Positions 1-54,214 of a stretch of 54,214 bases of DNA are shown here, piece by piece. The stretch's first letter is position 1. The number at the start of each line of letters is the position of its first letter. The position numbers and the translations under genes were made by a program. Under the pieces are notes generated by a model. The model did no database searches. It was not told the DNA's origin and saw nothing but the letters and a program-made list of their open reading frames with translations. The stretch lies in contig JAGQGU010000001.1 in the NCBI GenBank assembly GCA_020432165.1, forward strand, positions 1 to 54,214, in the 5' to 3' direction. The DNA comes from Thermomicrobiales bacterium (GTDB lineage: Bacteria; Chloroflexota; Chloroflexia; Thermomicrobiales; UBA6265).

Positions 1-23
1 GTCCGAAAACCACCAAAGTTAAG

Positions 24-50
24 AAGAACCCGCCGTTTGGGCGGGTTCTT
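24..50. terminator. Strong inverted repeat, probable bidirectional terminator
   Basis: An 11-bp perfect stem (arms 24-34 and 40-50) encloses a 5-nt loop, GTTTG. It lies 37 bp past the stop of the minus-strand membrane protein gene. The plus-strand arm ends in TTCTT, but there is no long T-run on either side, so termination strength is uncertain. Confidence 0.65.
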
Positions 51-87
51 CTGTCGGCAATCGCCACGCACCGCGTACACGTAACGG

Positions 88-1542
88 TTACGGTGCGTTC
101 TCTTTAGGGACTACTTTTACTGTGTCTACACCGTAGAATATGGCGGCGCAGTTGTTGCGCCAATCATCCGATCTCTTACGGAAATCTTTCAGGTTGCCAC
201 TGAAAGGGATTGCCTCGATTTGGAGCGTGGTTTCTCCCTGAGCAAGCTGACTGTGGATTTCGTCGTTTCTGGTGTCCCATGCCAGGGAGTAGGTTTCATA
301 GAATCCACGATCCTTGAGCAGATCGCTCGAAAGAATGGTTGGTGTCACGATTACAGTCAGGGCAAACGCTCCGATCAATCCAACTATAAGCAGAGGGGAA
401 GCTCCCTGAAGGACCTGGCCAGCGATTATCCCGGTTAGCGCTCCGATCGTTACATTGACAACGACTATCGTAAAAACTGAGACGATCATCGCCCGTTGCG
501 GTGGTGCCTGACTTTGAATATAGGCGCTTGGGAGGACATTCATAACTACAACAAGGTAGCTTACGGTGAGTGATGCGATAACAGAAATACCCCAGACACG
601 GCCAGAGACTTTCCACTCGGGAGGATCGTGTTGTACCACCAGAAACGTCGCTACCATAGTCACCACAGCGACCGGTAATAGTTTCCACATTATTGCGCCG
701 TATCCGCCGATGAAGTCGTTGGTGGTGCCAAGCGTCAAGTCAATTACTTTGGACCATGGAGCAGTTTCTGGGAATCGGACCCTTCTGATGGCATTCCCCG
801 GGGCCAGATAACTGGTGAGCAGGCCAACTATGCCCACCATACCCGTCACTATCAGAACGCTCCGAATTGCCTTGAGCTGGTTATATCTCGGGACGAAAGA
901 AAGAAGTATTATCGATGCGATTATGCCGATGTGGAGGGCAGTGAAGGACTCGTTGAACCCCGACAGAAGGAATGAAACCAGTGCGAGTAGCGTTGTAAGC
1001 CACACCGGTGATGGTTTGCCTAGAGCCAGTGGCCAGAGGATACCGCTCCAGTATGCGAAGACAATTGGGATTGGTAGAAAGTAGATGACCGATCCACTCA
1101 ACCACAAGAGATCCTGAGGAACGTTAGGGCTGGTTGCCAGAATCCCATAAACTACCGCGGCACCGATAGTTGCGCTGGCCAACCATTGACTTGCACTCGA
1201 GACTAACCGAAACACGGATGCGAAGAATAAAGTGGCAGTGATAAAGAGACTGGCGATGAGAAGTGCCGGAAAAACACTTGCAACCCAGTATCCCAATTGC
1301 ATTAGCGATGACAGCACAAGCCAATATGAGAATCTGCCAGACCAGGTTTCATAGCGCAGTTGCACGGTCCCAAAGACACCGTAGTGTTGCTCCAGCCAGG
1401 CTGCACAGAAGTCGTCCGCAATCCAGCGGGCGTGTTGCCCGAAGTACGCCCAGGTAACGGGTACGCCAAGAAGTGCGATGAGCATGGATGCCATTACCAG
1501 CGTTGATGCCACCCGCTTTGGTTGGGTTAGTCCAGATTGCAT
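88..1542 (-). CDS. Polytopic membrane protein, DUF6056-like
   Basis: About 484 residues, mostly hydrophobic, with roughly ten predicted membrane segments starting near residues 12-32. Just outside the first segment is a polar stretch with DDF at residues 43-45, followed by a GRFSYW motif. This layout recalls DUF6056/GT-C-like membrane proteins, where a DD pair sits in the first extracytoplasmic loop. The substrate is unknown. I chose the third Met as start because AGGGG lies 6 nt upstream of it, whereas it directly abuts the first Met at 1548. The last ~80 residues are polar, perhaps an outside domain. The gene stands alone, followed by a hairpin at 24-50. Confidence 0.6.
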   Translation of the reverse strand: MQSGLTQPKRVASTLVMASMLIALLGVPVTWAYFGQHARWIADDFCAAWLEQHYGVFGTVQLRYETWSGRFSYWLVLSSLMQLGYWVASVFPALLIASLFITATLFFASVFRLVSSASQWLASATIGAAVVYGILATSPNVPQDLLWLSGSVIYFLPIPIVFAYWSGILWPLALGKPSPVWLTTLLALVSFLLSGFNESFTALHIGIIASIILLSFVPRYNQLKAIRSVLIVTGMVGIVGLLTSYLAPGNAIRRVRFPETAPWSKVIDLTLGTTNDFIGGYGAIMWKLLPVAVVTMVATFLVVQHDPPEWKVSGRVWGISVIASLTVSYLVVVMNVLPSAYIQSQAPPQRAMIVSVFTIVVVNVTIGALTGIIAGQVLQGASPLLIVGLIGAFALTVIVTPTILSSDLLKDRGFYETYSLAWDTRNDEIHSQLAQGETTLQIEAIPFSGNLKDFRKRSDDWRNNCAAIFYGVDTVKVVPKENAP

Positions 1543-1654
1543 CTCCATCCCCTGGTAGGACTTGGTCGTTTCAGAAATCCCCGGGTCACTATAACATCTT
1601 GGTAAGGGGGATGGCTGCGATCATTGAACCTGGGAGGCGGTAGAATGATGGAGC

Positions 1655-2347
1655 CTAGGAGAATTCGTATCCTGCCTCGGTTACCACCACCGGTTCCTCC
1701 AATCGAATCGTCATTGGGGCGAGGAGTTTCACCAGTGTCTCTCCGAGTGCGATTTGCGTCGCCAGTGCTCCTTCATGCATCGCCTCGCTGACGATCAGGA
1801 TTTCGGTCGATTCTGACCGGGCAGCACTTGTGCGAGCCTGTTTATGTGCCCAGCGTCGTGCATGCGCACGTCCCGCACCATCGGCAAAGATAACCTCGTG
1901 CTCTGCTGGATGCTCAATCTCGCCGCTGAAGGTTTCGAAAACCTCGCTCCCATCGGCATATCGCACCGTGAGATCACCGTCGATGTGATCGAGATCGAAG
2001 ACTGCAATCGGCACGGCATACGCCACCGAAGCAGCATTGCAAAGGTCGATAATCGGCAGAATCGATGGCAAATCACCATCAATGCGGAGGCGGCGCAGAA
2101 GAGCCTCGCCCGCCGAGCGATATTGCGTCGGCTTGTGTCCCATGGAGGAGAAGACGCGTCGCCAGGCCTGTACCTCCGGAAATTCTCCCTCGGTTTGTGC
2201 CGCCAGGCGTTGGCGACTGCGTTCGATGAGCACAGCAATCTCATCCTGGTTCGGCCGTGCATCGGGTAGCAACTTCCCGCGGAGAGCGATGGCGGCTAGC
2301 TGGGGATAATCGGCTCGTAACGCCGGATCGTGACGAAAGATCCGCAT
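1655..2347 (-). CDS. Solo B3/4 domain protein (PheT B3/B4-like)
   Basis: A 230-residue cytoplasmic protein. The segment FSSMGHKPTQYRSAGEAL (residues ~67-84) and the following LPSILPIIDLCNAAS stretch are hallmarks of the B3/4 domain, otherwise found in the beta subunit of phenylalanyl-tRNA synthetase. Stand-alone B3/4 proteins are common; tRNA or aminoacyl-tRNA quality control has been suggested but the function is not settled. The start overlaps the stop of the upstream LysE-type gene in a TAATG arrangement, so the two are translationally coupled. The pairing with an amino-acid exporter hints at amino-acid homeostasis, which is inference only. Confidence 0.75.
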   Translation of the reverse strand: MRIFRHDPALRADYPQLAAIALRGKLLPDARPNQDEIAVLIERSRQRLAAQTEGEFPEVQAWRRVFSSMGHKPTQYRSAGEALLRRLRIDGDLPSILPIIDLCNAASVAYAVPIAVFDLDHIDGDLTVRYADGSEVFETFSGEIEHPAEHEVIFADGAGRAHARRWAHKQARTSAARSESTEILIVSEAMHEGALATQIALGETLVKLLAPMTIRLEEPVVVTEAGYEFS

Positions 2348-2958
2348 TATTGTTTCTCCAATGCGAGTAGTGAACCCATTGCCACGAACGAGAGAGCGAA
2401 CCCGCGGTTCATCTTCTTTGTGGTGGAGGGATGGACGAGCAGTCGATCCTGGAGCCTTCCCGCCAACATGCCATAGAGTGCGAAGACCACGAAGGTCAGT
2501 GCCATGAAGATGCCGCTGAGATAGATCATTTGGGCGGTTTCCGGCAACGCACCGGGATGGACAAATCCGGGAAGGAATGCAAAGAAAAAGATCGTCAACT
2601 TGGGATTCAGAAGATTGATGATGATTCCTCTACGCAGAATCGCGGTTGGTCTTTGTGGAGATGAGACAGCCGTTGGCACCATCTCACCATGATCGCGCCA
2701 CATCGACCAGGCCATATAGAGGAGATAGAGGACGCCAGCGTACTTGATGCTCTGGAAGGCTAACGCGCTGGTATGCAGGACCGCCGCTAATCCCGTGATA
2801 GCCGCAAGCAGGTGGGGCAGAATGCCGAGCGTACACGCGGCGGCGGCCAGTATGCTCGATCTCATGCCGTGACGAGTGCCAGTCATGATGCAGTAGATCG
2901 CACCGGTTCCCGGTGTCGCGACGATAACCAATGCGGTGATAAGGAATTGCCACGACAT
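2347..2958 (-). CDS. LysE/RhtB family amino-acid exporter
   Basis: A 203-residue inner-membrane protein of about six membrane segments. The N-terminus (MSWQFLITALVIVATPGTG) carries the TPG motif typical of LysE/RhtB exporters, and a second signature, NLLNPKLTIFFFAFLPGF, follows in the middle. Family members expel amino acids such as lysine, threonine or homoserine; the substrate here cannot be told. The open frame runs upstream to 3222, but that extension is non-hydrophobic and would overlap the divergent gene at 3114. GGAGAGGG about 9 nt before the Met at 2958 fixes the start. It heads a two-gene unit with the B3/4-domain gene. Confidence 0.85.
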   Translation of the reverse strand: MSWQFLITALVIVATPGTGAIYCIMTGTRHGMRSSILAAAACTLGILPHLLAAITGLAAVLHTSALAFQSIKYAGVLYLLYMAWSMWRDHGEMVPTAVSSPQRPTAILRRGIIINLLNPKLTIFFFAFLPGFVHPGALPETAQMIYLSGIFMALTFVVFALYGMLAGRLQDRLLVHPSTTKKMNRGFALSFVAMGSLLALEKQ

Positions 2959-3088
2959 CTGTTGATGCCCTCTCCAGTAATCTATGAAAGTCGTTGGGCT
3001 CAACTGTATCAGCGTATCCTCATCTCTGCACAACGTGAAAAGGTGTTGCCATTGGCATTTGCGGACATTTTCTGTCCTGGTCGCTGGA

Positions 3089-3094
3089 TACAAT
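3089..3094 (+). promoter_or_regulatory. Candidate -10 element of the HicB/DinB-like triplet operon
   Basis: TACAAT (preceded by GA) lies 19 bp before the first start codon of the operon, just ahead of an AAGGAGGTGAGAA ribosome binding site. No convincing -35 is seen at 16-18 bp. The same core occurs before other plus-strand operons in this window (9305, 14224). Confidence 0.35.
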
Positions 3095-3113
3095 GATGCC
3101 AAGGAGGTGAGAA

Positions 3114-3785
3114 ATGTCAGAGCAGAATCGTGTTGTCCTGGAAATCGCCGCCAAAAAGAGCTTTGCCTCTGCGCTGGACTGGCCAGGCTGGTGCCGACCG
3201 GGAAAGACTGCGGAGGAATCACTGGTGGTTCTGGCAGACTACGCTCCCAGGTATCAGGTCATTGCTGAACTGGCGGGTCTTGGCGGCATCCACGAGATCG
3301 CCGAGCATCTGGATGTGATTGAGAAGCTCGAAGGTGACCCCACCACCGAGTTTGGCGCTCCCAATATTCACGCTGCTGCCGAGGACCTGTTCATGACTCC
3401 CGAGGAGTGCGAACGACAACTAGCCCTACTGCAAGCGTGCTGGACCTTCTTCGATGATGTTTCGGCCCGTGTCTCCGAGGAGATGCAAAAGGGTCCACGG
3501 GGCGGCGGTCGGAATCGCACCGAAATCATCAATCATGTCAACGAAGCCCAACGCTATTACGTGACCCAGTTGGGAGTGAAGGCGAAACGTGATTCGTTGG
3601 TGACGCGCGAGCTTATCGAACCCCACCGTGAGGCGATCATCGCAGCGCTGCGAGAACACAACCAGAATCAGCAGCATCCACGCTGGCCGCTGCGGTACGT
3701 CATCCGTCGGGCGGCCTGGCATGTCCTTGATCACTCCTGGGAGATGGAGGACAAGGATCTCACCAGTCAGGGTGCTCAGGAGTAG
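3114..3785 (+). CDS. HicB-like/DinB-like paralogue 1 of 3
   Basis: A 223-residue cytoplasmic protein. Residues ~6-45 (ALDWPGWCRPGKTAEESL) resemble the HicB-type fold, in which a PGC-like turn precedes an EEA helix. The C-terminal half contains the glycine-rich GPRGGGR at 128-133, His141, and HVLDHSWEMEDKDL with His203 and His207. One His in an early helix plus a C-terminal HxxxH matches the three-histidine metal site of the DinB/YfiT helical bundle. The function is unknown; a metal-dependent thiol or small-molecule transferase is possible. AAGGAGG sits at the expected distance before ATG. It starts a three-gene run of paralogues; gaps are 17 and 3 bp. Confidence 0.7.
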   Translation: MSEQNRVVLEIAAKKSFASALDWPGWCRPGKTAEESLVVLADYAPRYQVIAELAGLGGIHEIAEHLDVIEKLEGDPTTEFGAPNIHAAAEDLFMTPEECERQLALLQACWTFFDDVSARVSEEMQKGPRGGGRNRTEIINHVNEAQRYYVTQLGVKAKRDSLVTRELIEPHREAIIAALREHNQNQQHPRWPLRYVIRRAAWHVLDHSWEMEDKDLTSQGAQE

Positions 3786-3802
3786 AAAGTCAGGAGGCAA
3801 GG

Positions 3803-4468
3803 ATGTCCGATGTAAACAGGATTGTGCTGGAGGTAGCGCCCAAGAAGAGCTTTGCATCCGCACTCGATTGGCCCGGCTGGAGCCGATCCGGCAAGACTCG
3901 CGATGCCGCCATACAGGTGCTCACCGATTACGCTCCACGGTATCTCAAGGTGGCAGAGATCGCGGGAATAGATGGTGTGCTTGTTGCCGCGACAACCTGG
4001 AACACCATCGATGAAGTATCCGGTAATGGCGCTACCGAGTTCGGGGTTCCGGAACACATCCACGATGTGGAGAGATCGTTCTTCGCCCAAGATGAGCTGG
4101 AGCGGCAAATCGCACTTCTGCGAGCAAGCTGGCAGTATTTCGATGAAATGGGTGAGCGTGTCTCCGCGGAGATGCAGAAGGGACCGCGTGGTGGTGGCCG
4201 GGACCGTGATGTCATCGTTCGGCACGTTATTGACTGCGAGCCGAATTATGCGCGTCGGATCGGTGCGGATACTCCATCGGCACTGGTTGCCACTCCGGAG
4301 GGTTTGGCGGAACATCGGCGTCGCGTTGTTGCTCGTATCCATGAGGTAAACGAAAACCAGCTCGAAACAAAATGGCCGCTGCCATATTTCGTCCGTCGCG
4401 CTGCCTGGCATGTGCTGGATCACGCCTGGGAAATGGAAGACAAGGATCTCACAGGCAAGGAGCGGTAG
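3803..4468 (+). CDS. HicB-like/DinB-like paralogue 2 of 3
   Basis: A 221-residue close paralogue of the preceding gene; the two align almost without gaps. The shared blocks are KKSFASALDWPGW near the N-terminus, QKGPRGGGR at 125-133, and AAWHVLDHxWEMEDKDL near the C-terminus. The predicted metal-site histidines are again 141, 203 and 207. Strong identity with paralogue 1 and the 17-bp gap indicate a recent tandem duplication. The middle (residues 145-190) diverges, as expected if it forms a substrate pocket. The gene has its own AGGAGGCAAGG ribosome binding site. Confidence 0.7.
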   Translation: MSDVNRIVLEVAPKKSFASALDWPGWSRSGKTRDAAIQVLTDYAPRYLKVAEIAGIDGVLVAATTWNTIDEVSGNGATEFGVPEHIHDVERSFFAQDELERQIALLRASWQYFDEMGERVSAEMQKGPRGGGRDRDVIVRHVIDCEPNYARRIGADTPSALVATPEGLAEHRRRVVARIHEVNENQLETKWPLPYFVRRAAWHVLDHAWEMEDKDLTGKER

Positions 4469-4471
4469 ATC

Positions 4472-5161
4472 ATGCGTGTTTCAATCGAGCGCGGACCAAA
4501 AGGCAAGAAATGCGTGGCCTATGCCATCGATTGGCCGGGTCTCGAACGCAACGGCAAGACGGTCGATACCGCATGTGAGCGCCTGGATGAATATCGCCAG
4601 CGGTATGCTCGCGTCGCCACCCTCGCTGGATTGGGCCAGACCTTCACGGCAGAACCCGCGGCGGAGATCATAGAGGATTACCCTGGTGTGGGCTCGACGG
4701 ATTTTTGGGGAATCTCCTTCGCCCAGAGTCCGCTCGATCTTGCGGGTATCGATACCGAGACGTTTGAGCGCCGTATCCTGCTACTGGAAGCGTGTTGGCA
4801 GGAATTCGATGATATCGCTACGCGGGTCTCTCCCGAACTGCGGAAAGGTCCGCGCGGAGGAGGGCGTGATCGCGATCACATTGTTCGTCATCTGATCGCC
4901 AGCGAACTCGATTGGACACCGAAGATCGGAATCCGTCTTGACTATCACGATGTAGCATTCCCGGTGGAGAATCGCCAGCAGTTCCACGAGGAAGTGGTGG
5001 CGCAGCTTCGCTATCACTACACCACCGCTACTCCGGCCAGGCTGAAAGGCGGACCAGAATGGTCCATGCCCTTCTTCATCCGCCATCTTGCCTATCACGT
5101 GATGGATCATGCCTGGGAGATGGAGGACAAGGATCTCGGCGAGCAGGACTCTACATCCTGA
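4472..5161 (+). CDS. HicB-like/DinB-like paralogue 3 of 3, divergent
   Basis: A 229-residue member of the same family that opens differently (VSIERGPKGKKCVAYAIDWPGL). From memory this is the form found as single-copy hypothetical proteins in actinobacteria. The core is conserved: DWPG at 20-23, GSTDFWGISF at 74-83, KGPRGGGRDRD at 125-135, His140, and HVMDHAWEMEDKDL with His209 and His213. It begins 3 bp after the previous stop with only a weak ribosome binding site (AGGAGCGG), so coupled translation is likely. It may be the ancestral copy and the two upstream genes derived ones; this is inference. The gene ends 8 bp short of a convergent gene. Confidence 0.7.
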   Translation: MRVSIERGPKGKKCVAYAIDWPGLERNGKTVDTACERLDEYRQRYARVATLAGLGQTFTAEPAAEIIEDYPGVGSTDFWGISFAQSPLDLAGIDTETFERRILLLEACWQEFDDIATRVSPELRKGPRGGGRDRDHIVRHLIASELDWTPKIGIRLDYHDVAFPVENRQQFHEEVVAQLRYHYTTATPARLKGGPEWSMPFFIRHLAYHVMDHAWEMEDKDLGEQDSTS

Positions 5162-5169
5162 TCCAGGGA

Positions 5170-5751
5170 CTAGGCGTCAATCACGTCCGCCAGATGGTCG
5201 ATAAGTCCCTCGGTGGTGCCATCGGCATAGCCCAGGATGATCACGTACCCAATCCGGCCAACGGAGATGGAAAATCCCTCTTCGCCCAGAACCCAGAAGT
5301 TGGTGCCGCCCACGGCTGTGGTCATTTGGGGTTGATCATAGAGATCGCCCAGTTTTCGCACCAGTTCGGCGTAGGCAATATCAACCGATTCATAGACGAT
5401 GTAGCCGCCCAGCATTTCGAGATCACCATTGATGACCCCGTCACCCTTGCTGATAACGACACCACCAAGCGAACTGAAGAGATCGGTATCGCCCATGTCG
5501 GCCCACGCAACCGGCGTGGGAACATCTGGGGCAGCAGCGGCGACCAGGAGATCGTTGGAAACTGCGGTTGTCTCCAAAAGGGTGAGGATATCTGCCGGCA
5601 GTTTGCGCTTCATCGCACTCACGATGCGGCGTGCGCGTTTGTCGATCACATCGCCGCTGGCAGGTGTGGTTTCGGGAGTTCCTTGCGCAGCCAGAACATT
5701 GGGCAAGAAAGGAATCACTGCGCTGGCGGTGATAAGCGTGCGACGGTTCAT
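5170..5751 (-). CDS. Exported hypothetical protein
   Basis: A 193-residue protein with an N-terminal export signal: MNRRTLITASAVIPFLPN ends in VLAAQG, a plausible signal peptidase I site near residue 22, and the twin arginines suggest Tat export. The mature part is a single mixed domain without recognisable motifs; it has two SSLGG/MLGGYI-like glycine turns and no cysteines. I do not recognise the family. The Met at 5751 is preferred to that at 5787 because AAAGGAG lies 6 nt before it and it begins the signal peptide directly. The gene converges on the triplet operon. Confidence 0.6.
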   Translation of the reverse strand: MNRRTLITASAVIPFLPNVLAAQGTPETTPASGDVIDKRARRIVSAMKRKLPADILTLLETTAVSNDLLVAAAAPDVPTPVAWADMGDTDLFSSLGGVVISKGDGVINGDLEMLGGYIVYESVDIAYAELVRKLGDLYDQPQMTTAVGGTNFWVLGEEGFSISVGRIGYVIILGYADGTTEGLIDHLADVIDA

Positions 5752-5866
5752 GCGATACTCCTTTGCCGAAAACACAATCTCTATCATTAAGAACGAACGA
5801 GTCGCGAAAACTGTTCGGTCATCACCGATATTGATTGATTTTCATCATAACGCATCGCCGAGATGA

Positions 5867-7057
5867 CTATCCCTGCACAGCAACAACAGTCTGCCGCGCG
5901 ATTTCCAGTTCTTCGTTCGTGGGAATCACCAGAACGGTCACCATCGATTCATCACTACTGATGGCACGAATACCGCGTGCGGGCGATTCGTTGCGTTCTG
6001 GATCAATGCGAATCCCCAGGTGCTCGAGTCCTGCCAGCGTCTGTGCTCGTATCGGCGCCGCATTCTCGCCGACACCGGCAGTGAAAATGATGCAATCGAC
6101 TCGACCCAACACAGCGTAGTAGGCACCCACATAGTGACGGAGTCGATGACAGTAGACATCCAGCGCCAAGCGCGCCTGTTCATCCCCGGCATCTGCCCGC
6201 GCCAGAACATCGCGGACATCACCGCTGCCCGTCATCCCCACCAGCCCGGACTTGCGATTGAGCATGGTGTCGATCTCGTCGATCGTCATCCCGGATTGCC
6301 TCGCCAGATGAATCAGCACACCGGGATCGAGATCGCCGCTGCGGCTACCCATCACCAGACCTTCGAGTGGTGTCAGCCCCATGCTGGTATCGATGCTTTT
6401 GCCACCCTTGACGGCCGCCGCTGAAACACCATTGCCAATATGCAGGGTGATGGTGTTGACATCCGCCAATGGCAACTGCAGATACTCCGCTGCCAGTTCG
6501 CTCACATACTTGTGACTGGTGCCATGAAAGCCGTAGCGGCGAATGTGAAACGTCTCGGAAACCTCCCGATCGATCGCATAGGTGTAGGCGGCTGCGGGCA
6601 TCGTCTGATGAAAAGCGGTATCGAAGATGGCGACATGCGGGAGATGCGGGAACGCCACCCGTGCCGCTTCGATACCTAGCAGGTTTGGCGGATTGTGGAG
6701 TGGCGCCAGCGGACTGAGTTCGACGACAGTCCGGATGACCTCATCATCGATGATGGTGGGTGCTATGAACTTCGAACCTCCCATCACCACCCGGTGCCCA
6801 ACCGCCTCAATACCGATCTCGGCCAGATTCGGCCCGTACGTCTCGCAGGCGGCGATCATCGCTTCAAAGCCGGCGATATGATCCGGCAGCGGCCGTTCAA
6901 AAGTCGCTTTTGTCTCGCCACAGGCGTGGTTGACCTTACCGTTGTCCGCACCGATCCGTTCGATCAGCCCCTTGGCGATGACCTGCTCACCCTCCATATC
7001 GATCATCTGATACTTGATCGAGGACGATCCGGAATTGACCACCAGAATGGCGCTCAT
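5867..7057 (-). CDS. ackA: Acetate kinase
   Basis: A 396-residue cytoplasmic enzyme interconverting acetyl phosphate plus ADP with acetate plus ATP. It has the normal family length and all main signatures: VVNSGSSSIKY at the N-terminus (Asn8), GHRVVMGG near residue 87, FHGTSHKYV at ~175-183, the HIGNG phosphate loop near 205, PLEGLVMGSRSGDLDPG at ~230-246, and a GVGEN loop near 330. Its start overlaps the pta stop (ATGA), so it is translated directly after phosphate acetyltransferase. The pair gives substrate-level ATP from acetyl-CoA or, in reverse, acetate activation. Confidence 0.96.
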   Translation of the reverse strand: MSAILVVNSGSSSIKYQMIDMEGEQVIAKGLIERIGADNGKVNHACGETKATFERPLPDHIAGFEAMIAACETYGPNLAEIGIEAVGHRVVMGGSKFIAPTIIDDEVIRTVVELSPLAPLHNPPNLLGIEAARVAFPHLPHVAIFDTAFHQTMPAAAYTYAIDREVSETFHIRRYGFHGTSHKYVSELAAEYLQLPLADVNTITLHIGNGVSAAAVKGGKSIDTSMGLTPLEGLVMGSRSGDLDPGVLIHLARQSGMTIDEIDTMLNRKSGLVGMTGSGDVRDVLARADAGDEQARLALDVYCHRLRHYVGAYYAVLGRVDCIIFTAGVGENAAPIRAQTLAGLEHLGIRIDPERNESPARGIRAISSDESMVTVLVIPTNEELEIARQTVVAVQG

Positions 7058-9180
7058 TGGTCTTCTCCCTGGGCCTGGATCACGGTCATCGCCACAGTGT
7101 TGACGATATCCTTCACCAATGCACCGCGACTTAGGTCATTGATCGGTTTGCGCAAACCCTGCAACATCGGTCCGATCGCCACTGCTCCGGCACTGCGTTG
7201 CACCGCCTTATAGGTGTTATTGCCGGTATTGAGATCCGGGAAGATGAAGACCGTTGCCTGGCCTGCCACCGCCGAATCGGGCAGTTTGCTGCGAGCGACG
7301 CTGGCATCTGCCGCGGCATCGTACTGGATCGGACCTTCCACCAGGAGTTCCGGGGCGCGTTTCCGCACGAGTTCAGTCGCGGTTCGCACCCGATCAACAT
7401 CGTCACCAAAGCCGGATGTGCCCGTGCTATAGCTCAGCATCGCGATTCTTGGCTCGATACCAAACTGCCGTGCCGATTTCGCACTGGATATCGCGATATC
7501 CGCCAGCTGCTCCGCGGTTGGATTCGGATTGACCGCGCAGTCGCCATAGACCAGTACGCGATCCGCTAATGCCATCAGGAAAACGCTGCTGACGATACTG
7601 ACATCGGGTGTTGTCTTAATCACTTCGAAGCTGGGCTTGATCGTATGAGCGGTGGTGTGGGCAGCACCGCTCACCATGCCGTCCGCCATACCCATCTTCA
7701 CCATCATCGTGCCGAAGTAGGAGACATCGGGTACGATCTCACGTGCCTTCTCGACCGTCATCCCCTTGTGGGCCCGCAGTTTGGCGTACTCCTGCGCAAA
7801 CTGCTCTACCAGAACTGGATCGTGCGGCGAGATGATCTCCGCTTTATCCAGATCGATCTCGCGTGCGCGGGCACGCGCGAGGATATCCTCGCGGTCGCCC
7901 AGGATAGTGATGCGAGCTGCGCCACGTTCCAAGACCTCGGCGGCGGCGGTGATGATACGATCATCGTCGCCTTCTGGCAGCACAATATGTTTGGGATCGG
8001 CTGCAGCACGCTCCATGAGTTTGTGCTCGAACATCAACGGCGTCACGATCTCAGTGCGTGCGCGCTTGAGCAGATTGCAGACATCGTCTTTCGAGACATG
8101 GGAGCTGAAGAACTCTTTGCCGAGTGCGATCTTCTTGGCGGGTGCTGTTGCGAAGCCCGCCCGTGTGCGGGTGATAGCGAGCACTGTCGGGAAGGTCCCT
8201 CCGGGAACCTCGATGATCGGCAGGTCGAACTCCAGGCCATCGATAAGTTTCTGAATGATAGGTGTGATCTCGAATCCACCATTCAGCACGATACCGGAAA
8301 GATTCGGGAAGGTATTGCTAGCCTGGGCAACCAATACGCTCACGAGGATCTCGGATCGATCGGCTGGTACGACAATCACCCCGCCCTCGATCAACCGCTC
8401 CAGGACATGCTCCATATTCATGCCGGAGACGATATACGCAAATACGTAGTTATCGAGTTGACTCTCCGAACCATAAGTGAGCGTTCCATCCAGAGATGCC
8501 ATCAGGTCTCGTACGGTCGGCGCGACAAGGCGCGGATCTTCCGGAATGATCCAGACAGGCACCTCGGCGGGGATCAGATCACTCTCGCGTAGCGCATGCT
8601 CATACTCCGGAAGAATATCCTCCGAGCGATTGATGACGATGCCGGCCAGCTGCGCGTGTTCGTCCTGCAGTTCTGCAATTGCGGCATCTGCGGTCATGCG
8701 AATATCGGCGGCAGAGCGGGGCATTCCACTCAGGAACTGGCTGTTGCTTGGGCTCGATTCGTCCGCATCCCGACCGCCTAATACCAGCAATACCGATGCC
8801 CCGAGGTTGGCAGCGATCCGGGCGTTATACGCCAGTTCGGTGGGGGTGGAGACATCGGTGTAGTCGCTCCCCAAAATCACCATCGCGTCATGACGCGCGG
8901 CGATATCGTTGTAACTGCTAATGATGCGGGTCAGTGATCCGGCAGGATCATGATGCACATCCTCATAGGAGACACCAACGCAGTCTTCTACGGGATCGCT
9001 GATATTGGCTTCCTGAAGCAGGCGCACCAGGAGCGCATCCGGCTCTGTCCTTGATTTCGTCAGTGGACGGTACACTCCCACATCGATATCAGCTTCGGTG
9101 AGTGTCGCCAGTAACCCGAGGGCGACCATTGATTTGCCGGAATGTCCTTCGGCGGAGGTGATATAGATACCGTTAGCCAT
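7054..9180 (-). CDS. pta: Phosphate acetyltransferase, long form with N-terminal P-loop domain
   Basis: A 708-residue enzyme converting acetyl-CoA plus phosphate to acetyl phosphate. The N-terminal ~200 residues form a BioD-like P-loop domain (GHSGKS at ~13-18), followed by a DRTGG-type domain (~210-330). The C-terminal ~330 residues are the catalytic PTA_PTB domain (HIVLPEGDDDRI, GMADGMVSGAAHTTAHT, SYSTGTSGFGDD, GPIQYDAA). This matches the long enterobacterial/actinobacterial form; the short clostridial type lacks the N-terminal part. I chose the Met at 9180, which begins the P-loop domain and has AAGGATGG upstream, over that at 9225. It heads the pta-ackA operon. Confidence 0.95.
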   Translation of the reverse strand: MANGIYITSAEGHSGKSMVALGLLATLTEADIDVGVYRPLTKSRTEPDALLVRLLQEANISDPVEDCVGVSYEDVHHDPAGSLTRIISSYNDIAARHDAMVILGSDYTDVSTPTELAYNARIAANLGASVLLVLGGRDADESSPSNSQFLSGMPRSAADIRMTADAAIAELQDEHAQLAGIVINRSEDILPEYEHALRESDLIPAEVPVWIIPEDPRLVAPTVRDLMASLDGTLTYGSESQLDNYVFAYIVSGMNMEHVLERLIEGGVIVVPADRSEILVSVLVAQASNTFPNLSGIVLNGGFEITPIIQKLIDGLEFDLPIIEVPGGTFPTVLAITRTRAGFATAPAKKIALGKEFFSSHVSKDDVCNLLKRARTEIVTPLMFEHKLMERAAADPKHIVLPEGDDDRIITAAAEVLERGAARITILGDREDILARARAREIDLDKAEIISPHDPVLVEQFAQEYAKLRAHKGMTVEKAREIVPDVSYFGTMMVKMGMADGMVSGAAHTTAHTIKPSFEVIKTTPDVSIVSSVFLMALADRVLVYGDCAVNPNPTAEQLADIAISSAKSARQFGIEPRIAMLSYSTGTSGFGDDVDRVRTATELVRKRAPELLVEGPIQYDAAADASVARSKLPDSAVAGQATVFIFPDLNTGNNTYKAVQRSAGAVAIGPMLQGLRKPINDLSRGALVKDIVNTVAMTVIQAQGEDQ

Positions 9181-9304
9181 GGTCCATCCTTGCGTAAGGA
9201 AAAAGGTGAACACCATATTCGTCACCTGTATTCTGACTGTAATTCTACCGGTTCCAGTGCATCATCTGGACGGGAAAACTCTGCCAGTTCGGGTAGTGCG
9301 GCTA

Positions 9305-9310
9305 TACAAT
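9305..9310 (+). promoter_or_regulatory. Candidate -10 element of the acyl-CoA carboxylase operon
   Basis: TACAAT within TATACAAT lies 35 bp before the carboxyltransferase ATG. A weak -35 (CTGCCA, 9281-9286) is 18 bp upstream. The spacing to the start leaves room for the GGAAAGGA ribosome binding site. Confidence 0.4.
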
Positions 9311-9345
9311 CTGATCAATGAATACATCGGGAAAGGAACCGGCTC

Positions 9346-10899
9346 ATGACCGAAACCGCAGACGCCAAGTACCAGCATCTCGCCGAACTTCGTGAGGAGA
9401 TTGAAGCGATCCACACCGATGCTGCTACAAAGCAGCAGAAGCGTAACAAGCGTAGCGCCATGGAGCGTGTGCTCTCACTCTTGGATGAAGGTTCGTTCGT
9501 AGAGTTGGATGCGATGGTCAAGCATCGCGCGCACGATTTCGGTATGGATGCAAAGCGTCCACTTGGCGATGGTGTCGTCACCGGCTTTGGTACGATCGAT
9601 GGTCGACGTGTCGGCATCTTTTCCCAGGACTTCACGATCTTCGGTGGCTCCCTTGGCGAGGTCTTCGCCGAAAAGATGGTGAAGATGATGGATGGTGCCG
9701 AGATGTATGGCTGTCCGATCATCGGCATCAACGATTCCGCCGGTGCCCGTATTCAGGAGGGCGTCGAAGGTCTTGCGGGTTATGGTGAGGTTTTCTACCG
9801 TAACGTGCGCGCCAGTGGCGTCATTCCGCAAATCTCGATCATTGTCGGGCCTTGCGCTGGTGGCGCGGTCTATTCGCCTGCCATGACTGATTTCATCTTT
9901 ATGGTGAACGATATCAGCCAGATGTTTATCACCGGTCCCGACGTGATCAAAACGGTCACGGGTGAAACCGTCACGCTGGAGGCACTCGGTGGTGCCACCA
10001 CTCATACATCCCAGAGTGGTGTCGCGCACTTCCGTGCCGCCGATGAAGATGATCTGAACGATCAGATTCGCCAGTTGCTCAGCTATCTGCCTTCCAACAA
10101 TCTCGAGGATCCACCGTATTACGCACCTGAGGATGACGCAGACCGGCTTCTGCCAGAACTGAAGGAGATTGTTCCGGAGAATACGAGTCGACCCTATGAT
10201 GTTCTCAAGGTGATTCAGGCGCTTGTTGATGATGAAGACTTCATGGAAGTGCAGCCGGAATATGCGCCGAATATTGTCATTGGGTATGCACGACTGGATG
10301 GACACGTCGTCGGCATCGTGGCCAATCAGCCTTCGGTGCTGGCCGGTACGCTGGATATCAATGCCAGCGTGAAAGCTGCGCGTTTTGTCCGCACCTGCGA
10401 TGCCTACAACATACCTCTGGTGGTGCTCGAGGATGTCCCCGGATTCCTGCCTGGTACCGATCAGGAGTACAACGGTATCATCCGCCACGGCTCCAAACTG
10501 CTCTATGCCTTTGCGGAGGCGACCGTGCCACGGGTCACGGTTATTCTGCGCAAGGCGTATGGCGGTGCGTACGTGGTCATGAACTCGCGGCACATTGGCG
10601 CCGATTTCGTCTGCGCCTGGCCGATGGCCGAGATCGCTGTGATGGGTCCGGACGCAGCGGTCAACCTGGTCTTCCGCCGGGAATTGGCAGGGTTGGATGA
10701 TCCTGCACCGCGACGTCGGGAACTCATTGCCGAATATGAAGAGCTCTTCGCCAGTCCATATCAGGCGGCCGGTCGTGGCTATATCGATGATGTCATCGAT
10801 CCTGTGGATACGCGTGTCTGGCTGATTCGGTCACTTGATATCGCTCGTTCCAAGCGGGTGAATGCACCGAAACGCAAGCATGGGAATATCCCGCTATGA
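9346..10899 (+). CDS. Acyl-CoA carboxylase, carboxyltransferase (beta) subunit
   Basis: A 517-residue biotin-dependent carboxyltransferase, as in propionyl-CoA or acetyl/acyl-CoA carboxylases. It has the two crotonase-like halves of PccB/AccD proteins: DGVVTGFGTIDGRRV near 80, the oxyanion segment GINDSAGARIQEGV near 125, GPCAGGAVYSPAMTDF near 167, and in the C-terminal half DVPGFLPGTDQE and RKAYGGAYVVM. It transfers carboxylate from carboxybiotin to an acyl-CoA. The biotin carboxylase/BCCP alpha subunit is not in this window and must be elsewhere. The next gene, an epsilon-like subunit, overlaps it by 4 bp. Propionyl-CoA is the likeliest substrate by overall similarity, unproven. Confidence 0.9.
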   Translation: MTETADAKYQHLAELREEIEAIHTDAATKQQKRNKRSAMERVLSLLDEGSFVELDAMVKHRAHDFGMDAKRPLGDGVVTGFGTIDGRRVGIFSQDFTIFGGSLGEVFAEKMVKMMDGAEMYGCPIIGINDSAGARIQEGVEGLAGYGEVFYRNVRASGVIPQISIIVGPCAGGAVYSPAMTDFIFMVNDISQMFITGPDVIKTVTGETVTLEALGGATTHTSQSGVAHFRAADEDDLNDQIRQLLSYLPSNNLEDPPYYAPEDDADRLLPELKEIVPENTSRPYDVLKVIQALVDDEDFMEVQPEYAPNIVIGYARLDGHVVGIVANQPSVLAGTLDINASVKAARFVRTCDAYNIPLVVLEDVPGFLPGTDQEYNGIIRHGSKLLYAFAEATVPRVTVILRKAYGGAYVVMNSRHIGADFVCAWPMAEIAVMGPDAAVNLVFRRELAGLDDPAPRRRELIAEYEELFASPYQAAGRGYIDDVIDPVDTRVWLIRSLDIARSKRVNAPKRKHGNIPL

Positions 10900-11096
10900 G
10901 TGATGATGCAATTCGCATAGAGATTACGCCCGAACCATCGCCGCAAGAGTTGGCGGCCATTGCGGCCGCGGTGAGCAGCACGCTTGCACAGGCGGCCGAA
11001 CCGGTTGACACTGCACCCAGAGTACAGAATCCGTGGCGCGAAGCTGGTAAACGCGAAGCGCTGCGGACTATGACCTGGGAGAAGGCCACGTGGTAG
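10896..11096 (+). CDS. Acyl-CoA carboxylase epsilon-like small subunit
   Basis: A 66-residue protein starting in an ATGA overlap with the beta subunit gene. It has the composition of actinobacterial AccE/PccE epsilon subunits: a short beta strand (IRIEITP), a PSPQELAAIAAAV helix, an acidic/proline linker and a terminal NPWREAGKREALR segment. Epsilon subunits bind the beta subunit and raise carboxylase activity. The position and helix pattern support the call, though sequences of this family are weakly conserved. The following GTG start of the gamma-glutamyltransferase lies inside its last codons. Confidence 0.75.
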   Translation: MSDDAIRIEITPEPSPQELAAIAAAVSSTLAQAAEPVDTAPRVQNPWREAGKREALRTMTWEKATW

Positions 11097-12730
11097 CTGG
11101 ATTTGGTTCGAATAAGACCGCCGATTTCGCTCGTCGCCGTGCGTTCCCGTTTTATGGCGAGCAGGGGATGGTGGCTGCTGCGCATCCGCTGGCGGTTGAG
11201 GCAGGGCTGGAGATTCTCCACCGCGGCGGGAATGCATTCGATGTGGCCGTCGCTACCGGGCTCGCTGCCGCGGTCGTGATACCGGAGATGTGCGGGCTCG
11301 GCGGTGAACTCTTTGCTGTCTATTCGGTAGGTGGGCAGAGGCCGCTGGCGATTCAGGCGAGTGGTCGTTCTGCGCGCGGTGCCAGTTACGAGCTCATGGC
11401 GGAGATCGGTGGCGATCATATGCCATACGCCGGTCCGCACTCCATTGCCGTACCAGGTATGGTAGATGCCTATTTCCATTTGTTGGAACGCCACGGCACC
11501 ATGAGCTTCGCCGAGGTGGCTGAACCAGCCATAGATCTGGCCCGGAATGGCTATTCACTCCAACCACAGGGTGCGCTGGCGATCGCGGCCAATGCTTCCT
11601 TGTTGGCGCAGGATCCCGCCGCTGCTGCGATATTCCTCGTGCACGGTACGAATCCGACACCTGGCAGCCGCATCGTGCAATCGGATCTCGCCAATACACT
11701 GGAGATGCTCGGTCGCGATGGTCCGGAAGCCTTCTATTCCGGTGATATCGCGGCGCGGATGGTTGACTATCTACAATCGCTGGGCAGCAAGTTTGAGATT
11801 GCTGATTTTGCCGCCTACGAATCTGACTTCTCGCAGCCTTACCACACCACCTATCGTGGCCAGACCATCTATCAAACAGCACTCCCGTCACAAGGAATCA
11901 TGATGCTGGAGGCGCTCAATATCCTTGAGCATCACGATTTGGCTGCACCGCAATCGGCCGATACTATCCACACCATGGTCGAGGCGAAGAAGCTTGCCTA
12001 TGCCGATCGCCTGGCCTATCTGGGTGATGGTGCAGCCAATCCGATTGATCTCATGCTCTCAAAGGAATTCGCGCGGCAGCGTGCCAGCGAGATCGACGCA
12101 ACACGCGCCCGCGATGATATCTCGGCTGGGCAACTCCACCTTGGCGACACGACCTATCTCTGTGCGGTCGATGCCAGCGGCAACATGGTCTCACTTATCC
12201 AGTCCGTTTCGGCAGCATTCGGTGCCGGTATCGTTGCTGGTGATACCGGTGTGGTGATGAATAATCGTGCTGGTCGTGGTTTCTCGCTCGATCCAACTCA
12301 TCCAAACGTCTATGCGCCAGGCAAGAAATCGATGCACACGCTGAATGCGTGGTTAGTCTCCGATGAAGAGGACCGACCGATTATGATCGGTGGCACACCG
12401 GGTGGCGATGGACAGTTGCAATGGAATATACAGGCGATCGTCGGCGTGATTGATGCCGGATACGATGTCCAGCAGGCGATCGAACAACCGCGCTGGACAA
12501 GCTGGCCAGGCACCGATCCCTCCACCATCGCCAATCCGTTTGAGTTGCGACTTGAGGATCGCGTGCCATTAGCGGTACGGGATGAACTTGCTGCTCGCGG
12601 ACATCGTGTGGTCATCCAGCCGTCGTGGGGTGGCGGCGGGGCGATGCAGATCATCGCGCGCGATCCCGAATCCGGGCTTCTCATTGGCGGTTCCGATGCC
12701 AGAGTGGAAGGAACCGTACTCGGTCGCTGA
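11090..12730 (+). CDS. Gamma-glutamyltransferase family Ntn-hydrolase
   Basis: A 546-residue member of the GGT family (MEROPS T03). It would hydrolyse or transfer the gamma-glutamyl group of glutathione-like compounds, or act as a cephalosporin-acylase-type amidase. Seen are the N-terminal GMVAAAHPLAVEAG segment, a GGNAFDVAVAT block near 46, the GTG-start region without a signal peptide (so probably cytoplasmic), and the self-processing site GDTTYLCAVD with Thr354 as predicted nucleophile. GGTPGGDGQLQ near 440 matches the small-subunit GG loop. The family's usual HT(T/S)H context is DTTY here, which suggests a substrate other than glutathione. The start overlaps the epsilon-like gene. Confidence 0.88.
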   Translation: MVAGFGSNKTADFARRRAFPFYGEQGMVAAAHPLAVEAGLEILHRGGNAFDVAVATGLAAAVVIPEMCGLGGELFAVYSVGGQRPLAIQASGRSARGASYELMAEIGGDHMPYAGPHSIAVPGMVDAYFHLLERHGTMSFAEVAEPAIDLARNGYSLQPQGALAIAANASLLAQDPAAAAIFLVHGTNPTPGSRIVQSDLANTLEMLGRDGPEAFYSGDIAARMVDYLQSLGSKFEIADFAAYESDFSQPYHTTYRGQTIYQTALPSQGIMMLEALNILEHHDLAAPQSADTIHTMVEAKKLAYADRLAYLGDGAANPIDLMLSKEFARQRASEIDATRARDDISAGQLHLGDTTYLCAVDASGNMVSLIQSVSAAFGAGIVAGDTGVVMNNRAGRGFSLDPTHPNVYAPGKKSMHTLNAWLVSDEEDRPIMIGGTPGGDGQLQWNIQAIVGVIDAGYDVQQAIEQPRWTSWPGTDPSTIANPFELRLEDRVPLAVRDELAARGHRVVIQPSWGGGGAMQIIARDPESGLLIGGSDARVEGTVLGR

Positions 12731-12802
12731 CCACCCCTTCCATTCGTTATTGTCAATCTGTATGATGGTCCGTGTTGTACTTTTCGTCGAAAGGAATCAC
12801 CC

Positions 12803-14182
12803 GTGACCAGTCTGCCAGGTTTTGCCGCAACGAGTAGTGAGCTGGAGGAATACGGTCGTTCTTTGCGCGCCGCTTTACCAAGGCGCGATCATGCTGCTTT
12901 GATGCTCCCTGAACGAGACTCCCTCGCTATCATGGAACAGCAACACGCTGACCGCTTGCAGGACCTGATTCCGGTACGAGTCGGGCGCATGCTGGAATCG
13001 CCCTTTGCTTTCTACCGGGGAAGTGCTGCGCTCATGGCGCACGACCTGGCGAATGCGGCGACCACCGGAATCGAGGTTGTGGCATGCGGCGATGCCCATA
13101 TCTCCAATTTCGGTTGGTATGGCACACCGGAACGTTCATTGGCCTTCGATCTCAACGATTTCGATGAGGCCAGCAATGCTCCATGGGAATGGGATGTCAA
13201 ACGCCTGGCTACCAGTGGCTACCTCGCCGCCCTGGAGAACAACCTCTCAGCTGATACGGCCAAAGAGATAGCCCGGGCTGCCGCAACTTCGTATCGAACA
13301 ATGCTGGCGAAACTCATGCAGCAGACGCCGTTGGATCGGTACTACGCCCGTGTGGATTCTACGTTGATGGAATCGCATCTCCGCGGTAGCGCTCGCCAGA
13401 TCGTGAAGAAGAGCATAAGTAAGGCTCGCCGAAACACCTCGGAACGTGTGCTGGACAAGATCGGCGTTGTTGAAACGGATGGCGTGCTCCGTATTGTGGA
13501 TAATCCTCCGATTCTTGTTCACCAACCTTCTGCGACGGTGGAAGGGGCCCAGGAACTGGTCTTCCATTTCCTCAATACGGTCCGGGCCGATATCGCGGTG
13601 CTGCTTTCACACTACACGTTGATGGATGTCGCTTTGCGAGTCGTAGGCGTTGGCAGTGTCGGCACCAGGTGCTACATCCTGCTGTTGCGGGGACCATCTG
13701 GCGAAGCGTTCTTCTTGCAGATCAAGGAAGCACCGAAGACGGTGCTGGAAACATTTGGCAATCGTCCGCCACGCCTCCTCGGTCGCGTTTTGGAGCAGGG
13801 CGATGGTTTTAACGGTCGCCGCATTGTGGCTAGTCAGCGTGTTCTGCAGGCAACGTCCGATCCATTCCTGGGATACTTCCATGTCCAGGGACGCGATTTT
13901 TACGTCCGCCAGTTCCGCGACATGAAAGGTGCTGTGGATATTGCCCAGCTGGATGCCAACCTGCTCTCGCAATACGTCCAACTCTGTGGAGCTTTATTGG
14001 CGCGCGGTCACAGCCAAAGTCCAACAGCCGGCATCATCCATGGCTATCTTGATGGCAGCAAACGATTCGACAATGCCATCGCCGATTGGTCTGCCGCCTA
14101 CGCTGAGGTCGTCTTGAGCGATTTTGAGGTACTGCAGAATGCGGTGAAAGAGGGGAGAGTTCCAGCGGAACGTGGACTCTAG
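12803..14182 (+). CDS. DUF2252 protein (kinase-like fold)
   Basis: A 459-residue cytoplasmic protein of the DUF2252 family, distantly related to aminoglycoside-phosphotransferase/protein-kinase-like folds. Typical blocks are RMLESPFAFYRGSA near 55-70, GDAHISNFGWYGTPE (~93-107) and AFDLNDFDEASNAPWEWDVKRLATS (~111-135); the family shares an acidic DLNDFD cluster and a GDAHxxNF motif. The substrate is unknown. The GTG start has AAAGGA 7 nt upstream. The gene stands between the GGT gene and the phosphohexomutase with its own gap on both sides, so it may be monocistronic. Confidence 0.85.
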   Translation: MTSLPGFAATSSELEEYGRSLRAALPRRDHAALMLPERDSLAIMEQQHADRLQDLIPVRVGRMLESPFAFYRGSAALMAHDLANAATTGIEVVACGDAHISNFGWYGTPERSLAFDLNDFDEASNAPWEWDVKRLATSGYLAALENNLSADTAKEIARAAATSYRTMLAKLMQQTPLDRYYARVDSTLMESHLRGSARQIVKKSISKARRNTSERVLDKIGVVETDGVLRIVDNPPILVHQPSATVEGAQELVFHFLNTVRADIAVLLSHYTLMDVALRVVGVGSVGTRCYILLLRGPSGEAFFLQIKEAPKTVLETFGNRPPRLLGRVLEQGDGFNGRRIVASQRVLQATSDPFLGYFHVQGRDFYVRQFRDMKGAVDIAQLDANLLSQYVQLCGALLARGHSQSPTAGIIHGYLDGSKRFDNAIADWSAAYAEVVLSDFEVLQNAVKEGRVPAERGL

Positions 14183-14221
14183 GAGCACCCCAGCATCGCA
14201 TTCCGGGGTATGATTCTCTCG

Positions 14222-14229
14222 TATACAAT
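14222..14229 (+). promoter_or_regulatory. Candidate -10 element (TATACAAT) of the phosphohexomutase operon
   Basis: TATACAAT lies 35 bp before the ATG at 14265, the same distance as the identical octamer before the carboxyltransferase gene. The -35 region (TTCCGG, 17 bp upstream of TACAAT) is poor. Confidence 0.4.
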
Positions 14230-14264
14230 TTCTGTCTTCGTGAAGCGGATATACGGGAGGAAAC

Positions 14265-15641
14265 ATGGTCGACGCGAATCTTGCCCCACTTGATCCAGCC
14301 GTTGGTGAACTCTTTAAAGCCTACGATATCCGCGGATTGGTCCCGCAGGAGATGGATGCTACGACTGCCTATCGCATTGGTCGGGCGCTGGTAGCATTTC
14401 TCGATGTCGATACCGTTTGTGTTGGTCGGGATATGCGCGTATCCGGTCCGGAACTGCAAGCGGAGTTGATGCGCGGCATCACAGAGCAGGGCGCGAATGT
14501 CGTCGATATCGGGCTTGTCAGCACAGATACGCTCTACTTTGCTGTTGGTAAGTATGGTTATGCGGCTGGTGTGATGATCACCGCCAGCCACAACCCGGCT
14601 GGCTACAACGGATTCAAGATCTGCAAGGAAGAGGCCAGGGCCCTCAGCCTCGATACGGGTATTGGCGATATCCGCGATATGGTGGTCAGCGGCGAGATCG
14701 GTGTCCCGCGGGGGCCAGTAGGGACTATCACCGAGCGTGATGTCACCGGCGCTTATGCCGAGCATGCGCTGAGCATGATCGATATCAGCACGATCAAACC
14801 CCTAAAGATCGCGGTCGACGCTGGCAATGGCATGGCTGGCAAACTTGCACCGGCGGTCTTCGCTCAGCTCCCGATCGAGATCGTACCTCTCTACTTCGAG
14901 CTTGATGGTACTTTCCCGAATCACGAAGCAAACCCGATCGAGCCCGAGAATATCCGTGATTTGCAGCGCGCCGTGGTCGAACATAACTGCGATCTGGGTG
15001 TTGCCTTTGATGGCGATGCTGACCGCATGTTCCTGGTCGATGAGAATGGCACGTTTATTGGTGGCGATATGACACTCGCCATGGTCGCGATCCAGATGCT
15101 GAAGAAGCATCCGGGCTCAGCGATTGTCTACAACCTCATTTGCAGCCGCACCGTACCGGAAGTGATCGAGGAGCATGGCGGAAGGCCCATCCGTAGCCGC
15201 GTTGGTCACTCCTACATCAAACCGCTCATGCGGGAAGAGGATGCGGTGTTTGGTGGTGAGCACAGTGGTCACTTCTACTTCCGCGATAACTGGTATGCCG
15301 ATAGCGGCCTCATCGCCATGCTGACGGTTGTTGAGCTGGTATCGGAGCGTGACGAATCGTTGGCCAGTATTCTCGCTCCCATCGATAGTCGTGTGCGCTC
15401 CGGTGAGATCAACACGGAAGTGGCGGACGCCAAAGCGGTTGTCGACAGAATTGAGGCGTTCTACGCCGCCCAAGGCGCCACGATCGATCATCTCGATGGT
15501 TTGACCGTTGAGTTCGATAACTGGTGGTTCAATATCCGCGGTTCGAACACCCAGCCGTTGCTGCGACTGAATGTTGAGGCCGATGACACTCCGCTTTTGG
15601 AAGAGAAAACCGCCGAGGTCGTGGACATGGTGCGTAGCTAA
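14265..15641 (+). CDS. Phosphomannomutase/phosphoglucomutase
   Basis: A 458-residue alpha-D-phosphohexomutase interconverting hexose 6- and 1-phosphates for GDP-mannose or UDP-glucose synthesis. All four family elements are present: YDIRG near 20-24, the phosphoserine loop ITASHNP with Ser108, the metal loop DGDADR at about 249-254, and the sugar-binding loop GEHSGH near 331. The C-terminal phosphate loop is RGSNTQPLLRLN. The length is normal for AlgC/ManB-type enzymes. Its TAA stop overlaps the next start (TAATG), so the acetyltransferase-DUF402 fusion is co-translated. GGGAGG precedes the ATG. Confidence 0.93.
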   Translation: MVDANLAPLDPAVGELFKAYDIRGLVPQEMDATTAYRIGRALVAFLDVDTVCVGRDMRVSGPELQAELMRGITEQGANVVDIGLVSTDTLYFAVGKYGYAAGVMITASHNPAGYNGFKICKEEARALSLDTGIGDIRDMVVSGEIGVPRGPVGTITERDVTGAYAEHALSMIDISTIKPLKIAVDAGNGMAGKLAPAVFAQLPIEIVPLYFELDGTFPNHEANPIEPENIRDLQRAVVEHNCDLGVAFDGDADRMFLVDENGTFIGGDMTLAMVAIQMLKKHPGSAIVYNLICSRTVPEVIEEHGGRPIRSRVGHSYIKPLMREEDAVFGGEHSGHFYFRDNWYADSGLIAMLTVVELVSERDESLASILAPIDSRVRSGEINTEVADAKAVVDRIEAFYAAQGATIDHLDGLTVEFDNWWFNIRGSNTQPLLRLNVEADDTPLLEEKTAEVVDMVRS

Positions 15642-16657
15642 TGCTCACCGCGCGTCTGGCCATTCCCAATGATGCCGCGCGTATCGCTGAAATCTATAAC
15701 CAGGGTATTGAAGATCGCATTGCGACCTTCGAGACAGAGTTGCGGACGGTTGAGGCCGTCCGCTCCTGGTTTTCGCGACCCTATCCCATTGTCGTGGTGG
15801 AGCGCGAAGGCGAAGTCATTGCCTGGGCGAATGCATCGGAGTACAGGGCTCGTGCCTGTTACGCCCAGAACTGCGAGTTCTCTGTCTACGTCGACAGATC
15901 TGTGCGCGGTAGTGGTGCCGGCACACTTGCCATGCGCACACTCATCACCGAAGCAACTACATCTGGGTATCACAAGCTGATCAGTCGTGTCTTTGTCGAG
16001 AACGAAGCCAGTCTGGGGATGTTGGCGAAGGTCGGATTCCGTCAGGTCGGTCTGTATCGCGAACATGGGCAGCTGGACGGTGTCTGGCGCGATGTCGTGA
16101 TCGTGGAGTGTATCCTCGGTGACCGGAATGGATCCCGGATGGCGATGCATTCCGGCCAGCATGTCACCATCGTCAAGCAGCACTTTCGCGATGAGAAGCC
16201 GTCGATCTCCTATTCAGGTGTGGTTCTTCCGTACACCAACGGGAACTGGCTGGCATTCGCCTGCACATGGACTTTGCCGGATATGAACGTGGATGGGGTT
16301 CGATACGAAACCGGAGGTCGATTGATCGAGTACTTTGCACCGGACAAGCGGTACAACATCTTCCGCGTCTACGATCGGGCGGGGATTGTCACCGGACTCT
16401 ACGGCAATGTGACTGCACCGATTTTCTTTGCGCCGAACTCAGCCGACGATCCGGTGCTAACCTGGATCGATCAGTATCTGGACGTGATCAAGCTACCAGA
16501 TGGTAGCGTGCATCTGCTTGATGAGGACGAGTATCTCGCCACGGGCATTCCCCAGACTGATCCTGTGCTCGATGCCGAGATTCGCGCTGCGGCCGCTGAG
16601 CTGATTGTGGAACTAGAGTCAGGTCGATGGGATGATGTGCCAGGAAGCTCCGCATAG
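15641..16657 (+). CDS. GNAT acetyltransferase fused to a DUF402 domain
   Basis: A 338-residue two-domain protein. Residues 1-~165 are a GNAT N-acetyltransferase of the phosphinothricin/ArsN type: IYNQGIEDRIATFET near 18-32, RGSGAG acetyl-CoA loop near 90, FVENEASLGMLAKVGF near 120, and a terminal DGVWRDVVIVE. Residues ~170-330 are DUF402 (GRLIEYFAPDKRYNIFRVYD, GLYGNVTAP, LPDGSVHLLDEDE), a fold known from nucleoside-diphosphate phosphatases and FAU-1-like RNA-binding proteins. I do not know this fusion. One continuous frame without a stop joins them. It is translationally coupled to the phosphohexomutase. The acetyl acceptor is unknown. Confidence 0.85.
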   Translation: MLTARLAIPNDAARIAEIYNQGIEDRIATFETELRTVEAVRSWFSRPYPIVVVEREGEVIAWANASEYRARACYAQNCEFSVYVDRSVRGSGAGTLAMRTLITEATTSGYHKLISRVFVENEASLGMLAKVGFRQVGLYREHGQLDGVWRDVVIVECILGDRNGSRMAMHSGQHVTIVKQHFRDEKPSISYSGVVLPYTNGNWLAFACTWTLPDMNVDGVRYETGGRLIEYFAPDKRYNIFRVYDRAGIVTGLYGNVTAPIFFAPNSADDPVLTWIDQYLDVIKLPDGSVHLLDEDEYLATGIPQTDPVLDAEIRAAAAELIVELESGRWDDVPGSSA

Positions 16658-16681
16658 GGGAACAGTATCCGCCCGCAGTAC

Positions 16682-17044
16682 CTAGAAGATTCCGGTGACG
16701 CCATCCCGAACGGAATCTGAGAACACGGTCGCCCACAGGAAGAGTCCGATCACAATTACGATCAGCGTTGCGGCCAACCAGCCCAACACGGCTCCGCGCG
16801 GACTCTCGTATACGGGCTCGTAAACACCGGTGTAGGGAGGGTACGGGGCAATTGTTGACTGATCGGGCACGGGCACAACCGCCATGGTGCTCGTATTGCC
16901 TGTATTCGGAATGGGCGTGAAAGCGGCTGTTTGCTGATTCTGATTCGCGGCGGTCACCATCGCCAGACTCGCTCCGCATTCCCTGCAGAAGAGATCCGTC
17001 GGTTCATTCACAGCACCACAATCGGGACAAGTCTTGTTGGCCAT
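16682..17044 (-). CDS. Zinc-ribbon membrane protein
   Basis: A 120-residue protein with an N-terminal zinc ribbon (CPDCGAVNEPTDLFCRECG, four cysteines at residues 5, 8, 20 and 23), then a Thr/Pro/Asn-rich linker (residues 30-80), then one membrane segment (LGWLAATLIVIVIGLFLWATV, near 88-108). This zinc_ribbon_2 plus tail-anchor layout is common in Gram-positive and Chloroflexota genomes without an assigned role. It lies 9 bp upstream-to-downstream of the PIN gene on the same strand and may share its transcript. Confidence 0.65.
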   Translation of the reverse strand: MANKTCPDCGAVNEPTDLFCRECGASLAMVTAANQNQQTAAFTPIPNTGNTSTMAVVPVPDQSTIAPYPPYTGVYEPVYESPRGAVLGWLAATLIVIVIGLFLWATVFSDSVRDGVTGIF

Positions 17045-17053
17045 TGCTCGCTC

Positions 17054-17458
17054 CTAGTTCGCTTCGGCGAGGAATGTCGTATCGACCACGAAGGCATCGG
17101 CCACACCCAGCTTCTCCATCACCACCAGGCTGACGGCATCGGTGTAGCTGAGTCCACGTGTGCTACGGCTGGTCATCACCATCGCTACGGCGCGGGCCTC
17201 GTCCTCCTCGGTTGCGTGATAGACAGCGAGGTGCTGATCGCGCAGGAACTGACGTGCTACCTCGGCCCCCGTCCCATCATTCAATAGCTGCACCACCTCG
17301 GCAAGCACCAGATTGGTTGTGAAGAGGCGATATCCCGCTTCCTGCAACCCTCGATATGCTGCCACCGCAGCATCGTGTGAGCGATCATTGCGATCCACCA
17401 ACGCCACAATCGCGCTGGCATCGACAAATGCGGTGGGAGCCTGCTGCGCGTCTGTCAT
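17054..17458 (-). CDS. PIN-domain toxin (VapC-like ribonuclease)
   Basis: A 134-residue PIN-domain protein, predicted metal-dependent ribonuclease. Conserved acidic residues fall where expected: Asp13 in FVDASAIVAL, Glu54 in TNLVLAEVV, Asp107 in SYTDAVSL and Asp126 in FVVDTTF. The gene follows a small HTH protein by 12 bp in the same direction, the standard antitoxin-toxin order. The target is probably tRNA or rRNA by analogy with VapC; nothing in the sequence tells which. Confidence 0.82.
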   Translation of the reverse strand: MTDAQQAPTAFVDASAIVALVDRNDRSHDAAVAAYRGLQEAGYRLFTTNLVLAEVVQLLNDGTGAEVARQFLRDQHLAVYHATEEDEARAVAMVMTSRSTRGLSYTDAVSLVVMEKLGVADAFVVDTTFLAEAN

Positions 17459-17470
17459 CGATTCTGCTCC

Positions 17471-17794
17471 CTACTTACCGCGGACACTGTCAGCGCGGTA
17501 GCTGGCAATACCATGCACAATATCCGAACCCGGTCCGGCCCCAATCCCAATCACTGCGTCCAGCGGTTTTGTCCGTTGGGCGGTACGGAGGCTCTTTAGG
17601 AATGCACCCTCGGAGGATTGCGTTGCCCCAAAGGCTTCCACCGCGGCGGCTTCAATGAACCACTGACCGCCGACTCGGCGACCCTGCAGCCGCCCTTCGC
17701 GCAAGTACCGTCGAACCTGTTCGGTGCTCCGGTTCAATTTCCTGGCGGTATCAGCGACACTGAGGGGGTCTTGATTCGTGGCGGTATAGTCCAT
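17471..17794 (-). CDS. Excisionase-type HTH antitoxin partner of the PIN toxin
   Basis: A 107-residue protein with an N-terminal excisionase/MerR-like winged HTH (LSVADTARKLNRSTEQVRRYLREGRLQGRRVGGQWFI, ~11-47). The polar C-terminal half would bind the toxin. Using a MerR/Xis-type DNA-binding domain in place of AbrB or RHH is less usual for PIN systems. AGGAGG lies 10 nt before the ATG. A short inverted repeat (17816-17830) upstream is a candidate operator for autoregulation. Confidence 0.72.
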   Translation of the reverse strand: MDYTATNQDPLSVADTARKLNRSTEQVRRYLREGRLQGRRVGGQWFIEAAAVEAFGATQSSEGAFLKSLRTAQRTKPLDAVIGIGAGPGSDIVHGIASYRADSVRGK

Positions 17795-17815
17795 AATGAA
17801 AGAGCCTCCTGGTGC

Positions 17816-17830
17816 GTTGTATACGACAAC
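17816..17830. promoter_or_regulatory. Inverted repeat, candidate operator of the HTH/PIN pair
   Basis: GTTGT-ATACG-ACAAC, a 5-bp perfect inverted repeat in the 73-bp divergent region between the antitoxin gene and the MBL hydrolase gene. TATAAG at 17844-17849 could be the -10 of the hydrolase. Short enough to be chance. Confidence 0.3.
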
Positions 17831-17867
17831 ATGATGCAGTTAGTATAAGCCAATTCCGGAGCACGAC

Positions 17868-18794
17868 ATGGCAACACGATACAGCGACGATCTCTATTTG
17901 CTCGATCTCAGCTTTCAGGGCCAGCATCACGCTATCGCATCCTGGCTGGTGCGCGGTGAACGTGGCTGGATCATTATCGATTGCGGACCAGACACAACCC
18001 GAACTGAGTTGGTCGCGAGTGTCGAATCTGCCGGACTGGATATGCGCGATATCGAGCGCATTCTGCTCACCCATGTTCACCTCGATCATGGTGGAGGAGT
18101 GGGGACGCTGCTGCGCGAATATCCGCATCTGCGCGTCACCATCCAGGCTGAGGCGGTCCAATTCCTCATCGATCCTGCCCGACTCATCCGCAGTGCTGGT
18201 ATGAGCTTTGGCGACAAGATGGAGCGGCTTTGGGGCGAGGTGATTGGCTTCGATGCCGATCTCGTCGATGGTATTGTCGCGGGCGAGACTGTGCCCGGCA
18301 CAAGCCTGCGTGCATATGCCACACCCGGCCATACCGCTACCCATCTATCTTTTCTGGATTCTGCAACTGGCGTTCTCTTTGCTGGCGATGCCGCGCATGC
18401 GCGCTTGCCGGAATCCGCGCTGATTGTACCGACCCTGGCACCCGTCGAACTCGATTTCGATGCCTGGCATACCACCGCGCAAACGATGCTTGGTCTGCAA
18501 CCGTCAGCATTAGCTATTCCTCATTTTGGCTGGGTAGCCGATGCGCAATCTCATTTGGAGCAGGTAGAGGAGCGCATCGCGCAACGGCGGGCGATAGCGG
18601 AGGAGTTGGTCCGATCTCCCGCCGATGTCGATGTGCTCACTGATCTCTATGCAGCCACCACCCGCGCCGAATACACCGCTGAAGGTGGTGAAGTTGACGA
18701 CAAGGTTGCCTCACTAGAACTCGCCATGCCGAGCTACCTCGGTGGTCAGGGCATGATGCGCTGGTTCAAGGTACACGGTTGGTTCGAGGGATGA
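17868..18794 (+). CDS. MBL-fold metallohydrolase
   Basis: A 308-residue cytoplasmic hydrolase of the metallo-beta-lactamase superfamily. The zinc motif THVHLDHGGG gives His69, His71, Asp73 and His74; the second-shell ligands are in TPGHTATH (~His145), FAGDAAH (Asp near 168) and a terminal PHFGW. The order resembles glyoxalase-II/lactonase-like members, but no substrate-specific motif is visible. The C-terminal ~80 residues are helical with a long EQVEERIAQRRAIAEEL segment. It is divergent from the toxin-antitoxin pair and followed by a GC-rich hairpin. Confidence 0.85.
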   Translation: MATRYSDDLYLLDLSFQGQHHAIASWLVRGERGWIIIDCGPDTTRTELVASVESAGLDMRDIERILLTHVHLDHGGGVGTLLREYPHLRVTIQAEAVQFLIDPARLIRSAGMSFGDKMERLWGEVIGFDADLVDGIVAGETVPGTSLRAYATPGHTATHLSFLDSATGVLFAGDAAHARLPESALIVPTLAPVELDFDAWHTTAQTMLGLQPSALAIPHFGWVADAQSHLEQVEERIAQRRAIAEELVRSPADVDVLTDLYAATTRAEYTAEGGEVDDKVASLELAMPSYLGGQGMMRWFKVHGWFEG

Positions 18795-18800
18795 TCGTGG

Positions 18801-18821
18801 CCCCGGGGTTGATCCCCGGGG
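18801..18821. terminator. GC-rich hairpin between convergent genes
   Basis: CCCCGGGG-TTGAT-CCCCGGGG lies between the stops of the MBL hydrolase (+) and the RNHCP gene (-). It has an 8-bp stem and no T-run; a role as bidirectional terminator is plausible. Confidence 0.4.
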
Positions 18822-18827
18822 ATCCTG

Positions 18828-19274
18828 CTAAGCCGAAACAGCCTCCTCCTCTGCACTTTCACCAATGTTCTCAATGAGCGGCAGCCGCATCAGCAGCAGT
18901 GGACTGTCATCCGCCGCTACCCGATTTGGGTCCTCCTTGCCGCAGGCCCGGCAGCGATGCACCAGTACCTGTTCACCATTACGGCGCACGATCTTGCCGA
19001 TCGGTTCCATGGCGGCGTGGCAGGTACTCTTGCGATCACCTGGATGGGAGTCGTCGACATGGCGACTCCACAAACAATTCGGGCAGTGATTTCTATGGCG
19101 ACCACCGGTGATCGGCGCACCAATGAATTGCTTGCAGTGCACGCATTTGAACGCCTGATCCCGTTCGTTTCGCGGCGGATGGCTAATACGATTCTTCTTT
19201 TTGCTGGATGTATTACGTCGTTTGGAGAACTTCTCTCCACGAGGTGCGTCGACCTCGTAATCTGTGAATGACAA
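18828..19274 (-). CDS. RNHCP-domain zinc-finger protein
   Basis: A 148-residue protein defined by the RNHCP signature: CVHC, then HRNHCPNCLWSRHVDDSHPGDR, CHAAMEPIG and HRCRACGKEDPNR, with six or more cysteines for zinc. A basic Arg/Lys/Ser-rich N-terminus precedes the domain. Function unknown; nucleic-acid binding is likely from the zinc sites and charge. I choose the TTG at 19274 because GGAGAGGG sits 7 nt upstream; the only in-frame ATG is at 19355 with no ribosome binding site and overlaps a tiny ORF. The C-terminus is an acidic tail. Confidence 0.78.
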   Translation of the reverse strand: MSFTDYEVDAPRGEKFSKRRNTSSKKKNRISHPPRNERDQAFKCVHCKQFIGAPITGGRHRNHCPNCLWSRHVDDSHPGDRKSTCHAAMEPIGKIVRRNGEQVLVHRCRACGKEDPNRVAADDSPLLLMRLPLIENIGESAEEEAVSA

Positions 19275-19395
19275 TGTCAAACCCTCTCCGCCGGTGTATC
19301 TGGCGGGTGTCGATGATGAAGGACATGGGATTTGCACCGCACAGCATGGCGGCATTCACAGTGACAAGGGTCATTAAGGGCTCTCTTTCGTTCAT
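19213..19395 (-). CDS. Possible small ORF B upstream of and overlapping the RNHCP gene
   Basis: A 60-residue frame starting MNEREPLMTLVTVNAAM, with GAGGAGC 8 nt before its ATG. It overlaps the RNHCP start in another frame. The basic C-terminal half (HRRRGF, RGRRTSWREV) is where it overlaps the RNHCP gene and may be only an antiphase reading of that sequence. It shares the TLVTV core with tiny ORF A upstream. It could be a leader peptide or a remnant; coding status unproven. Confidence 0.3.
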   Translation of the reverse strand: MNEREPLMTLVTVNAAMLCGANPMSFIIDTRQIHRRRGFDIVIHRLRGRRTSWREVLQTT

Positions 19396-19475
19396 GACAA
19401 ATAGCTCCTCACCACACGGTGGGAACAGGCACACAAGATACCGATGTCATAAACGGGGAGCGAAAGGAGGGGAGC

Positions 19476-19529
19476 CTACTGGCGCTCGGCGATCATGACA
19501 TCGACGGTGACAAGGGTTGTCTTTGGCAC
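19476..19529 (-). CDS. Possible 17-residue leader ORF A
   Basis: GTG-started ORF of 17 codons (MPKTTLVTVDVMIAERQ) with a near-perfect GAGGAGG 5 nt upstream. It is not part of any larger gene on this strand. The strong ribosome binding site is the main evidence. It repeats an 11-bp block (19507-19517) found again in ORF B (19361-19371). It could be a regulatory leader for the RNHCP gene. Confidence 0.28.
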   Translation of the reverse strand: MPKTTLVTVDVMIAERQ

Positions 19530-19628
19530 TGAGGCCTCCTCTACGTCGATCGGATCAGCATCGTCGCCAGCTCGTGGCAACTGAGCGGATAATACGATCT
19601 GATGCGTATCATGCGCAAGGAGGTGACT

Positions 19629-20561
19629 GTGTTCGATATCTTGCTGCTGGGTACCGGAGCAATGGTGCCGCTGCCGCAGCGGTATCTTTCCTCTACGCTC
19701 TTTCGCGTAGATGCCGGACTCCACCTTATCGACTGCGGGGAAGGTACTCAGGTTGCCATGCGTCGTTATGGCTGGGGTTTCAAGCGCCTTCAAACTATTC
19801 TGCTCACGCACTTTCACGCCGATCATATCGCCGGGTTGCCGGGTCTCATGCACACGCTCGCGCATAGCGGCAAGACGGATCGACTCACTATCGTTGGTCC
19901 GGCAGGCACCTACCAGATCGTTTCCGGTCTCTTCGTCATCGTGGGTCAGCTACCTTTCGAGGTGTATATCCAGGAGTTGCAGGATGGTGATGAAACCGTC
20001 CTTGAAGGTGGCATCCGCTGTTCCGTCGTCGCGGGCGAACATCGCGGACCGGTGCTTTGCTATCGCTTCGATCTGGATCGAGCACCAGCATTTCTGCCCG
20101 AGGAAGCGGAACGTTTGGGTGTACCAAGGAACGAATGGAGTCGACTCCAGCGTGGTGAATCGGTAGCGGTGGGAGACAACATTGTCCAGCCGGAGCAGGT
20201 CATCTCCGGTCCAAGACCAGGTATCAGTTTTGGGATCGCCACTGATACTCGTCCGCTTGATGCGATCGCCAATCATATGTCCGAGGTTAATTTGCTGATT
20301 ACCGAGGGGACGTATGGTGATGATGCTGACCAGAACAAGGCGATAGAACGGGGGCACATGACTTTCCGTGAAGCTGCCACCCTCGCGCGGAATGCACACG
20401 CCGGGGCGCTATGGCTGACACATTTTGGCGCTGGCATGCTTACCCCTCAGGACTTCGAGGCGAATGCGACTAATGTCTTTCCGAATACCACTATTGGCGA
20501 AGATGGATTGCATGGCACGATCAGCTACGACGCCGGCTACCGCCCTCACTCGCCTGAATAG
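19629..20561 (+). CDS. rnz: Ribonuclease Z
   Basis: A 310-residue tRNA 3'-processing endonuclease of the ELAC family. It begins FDILLLGTGAMVP and carries LIDCGEGTQVAMRRYGWGFKRL (~33-54), the zinc motif THFHADHIAGLPG (His61, His63, Asp65, His66) and later GPRPGISFGIATDTRP, ITEGTYGDD and an ALWLTHFGAGML His. These match RNase Z of short type. The GTG at 19629 has AAGGAGG 5 nt upstream; the ATG codons at 19602 and 19611 lack a site. Its 3' end overlaps the convergent LCP gene by 16 bp. Confidence 0.9.
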   Translation: MFDILLLGTGAMVPLPQRYLSSTLFRVDAGLHLIDCGEGTQVAMRRYGWGFKRLQTILLTHFHADHIAGLPGLMHTLAHSGKTDRLTIVGPAGTYQIVSGLFVIVGQLPFEVYIQELQDGDETVLEGGIRCSVVAGEHRGPVLCYRFDLDRAPAFLPEEAERLGVPRNEWSRLQRGESVAVGDNIVQPEQVISGPRPGISFGIATDTRPLDAIANHMSEVNLLITEGTYGDDADQNKAIERGHMTFREAATLARNAHAGALWLTHFGAGMLTPQDFEANATNVFPNTTIGEDGLHGTISYDAGYRPHSPE

Positions 20562-21748
20562 CTTCCATCCAACACGCTTTCGATGAAGTTGCCGATCTCT
20601 ACCGGATCACCTATGTAAATCCAGGCACCATCTTCAGATGTGCCGGGGGTGACGAGTGGCTCGGTCACGCTTTCCATGACGATGGTGTTCTGGTTGAGAT
20701 TCAAACCGACACCAATAAGCGCCAGTTGCTCATCCCAATCGAAACTGGTTAGCACGGCATCGCCCACCGCGCTGATCACCTGGGAGATACGCGTGACTGA
20801 TCCCAGCGATTGTGCCTTGTCCAGAAGCGCCAGGAGTACATCCATTTGCCGCTCTCGCCGTTGATCATCACTATCCTGATGTCGTGTACGCGCATATGCC
20901 AGCGCTGTCTTGCCATTCATATGTTGCACGCCGGCCTCAATCACCAGGGTGGTGGTGCCGTAGTCTTCGGTTGGGTATTCGTCGTCTTCAATGCGTTCGG
21001 GAACATTGATGGTGATACCGCCGACGGCATCAATCACGGATTCGAAGCCCTCGAAATCGATCATCACGAATTCATCGATGTTGATGCCGAAGTTGTACTC
21101 GATCGTATCCCGCATCGCGATTACTCCGGCAATCGCATTATTTGGGTTGTCTTTTACGCCGAGATTATAGGCTCCATTGATCTTGCTCTTGCCGTATCCC
21201 GGTACTTCTACTTCCAAATCACGCGGAATACTCACCACTCTCACGCTTTTGTTTGTGAGATCCAGGCGCGCAATCATGATGACATCGGCGTTCTGATCAC
21301 CGCCGTCCTCACGGCGATCGACCCCAAGTACGAGCACATTGATAAAGCTCTTGCCGGGCCAGGCCTCCGATGGATCAACGGTATCCGCACCAGTGCCGGT
21401 GCCCAGCAGATCCTGCGCGATCTTGAATGATCCCGGATTACTACTCGACGCGGAGGTGGGCTGTGGTCCCTGGGTAGCTATTTCTGTAATTGGGGTACCG
21501 GATGAGGTCGTGCTGACAGGGGTACTCTGGCTCACACCGCCCAGTTGGTAGTTGCTGGTGGGGAGATCGACGACAGCGTCGTTCTGTACGCCCTCGATGG
21601 CGCGGGTGATATCCCAAATGTAGTACCCAGCTGCCACGAAGGGCGCCATCACCATGAGCATGACCAACACCAGCGCAATGCGCTTTCGTGTGGACCAATG
21701 TCGGCGTCTGGATGAGCGTTGCATGCTCTGCGGCGGCGGTGAATACAT
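20546..21748 (-). CDS. LytR-CpsA-Psr (LCP) family protein
   Basis: A 400-residue membrane-anchored enzyme. LCP proteins transfer polyprenyl-phosphate-linked glycopolymers to peptidoglycan or proteins at the cell surface. It has a basic cytoplasmic start (RSSRRRHWSTRKR), one membrane segment (~28-50), a Thr/Ser-rich linker, and the LCP domain: VLGVDRREDGGDQNADVIMIARLD, VVSIPRDLEVEVPGYGKSKINGAY, FVMIDFEGF and ALAYARTRHQDSDDQRRERQ, which include the conserved Arg and Asp residues. The Met at 21748 has GGAGAAGG just upstream and removes a 59-residue unconserved extension. It implies a monoderm-like envelope with attached glycopolymers. Confidence 0.9.
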   Translation of the reverse strand: MYSPPPQSMQRSSRRRHWSTRKRIALVLVMLMVMAPFVAAGYYIWDITRAIEGVQNDAVVDLPTSNYQLGGVSQSTPVSTTSSGTPITEIATQGPQPTSASSSNPGSFKIAQDLLGTGTGADTVDPSEAWPGKSFINVLVLGVDRREDGGDQNADVIMIARLDLTNKSVRVVSIPRDLEVEVPGYGKSKINGAYNLGVKDNPNNAIAGVIAMRDTIEYNFGINIDEFVMIDFEGFESVIDAVGGITINVPERIEDDEYPTEDYGTTTLVIEAGVQHMNGKTALAYARTRHQDSDDQRRERQMDVLLALLDKAQSLGSVTRISQVISAVGDAVLTSFDWDEQLALIGVGLNLNQNTIVMESVTEPLVTPGTSEDGAWIYIGDPVEIGNFIESVLDGSYSGE

Positions 21749-21928
21749 ACCTTCTCCAGATAGACAGGGAACATCCGGGTCCGGACTAATCTCCACAGGA
21801 TGAGTGTGCTGCCAGTTGCGCGCACTATGCAAGTGTACGGTCGCATTTGTGTTGCCAACGTCACTGGATTCTGCCAGCATGTCAGCGAAAGGCCAAAGTG
21901 TGGCCGATAGGCGTGGAGAAGGCAAATT

Positions 21929-23179
21929 ATGTCACAGCGAACAGCCTGGTTTGTACAGGATCGATTCGGACTCTTTATTCATTGGGGAATCTATGCTGTA
22001 GCTGCTCGCCACGAATGGATTCAGAGTCGAGAAAAGCGCACCACGGAGGAATACGGGCGATACACCGAGTATTTTGATCCCGATCTGTACGATCCCACTC
22101 AGTGGGCTCGTGATGCCAAAGCTGCTGGCATGAAGTACGCCGTCATCACCGCCAAGCACCATGATGGCTTCGCAATGTGGGATACCCAAACCAGCGACTA
22201 CAAGGTGACGAACACTCCCGCCGGGCGAGATCTGCTGCGCGAGTGGGTCGACGCCTTCCGGGCTGAGGACATTCGCATCGGTTTTTACTACAGCGTCATC
22301 GATTGGCATCATCCGCATTACACGGTTGATTCCCCGCATCCGCAACGAGATGAGGATAGGGCTGCGCTCAACGCTGGCCGCGATATGGCGATCTATCGTG
22401 ACTATATGTACGCGCAAGTGCGGGAGCTCCTGACCAACTATGGCACGATTGATGTGCTCTGGTTCGACTGGACACCACCGGAGAAGTCCGCGGCCGACTG
22501 GGATTCTCCGGCGCTCGTGGCGATGGTGCGAGAATTGCAGCCGAATGTGATCCTGAATGATCGCATCGACTATCCCGAGAGCGCCGATCTTGTGACACCA
22601 GAGGAATATCAGGCCAAGAGTTGGCCAACCCGCAATGGCGAGCGGGTGATGTGGGAAACATGCCAGACGCTGAATCGGAGCTGGGGCTACTTCCGCGATA
22701 ACCATAATTGGAAGTCGCCAGAGATGCTCATCTCACTGCTAATTGATACGGTGAGCAAGGGCGGCAACTTGCTGCTGAATGTTGGTCCTACCGCTCGTGG
22801 TGAGTTTGATTCCCAGGCACGGTATACCCTGGCAACCATTGGTGCCTGGATGCGGCAGCACAGCCGTGCGATCTACGGCTGCACCGCCAGTGAGTTCACG
22901 CCTCCATCGGATTGCCGCTATACCCAGAATGGCAATCGTCTATACCTGCATGTCATGAATTGGCCGCTAAGTCACATCCATCTGGAGGGACTGGCCGGTA
23001 AGGTGAAGTTCGCCAGGCTCCTGAACGATGGCTCCGAGATTCTCTTCAAGGATGCAGATCCATCACGTCGTCCGCAGAATACCGATATGCCGGAAGAGGA
23101 GGGAACCGTCATTCTCAACATTCCCACGGTACGCCCAGATGTGACTGTTCCGGTCATCGAACTCATGTTGGCCGAATGA
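21929..23179 (+). CDS. Alpha-L-fucosidase, GH29
   Basis: A 416-residue glycoside hydrolase family 29 enzyme removing terminal alpha-L-fucose. Signatures are RFGLFIHWGIYA (HWG at 18-20), TAKHHDGFAMW (HHDGF at 77-81), GFYYS near 119, VLWFDW with Asp180 as predicted nucleophile, and LLLNVGPTARGEFD near 275. There is no signal peptide, so it probably acts on imported oligosaccharides in the cytoplasm. GGAGAAGG sits 7 nt before the ATG. It is divergent from the LCP gene. No other carbohydrate genes adjoin. Confidence 0.92.
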   Translation: MSQRTAWFVQDRFGLFIHWGIYAVAARHEWIQSREKRTTEEYGRYTEYFDPDLYDPTQWARDAKAAGMKYAVITAKHHDGFAMWDTQTSDYKVTNTPAGRDLLREWVDAFRAEDIRIGFYYSVIDWHHPHYTVDSPHPQRDEDRAALNAGRDMAIYRDYMYAQVRELLTNYGTIDVLWFDWTPPEKSAADWDSPALVAMVRELQPNVILNDRIDYPESADLVTPEEYQAKSWPTRNGERVMWETCQTLNRSWGYFRDNHNWKSPEMLISLLIDTVSKGGNLLLNVGPTARGEFDSQARYTLATIGAWMRQHSRAIYGCTASEFTPPSDCRYTQNGNRLYLHVMNWPLSHIHLEGLAGKVKFARLLNDGSEILFKDADPSRRPQNTDMPEEEGTVILNIPTVRPDVTVPVIELMLAE

Positions 23180-23185
23180 CGGTGT

Positions 23186-23950
23186 ATGCTACCCACGATG
23201 AGTACTGAAAATCACCCACCACCAATGTCCAGCGGCCCGAACCAGGAACCTGTGTCTGAGCATGCTCATTCAACGTGGCCCTTGCGCAAAGGGGATGGTT
23301 ACGAGAATCCTTCGCTGGAGCGGTATACCGATCTGCGGTTTGGTGACCAACCTCGGGGGCATCGCCGCTGGGTGATAGCGTTGGCTGCGTTCATGCTCCT
23401 GTGCGCGATGGTCGTGGGTGGATTCATGATCGCCATCTACGCCGAAGCGCGCGGTGATGAGGCACGTCCTGTCGATGCACTGCTGGTGCTTGGTGCTGCT
23501 CAGTACAACGGCCGTCCATCGGATGTTTTCGCCGCAAGACTCCAGCATACCTACGACCTTTACCAGCAAGGATTGGCGCCCTATATCATCGTGACCGGCG
23601 GCAAGCAGGCTGGCGATGCCTATACCGAGGGAGATACTGCCGAGGCCTGGTTGATGCAGCGAGGCGTGCCCCAGAGCGCGATTATCGTGGAAAACGAGGG
23701 GCACGATACCTGGGCAACCATGCAGGGCGCGTGGAAGGTTAGCCGTCCATACAACATTCACACGGTGCTGATCGTGAGCGACGGCTTTCATCTCTTCCGC
23801 GCCGAGCGCATGGCCAATGCTGTTGGTTTTAAGGGCTATACCTCCCCGGCACCGGATAGTCCGATCCGACCATGGAGTGCGACCGAGTTCAGCTACGTTA
23901 TTCGGGAAACAGCCGCTGTGATTTGGCAGATGCCAGACTGGTTGTGGTGA
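23186..23950 (+). CDS. DUF218/YdcF-ElyC-like membrane-anchored protein
   Basis: A 254-residue protein with a polar N-terminus, one membrane segment near residues 55-80, and an outside DUF218 domain: DALLVLGAAQYNGRPSDVFAARLQ, IIVTGGKQAGDAYTEGDTA, VENEGHDTWATM and LIVSDGFHLFRA. DUF218 proteins (SanA, ElyC, YdcF) act in envelope integrity; the chemistry is unclear. The first start at 23186 lies 6 bp past the fucosidase stop, and the Met at 23198 is an alternative; neither has a strong ribosome binding site. The next gene begins 1 bp after its stop. Confidence 0.82.
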   Translation: MLPTMSTENHPPPMSSGPNQEPVSEHAHSTWPLRKGDGYENPSLERYTDLRFGDQPRGHRRWVIALAAFMLLCAMVVGGFMIAIYAEARGDEARPVDALLVLGAAQYNGRPSDVFAARLQHTYDLYQQGLAPYIIVTGGKQAGDAYTEGDTAEAWLMQRGVPQSAIIVENEGHDTWATMQGAWKVSRPYNIHTVLIVSDGFHLFRAERMANAVGFKGYTSPAPDSPIRPWSATEFSYVIRETAAVIWQMPDWLW

Positions 23951-23951
23951 T

Positions 23952-24554
23952 ATGAGCGAGGTTGACGCCAGCATCGTCCTGATCGGTCCGACCGGCAGCG
24001 GGAAGTCATCCGTGGGCAAGGAGTTGGCGGCGATTCTGGATTGGCCGTTGGTCGAGCTGGATGATTTGCGCAAGCAATGGTATCCCGAGTTCGGGCTCCC
24101 CACCGAAGCCGAGAGTGAGGCCGTCGCCCGCGGTGGATTGCTGGAGCTTATCGCTACCTGGAAACCATACGAACTGCAGAGCGTCGAGCGAGTAATTACG
24201 GAATATCCCACCGGAACCGTGATCGCTTTCGGTGGTGGCCAGAGTGTCTACGTGGATTCGGCCCAGATCGAGCGCGCCCGGGCAGCGTTGAGTGTCGCGG
24301 GACGTGTGATTCTGTTACTGCCATCGGATGACCGTGATACCTGCCTTCGCATATTGCAGGATCGCCTTCGCCACGAGCCAGTCTTCGCGGAAGCTGCCGA
24401 TCCAGAGGCATTTCTGCGCGATTTCACACCTATTCTCAAAATGCAGATTCAGAGCGAGAGCAACGTTCTGATCGCCACCGAGATCATCGTCACCGGGCAG
24501 AGTACTCCTCACGAACTGGCCCATCACATCGCCGCGACGCGTGACCCTGAGTGA
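23952..24554 (+). CDS. Shikimate-kinase-like P-loop kinase
   Basis: A 200-residue P-loop protein. The Walker A is GPTGSGKSSVGK (~13-24), then VELDDLRKQWYPEFG where shikimate kinase has its DxD substrate motif, AFGGGQSVY (GGG near residues 97-99) and an Arg-rich lid (RILQDRLRHEPVF). The outline matches the AroK/shikimate kinase-like family, but the DxD motif reads LDDL and no other aromatic pathway gene is near. A gluconate- or other small-molecule kinase remains possible. It is co-transcribed with the DUF218 gene. Confidence 0.65.
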   Translation: MSEVDASIVLIGPTGSGKSSVGKELAAILDWPLVELDDLRKQWYPEFGLPTEAESEAVARGGLLELIATWKPYELQSVERVITEYPTGTVIAFGGGQSVYVDSAQIERARAALSVAGRVILLLPSDDRDTCLRILQDRLRHEPVFAEAADPEAFLRDFTPILKMQIQSESNVLIATEIIVTGQSTPHELAHHIAATRDPE

Positions 24555-24570
24555 ATACGGCGGCGCCATC

Positions 24571-24613
24571 GTCATCCTGAGGGAGTGTGTAAGCAAGACC
24601 GAAGGATCTCGGC
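24571..24613. repeat. Single copy of a dispersed intergenic repeat
   Basis: GTCATCCTGAGGG ... GAAGGATCTCGG has the form of a short repeat (GTCATCCTGAG...GAAGGATCTC) that I recall between genes of many environmental bacteria. The ends hold ATCCT/AGGAT in inverted order. It lies between the kinase gene and tRNA-Leu. No second full copy is seen in the window. Confidence 0.4.
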
Positions 24614-24709
24614 ATAACCCTCCCCAACACGCATCGTCGGCACTCATAGTGAATGCCATCAACTCGGGTGATTGTTGTGTGTTAGGGGAAAGAAATGATC
24701 TCTGTTGAG

Positions 24710-24793
24710 TGGTGCCGGGAGAGAGATTCGAACTCTCACGGGTCGCCCCGGCGGATTTTGAGTCCGCTGCGTCTGCCATTTCGCCACCCCGGC
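24710..24793 (-). tRNA. tRNA-Leu (anticodon CAA)
   Basis: The minus strand folds as a class II tRNA. The acceptor stem is GCCGGGG paired with TCCCGGC and discriminator A. The D arm is TGGCGAAATGGCAGACGCA, and the anticodon stem-loop is GCGGA-CTCAAAA-TCCGC, giving CAA (reads UUG). There is a long variable arm (CGGGGCGACCCG), a T arm GAGAG-TTCGAAT-CTCTC, and an encoded 3' CCA. The body is 81 nt, 84 with CCA. It is transcribed away from rimI. Confidence 0.95.
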
Positions 24794-24863
24794 TCAACGA
24801 TTTCATAGTGTACAGCAGCCAGACCCATTTGTCCCTTGATTGATACGCTAGAATTGCCGTGAA

Positions 24864-25544
24864 ATGATCACGATGGGTGTGATCACATCGACACGGATTG
24901 AATGGGTGTACATCCTCGAACCAATGACATTGGATGATATCGATGAAGTGGCTGCGGTGGAGCGGTTATGTTTCTCCAATCCGTGGCCTCTTGCTGCCTA
25001 CCGGCGCGAACTTCGTGATTCCCGGGGCAATTACTACATCGTGTTGCGGGACGATCCGGATGCGGATTCCGCCTCGCCCGTGCAATACGGCTCCAGCACA
25101 CCGCGTCGGCAGGGCCGCTTCGCTTTCTGGCCACTGGGTCGACGCGATACCCGCAAAACACCGCCACCCATCATCGGCTTCGCCGGTATGTGGCATGTAC
25201 TGGATGAAGCGCATGTCACCACTATTGGTGTGCATCCCGATTACCAGGGACGCGGGCTGGGTGAGTTGCTTTTTCTGACCATGGTGGAAGAAACGATTCG
25301 CCGCAATGCCACCTGGCTCACACTGGAGGTGCGTGTGAGCAATTACAGTGCCCAGCAGCTTTACCGGAAATACGGCTTTTCGATTCAGGGCAAGCGCGCC
25401 CGCTATTACACCGATAACAACGAGGATGCCTACATCATGTGGAGCGAAAGCTTCAAAAAGCCGGATTATATCAGTCGCATCAACGATCTCCGTCGTCGCC
25501 TGCACCATAAGCTGAGCTTTGTCGCCTCGGGTGCAGCCTCGTGA
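24864..25544 (+). CDS. rimI: RimI-type N-acetyltransferase (S18 alanine)
   Basis: A 226-residue GNAT protein, longer than usual RimI (~150). The family start motif YILEPMTLDDIDEVAAVERLCFSNPWP begins near residue 16. A 35-residue basic insert (~64-100) splits strand pairs before IIGFAGMWHVLDEAHVTTIGVHPDYQGRGLGELL, the acetyl-CoA site (QGRGLG at 128-133). LEVRVSNYSAQQLYRKYGF follows. RimI acetylates the N-terminus of ribosomal protein S18. Adjacency and a GTGA overlap with tsaD support the assignment. The start is uncertain: Met1, Met4 or GTG codons at positions 6 and 15. TAGAAT at 24849 would make Met1 nearly leaderless. Confidence 0.82.
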   Translation: MITMGVITSTRIEWVYILEPMTLDDIDEVAAVERLCFSNPWPLAAYRRELRDSRGNYYIVLRDDPDADSASPVQYGSSTPRRQGRFAFWPLGRRDTRKTPPPIIGFAGMWHVLDEAHVTTIGVHPDYQGRGLGELLFLTMVEETIRRNATWLTLEVRVSNYSAQQLYRKYGFSIQGKRARYYTDNNEDAYIMWSESFKKPDYISRINDLRRRLHHKLSFVASGAAS

Positions 25545-26623
25545 TCATCCTCGGTATCGAAACATCCTGCGACGAAACCGCTGCGGCGGTGGTTGAGAAT
25601 GGTGAGATCGTTCATAGCGATGTCATCTCATCCCAGATCGCGCTTCACCGTGCTCACGGCGGCGTCGTACCAGAACTCGCTGCGCGCGGACAGGTAACAG
25701 CAATCATTCCGGTGATTCAGGCAGCGATGGCAGAGGCGGGTGTCTCAAACGATGACATTGATGCTGTTGCCGTCACGAACAGACCGGGACTGGCTGGTTC
25801 ATTGTTGGTCGGGGTGAACGCTGCCAAGGCCTTCGCCTGGAGCATCGGTAAGCCACTCATCGCGGTGAATCACCTGGAGGGGCATGTCCATGCCAATTGG
25901 CTGCGATCTCCCGCAGAAGCTCCTCACGATTTGCCATTCCCGGCCGTTTGTTTGTTGGTAAGTGGTGGTCATACGGAGCTGCTGCTGATGACATCCGCCC
26001 ATGACTATGAACTTCTTGGTGAGACAATTGATGACGCCGCGGGCGAGGCCTTTGATAAAGGGGCACGCCTGCTCGGTCTCGGATATCCCGGAGGACCAGC
26101 TATTCAGCGTGCGAGTGAGGGTGGGAGTCCGGAGGCGTTTGCCTTCCCTCGTTCCCAGCTTGGTAACTCGCTCGATTTCAGCTTCAGTGGTCTGAAGACG
26201 AGCCTACTTCGCCAGGTAGAAGGCTATCGGCTCCCGGATGATCGCCCAAAGCAAACTGGAGCCATTTTTCCGGAGCATCGTCCCCCAATTTATCGGGATG
26301 ATCTCCCTTTGGCCGATCTGGCAGCCAGCTACGAAGAAGCGATTGTGGATGTGCTTGCCACCAAATTCGTTCGTGCGGTTGAGCAGACTGGTGCCCGCAC
26401 GATGTTGATTGCCGGTGGGGTTGCGGCAAACCGACGTTTGCGCGATCGTGTGGAGGAAAGCGCTCCCGCTGGTGTCATCGTTAGCTGGCCCCGCTTCGAG
26501 TTTTGTACCGATAATGCCGCCATGATCGCCGGTCGGGCATGGCACCTCGCACAACGAGGAGAGTTTGGCGATTTCGCGACCGATGTCTATCCGAAAGGAC
26601 CCATTGTCCATGCAAACCATTAG
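25541..26623 (+). CDS. tsaD: tRNA N6-adenosine threonylcarbamoyltransferase
   Basis: A 360-residue Kae1/TsaD ATPase-fold enzyme that transfers threonylcarbamoyl to A37 of ANN-decoding tRNAs. Seen are GIETSCDETAAAVV (5-18), the metal histidines in HLEGHVHANW (His111, His115), LLVSGGHTELL near 138-148, DDAAGEAFDKGARLLGLGYPGGPAIQ near 160-186, AGGVAANRRLR and a terminal CTDNAAMI. An insertion of ~15 residues (YRLPDDRPKQTGAIFPEHRPP) follows SFSGLKTSLLRQ. The GTG start overlaps the rimI stop. The partners tsaB and tsaE are not in this window. Confidence 0.95.
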   Translation: MIILGIETSCDETAAAVVENGEIVHSDVISSQIALHRAHGGVVPELAARGQVTAIIPVIQAAMAEAGVSNDDIDAVAVTNRPGLAGSLLVGVNAAKAFAWSIGKPLIAVNHLEGHVHANWLRSPAEAPHDLPFPAVCLLVSGGHTELLLMTSAHDYELLGETIDDAAGEAFDKGARLLGLGYPGGPAIQRASEGGSPEAFAFPRSQLGNSLDFSFSGLKTSLLRQVEGYRLPDDRPKQTGAIFPEHRPPIYRDDLPLADLAASYEEAIVDVLATKFVRAVEQTGARTMLIAGGVAANRRLRDRVEESAPAGVIVSWPRFEFCTDNAAMIAGRAWHLAQRGEFGDFATDVYPKGPIVHANH

Positions 26624-27422
26624 TTCGCTCGATATCGCACTGCTTGAGCGCGCGCGCGATCTCGCCGTCCGCCTTGCCGAGGAAGCCGGAGTGATTCAAC
26701 GCGAGGCCATTCAGAATGGTAGTGCCGTGCACTTCAAGGGTGAGATCGATCTCGTGACTGATGCCGATATTGCCTCGGAGAAGTTGATCTCATCCGGGAT
26801 TCTGGCCGAGTTTCCGGATCATCGACTCACTGGTGAGGAAGGTGCTATCGGGGCAGAATCAGGCGACTATCGCTGGCTCATCGATCCGATTGATGGCACG
26901 ACCAACTTCGCGCACAAGCAGCCGCACTGGGCAGTCAGCATCTGCCTGGAATATGCAGGTGAGCCTGTGATGGGCGTTGTGTACGATGTTGCCAAGCGTG
27001 AGATGTTCACCGCCATTGCCGGCCAGGGCGCGTTTCTGAACGGTGTACCAATTCATGTTTCTGCCGAGACGCAGCTCAAGCGGGCGCTGGGTTCCACTGG
27101 CTTTAGCTATGATGTGCATGCTCGTGCCGAGGCCTTCGCCTTGTGGGAAGCATTCAGCTGGCATGCTCAGGCGATGCGGCGCGATGGTGCGGCTGCGCTC
27201 GATATGGTGTGGGTGGCTTGTGGCCGACTCGACTTCTATTTTGAGAAACCGATCAACAACTGGGATGTCTCCGCTGGAGCCATTATCTGTCGCGAGGCGG
27301 GTGCTACGGTGACCCGTCTGGATGGCGAACCCTACAATATCAACGACGAGCAGATCGCCGCCAGCAACGGAGCATTGCACCAGCAAATGGTCGATTTGAT
27401 CCGGCAGACACTGCATCAGTAG
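26610..27422 (+). CDS. Inositol monophosphatase family protein
   Basis: A 270-residue magnesium-dependent phosphatase of the SuhB/IMPase fold. Metal-binding residues are in GEEGA (Glu76-Glu77), IDPIDGTTNFAH (Asp92, Asp95) and NNWDVSAGAIICREAG near 208. It could act on inositol phosphates, histidinol phosphate or related esters; SuhB-like length and motifs do not decide. The Met at 26610 is chosen because AAAGGA lies 10 nt upstream. That start is within the end of tsaD (14-bp overlap), so it belongs to the rimI-tsaD operon. Confidence 0.85.
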   Translation: MQTISSLDIALLERARDLAVRLAEEAGVIQREAIQNGSAVHFKGEIDLVTDADIASEKLISSGILAEFPDHRLTGEEGAIGAESGDYRWLIDPIDGTTNFAHKQPHWAVSICLEYAGEPVMGVVYDVAKREMFTAIAGQGAFLNGVPIHVSAETQLKRALGSTGFSYDVHARAEAFALWEAFSWHAQAMRRDGAAALDMVWVACGRLDFYFEKPINNWDVSAGAIICREAGATVTRLDGEPYNINDEQIAASNGALHQQMVDLIRQTLHQ

Positions 27423-27451
27423 GGCGGTTTCTGGCTCAGCCGGTCACCTGC

Positions 27452-27474
27452 ATCGTGTATCATGGGCACACGAT
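27452..27474. promoter_or_regulatory. Inverted repeat over a candidate -10, upstream of the c-di-AMP receptor
   Basis: ATCGTGT-N9-ACACGAT is a 7-bp perfect inverted repeat 38 bp upstream of the GTG start. TATCAT at 27457-27462 overlaps its left arm and could be a -10, so a repressor binding here would block it. Confidence 0.35.
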
Positions 27475-27511
27475 CATTTGTCGGCTCTGCCAATGACAAG
27501 GAGTGAGCGTC

Positions 27512-27841
27512 GTGAAATTGATCTTTGCTGTCGTCCAGGATGAAGATACCGATGTCCTCACCGAGGCATTGGTGTCTGCCGGTTTCCGTTTTACCAAAAT
27601 AGCAACTACCGGTTCGTTCCTGCGCACAGGCAATACGAGCTTGATGATCGGTGTGGAAGATGCCGGTGTTCCTACCGTCATGAATATCCTTCAGCGATCA
27701 GCACGCAGGCGCACGCAGATAGCCGTGCCCTATTCGCCGGCCCTCGAACCAGGGTTGCTCTATATGCCAGAGAATTTCGAGGTCGAGGTCGGGGGCGCGA
27801 TTGTCTTCGTCCTGAATGTGGAACGTTTCGAGCGTATCTAG
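27512..27841 (+). CDS. Cyclic-di-AMP receptor (DarA/PstA-like)
   Basis: A 109-residue PII-like protein. The start KLIFAVVQDEDTDVLTEAL and the loop FTKIATTGSFLRTGNTSLMIGVED are characteristic of the c-di-AMP receptor family (DarA in Bacillus, PstA in Staphylococcus and Listeria). These trimers bind the nucleotide between subunits, but their output is unknown. GTG at 27512 with AAGGAG 8 nt upstream gives the family-typical start; the in-frame GTG at 27503 overlaps that site. It implies c-di-AMP signalling in this organism. It is monocistronic, followed by a terminator. Confidence 0.9.
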   Translation: MKLIFAVVQDEDTDVLTEALVSAGFRFTKIATTGSFLRTGNTSLMIGVEDAGVPTVMNILQRSARRRTQIAVPYSPALEPGLLYMPENFEVEVGGAIVFVLNVERFERI

Positions 27842-27859
27842 CACTGTATCGAGATTGCT

Positions 27860-27887
27860 GCCCCGGGCCTCAGGCTCGGGGCTTTTT
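27860..27887 (+). terminator. Rho-independent terminator
   Basis: GCCCCG-G-GCC / GGC-T-CGGGGC hairpin with a TCA loop, followed by six T. It lies 19 bp after the c-di-AMP receptor stop. Confidence 0.85.
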
Positions 27888-27985
27888 TGTTGCCGCAATA
27901 TCCGAGAAGCCACATAGATCGCGCGTCCGCACAATACCATCAGTACGACGCATTGAGTCACTATCTTCGCGAAGGAGTTCACGCT

Positions 27986-28621
27986 ATGTCCAGAGTTCGC
28001 GTTCACGGGTTCAGCATCTCGCTCGATGGTTTCGGTACTGGCGATTACCAGACACTGGAAGAACCGTTCGGGCACATTGGTCAGCGCTTGCATCAATGGA
28101 TGTTTGATGCGGGTGCCTTCGGTGGCACCGTCAAATACGGCATCGTCAACGATATGCTGGAGCACAGTGGTCATCGGGTTGGTGCAACCATCATGGGCCG
28201 GAACATGTTTGGACCCCAGCGTGGCCCCTGGCAGGACGACGACGACTGGAAGGGTTGGTGGGGAGATAATCCACCCTATCACCATCCGACTTTTGTGATG
28301 ACCCACTATCCGCACGAGAGCATCCCCATGGAAGGTGGTACCACGTTCCACTTTGTGCAAGGGACACCGCAAGAGGTGCTGGCGATCGCGCAGGAAACCG
28401 CTGGTGATCTGGATATCTGCATTCGCGGTGGTGTGCACACTCTCCGGGATTTCTTCCGCGAGGGACTCGTGGATGAGGCGCACATCGTGATTTCACCGGT
28501 GCTGGCAGGTCGCGGCGAGCGACTGTGGGACGACCTGGATAACTTCAACGATCTCTACATGGTCGCGGAGTCGATCGGTGTTGGGAATCACACACATCTG
28601 CGAGTCGTGCGCCGAACCTGA
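27986..28621 (+). CDS. DHFR-fold reductase (RibD C-terminal family)
   Basis: A 211-residue protein of the RibD C-terminal/dihydrofolate-reductase superfamily. It starts with VRVHGFSISLDGFG; the NADPH-binding region includes GATIMGRNMFGP (~65-76), FVMTHYPHESIPM, and DICIRGGVHTLRDFFREGLVDEAHIVISPVLAGRGERLW. Members reduce pteridines, flavin precursors or unknown substrates. The Met at 27986 has GAAGGAG 8 nt upstream; the longer frame back to 27887 runs through the preceding terminator and is rejected. Apparently monocistronic. Confidence 0.85.
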   Translation: MSRVRVHGFSISLDGFGTGDYQTLEEPFGHIGQRLHQWMFDAGAFGGTVKYGIVNDMLEHSGHRVGATIMGRNMFGPQRGPWQDDDDWKGWWGDNPPYHHPTFVMTHYPHESIPMEGGTTFHFVQGTPQEVLAIAQETAGDLDICIRGGVHTLRDFFREGLVDEAHIVISPVLAGRGERLWDDLDNFNDLYMVAESIGVGNHTHLRVVRRT

Positions 28622-28692
28622 TCGTGTTGACGTATGGCTGACTCATGGTACAAGTGAACCTGCAACAGAACACAGCGGGAGTAGTACACACC

Positions 28693-29880
28693 ATGTCAAC
28701 AAATCCATGGATCGAGCGGGTTAATCGCGAGGAGATCGTCGACGTCAGCAAGGCGCTCGTTTCGATTCCCTCTGTCAGCGGCGATGAATACGAAGTCATG
28801 CAGTTCGTCAAACGATGGTTGGATGACCATGGCATTAGCTATGTGGAGACTGCCAACGATCCGATGCGACCGAACATCATCGCCACGGTTGGTAATCCGG
28901 GCGAGGGTCCCTTGATCGCGATGAATGGTCACCTCGACACCGTGCCCGTCAGCGATGCCAGCAGCTGGAAGACGGATCCCTTCCAGGGTGTCCTGAGCGA
29001 GGATGGGCAGAAGCTCTTCGGTCGCGGCGCGAGCGACATGAAGTCCAGTGTCGGTGTGATGATGACCATGCTGGATCTCTTCAAGGATGCGCCACTCAAG
29101 GGTGCCCTCAGTGCCCATATCGTGAGTGACGAGGAAACCAGTGCTATCTACGGCACGCTGCATGTACTTGACGAGATTGAGGCTGGCAATCTTCCGCGAC
29201 CCGACTATGTCTTCATCGGCGAGGGGAGCCAGCACAAGGTTCGCAATGCCGAACGCGGCGGGTTGGCTGTAAATGTGCACTTCAAAGGGCGCGCCAGTCA
29301 CACAGCGGCCGCGCGCGTCACCGGTATCAACGCGCTGGCCAAGGCCGCCAAGGGCATCCTGGCTTTGGAGCATCATATCGATACCTTCCATCCTGCGGTG
29401 GGATATCCGGTGCTGAGCGTGAACATGATTCAGGCTGGCGTTGCGCACAACGTGGTACCGGGTGAAGCGATGATTAGCATCGATCGCCGCCTTGTCCCGG
29501 GCGAGGATAAGGAAAGCGTTGTTGCTGATATTCGCGCCAAGCTGGATGCGGTGGCGGCAGAGGATCCGGAGTTCGTCTACGAGCTCGAGATTGATCCAGA
29601 TGGCGGGTATATTGCCCCGAACATCACGCCGGAGGATTCGCCGCTGGTCCAGGCCTTCCAGAGCGCCGTGCGTGAACTTACAGGCGAAGAACCAGAGTTC
29701 TTCGTCGAGTGGGCGGGTATGACCGACGGTCGCTTCTATCGGCAACATGGCATGGATACTGTTTGCATGGGTCCGCGTGGTGAAGGCGCCCACGGAGCCA
29801 ATGAGAGTATCAATATTGACGATCTGGAGAAGCAGGCGAAGATTTACGCGCTCACCATCAGTAGTCTGTTGGGCGTATAA
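28693..29880 (+). CDS. M20 family metallopeptidase/deacylase, paralogue 1
   Basis: A 395-residue ArgE/DapE/YgeY-type zinc hydrolase removing an acyl or amino-acid group from an amide. Zinc and catalytic motifs are MNGHLDTVPVSD (near 76), GRGASDMKSSVG (~113-124) and SDEETSA (~148). The dimerisation domain contains HFKGRASHTAAARVTGINALAKAA. It closely resembles the gene at 31264; the alignment is nearly gap-free across the whole length. The substrate is unknown. Met at 28693 starts the conserved region. A terminator follows. Confidence 0.88.
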   Translation: MSTNPWIERVNREEIVDVSKALVSIPSVSGDEYEVMQFVKRWLDDHGISYVETANDPMRPNIIATVGNPGEGPLIAMNGHLDTVPVSDASSWKTDPFQGVLSEDGQKLFGRGASDMKSSVGVMMTMLDLFKDAPLKGALSAHIVSDEETSAIYGTLHVLDEIEAGNLPRPDYVFIGEGSQHKVRNAERGGLAVNVHFKGRASHTAAARVTGINALAKAAKGILALEHHIDTFHPAVGYPVLSVNMIQAGVAHNVVPGEAMISIDRRLVPGEDKESVVADIRAKLDAVAAEDPEFVYELEIDPDGGYIAPNITPEDSPLVQAFQSAVRELTGEEPEFFVEWAGMTDGRFYRQHGMDTVCMGPRGEGAHGANESINIDDLEKQAKIYALTISSLLGV

Positions 29881-29895
29881 GACGAGTCTGAAGCT

Positions 29896-29935
29896 GAAGC
29901 CCGAGCCATTTCGGCTCGGGCTTCACTCGTTTTTC
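29896..29935. terminator. Terminator, usable in both directions
   Basis: A 12-bp perfect stem (arms 29896-29907 and 29913-29924) encloses ATTTC. The plus strand continues ACTCGTTTTT, and the hairpin spans the end of the convergent PIN gene, which stops at 29923. Confidence 0.8.
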
Positions 29936-30333
29936 GACATAAACTCTTTGCGGAACTGGGTGGCCGTCATGATGCGGGGTCGCTGGATCATCAGCTTCCG
30001 GAAATGTTTGTCGCCAGAGATGATGATATCAACGTCATAGAAGATCGCCGCATCGAGAATCGTCTGATCATCGGGATCACTGATCTGAGGAGATCCGTCA
30101 ACGACCACGATCTCGTCATCCAGCATTCTAGCAATGGAGGACTCCAGGAACGCAATCACAGCAGGCAGCGTTTGCGGCTCTTTTCTCCAGGTGTTTTTCA
30201 GAAGTTCATCAGCGATGTAGGGAGTAATGAACGCCTCATGTTCCAGTGAAATCCACCATACCATGGAGGTCATACCCGAGGAGTTCTTCGCGAACGCTGA
30301 GTAGAGGACATTGGTATCGAGCAGAATCTTCAC
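29923..30333 (-). CDS. PIN-domain toxin of an AbrB/PIN pair
   Basis: A 136-residue PIN-domain protein, a predicted ribonuclease. Acidic residues are Asp6 in LLDTNVLYSAF, Glu43 in TPYIADELL, the SDPDDQTILDAAI block near 85-97 and Asp near 107 in ISGDKHF. This fits the COG1569-like PIN group. Its start overlaps the antitoxin stop by ATGA, so the two proteins are made together. Its 3' end runs into the terminator stem shared with the M20 gene. Confidence 0.83.
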   Translation of the reverse strand: MKILLDTNVLYSAFAKNSSGMTSMVWWISLEHEAFITPYIADELLKNTWRKEPQTLPAVIAFLESSIARMLDDEIVVVDGSPQISDPDDQTILDAAIFYDVDIIISGDKHFRKLMIQRPRIMTATQFRKEFMSKNE

Positions 30334-30716
30334 GACCGGCGTTCATATCGTTCTTTGAAGACAAAGTCGGCAATATCTTCCTCAGTCTCCCATCCTTCTT
30401 CTTCGGCAACACCTGCGAATGCTTGCTGAATATCGGCAAGCAGCTCCTCTGGTGTCTTGGTCTGCGACAGTCTCTTGATCTCGTTCACGTCGAGATCGTA
30501 TTTTGCTGCGGCTTCCGCGACGAAGCGCTCCTTGAGACGATCGGAGGTGGCGCGTTCTTCAGCCGTGATGGTACTGGTGGGTGTGGGATTCAGTATCTCC
30601 CAGCGCTTGCCGGACTTGATCCACAACACCTTGTCTCCCGATTCCAGTCCGAGATCATCTCGCACCGCCTTGGGGATGGTGACCTGTCCCTTGCTGGTTA
30701 TCTTTGCGATTTCCAT
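30330..30716 (-). CDS. AbrB/SpoVT-type antitoxin
   Basis: A 128-residue protein with an N-terminal swapped-hairpin AbrB DNA-binding domain (AKITSKGQVTIPKAVRDDLGLESGDKVLW, ~4-32). A long acidic helical tail (TSDRLKERFVAEAAAKYDLDVNEIKRL, then EEGWETEEDIADFV) would wrap the PIN toxin. ATGA overlap with the toxin. AAAGGAG precedes the ATG. A perfect palindrome at 30733-30748, just upstream, is the likely operator for autorepression. Confidence 0.85.
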   Translation of the reverse strand: MEIAKITSKGQVTIPKAVRDDLGLESGDKVLWIKSGKRWEILNPTPTSTITAEERATSDRLKERFVAEAAAKYDLDVNEIKRLSQTKTPEELLADIQQAFAGVAEEEGWETEEDIADFVFKERYERRS

Positions 30717-30732
30717 ATCGGACTCCTTTCAT

Positions 30733-30766
30733 TCCTTACTTGTAAGGATAGCATGGAATGTAAGGA
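30733..30766. promoter_or_regulatory. Operator of the AbrB/PIN module
   Basis: TCCTTAC-TT-GTAAGGA is a perfect 16-bp palindrome (30733-30748) 16 bp upstream of the antitoxin ATG. A third half-site GTAAGGA recurs at 30760-30766. Multiple half-sites near the start fit conditional autoregulation by the antitoxin-toxin complex. Confidence 0.6.
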
Positions 30767-30788
30767 TCACCGAAAAGCGCAGAGTTAT

Positions 30789-31154
30789 CTACTTCCCTCG
30801 TCGGGCGTTGAAGCAATCCTTGCAGTAGACCGGCCGGTCGCCGCGCGGGAAGAAGGGTACCCGTGTCGGAGCACCGCAACTCGCGCAAACAGCGTCATAC
30901 ATCGTGCGGATATCGCGACCGTTCTTGTGAATGGCACCAGCCTGGGTATTTTCGCCGAGCAGGAATGGATCGAACGAATCGGTGCGCATATAGAGATTCA
31001 CCAGATCGCCATTGCGGCGAGTGCGATCGCGCTGTCGGCATTTTGGACAGAGCAAGGGACGAGTCAAACCGCGGAGTTGGCGGAAATCTCGCTCTGCATC
31101 CGTATAGTCAAATGATTCATCGCATTGTTGGCAGATAATCTGGGTGGTGCTCAT
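30789..31154 (-). CDS. Zinc-ribbon protein with two Cys4 sites
   Basis: A 121-residue protein with two CxxC pairs at each end. Cys8/Cys11 with Cys36/Cys39 (CQQCDESF ... LLCPKCRQRDR) form a probable zinc-binding domain. Cys90/Cys93 with Cys111/Cys114 (CASCGAPTRVPFFPRGDRPVYCKDC) form a second ribbon of the kind that ends with GDRPVYC. Small proteins of this type are common in Chloroflexota; role unknown, perhaps RNA or DNA binding. Met at 31154 has AGGAG 5 nt before it; the upstream frame to 31229 has no support. Confidence 0.7.
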   Translation of the reverse strand: MSTTQIICQQCDESFDYTDAERDFRQLRGLTRPLLCPKCRQRDRTRRNGDLVNLYMRTDSFDPFLLGENTQAGAIHKNGRDIRTMYDAVCASCGAPTRVPFFPRGDRPVYCKDCFNARRGK

Positions 31155-31263
31155 GGTTCTCCTGCACGATTCGTTGCTGCAATTGTACGTCACCGCGGCC
31201 CTTCTGCTCATCATGCTTCCGTGATACAAGAATCACAGTATTTGCATCATCAGGGGGAGCGAG

Positions 31264-32439
31264 ATGTCCAGCAATCAATGGGTCGATAAGGTAAATCGAG
31301 ATCAGCTCGTGCAGGTTTGCAAGCAACTCGTTTCGATTCCATCCGTGAGCGGCGACGAATTCGAGGTCATGCAGTTCGTGAAGAGCTGGCTGGCTGACCG
31401 CGATATCGCCTATATCGAGACCGCCAACGATCCGCAACGACCAAACATCATAGCTACGATTGGTGACGCCAACGCCGGCCCGATCATTGCCATGAATGGT
31501 CATCTCGATGTTGTCCCGGTTAGTGATGCCAGCAGTTGGGAGTCCGATCCCTTCGAAGGTGTCGTGCGGAATGGTCGACTCTATGGTCGTGGCGCGGCCG
31601 ATATGAAGTCGAGTGTCGGTGTCATGCTCACTATGCTGGATATGTTTAGGAACGCGTCGTTGCAGGGTGCGCTCAGTGTTCATGTCGTGAGCGATGAGGA
31701 GCGAGGTGCGAACTTTGGTACCAAACATGTTGTCGCTGAAATAGAAGCAGGGAACATTCCACGACCAGACTTCACGATTGTCGGTGAAGGAAGTGGCTTC
31801 AAGATTCGCATCGCTGAACGCGGCGGTCTGGGAGTCAAGGTTCATTTCAAGGGACGCGCCAGCCACACCGCCGTGGCCCGTGTGACTGGTATCAATGCTC
31901 TCGCCAAGGCTGCCAAAGGAATCCTTGCGCTGGAGCATCATCTGGAAACCTTCCACCCTGCAGTCGGCCATCCTGTGCTCAGTGTGAATGGTATTCAGGC
32001 GGGTATCGCCGATAATGTTGTGCCTGGTGAGGCGATGATCGATATCGACCGCCGCACGGTGCCGGGAGAGACGGTGGAGAGCATCATTGGTGATATCCGT
32101 GCGAAGCTGGATGCCGTAGCCGCCACCGATCCCGACTTCATTTACGAGCTGGAATACGATCCCGAGCGCTACACCGTTGCCAATATGACCTCGGCGGATT
32201 CCCCGTTGGTCGTTGCCTTCCAGGAGTCGTTGCGCGAGCTCGATCGCGAACCGGAGTTCTTTGTCGAATGGGCTGGTATCACGGATGCACGCCTTTATCG
32301 TGGCATTGGTATCGACACCGTCATCATGGGTGCTGCCGGCGAGAACGAGCACGGTGCGAACGAATACATTGAGATCAACGATATCGAGACCCAGGCCCGT
32401 ATCTATGCCGCCACGATTTCGCGATTGCTCGGTGTGTAA
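31264..32439 (+). CDS. M20 family metallopeptidase/deacylase, paralogue 2
   Basis: A 391-residue zinc hydrolase highly similar to the one at 28693. Metal motifs are MNGHLDVVPVSD, GRGAADMKSSVG and SDEERGA; the shared block HFKGRASHTAVARVTGINALAKAAKGILALEHH is nearly identical. Differences cluster near the active site (ERGA for ETSA) and in the C-terminal EFFVEWAGITDARLYRGIG region, suggesting altered specificity. GGGGGAG lies 5 nt before the ATG. The amidohydrolase gene follows after 54 bp, so both may degrade one amide or carbamoyl compound. Confidence 0.88.
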   Translation: MSSNQWVDKVNRDQLVQVCKQLVSIPSVSGDEFEVMQFVKSWLADRDIAYIETANDPQRPNIIATIGDANAGPIIAMNGHLDVVPVSDASSWESDPFEGVVRNGRLYGRGAADMKSSVGVMLTMLDMFRNASLQGALSVHVVSDEERGANFGTKHVVAEIEAGNIPRPDFTIVGEGSGFKIRIAERGGLGVKVHFKGRASHTAVARVTGINALAKAAKGILALEHHLETFHPAVGHPVLSVNGIQAGIADNVVPGEAMIDIDRRTVPGETVESIIGDIRAKLDAVAATDPDFIYELEYDPERYTVANMTSADSPLVVAFQESLRELDREPEFFVEWAGITDARLYRGIGIDTVIMGAAGENEHGANEYIEINDIETQARIYAATISRLLGV

Positions 32440-32493
32440 GCGGGAACGATACCGTTCCTCGTTTGCTTATATCAGGACAGCGGAGGAACCCGT

Positions 32494-33933
32494 ATGATCT
32501 CCCATGAGCTGGATATCGTGATTCAGGGCGGCACCATGATCACCATGGATCCCGACCGCCGTATCTTGCGTGATGGTGCTATCGGTATCAAGGATGGAAA
32601 GATCGTTGCCATCGAAGCGTGTGGTGACGATATCGGCTCGGCGTCGCAAGTGATCAATGCCCACGGCTCTATTGTCTTGCCAGGCATTGTGGATTCGCAC
32701 GGACACGCAGGACATTCTCTTACCCGCGGGTTCGGCGACGGCGAGCACTCGGGCGGTTGGTACGCGTTTGCGAACCGGCTTTACTTTGAGTTTTCTGACG
32801 TCTGGTTTTGGGAAGCAGAGAGTCGGCTGGCGGCCCTGGAACGCCTCCGCTTCGGCATCACCACGTCAGTCTCGATGACTGGTTCCTTTCCCCGCATCGA
32901 TGATGCCAAATACGCTATTGCCGCCAGCGTTGGTTACCGGGAACTTGGCCTCCGTCACATAGCAGCGGCTGGGCCACCCACCGAATTGAGGGAGACTCGG
33001 CGATACGTTGAACACATGCCAGATGGTTCCCAACGTGTTCACGAGGTAGATCTGGATCGCGCCTTGCGCGTGACCGAAGATCTCGTGCAGGCGTATCGTG
33101 ATCTGGATCATCCACGCGTGCAATTCTATGTTGGCCCATCACAGATCAGTCCTACCGATGATCCTGGTGACCCTTTCACACGGCGACAGGTGAATGGCGT
33201 TCAGGATATCGTCGAAAAGTACAATGCTGGTTTACATACACATGCCACGGCCGGACAAGTGGGAGCAGCATACGCCATCCGACCCGATATGTTGCGACCC
33301 GGTGTTTCTATGGCCCATTGCTCTGGTGTGACTTCTGAGGAGATCACTATCATGGCGAAGACGGGTGTATCGGCGATTAGCGGCCCTCTCACCCATGCAT
33401 ATATCACGATGAGATTCCCTCTCATGGAAGCTCTGGATGCTGGTGTCAATGCGGTGTTTGCGACCGATGGTTCGGCACCTGATCGATCGTTCGATCTGAT
33501 CGATCAGGCGAGAATCGGCGTGCAACTCCAGCGTGTTCATTTCAATGATGCCAGCCTGATACCAGCCGGCAAGGCGCTGGCGATGATTACCATTGATGCC
33601 GCCAAAGCCCTGGGCATGGAAGATGAGGTAGGGAGCCTTGAAGTTGGCAAGCGCGCCGATGTGACACTTATTGATGCGCGGCAACCGCACCTGGCACCTG
33701 AGATTCTGGCACCGTTGCGCGTGATTGGGCATGCTTCGGGCCAGGATGTTCACACCGTGATTGTCGATGGTCAGATACTGATGCTCAATCGTGAAATTCC
33801 TGGTGTGGATCAGGATGCAATCATGGATGATGCGAAAGCCGCGTTGGATGCAGCCTGGTCTCGCGCCGGTTTTGGCGATATGGAACAGCTGCATCCTGAT
33901 ACCTGGTTTGGCTTGAGATACCGGGAGATATAG
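32494..33933 (+). CDS. Amidohydrolase (cytosine deaminase/TRZ-ATZ-like)
   Basis: A 479-residue metal-dependent amidohydrolase of subtype III. The composite domain starts with DIVIQGGTMITMDPDRRIL; metal motifs are IVDSHGHAGHSL (His69, His71), LHTHATAG near 250 (His pair), MAHCSGV (His near 271) and FATDGSAPDRSF (Asp near 327). KALAMITIDAAKALGMEDEVGSLEVGKRADV is the usual C-terminal signature. Members deaminate or dechlorinate nucleobases, triazines or guanidines. Its position after the M20 gene suggests a shared catabolic route. It ends exactly where the convergent ABC gene ends. Confidence 0.85.
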   Translation: MISHELDIVIQGGTMITMDPDRRILRDGAIGIKDGKIVAIEACGDDIGSASQVINAHGSIVLPGIVDSHGHAGHSLTRGFGDGEHSGGWYAFANRLYFEFSDVWFWEAESRLAALERLRFGITTSVSMTGSFPRIDDAKYAIAASVGYRELGLRHIAAAGPPTELRETRRYVEHMPDGSQRVHEVDLDRALRVTEDLVQAYRDLDHPRVQFYVGPSQISPTDDPGDPFTRRQVNGVQDIVEKYNAGLHTHATAGQVGAAYAIRPDMLRPGVSMAHCSGVTSEEITIMAKTGVSAISGPLTHAYITMRFPLMEALDAGVNAVFATDGSAPDRSFDLIDQARIGVQLQRVHFNDASLIPAGKALAMITIDAAKALGMEDEVGSLEVGKRADVTLIDARQPHLAPEILAPLRVIGHASGQDVHTVIVDGQILMLNREIPGVDQDAIMDDAKAALDAAWSRAGFGDMEQLHPDTWFGLRYREI

Positions 33934-34941
33934 TTAGGTCCGTATCGGCACCGAACCCTCATACATCCGTCGAATCACATCCTCGATCTCCGGCTCCTGC
34001 AGGCTCATATCGCGCACTTCGCCAAAGGCACCGGCGCGACCAAGCACATCAGGAGCCGAGATCGCATCGCGATCAAATGCAATCGTCACGCGCGGCCCAT
34101 CGATCTGTGTGACTTCCAGGGCACCATTGGATATTGAGCCAATATCCGCATCTGGGTCGCTCGCGAAATCCACGATCAGCTGCCGTCGTCCGCCCCAACG
34201 AGACTTGAGTGCATTCAACTCGCCATCGAACATGACCTCGCCATGATCGATCACCATAATGCGCGCGCAGAGCTGCTCGATATCATCGAGATCGTGTGTT
34301 GTCAGGAGGACGGTTGTCTGTCGCTCGCGATTGAGCGTCTGCAGAAAGTCCCGGATCGCGGCTTTGGCGACGATATCGAGACCGATCGTCGGCTCGTCGA
34401 GATAGAGAATCTCCGGGTCATGCAGCAAACTTGCAGCCAAATCGCCGCGCATACGTTGCCCGAGGCTCAGCTGTCGCACCGGCGTTTGCAGAAAATCACC
34501 GAGGCCGAGAAGCTCCGTTGCGGTTGCCAGATTCTCCTGGAATCGTGCTTCCGGCACACGATAGAGATGCTTCAGCAGTTCCAGGCTCTCGATCAGAGCC
34601 AGATCCCACCAGAGCTGGGTGCGTTGTCCAAAAACAACACCGATCTTCTGCGCCAGCTGTTTCCGCTTCTCCCAGGGCACAAGACCCGCAACCGTAGCAT
34701 CTCCAGATGTCGGTACCAGGATCCCCGTCAGCATCTTGATGGTGGTGCTCTTGCCGGCACCATTCGGGCCGATATACCCCACTATCTCGCCGCGAGCTAC
34801 CTCGAACGAGATCCCTTTCACCGCGGCGAACTCACCCTCGTACTCTGGTCGAAAGAGGCTCGCAATCGATCCCTTCATTCCGCTTCGATGGCGCTTGATC
34901 GGAAATGTCTTACGCAGATCGCGTACTGAAATCATGCTCAT
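33934..34941 (-). CDS. ABC exporter ATP-binding subunit
   Basis: A 335-residue ATPase of the ABC-2 exporter type. Walker A GPNGAGKST (58-66), Q-loop GQRTQLWWDL, signature LSLGQRMRGDLA (159-170), Walker B ILYLDEPT (178-185), then the H-loop TTHDLDD. WWDL after the Q-loop and SLGQRMR are typical of the DUF990/daunorubicin-like group. The C-terminal ~70 residues form a regulatory extension. Met at 34941 has GGGGAG 6 nt upstream and lies 2 bp after the permease stop. It energises the two permeases encoded just upstream. Confidence 0.93.
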   Translation of the reverse strand: MSMISVRDLRKTFPIKRHRSGMKGSIASLFRPEYEGEFAAVKGISFEVARGEIVGYIGPNGAGKSTTIKMLTGILVPTSGDATVAGLVPWEKRKQLAQKIGVVFGQRTQLWWDLALIESLELLKHLYRVPEARFQENLATATELLGLGDFLQTPVRQLSLGQRMRGDLAASLLHDPEILYLDEPTIGLDIVAKAAIRDFLQTLNRERQTTVLLTTHDLDDIEQLCARIMVIDHGEVMFDGELNALKSRWGGRRQLIVDFASDPDADIGSISNGALEVTQIDGPRVTIAFDRDAISAPDVLGRAGAFGEVRDMSLQEPEIEDVIRRMYEGSVPIRT

Positions 34942-34943
34942 GG

Positions 34944-35765
34944 CTAACTCCCCGTCGAACGATAGTGACGAATACCCTGATTCCAACCCCAGGCGGTGAC
35001 CAAACAGAAAAGAACCGTAATCGGTGTACCCAGCAGCACGAACCAATCTGGCATCCCCAGCGGATCGGGCTTATCAAGGAGATAGAGGGCCGGATAGTAG
35101 GTGATGAACCCGGCCGGAATCACATACAGGAAGAGGAATCGCAGCGTCCTGCCGTAGATGTGGAGAGGAAACTGCACCAAATCTGAACCACCGTAGGTAA
35201 ATGCGTTGATCGCTTCTACGCCGTTTACCGTCCAGAAGCTGAAGATCGCTTCCACGGTAAAGAGCGCCATGAAGAGCGCGATACCCGAGATCATCGCCAG
35301 CGCCAGAACCAGTGCTTTGTCGATACTCCAGGCGATATCGACTCGGCTGAGCGCGAATCCCAGAATGATCACTCCCTGCACCAGCTGACCGAGATGGCGC
35401 AGATTGAACTCGCTTGTGGCGGCGTTCATCCAACTGCTGAGAGGACGCGTGAGCACGCGGTCAAACTCGCCGCTACGGATTTGCGGAGCCACATTGTCCA
35501 TGCCGATGGTGAGCATATCGCCGATGCTGAAGGCCACCATGCTGATACCGTGGAGCAGCGCCACCTCGCTCAGCGTCCAGCCTCCCATGGTATCGAACCT
35601 GTAGAACATGGCGAAGAGCGCCAGGATTTCCGCGGTGTTGATGAGGAAGTTGGAGAAGATTTGCAGCAGGAAACTGGCCCGATAGGCCATCTGACCCCGT
35701 AAACGGATGCTGGCGATACGGCCAGCAATACGCAGCTCTTCGCGGAATGTGATCGGTCTATCCAC
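34944..35765 (-). CDS. ABC-2 type permease subunit (DUF990-like), second
   Basis: About 273 residues with six membrane segments. The N-terminal amphipathic REELRIAGRIASIRLRGQMAYRASFLLQI and the later RSGEFDRVLTRPLSSWMN loop are typical of the ABC-2 permease pair. The TTG/ATG frame begins further upstream (35807), but the GTG at 35765 starts just inside the end of the preceding permease (8-bp overlap) and fits translational coupling. It forms a heterodimer with the upstream permease. The cargo (lipid, glycolipid or drug) cannot be inferred. Confidence 0.85.
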   Translation of the reverse strand: MDRPITFREELRIAGRIASIRLRGQMAYRASFLLQIFSNFLINTAEILALFAMFYRFDTMGGWTLSEVALLHGISMVAFSIGDMLTIGMDNVAPQIRSGEFDRVLTRPLSSWMNAATSEFNLRHLGQLVQGVIILGFALSRVDIAWSIDKALVLALAMISGIALFMALFTVEAIFSFWTVNGVEAINAFTYGGSDLVQFPLHIYGRTLRFLFLYVIPAGFITYYPALYLLDKPDPLGMPDWFVLLGTPITVLFCLVTAWGWNQGIRHYRSTGS

Positions 35766-36549
35766 CTTGCACCACCACTTTCCGTTCGGCGTAGTGCAGA
35801 AGCACATAACAACAGCCGATCATGACCAGACTCCAGAAGACCTGCATACCGAGTCCCTGCGCGATACTCACTTGTCCGAGCCATAGCTCGACAGGTGTCA
35901 TCAGCATCGATCGGAATGGCAGCACATTGATCAGGTTTTGTGCCCAGGGCGGATACCACGAGACTGGTAGTAAATGGCCAGAGAAGACGCCTGTCATTAC
36001 GATAATCAGCGAACTGATACCGCGATGATCAAGCATCCAGAATCCCCAAAGATTGAACATGAATCGCAGGCAAAAGCTGACGGTAATCGCGAAGGGCACC
36101 GAGATCAGGAACGCTGCCCATCGTTGCCAGCTTTCCGGCCAAACGAGATCGAAGAGGATCGACCCGATGGTGAGTGTGGGAATAGCCCGGGTGATGATTT
36201 GGGCCGCACCCCGGCCGAGATCGCGGCTGTACCAATAGAGGAAGAAGTCCATTGGTTTCAGCATATCCATCACCACCGTGCCATCCCGAATGGTGTTGGT
36301 AATCAGAAACCATCCCCAGAAGATCACAGGCATGATTAGTGCCTGACCGATCCAGGTATATGTAACCGTCTGAGCGGCAGTAAATCCGCCGACGCTGGCA
36401 TTTGCTGGTTGATCCCAGAAAAGTGCCAGATAGACCGAACTGAGCAGCACACCGAAGACAGAATTGGTAAACAAGCCCGCCAGTGTGGCTGCCCGATAGG
36501 CAAACTGCTGTTGAAACGAACGTTTCGCCAGCTCATAGTACATTCGCAT
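35758..36549 (-). CDS. ABC-2 type permease subunit, first
   Basis: A 263-residue permease with six predicted membrane segments. ELAKRSFQQQFAYRAATLAGLFTNSVFG opens the protein and IRDGTVVMDMLKPMDFFLYW forms the cytoplasmic loop, parallel to the RSGEFDRVLTRP loop in the second permease. The first Met at 36549 or the Met at 36543 may start; AAGGGATGGGG is just upstream. It heads the three-gene exporter operon permease-permease-ATPase, all overlapping or nearly so. Confidence 0.85.
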   Translation of the reverse strand: MRMYYELAKRSFQQQFAYRAATLAGLFTNSVFGVLLSSVYLALFWDQPANASVGGFTAAQTVTYTWIGQALIMPVIFWGWFLITNTIRDGTVVMDMLKPMDFFLYWYSRDLGRGAAQIITRAIPTLTIGSILFDLVWPESWQRWAAFLISVPFAITVSFCLRFMFNLWGFWMLDHRGISSLIIVMTGVFSGHLLPVSWYPPWAQNLINVLPFRSMLMTPVELWLGQVSIAQGLGMQVFWSLVMIGCCYVLLHYAERKVVVQGG

Positions 36550-36765
36550 CGCCCCATCCCTTTACGAGCAAACGAATAACCGGGCACGCGATTTCGCTGC
36601 ATGAGCAGGCGATACCGTGGTACCGTGCTATGCAGCAAACCCGTGCGTCTGTTGTTCCGATTGCGGTCCACGCGCACGCGTGGCACAACGATGTCTCACG
36701 TTGTGAAGCGGGATGGCTATGGTACGCTTCCCGACCAAAACGTGTCAACCCGGAAAGGGAACCTT

Positions 36766-38610
36766 GTGACTGATCAATCCGCCCTTCGTCTCCGTAGTGA
36801 TATTCCCGTTGAGGAAACCTGGGATCTTTCCCAGATGTTTGCCGATGATACGGCCTGGACTGCCGCTGCTGAAGCTGCTCCGGCCGAGATTGAGAGTGTC
36901 GCTGCATATCGTGGCACCCTCTCGAATGGTCCTGCTGCCATCCGTTCAGCGTTGGATGCCTACTATGGGTTGCAGGAGAAGCTCGGCAAACTTATCGTCT
37001 TCGCCGCTCTGCGCAAGGACGAGGATCAAACGAATCCGGAGGGACTCGCTCGCTTCGACAAAGCCATCCAGATTAGCGTGCTCGCCGGTGAGAAGCTGAG
37101 TTGGGTGACGCCAGAGTTGGTTGCGCTCTCATCGGAGCAAATGGCTACCGCCATCGCCAGTGAAGAGTGCTTGCCCTATCGTTTCCAGTTGGAGGATATT
37201 GAGCGTGGCCGCGCTCATGTTCGCAGCGAGGAAGTTGAAACCGTCCTTGCGCAACTAAGCGAGGTGCTGGGTGCACCCGGTGATGCCATGTCCGCTCTGG
37301 ATAATGCCGATATCGATTACGGCACCGTCACCGATGAGGATGGGAATGAGATCCATCTCACCAAGGGTCGCTATGCAGTGATTCAGGAAGGGCGCGATCG
37401 CGAAGTGCGTGCCGCGGCCAGCGAGGCCTTCCACAAGCCCTATCTCGGGCATACCTATACCTTTGCCAGCCTCTTTGCCAACAATGTGAAGGGCGATGTC
37501 GCTGGTGCACGCATTCGTGGTCATGAGTCCGCGCGGGCCGCTGCCCTCTTTGCCAACAATATTCCGGTGAGTGTTTACGACACCCTGGTGCAGACGGTTC
37601 GTGAACAGGCAACTCCGGTCGTGGGGCGCTATCTCGATCTCCGCAAGCGTGCGCTTGGTCTGGATGAACTCCGTAGCTACGATACGCGCGTGCCATTGGC
37701 GCCCGAGAGCAAGGTTACCTATAGCTTCCAGCAGGGTGTGGATATCGTGCTCGATGGCCTTGGTGCATTAGGCGAGCAGTATGTGAGCGACTTGCGAGAC
37801 GGATTCGGCAGCCGCTGGGTGGATGTGCACGAGACCAAAGGCAAGCGCAGCGGTGCTTATAGCTGGGGTGCGTATGGCGCACCGCCGGTGATGCTGATGA
37901 ACTGGAACGGCACGCTCAACGATGTCTTCACGCTGGCGCACGAGGCTGGCCACAGCATGCATTCGTTCTATGCTGAGGGTACCCAACCCATCCAGTATGC
38001 TGGTTACTCGATCTTCCTGGCAGAGATTGCCTCCACCGTCAACGAAGTGCTGTTGAACTGGCACCTTCTGGGACAGACCGATGATCCGGTACAGCGATTC
38101 GCATTGCTGAATCGCTTTGCTGATACCTGGCTGGGTACGGTGAGTCGGCAAACGCTCTTTGCTGAGTTCGAGCAGATCACGCATGAAATGGTGGAGCAAG
38201 GTGGTGCCTTGGTGCCGGATGCTTTGAGTGAACTCTATGGCGAACTCTATGCTACCTACAATCCCGGCGTGGAGATCGACGAAGGTATCACCATCACCTG
38301 GGCGCGGATTCCGCACTTCTACAATGCCTTCTATGTCTATCAGTACGCTACCGGCATGAGCAGCGCAATTAATCTGGCGGCGGCCGTGCGTGATGAGGGC
38401 GAACCTGCCCGCAAGCGCTATCTGGAAATGCTGGCCGCAGGTGGAAGCGATTACCCCATGAACGTGCTCAAGCGCGCAGGGGTCGACCTGGAAACCGCTG
38501 CTCCAATCGAGCGCGGTGTCGCGGAATTCGATGCGGTGATCACCGAGATGGAGGCACTGGCAGACCAGGGTGTTTTGGAGCAGGCAGCTGCCCAATTGGC
38601 CGCGAACTAA
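36766..38610 (+). CDS. pepF: Oligoendopeptidase F
   Basis: A 614-residue M3-family zinc peptidase that cleaves short oligopeptides in the cytoplasm. The active site LAHEAGHSMHSFY places HEAGH at residues 392-396, and the third ligand Glu is in YSIFLAEIASTVNE. The C-terminal MLAAGGSDYPMNVLKRAGVDL is the PepF signature. The length is normal for the family. The GTG at 36766 has GGAAAGGGA about 7 nt upstream; the frame open from 36601 encodes an unconserved basic extension. It is monocistronic with a terminator behind. Confidence 0.93.
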   Translation: MTDQSALRLRSDIPVEETWDLSQMFADDTAWTAAAEAAPAEIESVAAYRGTLSNGPAAIRSALDAYYGLQEKLGKLIVFAALRKDEDQTNPEGLARFDKAIQISVLAGEKLSWVTPELVALSSEQMATAIASEECLPYRFQLEDIERGRAHVRSEEVETVLAQLSEVLGAPGDAMSALDNADIDYGTVTDEDGNEIHLTKGRYAVIQEGRDREVRAAASEAFHKPYLGHTYTFASLFANNVKGDVAGARIRGHESARAAALFANNIPVSVYDTLVQTVREQATPVVGRYLDLRKRALGLDELRSYDTRVPLAPESKVTYSFQQGVDIVLDGLGALGEQYVSDLRDGFGSRWVDVHETKGKRSGAYSWGAYGAPPVMLMNWNGTLNDVFTLAHEAGHSMHSFYAEGTQPIQYAGYSIFLAEIASTVNEVLLNWHLLGQTDDPVQRFALLNRFADTWLGTVSRQTLFAEFEQITHEMVEQGGALVPDALSELYGELYATYNPGVEIDEGITITWARIPHFYNAFYVYQYATGMSSAINLAAAVRDEGEPARKRYLEMLAAGGSDYPMNVLKRAGVDLETAAPIERGVAEFDAVITEMEALADQGVLEQAAAQLAAN

Positions 38611-38630
38611 ACACAATTTTCATCAACAAG

Positions 38631-38660
38631 AATCGGCCGGGGCACAAGCCCCGGCCGATT
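38631..38660. terminator. Bidirectional terminator between pepF and the membrane protein gene
   Basis: A 13-bp perfect stem (arms 38631-38643 and 38648-38660) encloses ACAA. The plus strand continues ACCTTTTCC. It separates convergent genes. Confidence 0.75.
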
Positions 38661-38685
38661 ACCTTTTCCTGGATTGGAATCGAAA

Positions 38686-39321
38686 CTAGGCAGCTTCGAC
38701 CTTGGTCCACTTCTCTTCCGGCAGGCGGATCGTATTGATCATCTGCAGCTGGGAGACAATCCCCACACCTGCGACAGCAACCAGAACCAACCACCAGAAC
38801 CAGCTATCCTGGACCGCGCTCACGGCAGCGCCGTAGCCCATTTCATCCGTATCAACGCGGTTGAAGACCAGCAGAAGCCCGGCGATAACCATGTATGCGC
38901 CGATGATGGCCGTATTAACCAACACAATGTAGATGGGCAGGTTGAGGGCGATCGCGGCGAACATGAAGAGGATCGAACCAACGATCGCGAACGATACCAG
39001 GACCACGCCGCTGCTGACGCCAAATGCAGCGAAGAGACCACTGGCCAGCAGTGCACCGGATGCACCTGCTGCCAAAATGGCGCCTACGTACCACCAGAGA
39101 TACGAGATCACGGCGAAAACCAGGCCGAGACCGAATCCGACGATCCAACCGGTAGCGGTGGAAAGGAATCCGTCACCGAACCAACCGGTGATGAGCGTTG
39201 CACCGGCGAAGAACCCCGAGACAAACGCGACGATCGGCAGCATAAAGAAAAAGACTCGCAAACCGGATGTGGCTACAACGAGTCCCAGCGCCACCATGAT
39301 GATGCCAAGAAAAATGTCCAT
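38686..39321 (-). CDS. Polytopic membrane protein, DUF4203/TMEM198-like
   Basis: A 211-residue protein of seven probable membrane segments, beginning MDIFLGIIMVALGLVVATSG. The segments are glycine/alanine-rich with few charged residues (GFFAGATLITGWFGDG, LWWYVGAILAAGASGALLASG). The pattern resembles DUF4203/TMEM198 proteins, which have no settled function. The Met at 39321 follows GGGGGTTT and starts the first membrane segment directly; the extension to 39507 is not conserved-looking. It ends with WTKVEAA, close to the terminator shared with pepF. Confidence 0.6.
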   Translation of the reverse strand: MDIFLGIIMVALGLVVATSGLRVFFFMLPIVAFVSGFFAGATLITGWFGDGFLSTATGWIVGFGLGLVFAVISYLWWYVGAILAAGASGALLASGLFAAFGVSSGVVLVSFAIVGSILFMFAAIALNLPIYIVLVNTAIIGAYMVIAGLLLVFNRVDTDEMGYGAAVSAVQDSWFWWLVLVAVAGVGIVSQLQMINTIRLPEEKWTKVEAA

Positions 39322-39368
39322 AAACCCCCAATACCCTTTCTTCGCAAAGCACGAAAAACGTAGGTCAA

Positions 39369-39382
39369 GCGGTAGATACCGC
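39369..39382. promoter_or_regulatory. Short inverted repeat in a divergent promoter region
   Basis: GCGGTA-GA-TACCGC is a 6-bp perfect repeat in the 152-bp gap between the membrane protein gene and the NHLP-like gene. It is a possible operator; nothing else supports it. Confidence 0.25.
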
Positions 39383-39473
39383 CGTATTGATACACTATGA
39401 CGCATCGGGTGAGAAAAAGGTACTACCCGTTCGTTATTTCTACTCCCAATTGCTCCCGAGAGATAGGTAAAAT

Positions 39474-39761
39474 ATGCAAATGAGCAATACCGAACTTCGC
39501 ATGCCAATACTGAAGAGAATTGCCGAGCAGGCGATGAGCGACGCCGAGTTCCGCGAGGCGGCAGCGATGGATCTCGATGGGGCGCTGGAACGCTGGGGAT
39601 ACAGTCTCAACCCTCGCGAGCGCGAACTGGTCCACACTTTTCGCGCCACCCTGGCGGACGCTGGCATTGATCTGATGCTTGCGAAGAATATGGATATGGA
39701 TTCCATCTTCGATGACGCCACTGCTGAGGATCTTGAGAAGCTGGTGGATAACGGCCTGTAA
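39474..39761 (+). CDS. Os1348/NHLP-like small helical protein
   Basis: A 95-residue protein with no cysteine. Residues ~12-50 (LKRIAEQAMSDAEFREAAAMDLDGALERWGYSLNPRERELV) follow the pattern of the nitrile-hydratase-leader/Os1348 clan: a helix, then D-EFR, D-x-A-L, G and a second helix with xRE. Such leaders guide peptide-modifying enzymes, but here the C-terminal part (DAGIDLMLAKNMDMDSIFDDATAEDLEKLVDN) lacks a typical cleavage motif or modifiable Cys/Ser/Thr stretch, and no maturase gene adjoins. So a RiPP role is only a hypothesis. GAGATAGG lies 6 nt before Met1. Confidence 0.5.
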   Translation: MQMSNTELRMPILKRIAEQAMSDAEFREAAAMDLDGALERWGYSLNPRERELVHTFRATLADAGIDLMLAKNMDMDSIFDDATAEDLEKLVDNGL

Positions 39762-39779
39762 CGCCAGACCGTTATCTTC

Positions 39780-39800
39780 ATAACCACGTAGGGTGGTTAT
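39780..39800. terminator. Weak hairpin between the NHLP-like gene and upp
   Basis: ATAACCAC-GTAGG-GTGGTTAT is an 8-bp perfect stem that spans the upp stop codon (39797-39799). No T-run, so it is a possible terminator for both convergent genes. Confidence 0.4.
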
Positions 39801-40435
39801 TCGCTGGGGTGCGTTCCATACATGCGATCTCCCGCGTCACCCAGTCCGGGCCGGATATATCGGTTGCCATCCAGCTCCCGATCCAGCCGAGCCACGTAGA
39901 TATCCACATCCGGGTGGGCCCGTTGCAATTCCTCGACGCCTTCCGGCGCCGCGATAATGCCGATAAATTTGATCCATCGCGCTCCCCAGTCTTTCAACAC
40001 AGAGATTGCATCTCGCGCTGAACCACCCGTCGCAAGCATGGGATCGAGCACAACTACGAGGTCGTCGGGGCATTCCTTGGGGAGTTTGTTGTAGTAACTC
40101 ACCGGCGTATGCGTGACTTCATCGCGATACATCCCGAGGTGCCACACCTCAGAGCTTGGGATCATATCAGCTGCGGCATCGACCATACCGATGCCTGCGC
40201 GAATAATCGGCACCAGTCCAACCCGGGGTTGTAGCTCGTGTCCGGTCGTTTCCTCAAGTGGCGTCGTGTAGATCAGTTCATTCACCGGTACATCGGCCAT
40301 CGCTTCATAGACCAGCAGACCGGTGAGTTCTCGCACCAACTCGCGGAACATGCGCGTGTCCGTGCTCTTCTCGCTAAGCAACGTGACCTTGTGCTGAACC
40401 AGAGGATGACTACTGACGTGAACCTTCTCGGACAT
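39797..40435 (-). CDS. upp: Uracil phosphoribosyltransferase
   Basis: A 212-residue enzyme making UMP from uracil and PRPP in pyrimidine salvage. Seen are HPLVQHKVTLLSEKSTDTRMFRELVRELTGLLVYEA, the substrate loop VPIIRAGIGMVDAA, the PRPP loop VVLDPMLATGGSA, and the C-terminal uracil site IRPGLGDAGDRMYGT. All are family-typical, and the length is normal. The Met at 40435 has GGAAAGAGAA upstream and is preferred to 40456. It lies 42 bp downstream of the hydroxypyruvate isomerase gene on the same strand and may share its transcript. Confidence 0.96.
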   Translation of the reverse strand: MSEKVHVSSHPLVQHKVTLLSEKSTDTRMFRELVRELTGLLVYEAMADVPVNELIYTTPLEETTGHELQPRVGLVPIIRAGIGMVDAAADMIPSSEVWHLGMYRDEVTHTPVSYYNKLPKECPDDLVVVLDPMLATGGSARDAISVLKDWGARWIKFIGIIAAPEGVEELQRAHPDVDIYVARLDRELDGNRYIRPGLGDAGDRMYGTHPSE

Positions 40436-40477
40436 TTCTCTTTCCTTCCCCCACAATCCCGCATAGCTGTCGCAAGT

Positions 40478-41254
40478 TTAGTGCAGCATCCCCATTTCCT
40501 TCAGCAAGGAGAAACTGGATTCGGTGGATCCTTCCGGGATATATTCCAGCCCCACGGCACCCTCATACTCGAGAGCGGGGAGTGCGGCAAAGAAGAGGGA
40601 CCAATCGATCTCGCCGCTACCAGGCTGATGGCGACCTGGCACATCAGCGATCTGGATATGACCAATGGATTCAACGTGATCACGGAGAAGCTCCAGAGGA
40701 TCCTCCTGCATCATCACCGCGTGATAAATGTCCAACTGCAGTTTCAGGTTGGGAGCGCCGACTTCCGCGATGACATCCAGAGCCGCATACGCCGTGGGCA
40801 AGGCGAACCCGGGAATATCCACGGTATTGATCGGTTCCAGAAGCAGGGTGAGGCCCTCTTCTGCCAATGCTTCGGCCGCAATCCGCGCATTCTGCAGGAG
40901 TGCAAGATCGTTCTCGTCTGTCTCGTCACTAATACCCGCGAGCAGATTCAGTGCCTTTGGATGCAACACATCCGCATATTCCAGGGCGAGATCAATACCG
41001 CGGCGAAACTCATCTCGTCGTTCCCAATTAGCACCGATACCGCGATCACCGTCAGCCCAGTCTCCGGCAGGCAAGTTGAACATCACCAGATCGAGATTGT
41101 GTTCTACGAGGCGATTCCGAATATCACTCACGGCAAAGTCATACGGAAGCTGAAACTCCACCGAGGTGAAACCAGCATGTGCCGCCGCTCCAAACCGATC
41201 CAGAAATGGAAGATCGGTGAACAACATCGTCAGATTGGGACAGATCGTAACCAT
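40478..41254 (-). CDS. hyi: Hydroxypyruvate isomerase-like TIM-barrel protein
   Basis: A 258-residue AP-endonuclease-2-fold isomerase, as in Hyi (hydroxypyruvate to tartronate semialdehyde) and OtnI. Motifs are PNLTMLFTDLPFLDRFGAAAHAGFTSVEFQLPYD at the start, LVMFNLPAGDW near 58-68, LLLEPINTVDIPGF with the catalytic Glu near 140, LQLDIYHAVMM near 173, HIQIADVPGRHQPGSGEIDW and a terminal VGLEYIPEG. All are typical of Hyi. It is divergent from a class V aminotransferase that may supply hydroxypyruvate, consistent with serine/glyoxylate metabolism. Confidence 0.85.
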   Translation of the reverse strand: MVTICPNLTMLFTDLPFLDRFGAAAHAGFTSVEFQLPYDFAVSDIRNRLVEHNLDLVMFNLPAGDWADGDRGIGANWERRDEFRRGIDLALEYADVLHPKALNLLAGISDETDENDLALLQNARIAAEALAEEGLTLLLEPINTVDIPGFALPTAYAALDVIAEVGAPNLKLQLDIYHAVMMQEDPLELLRDHVESIGHIQIADVPGRHQPGSGEIDWSLFFAALPALEYEGAVGLEYIPEGSTESSFSLLKEMGMLH

Positions 41255-41349
41255 ACATCGCTCCAGTAAAGACTTTCTCTTCCGGCTATTCTCGCAGAAG
41301 ATGGGCGATAATCGCAGCAGAGATTGCTCGCACGCAAAGGATTCCCGTT

Positions 41350-42537
41350 ATGACTCATTACCCCCGCCTAACTCTCGCCTCGGGACCGGTCGATGTCTCT
41401 CATGAGACACTCCGCGCCATGCAGAAGCCCGTTGTGTATCATTACGATCCTGTTTTCCTGGAGACGTTCCGCCATACCACCGAGTTGATGGCGCAGGTTT
41501 ATCAAACGGACTACGATATTGTGCTCCTCCAGGGCGAGGCCATCGCCGGCCTGGAGGCCGCTGCCGCCAGCGTGATTGAGCCCGGTACAAAGGTGCTCAA
41601 TCTGGTCAGCGGTGTCTTTGGCAAGGGCTTTGAGGGCTGGATCGACGCCTATGGTGGCGAGACTATCGAACTTGCTGTGCCCTATAACGCTGCCATCGAT
41701 CCCGCCGATGTCCGCCGTGCTTTCGAGCTTGATCCGGAGATTTCGGTGGTCAGCGTTGTCCATTCGGAGACACCGAGTGGCACCATCAATCCCATCCGTG
41801 AGATTGGAGCGATTGCCCACGAGTATGGAGCCATCACCATTGTCGATACGGTGAGTGGTTTGCTGGCCGAAGACTATTCGCCCGAAGCGTGGGGAATGGA
41901 TATCGCCGTTGCCGGACCACAAAAGTGCCTCAGTGGTGTGCCTGGTATGAGTCTCATTGCGGTCAGTCCGGCGGCCTGGGAACGAATGGAATCGTTGCAG
42001 AAGCCGCTGCGTGGATCATTCCTGAGTCTGCTCGATTGGAGGTCGACCTGGGTTGAACAGGGACGTTTCCCGTATACCCCGAGTGTCAGCGATGTCTATG
42101 CGCTGGAGAGTGCATTGCAGCAGGTGGTTGATGAAGGCGTTGCCAATGTCGTGGCTCGCCATCAGGTGAGCGCTCGCGCCACTCGGGCCGCGGTCCGTGC
42201 ACTGGGACTGAATCTGTGGCCAGAATCCGATGCTATAGCGACTTCCTGCTGCACGGCCGTCGCAATGCCTGATGGTATCGACGACGCGACGCTGCGAGCG
42301 CACATGCGTAGTCGCTACGGCGTAATGATCAGTGGTGGCTATGGATCCGTGGCTGGCAAACTCTTCCGCCTGGGACACATGGGCCTTTCCGCTCATCCGA
42401 CAGCGGTATTTGCACAGATTGGCGTTCTCGAGCGAACGCTGGCCGATCTTGGCCACCAGGTTGAGTTTGGCGCAGGAGTGGGAGCTGCTATTGCCGAGTT
42501 CAGCGATTGGGATGACGCCAGTTACACCTATCGGTAA
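41350..42537 (+). CDS. Class V aminotransferase (serine-glyoxylate or pyridoxamine-pyruvate type)
   Basis: A 395-residue PLP enzyme of the alanine/serine-glyoxylate aminotransferase group. The PLP lysine is Lys192 in AGPQKCLSGVPG, with SGVFGKGFEGW (~88-98), HSETPSGTINPI (~138-149) and DTVSG near 166. KLFRLGHMG near 348 holds a substrate carboxylate Arg. Remembered features of Mesorhizobium pyridoxamine-pyruvate aminotransferase (VYHYDPVF, YNAAIDPADV, Lys-Cys pair) are also present, so that activity is a real alternative. The divergent Hyi gene favours a serine-glyoxylate role producing hydroxypyruvate. I cannot decide. Confidence 0.8.
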   Translation: MTHYPRLTLASGPVDVSHETLRAMQKPVVYHYDPVFLETFRHTTELMAQVYQTDYDIVLLQGEAIAGLEAAAASVIEPGTKVLNLVSGVFGKGFEGWIDAYGGETIELAVPYNAAIDPADVRRAFELDPEISVVSVVHSETPSGTINPIREIGAIAHEYGAITIVDTVSGLLAEDYSPEAWGMDIAVAGPQKCLSGVPGMSLIAVSPAAWERMESLQKPLRGSFLSLLDWRSTWVEQGRFPYTPSVSDVYALESALQQVVDEGVANVVARHQVSARATRAAVRALGLNLWPESDAIATSCCTAVAMPDGIDDATLRAHMRSRYGVMISGGYGSVAGKLFRLGHMGLSAHPTAVFAQIGVLERTLADLGHQVEFGAGVGAAIAEFSDWDDASYTYR

Positions 42538-42577
42538 GTCGAATCCCTCACGCGTTGTCACGTTAGTTACCGGTAGC

Positions 42578-42596
42578 AGGGGAGCTTGTCTCCCCT
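42578..42596. terminator. Hairpin between convergent genes
   Basis: AGGGGAG-CTTGT-CTCCCCT is a 7-bp perfect stem between the aminotransferase (+) and LLM oxidoreductase (-) stops. No T-run. Confidence 0.4.
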
Positions 42597-42618
42597 CTGG
42601 GGCAGACGGGGGTCCGCT

Positions 42619-43641
42619 CTAGAGAATGTCCACGGTATCCCAGGCCGATTTCATCTCTCGTAGCGCGTGTTCCAGATCGCTCTCAGCACCGATGGTGCAG
42701 GTGAACATCACCTCATCTGCCTGACACTCGTCTGCAAGTGCTTTTACGCGGGTGGCGACATCGGCGGCTGTGCCGATGAACTGGTTTGCCTGCATGGAAT
42801 CGAGCTGTAGCTGGAACTGGGGCGGGATCGTCTCCGCGATCTCCCTCGCTTCCGCCAGTGTTGGCGCGGGTTGCATGGCACCGGTGAGTAATCTGTACAT
42901 ACCGACACGATGTATCAGCGCCAGCTCGCGTGCCCGTTCCTCGGTCTCACCGATAATGGTGCCGACCGCGAGAATGGCGTGAGGTGCCTCAAATCGGCCG
43001 CTTGGTGTGAAATGCTCACGATAGGAGTTCATCACATCGATGGCCAATGGTTTATTGATGTGCGCGGCGAAGGAGAAGCCGACCCCGATTTGCGCCGCGA
43101 ACTGTCCGCTGAACCCGCTCGATCCCAGGAGCCACACCGGCGGCAATGATTGATCGGAAGGCGTGGCCACGATGTGCTCGAAGTAATGACCTTCCGGGAA
43201 TCCCTGCTCATCGTAGGCCAGGAGCTCCAGCACGTTCTGCGGGTAATCGTCGGCATGCAGAGCATCCGGATTACGGCGCAACGCGAGCGCGGTCTTGGTG
43301 TCTGTTCCGGGAGCCCGACCGAGCCCAAGATCGATGCGATCACCATACATCGCTCGGAGTAGATGGAATGTCTCAGCAACTTTCAGCGGTGCCTGATTCG
43401 GCAACATCACCCCACCCGAACCAAGTCGGATCGTGGATGTTTGCGTCGCCACATGCGCGATCATGATCTCCGGCGCACCACTCGCGAGCCCGCGGGTATT
43501 GTGATGCTCCGCGTACCAAACGCGGGTATAGCCCAGCTGCTCAGCCAGCTGGGCTATACGAACAGATCGCTGTACGGTTGCTCCAGAGGTTGACCCCGCC
43601 GTGATGTAGGTAAGATCAAGCAGTGAGAGTGGTCGGGCCAT
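42619..43641 (-). CDS. LLM-class flavin-dependent oxidoreductase
   Basis: A 340-residue bacterial luciferase-like monooxygenase. Typical blocks: LAEQLGYTRVWYAEHHNTRGLASGAPEIMIAHVATQTSTIRLGSGGVMLPNQAPLKVAETF, with the HH pair near 54, GRIDLGLGRAPGTD-like block near 105 (DRIDLGLGRAPGTD), and GSSGFSGQFAAQIGVGFSFAAH. This is the MsnO8-like group that needs FMNH2 supplied by a reductase. The Met at 43641 overlaps the VKOR stop (TAATG), so it belongs to the DsbA-VKOR operon. Confidence 0.87.
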   Translation of the reverse strand: MARPLSLLDLTYITAGSTSGATVQRSVRIAQLAEQLGYTRVWYAEHHNTRGLASGAPEIMIAHVATQTSTIRLGSGGVMLPNQAPLKVAETFHLLRAMYGDRIDLGLGRAPGTDTKTALALRRNPDALHADDYPQNVLELLAYDEQGFPEGHYFEHIVATPSDQSLPPVWLLGSSGFSGQFAAQIGVGFSFAAHINKPLAIDVMNSYREHFTPSGRFEAPHAILAVGTIIGETEERARELALIHRVGMYRLLTGAMQPAPTLAEAREIAETIPPQFQLQLDSMQANQFIGTAADVATRVKALADECQADEVMFTCTIGAESDLEHALREMKSAWDTVDIL

Positions 43642-44084
43642 TAGCCGCCAATCTCGGAATAGCTGCGATACCAGCGGTAGCCTTCCACCACCAGCAGGGT
43701 GAATGTCACCAGGCTGCTGGCAATGCACCACTGACACCAGGCGTGGATGACATTGGCTTCCAGATAGCTGAGATAGATCCAGTACAGAATCGCTGCGAGC
43801 AGAATCACTACTATGCCGGTGCCAATCATGTCGGCGTACTCCGGCATCGTCTCCCGCAGGATGATCCCAGCGATCAGGACAATGAACATGGTCACGCCCA
43901 TGATCGCAATCGGGATGCCGAAAATCTCGCTGTACTTGCTCGTTTGCACGATCTCACAGCCACCCGTACCGCAGACAAGCGCGCCAGGGTGGTAATGCAC
44001 CCAGGTCAGGTAGCTGCTGAGACCAAGGCCAACGAGTGCCAGCACCAGGCTAACGATCGTGAGTGGCTTGCGGAGTCCATCCAT
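43641..44084 (-). CDS. Vitamin K epoxide reductase (VKOR) family protein
   Basis: A 147-residue membrane protein with four segments. VKOR homologues reoxidise DsbA-like partners using quinone. The shuttle cysteines are Cys38 and Cys43 in CGTGGC, the quinone-side pair is CQWC at Cys117 and Cys120, and the conserved Ser is in KYSEIFGIPIA near 50-60. It lies 2 bp after the DsbA-like gene and overlaps the LLM gene, so it is the central member of a three-gene unit. With the DsbA-like product it makes an oxidative folding pathway outside the membrane. Confidence 0.92.
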   Translation of the reverse strand: MDGLRKPLTIVSLVLALVGLGLSSYLTWVHYHPGALVCGTGGCEIVQTSKYSEIFGIPIAIMGVTMFIVLIAGIILRETMPEYADMIGTGIVVILLAAILYWIYLSYLEANVIHAWCQWCIASSLVTFTLLVVEGYRWYRSYSEIGG

Positions 44085-44086
44085 TG

Positions 44087-45070
44087 CTATTCGGCCGTCT
44101 TGATCGAGGCTTCGATAGTCTTCTTCAGCAGATCGTAGTTCGCCTGATTCGTCACCACATTCAGCTGACCCGTACCGTTATCCAGCACGAATGTCGGCGT
44201 GGAGGAAACGCCCGAATTCTGACCTTCCTTGATATCGGCAGCGATAAACGGAATGTACTTGCCGCTATCCATACAGGTGTTGAATGCATCCATATCCAGG
44301 CCGATGTCTTCGGCGAAGCGATTAAGGTTCGAGCGTTTGAAAGCTCCCTCCTGTTCGCCACTCCAATTGCCGAATAACTTGTCGGCCATGGTCATATAGT
44401 GGTCCTGCTCCCCGGCACACATTGCTGCCTGCGAAGCGAGTGACGACTCATTGTTTGGATCACGCAATTCCACCGTCAGATCGTTCGGATCAGCGATCGC
44501 GCTATCCGTTCCCAGACGGGCAAACTCGTGGAAGACCACGCGAACCTGGCCAGTGCGGACGAAATCGTCAATCACCTGTGGCAACTCGTCTTCATGCCAG
44601 GCGCGGCAATAGGGGCACTGGTAATCGCTGTAGATATGCATGGTCACAGGAGCATTCGGATCACCGATGGAGAAACCAGCGGCTTCGACGATAAGTCCAT
44701 CCGATTCAGCCTGAAGCGTGGTATCTGGAGTACCGAGATTGGCAATCGCATTGCTCGGTGCCACATCAATACCGGTGTAGTCGATCTTCACACCCGATGC
44801 TGTCGGTCGATTGGCAAAGATGGCAATCACCACAACGATGACGGCAACAATCACACCACCGATGATCATTTGCATCTGGCGCTTCTTCTTGGCAGCCGCT
44901 TCTGCGGCCTCCTTCCGACTGCTGCGCTTGGATGCGGTCGCCGCGGCACTCGTCTCAGCGGCGGTTGAAGTAGCGGTGCTCTTCGCTGCCGTTGTGTTCG
45001 TCGACGTGGATTTTGCCTTGGCTGTGGTATTCGGCTTGCGTTGGGTATTCGATTTCTTCTTCTGCGTCAT
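44087..45070 (-). CDS. DsbA-like membrane-anchored thiol oxidoreductase
   Basis: A 327-residue protein. An N-terminal cytoplasmic tail of ~65 residues is almost only Thr, Ala, Ser, Lys (low complexity), followed by one membrane segment (~69-87). The external thioredoxin-fold domain has YSDYQCPYCRAWHEDELP with the redox pair Cys152-Cys155, and a cis-Pro in SSTPTFVLDNG. It is a donor of disulfide bonds, reoxidised by the VKOR encoded 2 bp downstream. The extra Cys pair (AAMCAG, FNTCMDSG) may form a structural disulfide. Met at 45070 has GAGGAG 10 nt upstream. Confidence 0.9.
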   Translation of the reverse strand: MTQKKKSNTQRKPNTTAKAKSTSTNTTAAKSTATSTAAETSAAATASKRSSRKEAAEAAAKKKRQMQMIIGGVIVAVIVVVIAIFANRPTASGVKIDYTGIDVAPSNAIANLGTPDTTLQAESDGLIVEAAGFSIGDPNAPVTMHIYSDYQCPYCRAWHEDELPQVIDDFVRTGQVRVVFHEFARLGTDSAIADPNDLTVELRDPNNESSLASQAAMCAGEQDHYMTMADKLFGNWSGEQEGAFKRSNLNRFAEDIGLDMDAFNTCMDSGKYIPFIAADIKEGQNSGVSSTPTFVLDNGTGQLNVVTNQANYDLLKKTIEASIKTAE

Positions 45071-45223
45071 GTTGCGTGGACTCCTCAAGTTCGCGCCATG
45101 GCGAATACATGCTCATGTCGCCAAGTGTACCTACACCGTGAGGCACATGCGACCTTCTATGTACACAAACGCGAACCGCCCCGCTGCGGATGCATGGGAC
45201 GGTTACGCGGGACACTCATCGGT

Positions 45224-45267
45224 TGGCGGTCACGACCGCCACATGGTGAGGACTAGTAGTAGTCCTC
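45224..45267. terminator. Two adjacent hairpins downstream of the cold-shock gene
   Basis: TGGCGGT-CACG-ACCGCCA (45224-45241) and GAGGACTA-GTAG-TAGTCCTC (45248-45267), the second overlapping the cold-shock protein stop on the minus strand. Neither has a T-run, but together they could end transcription. Confidence 0.45.
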
Positions 45268-45732
45268 GTTGTTCAGCAGTACGCGAACCTCTTCACCGCG
45301 AGGTCCCTTCTCACCCTGGCCAAGGCGGAACTCTACCTCATCACCCACGCGCGGGCGGACGCCACGCACCGAGCTCTGATGGAAGAAGACATCCGAGCCA
45401 CCCGCACTCTGGCGAATGAAGCCGAAGCCCTTAACCTCGTCAAAACGATCCACGATGCCGGTACCAACTGGCAACGTGCTGGAATCCACTCGCGGTGCTG
45501 CGGCGACAGCACGCTGCATCGGCGGATTCGGATTGCGCTCAATTACGTTGACTTCGATGGCGCTCGGACCCTTCGGGCCTGTGCCTTCGACGAACTCGAC
45601 ACGATCACCTTCACCAAGCGGTGTCATTCCGACAACCGAACGGTGTACGAAGAGATCGTCTCCACCCGCATCGCGGGCAATAAAACCAAAGCCCTTCTCG
45701 GCGTTAAACCACTTTACTGTTCCTGTTTGCAT
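45253..45732 (-). CDS. Double cold-shock-domain protein
   Basis: A 159-residue protein of two cold-shock domains. Domain 1 (~3-66) has [16 protein letters not shown] and DLFVHRSVV, the RNP1 and RNP2 motifs. Domain 2 (~90-155) has [26 protein letters not shown] ~20-residue Pro/Ala linker joins them. Most bacterial CSPs have one domain; tandem forms are rarer. It would bind single-stranded RNA or DNA. Met at 45732 is the family-typical start (QTGTVKWF) with AGGA 10 nt upstream; the alternative at 45762 adds ten polar residues. Confidence 0.88.
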
Positions 45733-45841
45733 TTCCTGCTTGTCCTGTACTGGTTTGCGCATCCCACACTGTGGTTTGCATGATTGCTAGTGTCGGCAAC
45801 TGCCGACCGATGTGATGTCACACGGAGAAGTGCCCACATCA

Positions 45842-45847
45842 AGTATA
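45842..45847 (-). promoter_or_regulatory. Candidate -10 of the cold-shock gene
   Basis: TATACT on the minus strand, 110 bp upstream of the start at 45732. The stretch between holds GTCGGC-AACT-GCCGAC (45792-45807), a 6-bp stem in what would be the 5' leader; cold-shock mRNAs often have long leaders that fold. No clear -35. Confidence 0.3.
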
Positions 45848-45911
45848 CGCGCGTTGGTCAGAATGCGCGCGTTTGGAGTGGGGAAAACTCCCAGAATTGC
45901 GCTGCTTTTCA

Positions 45912-46664
45912 TCACTCCCCAAGAAAATCGTCCAGAATTGCTTTCAGACCATCGTAATCGCCATCGGCAATTTGGAAGGGATTGGTGCGATCAAGCGTGA
46001 AGGTTGGCGTACCGGGCACACCCAATTGAAGCGCGAGTGTGACTGACCGCACGATATCCTGCTCGTAGATACCATCGGCAAGCGTTGTGGCGAACTGCTC
46101 TTCGTCCAGTCCTGTCTCAACAGCACCCTGAACCAGGTTTTCATCCACGAAATCGCCGACGCTGAGCACATCGGGACCGGTAAAGAGCCATTCCCGATAC
46201 TCCAGGAACTTGCCTTGCTCGGCCGCGGCCGCAGCAGCTTCTGCAGCCTGCACGCTCTCCAGCGAATCGTCGGTGAGCTCCGCAAAGCTGGGTACGCCCA
46301 CCACAGTCATATCAATCAGTTCCAACTGCAGCTTGCCCGTGGCGATGTAATCCGCCAGCAGCTGCGGCTCCACCTCGTGGTGGAACAGTCGGCAGTGCGG
46401 GCAGCGATAATCAGAGAAGAGCGTGAGTGTATGCTCGGCACTCCCGAGCATATAACCCGTCAACTCAACCGGATCCACGTCGTACGTGGGTGTACCCACG
46501 ACCGGCACTGGCGTGGCGGTGAGATCCGTCCGAATGAAAGAAGCATTCTGGAACGGAATAGCAGTTGTGGATTCCGGGGTTTGCGCAGAGACGAGATGCC
46601 TGCCCGCAAGGAGGCCGGTTGTGCCGAGTGAGGTGGCAGCGAGAAAAGTACGTCTGTTGATCAC
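45912..46664 (-). CDS. Tat-type exported DsbA-like protein
   Basis: A 250-residue thioredoxin-fold protein with a twin-arginine signal (NRRTFLAATSLGTTGLLAG, ending near VSAQT at 24-29). LFSDYRCPHCRLFHHEVEP holds the redox pair Cys88-Cys91, and the cis-Pro loop is GVPGTPTFTLDRTNP. No further Cys is seen, in contrast to the other DsbA-like gene nearby. It probably acts outside the membrane as a second oxidase or isomerase for the VKOR. The GTG at 46664 is chosen because AAAGGA lies 6 nt upstream. Confidence 0.87.
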   Translation of the reverse strand: MINRRTFLAATSLGTTGLLAGRHLVSAQTPESTTAIPFQNASFIRTDLTATPVPVVGTPTYDVDPVELTGYMLGSAEHTLTLFSDYRCPHCRLFHHEVEPQLLADYIATGKLQLELIDMTVVGVPSFAELTDDSLESVQAAEAAAAAAEQGKFLEYREWLFTGPDVLSVGDFVDENLVQGAVETGLDEEQFATTLADGIYEQDIVRSVTLALQLGVPGTPTFTLDRTNPFQIADGDYDGLKAILDDFLGE

Positions 46665-46749
46665 CAATTGTCCTTTCGCCTGATGACGGGCGGAATCGTT
46701 CGATTCCACGCTAACATTAACGGAATATACGTCATGGTTGCGGTCTCGG

Positions 46750-46778
46750 TTGGCCGTTTGCAGGCGTTGGTGTAGTTA
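46750..46778 (+). promoter_or_regulatory. Candidate promoter of the rhodanese gene
   Basis: TTGGCC (46750-46755), a 17-bp spacer and TAGTTA (46773-46778), 24 bp before the ATG. Confidence 0.4.
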
Positions 46779-46801
46779 TCAGAGGAGTCAGGGAAATTAC
46801 T

Positions 46802-47143
46802 ATGGCGGGATTTTTCAATCGATTTGTTGATCGCTCCTCCGATGAGGTCTCTGTTGATACGGTGGACGCCGCCATCGCAACCGGAAGCCACACGATTTTG
46901 GATGTGCGTGAACTGGATGAATGGCAGGACGGGCATATTGCCGAGGCGATCCATATTCCTTTGGGCGAGTTGGATCTGCGTTTGCAGGAGTTGCCCCAGG
47001 ATAAACCCGTCTACACCATCTGCCACAGCGGTAAGCGGAGTCTGGTTGCCGTCGATATTCTGACCAGCGGAGGACGTTCCGATGCGAAGAGTATGGCTGG
47101 AGGTATGGTGGCCTGGGCCAGCTCGGGCAAGCCGTACGTCTAG
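46802..47143 (+). CDS. Rhodanese-domain protein
   Basis: A 113-residue single-domain rhodanese. ILDVRELDEWQDGHIAEAIHIPLGEL (~32-56) and the active loop TICHSGKRS with Cys74 are typical; the ending AKSMAGGMVAWASSGKPYV is the family's C-terminal signature. It would carry persulfide sulfur. No signal peptide. It is divergent from the Tat-DsbA gene. Its stop directly abuts the stop of the convergent nucleoside hydrolase. GAGGAG precedes the ATG. Confidence 0.88.
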   Translation: MAGFFNRFVDRSSDEVSVDTVDAAIATGSHTILDVRELDEWQDGHIAEAIHIPLGELDLRLQELPQDKPVYTICHSGKRSLVAVDILTSGGRSDAKSMAGGMVAWASSGKPYV

Positions 47144-48073
47144 CTAGATGGTGCTTTGTGCGCGCTCAATTGCGCTCAGAAAGACTTCTCTGAAGGCATT
47201 GGTGTCCACCGCCGTTACCACATCCACTGGTCGACCCTCTGCCTCGTCGATCTCAAAGTGAATGATGTCGTTTTCGATATAGGGCATTAGCATCATTGGC
47301 TCGATCGTCACACCTTCCCAACCTGTGGCGGTGAGAACCGTTACAGGGTCCCACATGATACCCGCCAGATCGTCCGGGAACGCGGCATATTCGCGACCGA
47401 TCGCGGCCCAGTTCTGTTCATCTGCCCAGGCGCGCATCTGCGCGGCCAGGCGTTCACCGAGTGGTCCGCTACGAGCAATACGCTCGACGTCATCGGTCGT
47501 GATCCAGGCTTGCATCGCCACCGGCATGGGTACCATCGTGATGTCGGCGAAGCTCTTGTAGGTTTCCTCCAGCGCGCGCGTATCCCACTGCACATTGAAG
47601 TCATCCGCCGCAACCCACTGCGGATATCCAGCGGCGGGCGGGGTAATATAGCCACCCATGTGGACGATGCGGCGTTCACGAAGCAATCCACCGCGCACAC
47701 GCTCGAACATGGCTGCATTTGTGTACGGACCGATCAGCGTGAATACCGATCGCATCCACATACTGCGCTCAATTGTGGCGATGCTTTCGCCAGGAGAAGG
47801 GGCCGGCAGGGGCACGACATCCGGCCAGAAATCCTGGTGAACCCCCAGGACCTCTTGCTTGCTCAAACTCACACGCGTGCCAGCACAAAGCGGAATATCC
47901 TCCCGTTCAAGAGTGCGCAGAACATGCTGCACTGCACCTGCGCGGCTACCATCGTCGTCCAGCACGGTTGTGATCCCGGTGATCTTGATGTCGGGTAACC
48001 CCAACAGCATCAGCAACGCCGCGAAATCATCCGAATCGCCACCGAAGTCGGTATCGAGGTGAAAATTGAGCAT
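47144..48073 (-). CDS. Nucleoside hydrolase
   Basis: A 309-residue member of the inosine-uridine preferring nucleoside hydrolase family. The calcium-binding start DTDFGGDSDDFAAL (residues 7-20) has one extra residue relative to the usual DxDPGxDDxxA. GPYTNAAM near 114, GGYITPPAAGYPQ near 141 and EFN-like ADDFNVQWD near 157 are typical, and WDPVTVL near 245 holds the last ligand. It cleaves the N-glycosidic bond of nucleosides. The start overlaps the upstream dehydrogenase stop by TAATG, so freed ribose or alditols may be further metabolised. Confidence 0.83.
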   Translation of the reverse strand: MLNFHLDTDFGGDSDDFAALLMLLGLPDIKITGITTVLDDDGSRAGAVQHVLRTLEREDIPLCAGTRVSLSKQEVLGVHQDFWPDVVPLPAPSPGESIATIERSMWMRSVFTLIGPYTNAAMFERVRGGLLRERRIVHMGGYITPPAAGYPQWVAADDFNVQWDTRALEETYKSFADITMVPMPVAMQAWITTDDVERIARSGPLGERLAAQMRAWADEQNWAAIGREYAAFPDDLAGIMWDPVTVLTATGWEGVTIEPMMLMPYIENDIIHFEIDEAEGRPVDVVTAVDTNAFREVFLSAIERAQSTI

Positions 48074-49476
48074 TATCCCTGCCTAAATATTGAAGACGGA
48101 TCGCTAGCCACCAGCGCCAATGCACTTTCGTATGTCGCTACGAATTGCTCATTGTGGCCAAGCTCGCCGAAGACTGCTTCACATCCGAGGAAATCGCCTG
48201 CAAAGACATATCTCAGCAGCTCATCAAGCATGGCGTCGACAATCGTCTCCGGATCAGAAACACGAAGGTATTCGGCCCAGGTTGCTACGACTGCGGCACC
48301 CCAGGTGACGTCTCGTCCCGCTGCCAGATTGTCTCGTACAGATGGCAGGACGAATTTGGGAATGCGATCCGATGCATCCACTGCCAGCCGCGTCAGCGTA
48401 TCGGCGATGTATGGATTGCGATAACGGACGAAGAGTTCTTCGATATAGGCATCGAGATCGACACCCGGAACGGGCGGCAGCGTGACACGAGCTTCTTCCA
48501 GATAGTCTCTCAGAAAGCGCTCAATGCGGATATCAGCCACTGCTTCGTGCACATAGGTGTACCCGAGGAGCATACCGATATAGGCCATCGCTTGATGTGT
48601 TGCATTGAGAAGACGCAGCTTCATCAACTCATACGGCACCACATCAGGCACAATCTGCACGCCAGCATTCTCATACGGAGGTCGACCAATGGTGAAGCGG
48701 TCTTCCAGAACCCATTGGGTAAATGGTTCACACATAACGGGCCAGGCATCGACAATGCCGTACGTCTCTGTCACGAAAGTGCGATCCGCATCGGTGGTCA
48801 TCGGTGTAATCCGATCGACCATGGAGTTCGGGAAGGCAACTGCCTCCTCAATCCAGTTCGCCAGATCAGGATCAACCGCCCGTGCAAACGCAGTAACGGC
48901 GTGTTTGGCGATATGTCCGTTTCCCGGCAAGTTATCGCAGCTCATCACCGTGAAGGGTGGGATACCGGTCTCACGTCGACGTTTCAATGCGGCGGTGATG
49001 TAGCCGAAGGCGGTTGTTGGACTCTCTGGATGCTGAATATCGGCGGCAATCGCCGGGGTATCCAGGAGAAACTCGCCGGTCGCGCGGTCGATATTGTAAC
49101 CACCCTCGGTGATCGTCAGCGAAACGATACGAATTTGGGGGGAAGTCAGAAGATGCAGCGCTGAATCTGGATCGTCGGGAGCAAAGAGATACCCGACAAT
49201 TGATCCGATCGTTTGCGCTTTGGTGGCACCATCGCTGTATTTCTCCACCAGGGTGTAGCGATAGTCTTGCTCAGCCAGCGCATCGCGCATGCGGACATCG
49301 CCCGGGAGCAATCCGATACCCACGATGCCCCAGTCTTGCGCCAGACCACGATTCATCAGCTGGTTCAGATACATTGCCTGATGGGAACGGTGAAAGTTGC
49401 CAACACCGATGTGCGCAATGCCCGGAGTGATATCACCGCGTCGATACGTTGGCAGTGACAGCTTCTCGAGTGTCAT
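48073..49476 (-). CDS. Mannitol dehydrogenase family protein
   Basis: A 467-residue NAD(P)-dependent polyol dehydrogenase of the MtlD/UxuB long-chain group. The Rossmann part starts with AHIGVGNFHRSHQAMYLNQLM (~23-43); PFTVMSCDNLPGNG near 180 and the catalytic helix LMKLRLLNATHQAMAYIG near 282 (Lys, Asn, His) follow. Members oxidise mannitol, arabitol, fructuronate or tagaturonate. The specificity is not visible. Met at 49476 has GAGG upstream. It precedes and overlaps the nucleoside hydrolase gene. Confidence 0.85.
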   Translation of the reverse strand: MTLEKLSLPTYRRGDITPGIAHIGVGNFHRSHQAMYLNQLMNRGLAQDWGIVGIGLLPGDVRMRDALAEQDYRYTLVEKYSDGATKAQTIGSIVGYLFAPDDPDSALHLLTSPQIRIVSLTITEGGYNIDRATGEFLLDTPAIAADIQHPESPTTAFGYITAALKRRRETGIPPFTVMSCDNLPGNGHIAKHAVTAFARAVDPDLANWIEEAVAFPNSMVDRITPMTTDADRTFVTETYGIVDAWPVMCEPFTQWVLEDRFTIGRPPYENAGVQIVPDVVPYELMKLRLLNATHQAMAYIGMLLGYTYVHEAVADIRIERFLRDYLEEARVTLPPVPGVDLDAYIEELFVRYRNPYIADTLTRLAVDASDRIPKFVLPSVRDNLAAGRDVTWGAAVVATWAEYLRVSDPETIVDAMLDELLRYVFAGDFLGCEAVFGELGHNEQFVATYESALALVASDPSSIFRQG

Positions 49477-49495
49477 GAGAACCTCATCGAAAGTG

Positions 49496-49526
49496 CGAGA
49501 GCCTCCCCAGGCAGGAGAGGCTCTCG
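49496..49526. terminator. Hairpin after the Vps62-like gene
   Basis: CGAGAGCCTC ... GAGGCTCTCG, a 10-bp perfect stem with an 11-nt loop, lies between the minus-strand Vps62-like stop (49534) and the dehydrogenase start (49476). CACTTTCG follows on the minus strand. It could end the upstream transcript. Confidence 0.55.
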
Positions 49527-49533
49527 GCAGCAA

Positions 49534-51483
49534 CTAGGCTGTTGGTGCAGTAGCTGGGGCAACGTCGGCAGCGCTGTCATCCGATTCGTTCCTGATGCGT
49601 TCGACTTCCGCCACCATCTTCTGATCCTCCTGATTGGGATCCTTGAGATAGGTGAGGTAGAGAATCGTCACCGAGAGCACGGAGAGCGGAATCAGCAGCG
49701 CGTATAGCAGTGAGCTGATGCCGTTGGCAAAGCCGACAGCGGTGCGACCGATGGTCAGCAACCCGAATCCAATCAGAATGCCCGGGAGCACCGCCAGAAG
49801 GTCGAAGACCAACAGCGAGAACCCGATCTTCCACCAGTGTCCCTTAACCGTGCGGAAGCTCTGACGGAAGGATCCTCGTGGGGTGCTGGAATGACCAAAC
49901 ACCATACTCTGCATGAAGAAGTGACCGCGCACGGCGTACCAGATGGCGAACGGCACCAGGATGGTGAGAAGCACCAGTGGTACCAATACCAGCAGCGCGA
50001 TCAGCACCGCGATGGCTACCGGGCCGGTAAATCTGAACGCTCGTCTGTAGGCCTCCATGACCGTGACGGGATTGCCTTCCATTACCGACTTGGCCGCGAC
50101 CAGAATAGCGGGCGAGATCACGAGCACCATCGCCAACTGCTGAATACCTCCGACCATGAAGACGGCGGTGAGTGCCGCACCACCCGTATTGTCCAGATAG
50201 TTCACGATGAACTTCAGTGGATCATGGCGTATGAGGAACTGCTGGATTCCGTTGAAGATGATGCCGATCGGGATCGACATCAAACCGATGCCAATGAAGA
50301 GCTTCCACTCCCTCTTATACATGGCGACGGCGCGCTGGAAGATCGGCCAGGCTCCGCGTGCGAAGTAGGCTATCGCAGCGACAATGATGCCAACAAGCGG
50401 GAGGGTGATAAGCGGATGAACCAGAGCGTTGAGCAGCAGGCGGGATGAGGCGGCAGTCAGTGTGCAGAAGGCATCGGTCATGCTGGGGCCGAGGGCGTCG
50501 GAACCAGGGACAACAATACTGAAGGGTCGCCAGTTGCTGGTGGCTGTCCACGGATCGAGATAGCGGGTGTTGAAGTAGGGGCCAACTGGTCCGTTGAACG
50601 CGCTCGGTTGCTGTTCTCCCCATCGCCCCGGGTAGAGCAGCCAGGCGAACTCGCCCTTTGGATCAATCTCATCGGGAATGAGGATTGCTTTTACGGGTGT
50701 GCGGGTGGATGGTGGCGAGGCCATATCGCAGCCGAATCCCGAATTGCGCTCGCCCCAGGCCAGGTAGGTGTGATTGCCATAGAAGGTGGCGTGTGAACCA
50801 GCCGCCGGATAGGCCGCTGGATGGCTTCCATCTTCCAGCGTCAGCTTGCTGTCACCCCAGTCAGCCAGCTCGCCGTTACCATGCTGGGAGTAGCCCACCT
50901 GAGTTGGATCCGTATTGAGAGCTTCTTCGACGGTGGAGACATCATCCCACATGAAGAGGATGCCTTCCCAGTCCGATTCGTGCGTGTTATTCCAATGGTT
51001 AAAGTAGTAGTAGAACCAGTACTGAAGGACGAGTTTGTTGTTCTCTTTATCGATCTTGATATGCGCATAGACGGAGGGTTCAATGCCCTGTTCTGCAATC
51101 CAGGCCCGCTCGTCAGTTTCATAGGTGCAGCCCGGTCGAAGTGGATTACCAGGGAAATCAAGATACGTATCAGCACCGAGTGTCGCGAGTTCCTGGGCAC
51201 TCGGGCCGGTGGCGACCACCTCGTTCGTGTTGGCATCGCGGACCAGGATGCGGTCGTTATTCAGGATCATATCGACTGGGATCGGCAGATACGGTTCGCC
51301 TTCTGTCGGAGGTTTACCGCACTGATGGTCTTGTGTACGCAGGTACATGATGGGTGCATACTTATCCGCCAGCTGCTGCTCAAGTGAGTCGGTCGACTCT
51401 TGCGCAGCAATTGGAGTTGGGAGTATTCCCATCAACATAACCAGACCGACTACCATGGGTAGCCATTTCACCAACAATCTCAT
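49534..51483 (-). CDS. Exported Vps62-like domain fused to a polytopic membrane domain
   Basis: A 649-residue protein. A signal peptide ends near residue 28 (PIAAQ). Residues ~35-345 form a Vps62/DUF946-like domain: DKYAPIMYLRTQDHQC, YWFYYYFNHWNNTHESDWEGILFMWDD, GYSQHGNGE and YPAAGSHATFYGNH match its conserved HE-DWE and SQH/HA-F blocks. Residues ~355-620 have about seven membrane segments, one linked by cytoplasmic helices (REWKLFIGIG, VTVMEAYRRAFRF) as in the glycerophosphoryl-diester/DUF975-like membrane domains. The C-terminal tail is charged and Ala/Pro-rich. Vps62 domains occur in fungal sorting proteins and in bacteria without known function. Confidence 0.7.
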   Translation of the reverse strand: MRLLVKWLPMVVGLVMLMGILPTPIAAQESTDSLEQQLADKYAPIMYLRTQDHQCGKPPTEGEPYLPIPVDMILNNDRILVRDANTNEVVATGPSAQELATLGADTYLDFPGNPLRPGCTYETDERAWIAEQGIEPSVYAHIKIDKENNKLVLQYWFYYYFNHWNNTHESDWEGILFMWDDVSTVEEALNTDPTQVGYSQHGNGELADWGDSKLTLEDGSHPAAYPAAGSHATFYGNHTYLAWGERNSGFGCDMASPPSTRTPVKAILIPDEIDPKGEFAWLLYPGRWGEQQPSAFNGPVGPYFNTRYLDPWTATSNWRPFSIVVPGSDALGPSMTDAFCTLTAASSRLLLNALVHPLITLPLVGIIVAAIAYFARGAWPIFQRAVAMYKREWKLFIGIGLMSIPIGIIFNGIQQFLIRHDPLKFIVNYLDNTGGAALTAVFMVGGIQQLAMVLVISPAILVAAKSVMEGNPVTVMEAYRRAFRFTGPVAIAVLIALLVLVPLVLLTILVPFAIWYAVRGHFFMQSMVFGHSSTPRGSFRQSFRTVKGHWWKIGFSLLVFDLLAVLPGILIGFGLLTIGRTAVGFANGISSLLYALLIPLSVLSVTILYLTYLKDPNQEDQKMVAEVERIRNESDDSAADVAPATAPTA

Positions 51484-51833
51484 CCCTGAATCCCCACTCC
51501 TGATCCCAATCCCACGGCGAGGCGTGAGTTATCACCTACCCAGCCGGCCGAAAATGGTATGCATTGGAACAAAATCCCCTGCTGTCGCTCACTATAGGCT
51601 CCCAAGCCGCACCTGCACAATAGACTTCTAAAAGTAACTGTGATCGGATTGTCGAGTCGCCATTAGGATGACTCTTTTCACAAGGGGCTCTATGCATCCC
51701 TGCCAAATATAAAACAGGATGACATAAATGCATGTCTACTGCTTGACCGTGTTTGGGCGGGCACCTATAATCCGGCCAAGAGTATCGGAAAATCCAACCA
51801 GGCGTTCATGGCCAGAGAAAGCGAAGGGGACTT
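51484..51833. other. 350-bp non-coding divergent region
   Basis: No convincing gene in any frame and a lower GC content than the flanks. It holds two AGGATGAC copies (51666-51673, 51717-51724), a strong promoter for pepT near its right end, and presumably a promoter for the Vps62-like gene on the left. Confidence 0.5.
51743..51771 (+). promoter_or_regulatory. Sigma-70-type promoter of pepT
   Basis: TTGACC (51743-51748), a 17-bp spacer and TATAAT (51766-51771), 62 bp upstream of the pepT ATG. This is the best consensus match in the window. Confidence 0.75.
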
Positions 51834-53081
51834 ATGGGATCAGGGTTTGCAGAGGAACTAACGAGCCGATTCGTCCGCTATTGCGAGATCGACAGCCAGG
51901 CTGATGAGAAGTCTCCAACTTCGCCGAGTACAGCAATTCAGCTGGATATTCTTAGGCTTTTGGTCGATGAACTCACCGAGATTGGCGCTCAGGACGTTAT
52001 CCTGACATCCTACGGAGCAGTTACCGCGACGATTCCAGCGACCGCTGGCAAAGAAGGTGCCCCTGTAATTGGCTTCCTGGCCCACGTGGATACATCGCCG
52101 GGATTCAACGCATCTAATGTTAAGCCAATAGTTCATAAGAACTATGATGGTTCGGACATAACTTTCCCGGATGATGCCAGTTTGATTCTCTCGCCAGCTG
52201 ATAGTCCATACCTTGGTACCAAAGTGGGTGATGATATCGTCACCGCCAGCGGTACTACCTTGCTCGGTGCGGACGATAAAGCGGGCGTGGCGATTGTGAT
52301 GGCGTTTGCCAATCACCTTCTTCACCATCCTGAGATTGAACACGGTCCTATTCGTATCGGCTTTACACCGGACGAGGAGATTGGACGCGGCGTGCACGCC
52401 GATTTCCCGCGTGATCTCGGTGCCCAGTTCGCATACACGCTGGATGGTGGTCCGGTTGGCGAGGTCGTCTACGAGACCTTTTCCGCCGATCGTGCCGAGA
52501 TCCATATCACCGGCGTTTCCATCCACCCTGGCCAGGCCAAGGATGTGATGGTGAATGCGCTGCATCTTGCCGCCAAGATCATCGATACCTTGCCCCACAT
52601 CACGCTGACTCCCGAAACCACGGACGACCGTGAGGGATTCCTGCACATCTACTCGCTCACCGGTACGTCTGCCGAGGCCGAACTCCTCTTCATCATGCGA
52701 GATTTTGAGGAAGATAAACTCCAGCAGTCCGGTGAACTTTTGCAGCAGGTATGCGCCACGATTCAGGCGACAGAGCCGCGCGCGAAGATTACCTGCGAGA
52801 TTACACCGCAGTACCGCAACATGCGTGACGCGCTTAAGAGCGATTTCCGTCCGGTCGATCTCGCACTGGAAGCCTGTCGCGCACTTGGTATCGAACCCTT
52901 CTCGCCACCCATTCGTGGTGGGACCGACGGCTCACGTCTTACGGAGCTCGGGGTACCAACTCCAAACATCTTCACTGGCATGATGAACTTCCACGGTCCA
53001 TTGGAATACGTGAGTGTTCAGGATATGGAGAAAGCGACGGAAGTCTCGATCAAGCTGGCACAGCTCTGGGCAAATGAATAG
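51834..53081 (+). CDS. pepT: Peptidase T (tripeptide aminopeptidase)
   Basis: A 415-residue M20B zinc peptidase that removes the N-terminal residue of tripeptides. IGFLAHVDTSPGFNASNVKPIV places His84 and Asp86; LLGADDKAGVAI has Asp147; FTPDEEIGRGVHADF gives Glu181-Glu182; TLDGGPVGEVVYETFSADRAEI and GGTDGSRLTELGVPTPNIFTG complete the PepT set. Length is normal. GAAGGGGAC precedes the ATG. The AbgT-type transporter gene follows after 66 bp and may be co-transcribed. Confidence 0.94.
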   Translation: MGSGFAEELTSRFVRYCEIDSQADEKSPTSPSTAIQLDILRLLVDELTEIGAQDVILTSYGAVTATIPATAGKEGAPVIGFLAHVDTSPGFNASNVKPIVHKNYDGSDITFPDDASLILSPADSPYLGTKVGDDIVTASGTTLLGADDKAGVAIVMAFANHLLHHPEIEHGPIRIGFTPDEEIGRGVHADFPRDLGAQFAYTLDGGPVGEVVYETFSADRAEIHITGVSIHPGQAKDVMVNALHLAAKIIDTLPHITLTPETTDDREGFLHIYSLTGTSAEAELLFIMRDFEEDKLQQSGELLQQVCATIQATEPRAKITCEITPQYRNMRDALKSDFRPVDLALEACRALGIEPFSPPIRGGTDGSRLTELGVPTPNIFTGMMNFHGPLEYVSVQDMEKATEVSIKLAQLWANE

Positions 53082-53147
53082 GGGATTCCGGGCGAGCGCA
53101 TGTCGCGCTGGAGCCAAGGTTGCGAGTGATTTTGGAGGGGGAGAGTA

Positions 53148-53981
53148 ATGGCAGCAAACGCACCTGCAGCCGACAGCAGTTCTGGCGGTATGCAGAAGGT
53201 TCTCGACTGGATCGAAGAGGTTGGCAATAAGGTTCCGAATCCGGTGCTGATGTTTGGCTACCTGATTGTTGGTATCTGGATCATCTCCACCATCATGGAT
53301 TGGGCTAACGTCGGTGTCACGGAACAGATCGCTGTACCGGTCTCCGATGTAACCGAGGTCTCGTATTACGAAGATACCCCGGCTTATTACCAAGACACCG
53401 ATGTGGACTATGAGATCGTCGAGCAGCGCGTTGAGATTCACGGCTTGCTCACGATCGATGGTATTCGTTTCATCTTCTCCCGCTTTGTCAGCAACTTCAC
53501 CGGCTTCACCGTTGTCGGCGTCACCTTCGTAGCCATGATGGGCGCGGGTCTGGCCGAAAATGCCGGTCTCATGAACGCGCTGATCCGGAAGTTGGTGGCA
53601 ACAGCACCCGCTGGACTGATCACCTTCCTGATCGTTCTCGTCGGTTCGCTTTCCAGCGTCGCTTCCGATGCCGGTTACCTTATTCTGATCCCGTTAGCGG
53701 GTGTAGCCTTTAAGGTACTCGGCAGGAATCCCATCGCAGGTTTAACGGCCGGTTTCGCTGGCGTGGCTGCAACCTTTGCCGTCAACATCATTCCGCAGCC
53801 AACGGATGCCATGCTCGCCGAGATCGGTAATGAATCGATCACTCCACTCGGTCTCGAGCCAATGACCATCCTCAATAACTACTTCTTCGGCGTTGTCTCC
53901 ATGTTGTTGCTCTGTGTGGTGGCAGCAATCATCTGCGAGCGCGTGGTTGAACCCCGACTTGGTGCCTGGGACCGAAGCTAG
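53148..53981 (+). CDS. AbgT-family transporter, N-terminal part up to an in-frame TAG
   Basis: 277 residues of an AbgT-family transporter (p-aminobenzoyl-glutamate or sulfonamide export/import). Seen are LDWIEEVGNKVPNPVLMFGYLIVGIWI, FVSNFTGFTVVGVTFVAMMGAGLAENAGLMNALIRKLV, LSSVASDAGYLILIPLAGVAFKVLGRNPIAGLTAGFAGVAATFAVN, IPQPTDAMLAEI and VVEPRLGAWDRS, all in family order. The frame ends at TAG (53979-53981), but the same frame continues with AbgT-like sequence. The true protein would be ~500 residues. GGAGGGGGAG lies before the ATG. The stop is either a sequencing error, a pseudogene mutation or, less likely, read-through. Confidence 0.85.
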   Translation: MAANAPAADSSSGGMQKVLDWIEEVGNKVPNPVLMFGYLIVGIWIISTIMDWANVGVTEQIAVPVSDVTEVSYYEDTPAYYQDTDVDYEIVEQRVEIHGLLTIDGIRFIFSRFVSNFTGFTVVGVTFVAMMGAGLAENAGLMNALIRKLVATAPAGLITFLIVLVGSLSSVASDAGYLILIPLAGVAFKVLGRNPIAGLTAGFAGVAATFAVNIIPQPTDAMLAEIGNESITPLGLEPMTILNNYFFGVVSMLLLCVVAAIICERVVEPRLGAWDRS

Positions 53982-54214
53982 GGCGATGAATCGGCCGAAG
54001 CTGATGTTGAAATGACTGCCGCCGAGAAGGCTGCTGAGGCCAAAGGTCTTCGTTACTCACTGTTCGGTCTTATCGGCGTCACCGTGCTTATCGTTCTCCT
54101 GACCGCACCATCTGGTGCGCCGCTCCGCGATCCAGTGACCGGCGATATCCTCGGTACCACGCCGTTCATGGATAGCCTCCTCTTCATCATCGCGCTCTTC
54201 TTCCTGGTCTGCGG
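53982..54214 (+). pseudogene. AbgT-family continuation after the TAG, cut by the window edge
   Basis: The same frame as the upstream AbgT gene stays open to the window end. It reads GDESAEADVEMTAAEKAAEAKGLRY, then a membrane segment (FGLIGVTVLIVLLTAPSGAPLRDP), then GDILGTTPFMDSLLFIIALFFLVCG. The APLRDPxTGxxLGxxPFMD block is a hallmark of the AbgT middle region. No plausible separate start exists except the ATG at 54012, which has no ribosome binding site. Confidence 0.7.

Follow-up and report, generated by a model that had tools for sequence, protein, structure and literature searches.

Membership of the DinB/YfiT (S-transferase-like, STL) superfamily is structural (PMC5815605). All eight STL enzymes of B. 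subtilis transfer bacillithiol to some degree, their activity is metal dependent, and three histidines are their only fully conserved residues; for STL enzymes with two domains, the second domain has been suggested to set the non-thiol substrate (PMC5815605). The closest known relatives of the proteins studied here are YfiT/BstA from B. subtilis (1rxq), BstA from S. aureus (5wk0) and the mycothiol S-transferase from M. tuberculosis (8f5v), which are four-helix bundles with one histidine on helix 2 and an HxxxH motif on helix 4. The mycothiol-dependent maleylpyruvate isomerase (2nsf) and EgtB, OvoA, SenA and OvsA combine a DinB-type domain with a second domain, which is C-terminal and either SCP2-like or FGE-sulfatase. 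The colibactin self-resistance hydrolase ClbS (6anr, 7mtl) has a four-helix DinB-like fold and is not known to be a three-histidine metal enzyme.

We analyzed a stretch of 54,214 nucleotides (the window) from an uncultured Thermomicrobiales bacterium that encodes three adjacent proteins of this type. They have the four-helix bundle and the histidine arrangement of YfiT/BstA and mycothiol S-transferase, and match these across the whole C-domain, but add a HicB-like N-terminal domain, an invariant (K)GPRGGGR loop ahead of helix 2 and, within helix 4, the signature RxxxxHxxDHxWE. Compared with other DinB/YfiT proteins, their sequences are too distant to pass the Pfam DinB_2 cut-off. Their partner domain is N-terminal and HicB-like, in contrast to that of the two-domain STL enzymes, and ClbS is not known to have such a domain. 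Searches of the open-access literature gave no publication that treats a fusion of HicB and DinB, and no NCBIfam family covers the trio. The family is widespread and forms a two-domain branch within the DinB/YfiT superfamily that has apparently not been described before.

Organization of the three-gene array

The original prediction, made from the DNA alone, described three adjacent paralogues that share a KGPRGGGR loop, a single histidine and a C-terminal HxxxH. The genes do form one array on the same strand, with end-to-end identities of 51% (copies 1 and 2), 38% (copies 1 and 3) and 42% (copies 2 and 3), and the loop and histidines were found exactly at the positions claimed in all three copies (Table 1). 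Each gene starts with ATG and is preceded by a Shine-Dalgarno-like stretch (AAGGAGGTGAGAAATG, AGGAGGCAAGGATG and AAGGAGCGGTAGATCATG, respectively). The gaps are 17 bp between copies 1 and 2 and 3 bp between copies 2 and 3. With both flanking genes on the other strand, the three genes make up a unit of their own that is probably transcribed as a single operon. A promoter scan for the sigma-70 consensus on the plus strand of the upstream intergenic region gave nothing above chance. No fourth copy was detected in the 3.2-Mb draft genome of this bacterium. The approximately 100 relatives collected, together with purifying selection on copies 1 and 3 (see below), indicate that the open reading frames did not arise by chance. 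PADLOC returned one marginal match, which we judged meaningless. The product of the small gene on the copy 3 side looks secreted; this gene also adjoins the homologous genes at two related loci (L033 and L225, ~40% identity).

Table 1. Features of the array and of related loci. Coordinates refer to the window unless a genome, contig or locus is named; subfamilies A and B are the two groups of the tree described below.
Feature	Coordinates or loci	Strand	Remarks
Copy 1 (P0001, 223 aa), subfamily A	3114..3785	+	HicB-like N-domain and DinB-like C-domain; His141, His203, His207; KGPRGGGR at 126-133
Copy 2 (P0002, 221 aa), subfamily A	3803..4468	+	Architecture as copy 1; His141, His203, His207
Copy 3 (P0003, 229 aa), subfamily B	4472..5161	+	Architecture as copies 1 and 2; His140, His209, His213
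HicB-like domain, copy 3	4472..4729	+	Residues 1 to ~86; strands 2-7, 14-18, 25-28, helices 31-40, 42-51, strand 65-71
DinB/YfiT-like four-helix domain, copy 3	4754..5128	+	Residues 95-219; helices 95-118, 134-152, 165-185, 199-219
155-bp intergenic region, divergent LysE gene to copy 1	2959..3113	+	Presumed promoter region; Shine-Dalgarno AAGGAGG ahead of ATG
LysE (LysE-type exporter) gene	2347-2958	opposite to trio	
Small protein gene, without Pfam family	5170-5787	-	Flanks trio on copy 3 side
Subfamily-A loci with downstream PIG-L/LmbE	L031, L032/L070, L044, L052, L091, L092, L102, L108		Conserved two-gene unit
Short 410-aa CysRS/MshC-like protein	G000:C76:290084-291280; L175:6076-7308	-; -	
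Full CysRS	C34:1221-2381		In same genome as the short CysRS/MshC-like protein

Predicted fold and the three-histidine site

The original prediction suggested structure modeling as a check of its proposal that a HicB-like start is joined to a DinB-type metal site. An AlphaFold model of copy 3, built from the profile of 86 relatives (mean pLDDT 94.4, pTM 0.91), agrees with that proposal: residues 2-71 form three strands, helices and one strand (β-β-β-α-β) and are followed by four long helices. For copies 1 and 2, the fold is taken from homology to copy 3; an alignment-free AlphaFold model of copy 1 was discarded (pLDDT 47.5).

The top structural match of copy 3 (residues 80-226) is YfiT (1rxq, Z 8.5, 133 residues aligned at rmsd 3.3), a modest score for a helical bundle, as Z below ~13 in this tool may mean a common arrangement. 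The best 28 structural matches all fall on DinB/YfiT-type domains, including the thiol transferases BstA (5wk0, Z 7.1) and mycothiol transferase (8f5v, Z 7.0). The next match down has Z 3.8. Foldseek gives a probability of 1.00 to 2qe9. Given the modest Z, the assignment also leans on sequence profiles. Pfam DinB_2 matches residues 105-217 with an E-value of 0.0065 (17.3 bits), under the curated gathering cut-off of 24.8 bits, which is the threshold of one model, the superfamily being defined by structure and not by that score. At E-values up to 1, DinB_2 is detected in 14 of the 86 members (best 0.0064). When the C-domain was aligned by hhalign with ten DinB proteins that the same genome encodes, the score was 25.6, which none of 200 column shuffles reached, by a small margin over the best of them (mean 11.6, maximum 24.4). 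This alignment places H140 on the DinB helix-2 histidine and H209/H213 on the helix-4 pair, and the model likewise has H140 on helix 2 and H209 and H213 on helix 4. Both hallmarks of the superfamily, the four-helix bundle of YfiT topology (in the copy 3 model) and the histidine on helix 2 with HxxxH on helix 4, are thus present. Sequence and model together support a DinB/YfiT-type four-helix C-domain with a predicted three-histidine metal site.

Because DH[AS]WEME served as a pattern in the scan of genome contigs, the apparent conservation of H213 in that set is biased, and conservation was therefore recomputed on 58 distinct full-length sequences from pattern-free searches (window copies included). 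H140 and H213 are conserved in all 58 sequences and H209 in 57, while the other histidines of copy 3 are found in 3-33 of the 58. Also invariant are W21, P22, G23, R26, W109, G126, R128, G131, R132, R204, D212, W215, E216 and D219. Eleven further DinB_2 genes score above the Pfam cut-off in the window's 3.2-Mb genome (G000; contigs C62, C54, C82, C9, C63 and C21), three of them clustered near the end of contig C62.

The N-domain was compared with 26 HicB-like Chloroflexota proteins over 57 columns and gave an hhalign score of 31.8 (200 shuffles: mean 10.8, maximum 15.9). Cross-comparisons (N-domain against DinB, C-domain against HicB) were at background level. Structural matches of the N-domain are weak, namely 1wv8 (TTHA1013, Z 3.2), 3k6q (an antitoxin, Z 3.1) and 6u0i (HicB3, Z 2.9), each spanning copy 3 residues 1 to 65-71. 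The clear profile match and the consistent, although weak, fold matches support a HicB-like N-domain, as originally predicted. The strand-strand-strand-helix-strand order of these small domains (Pfam PF15919) and their PG....GKT/D...EA pattern over ~57 columns are shared by the trio family, which differs from them in having neither a DNA-binding domain nor a hicA neighbor and in its (nearly) invariant WPGxxR and RY residues. Invariant residues occur in both domains, so that the HicB-like part is more than loosely appended. Searches of PDB sequences, with a single sequence and with a profile, found no relatives.

Distribution and history of the duplication

Matches to the family were detected in 76 of 301 sampled genomes of the phylum, 30 of 158 of the class and 16 of 32 of the family to which the bacterium belongs. 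The original prediction mentioned single copies in actinobacteria; single-copy relatives do exist in Actinomycetota, but most relatives found are from Chloroflexota (including Ktedonobacter, Dictyobacter and Kouleothrix). One homologue belongs to a cultured species, Ktedonobacter racemifer. A survey of copy number and neighbors, also suggested at the outset, showed a single gene at nearly all relative loci and a PIG-L/LmbE neighbor in eight subfamily-A relatives. No viral relatives were found. The plasmid collection gave a single record, from Nonomuraea, which at 11.85 Mb is evidently of chromosome size and carries no annotation there.

The tree has two main groups, A (copies 1 and 2) and B (copy 3), each side supported at 100/99. 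Copies 1 and 3 have orthologues in a congener (L033/G329; 71% and 76% identity, respectively), and no close orthologue of copy 2 was found (best match 51-54%). At the syntenic locus beside ackA, this congener has an A+B pair and another congener (G328) a single A gene, so that the locus holds one, two or three copies within one genus. An A+B pair is also present elsewhere in the family (L035). Three genes in a row were detected only in the window's genome among the genomes searched, and the triplication itself is an unusual, modest local expansion of copy number.

Copies 1 and 2 had been taken for recent duplicates. This is contradicted by their 51% identity, by saturated silent sites between them and by the branching of copy 2 outside the group of copy 1 and its L033 orthologue (support 91/86). 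From these sequence relationships, the split probably predates the divergence from the L033 congener, and loss would be the simplest account of the absence of copy 2 there. Copies 1 and 3 differ from their orthologues by dN of 0.16-0.19, low against saturated silent change, which points to purifying selection on both. Elsewhere in the window, two peptidase/deacylase-like genes (M20 type by eye; 28645-29880 and 31264-32439) lie 1.4 kb apart and are 70% identical, more similar in sequence than any two copies of the trio.

Association with a PIG-L/LmbE deacetylase and proposed function

A PIG-L/LmbE gene is directly downstream, on the same strand, at nine subfamily-A loci (eight distinct, as L032 and L070 are the same), 5 to ~14 bp from the subfamily-A gene. 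The linked proteins carry HPDD and HPDH motifs, and their best matches are BshB2 (102 bits) and MshB. LmbE enzymes take part in bacillithiol and mycothiol synthesis by deacetylating precursors, and they also cleave S-conjugates of these thiols (PMC4101496). This linkage, together with the precedent of the STL enzymes, makes a metal-dependent thiol S-transferase the best guess for the family. The family has candidate active-site residues, and one of its branches is tied to sugar-thiol deacetylases.

On balance, we lean toward reading the trio as thiol S-transferases that depend on a metal and carry a HicB-like domain as an accessory. The genes are long-separated paralogues, copies 1 and 2 from one subfamily and copy 3 from the other, retained in what is probably one operon. 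The DinB/YfiT bundle would most likely bind one divalent metal through the three histidines (in copy 3, the predicted ligands are H140 from helix 2 and H209 and H213 from helix 4). The metal would activate a low-molecular-weight thiol to attack an electrophile, by analogy with the S-transferases that use bacillithiol or mycothiol. A pocket would be shaped by the invariant RGGGR loop, which immediately precedes helix 2, and by R204, D212 and E216; it might accommodate an anionic group on either the thiol or the substrate. The HicB-like domain would be an accessory for substrate choice or dimerization and would have no antitoxin role. Differing electrophile specificity is the most likely reason for keeping three genes.

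Alternative explanations

Several observations count against the involvement of a thiol. Only one branch of subfamily A shows the PIG-L linkage, which the window locus lacks. Neither a complete mycothiol nor a complete bacillithiol pathway was found in the window's genome, where BshC was not detected and MshA and MshD gave only weak generic matches (MshA 95.3 bits, cut-off 462.5; MshD 31.5 bits, cut-off 163.1). The DinB fold also includes isomerases and a hydrolase, and the fold matches of copy 3 include maleylpyruvate isomerase (2nsf) and ClbS (6anr, 7mtl). YfiT itself was reportedly first described as a probable metal-dependent hydrolase. The same fold and metal site could support hydrolysis or isomerization of one particular substrate, probably an anionic one, and the invariant RGGGR loop together with further invariant R, D, W and E residues suggests a pocket more specialized than that of a generic STL enzyme. 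We consider such chemistry possible but distinctly less probable, as the linkage in eight relatives suits sugar-thiol chemistry and the eight B. subtilis enzymes all have some bacillithiol transferase activity (PMC5815605).

The three proteins might instead assemble into one hetero-oligomer, with a different surface on each chain, rather than act as separate enzymes. The operon-like tight spacing is compatible with this, as is the recurrence, in L033 from the same genus and in L035, of an A-type gene with a B-type gene immediately after it. However, most relatives have a lone gene from one subfamily or the other, indicating that each type can work alone, and every copy keeps the full histidine triad, as expected for an independent enzyme; we regard a single complex as improbable. 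Less likely still is an antitoxin of the HicB type, or a derivative of a toxin-antitoxin system, whose N-domain would bind the toxin HicA and whose C-domain would have taken the place of the DNA-binding domain. The HicB profile match of the N-domain, unequaled in 200 shuffles, and the fold matches at Z ~3 agree with such an origin. Nevertheless, the array leaves no room for hicA between its genes, its neighbors at both ends are on the opposite strand, and the C-domain is DinB-like with an invariant histidine triad, not helix-turn-helix or ribbon-helix-helix. PADLOC returned no antitoxin match, and no recurring toxin gene was seen among the nearest neighbors of 80 relatives (open reading frames of at least 90 aa). 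With neither an adjacent hicA nor a DNA-binding C-domain, the antitoxin explanation was rejected.

A possible thiol system in Chloroflexota

If the thiol link of the proposed S-transferases holds, it points to an as yet unidentified protective thiol in Chloroflexota. The window's genome encodes a short CysRS/MshC-like protein in addition to a full CysRS, and a similar pair occurs in most of the 31 Thermomicrobiales genomes searched. The short protein reaches 406 bits with the MshC model, under its cut-off of 485, and 395 bits with that of CysRS, over its cut-off of 340. The window's genome also encodes an MshB-like deacetylase (147 bits, under the cut-off). It is conceivable, although we think it rather doubtful, that Chloroflexota have a low-molecular-weight thiol system not described so far, with the HicB-DinB fusions as its conjugating enzymes. 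Its thiol would be a cysteine-sugar, produced by the short MshC/CysRS-like protein and the MshB-like deacetylases of Thermomicrobiales; PIG-L proteins encoded beside some fusions would process precursors or conjugates, and the three copies would form a small group of conjugating enzymes that differ in substrate.

As a separate observation, the window encodes two neighboring exported thioredoxin-like proteins on the minus strand (44087-45088 and 45912-46709), which are DsbA-type with CPYC and CPHC motifs by eye.
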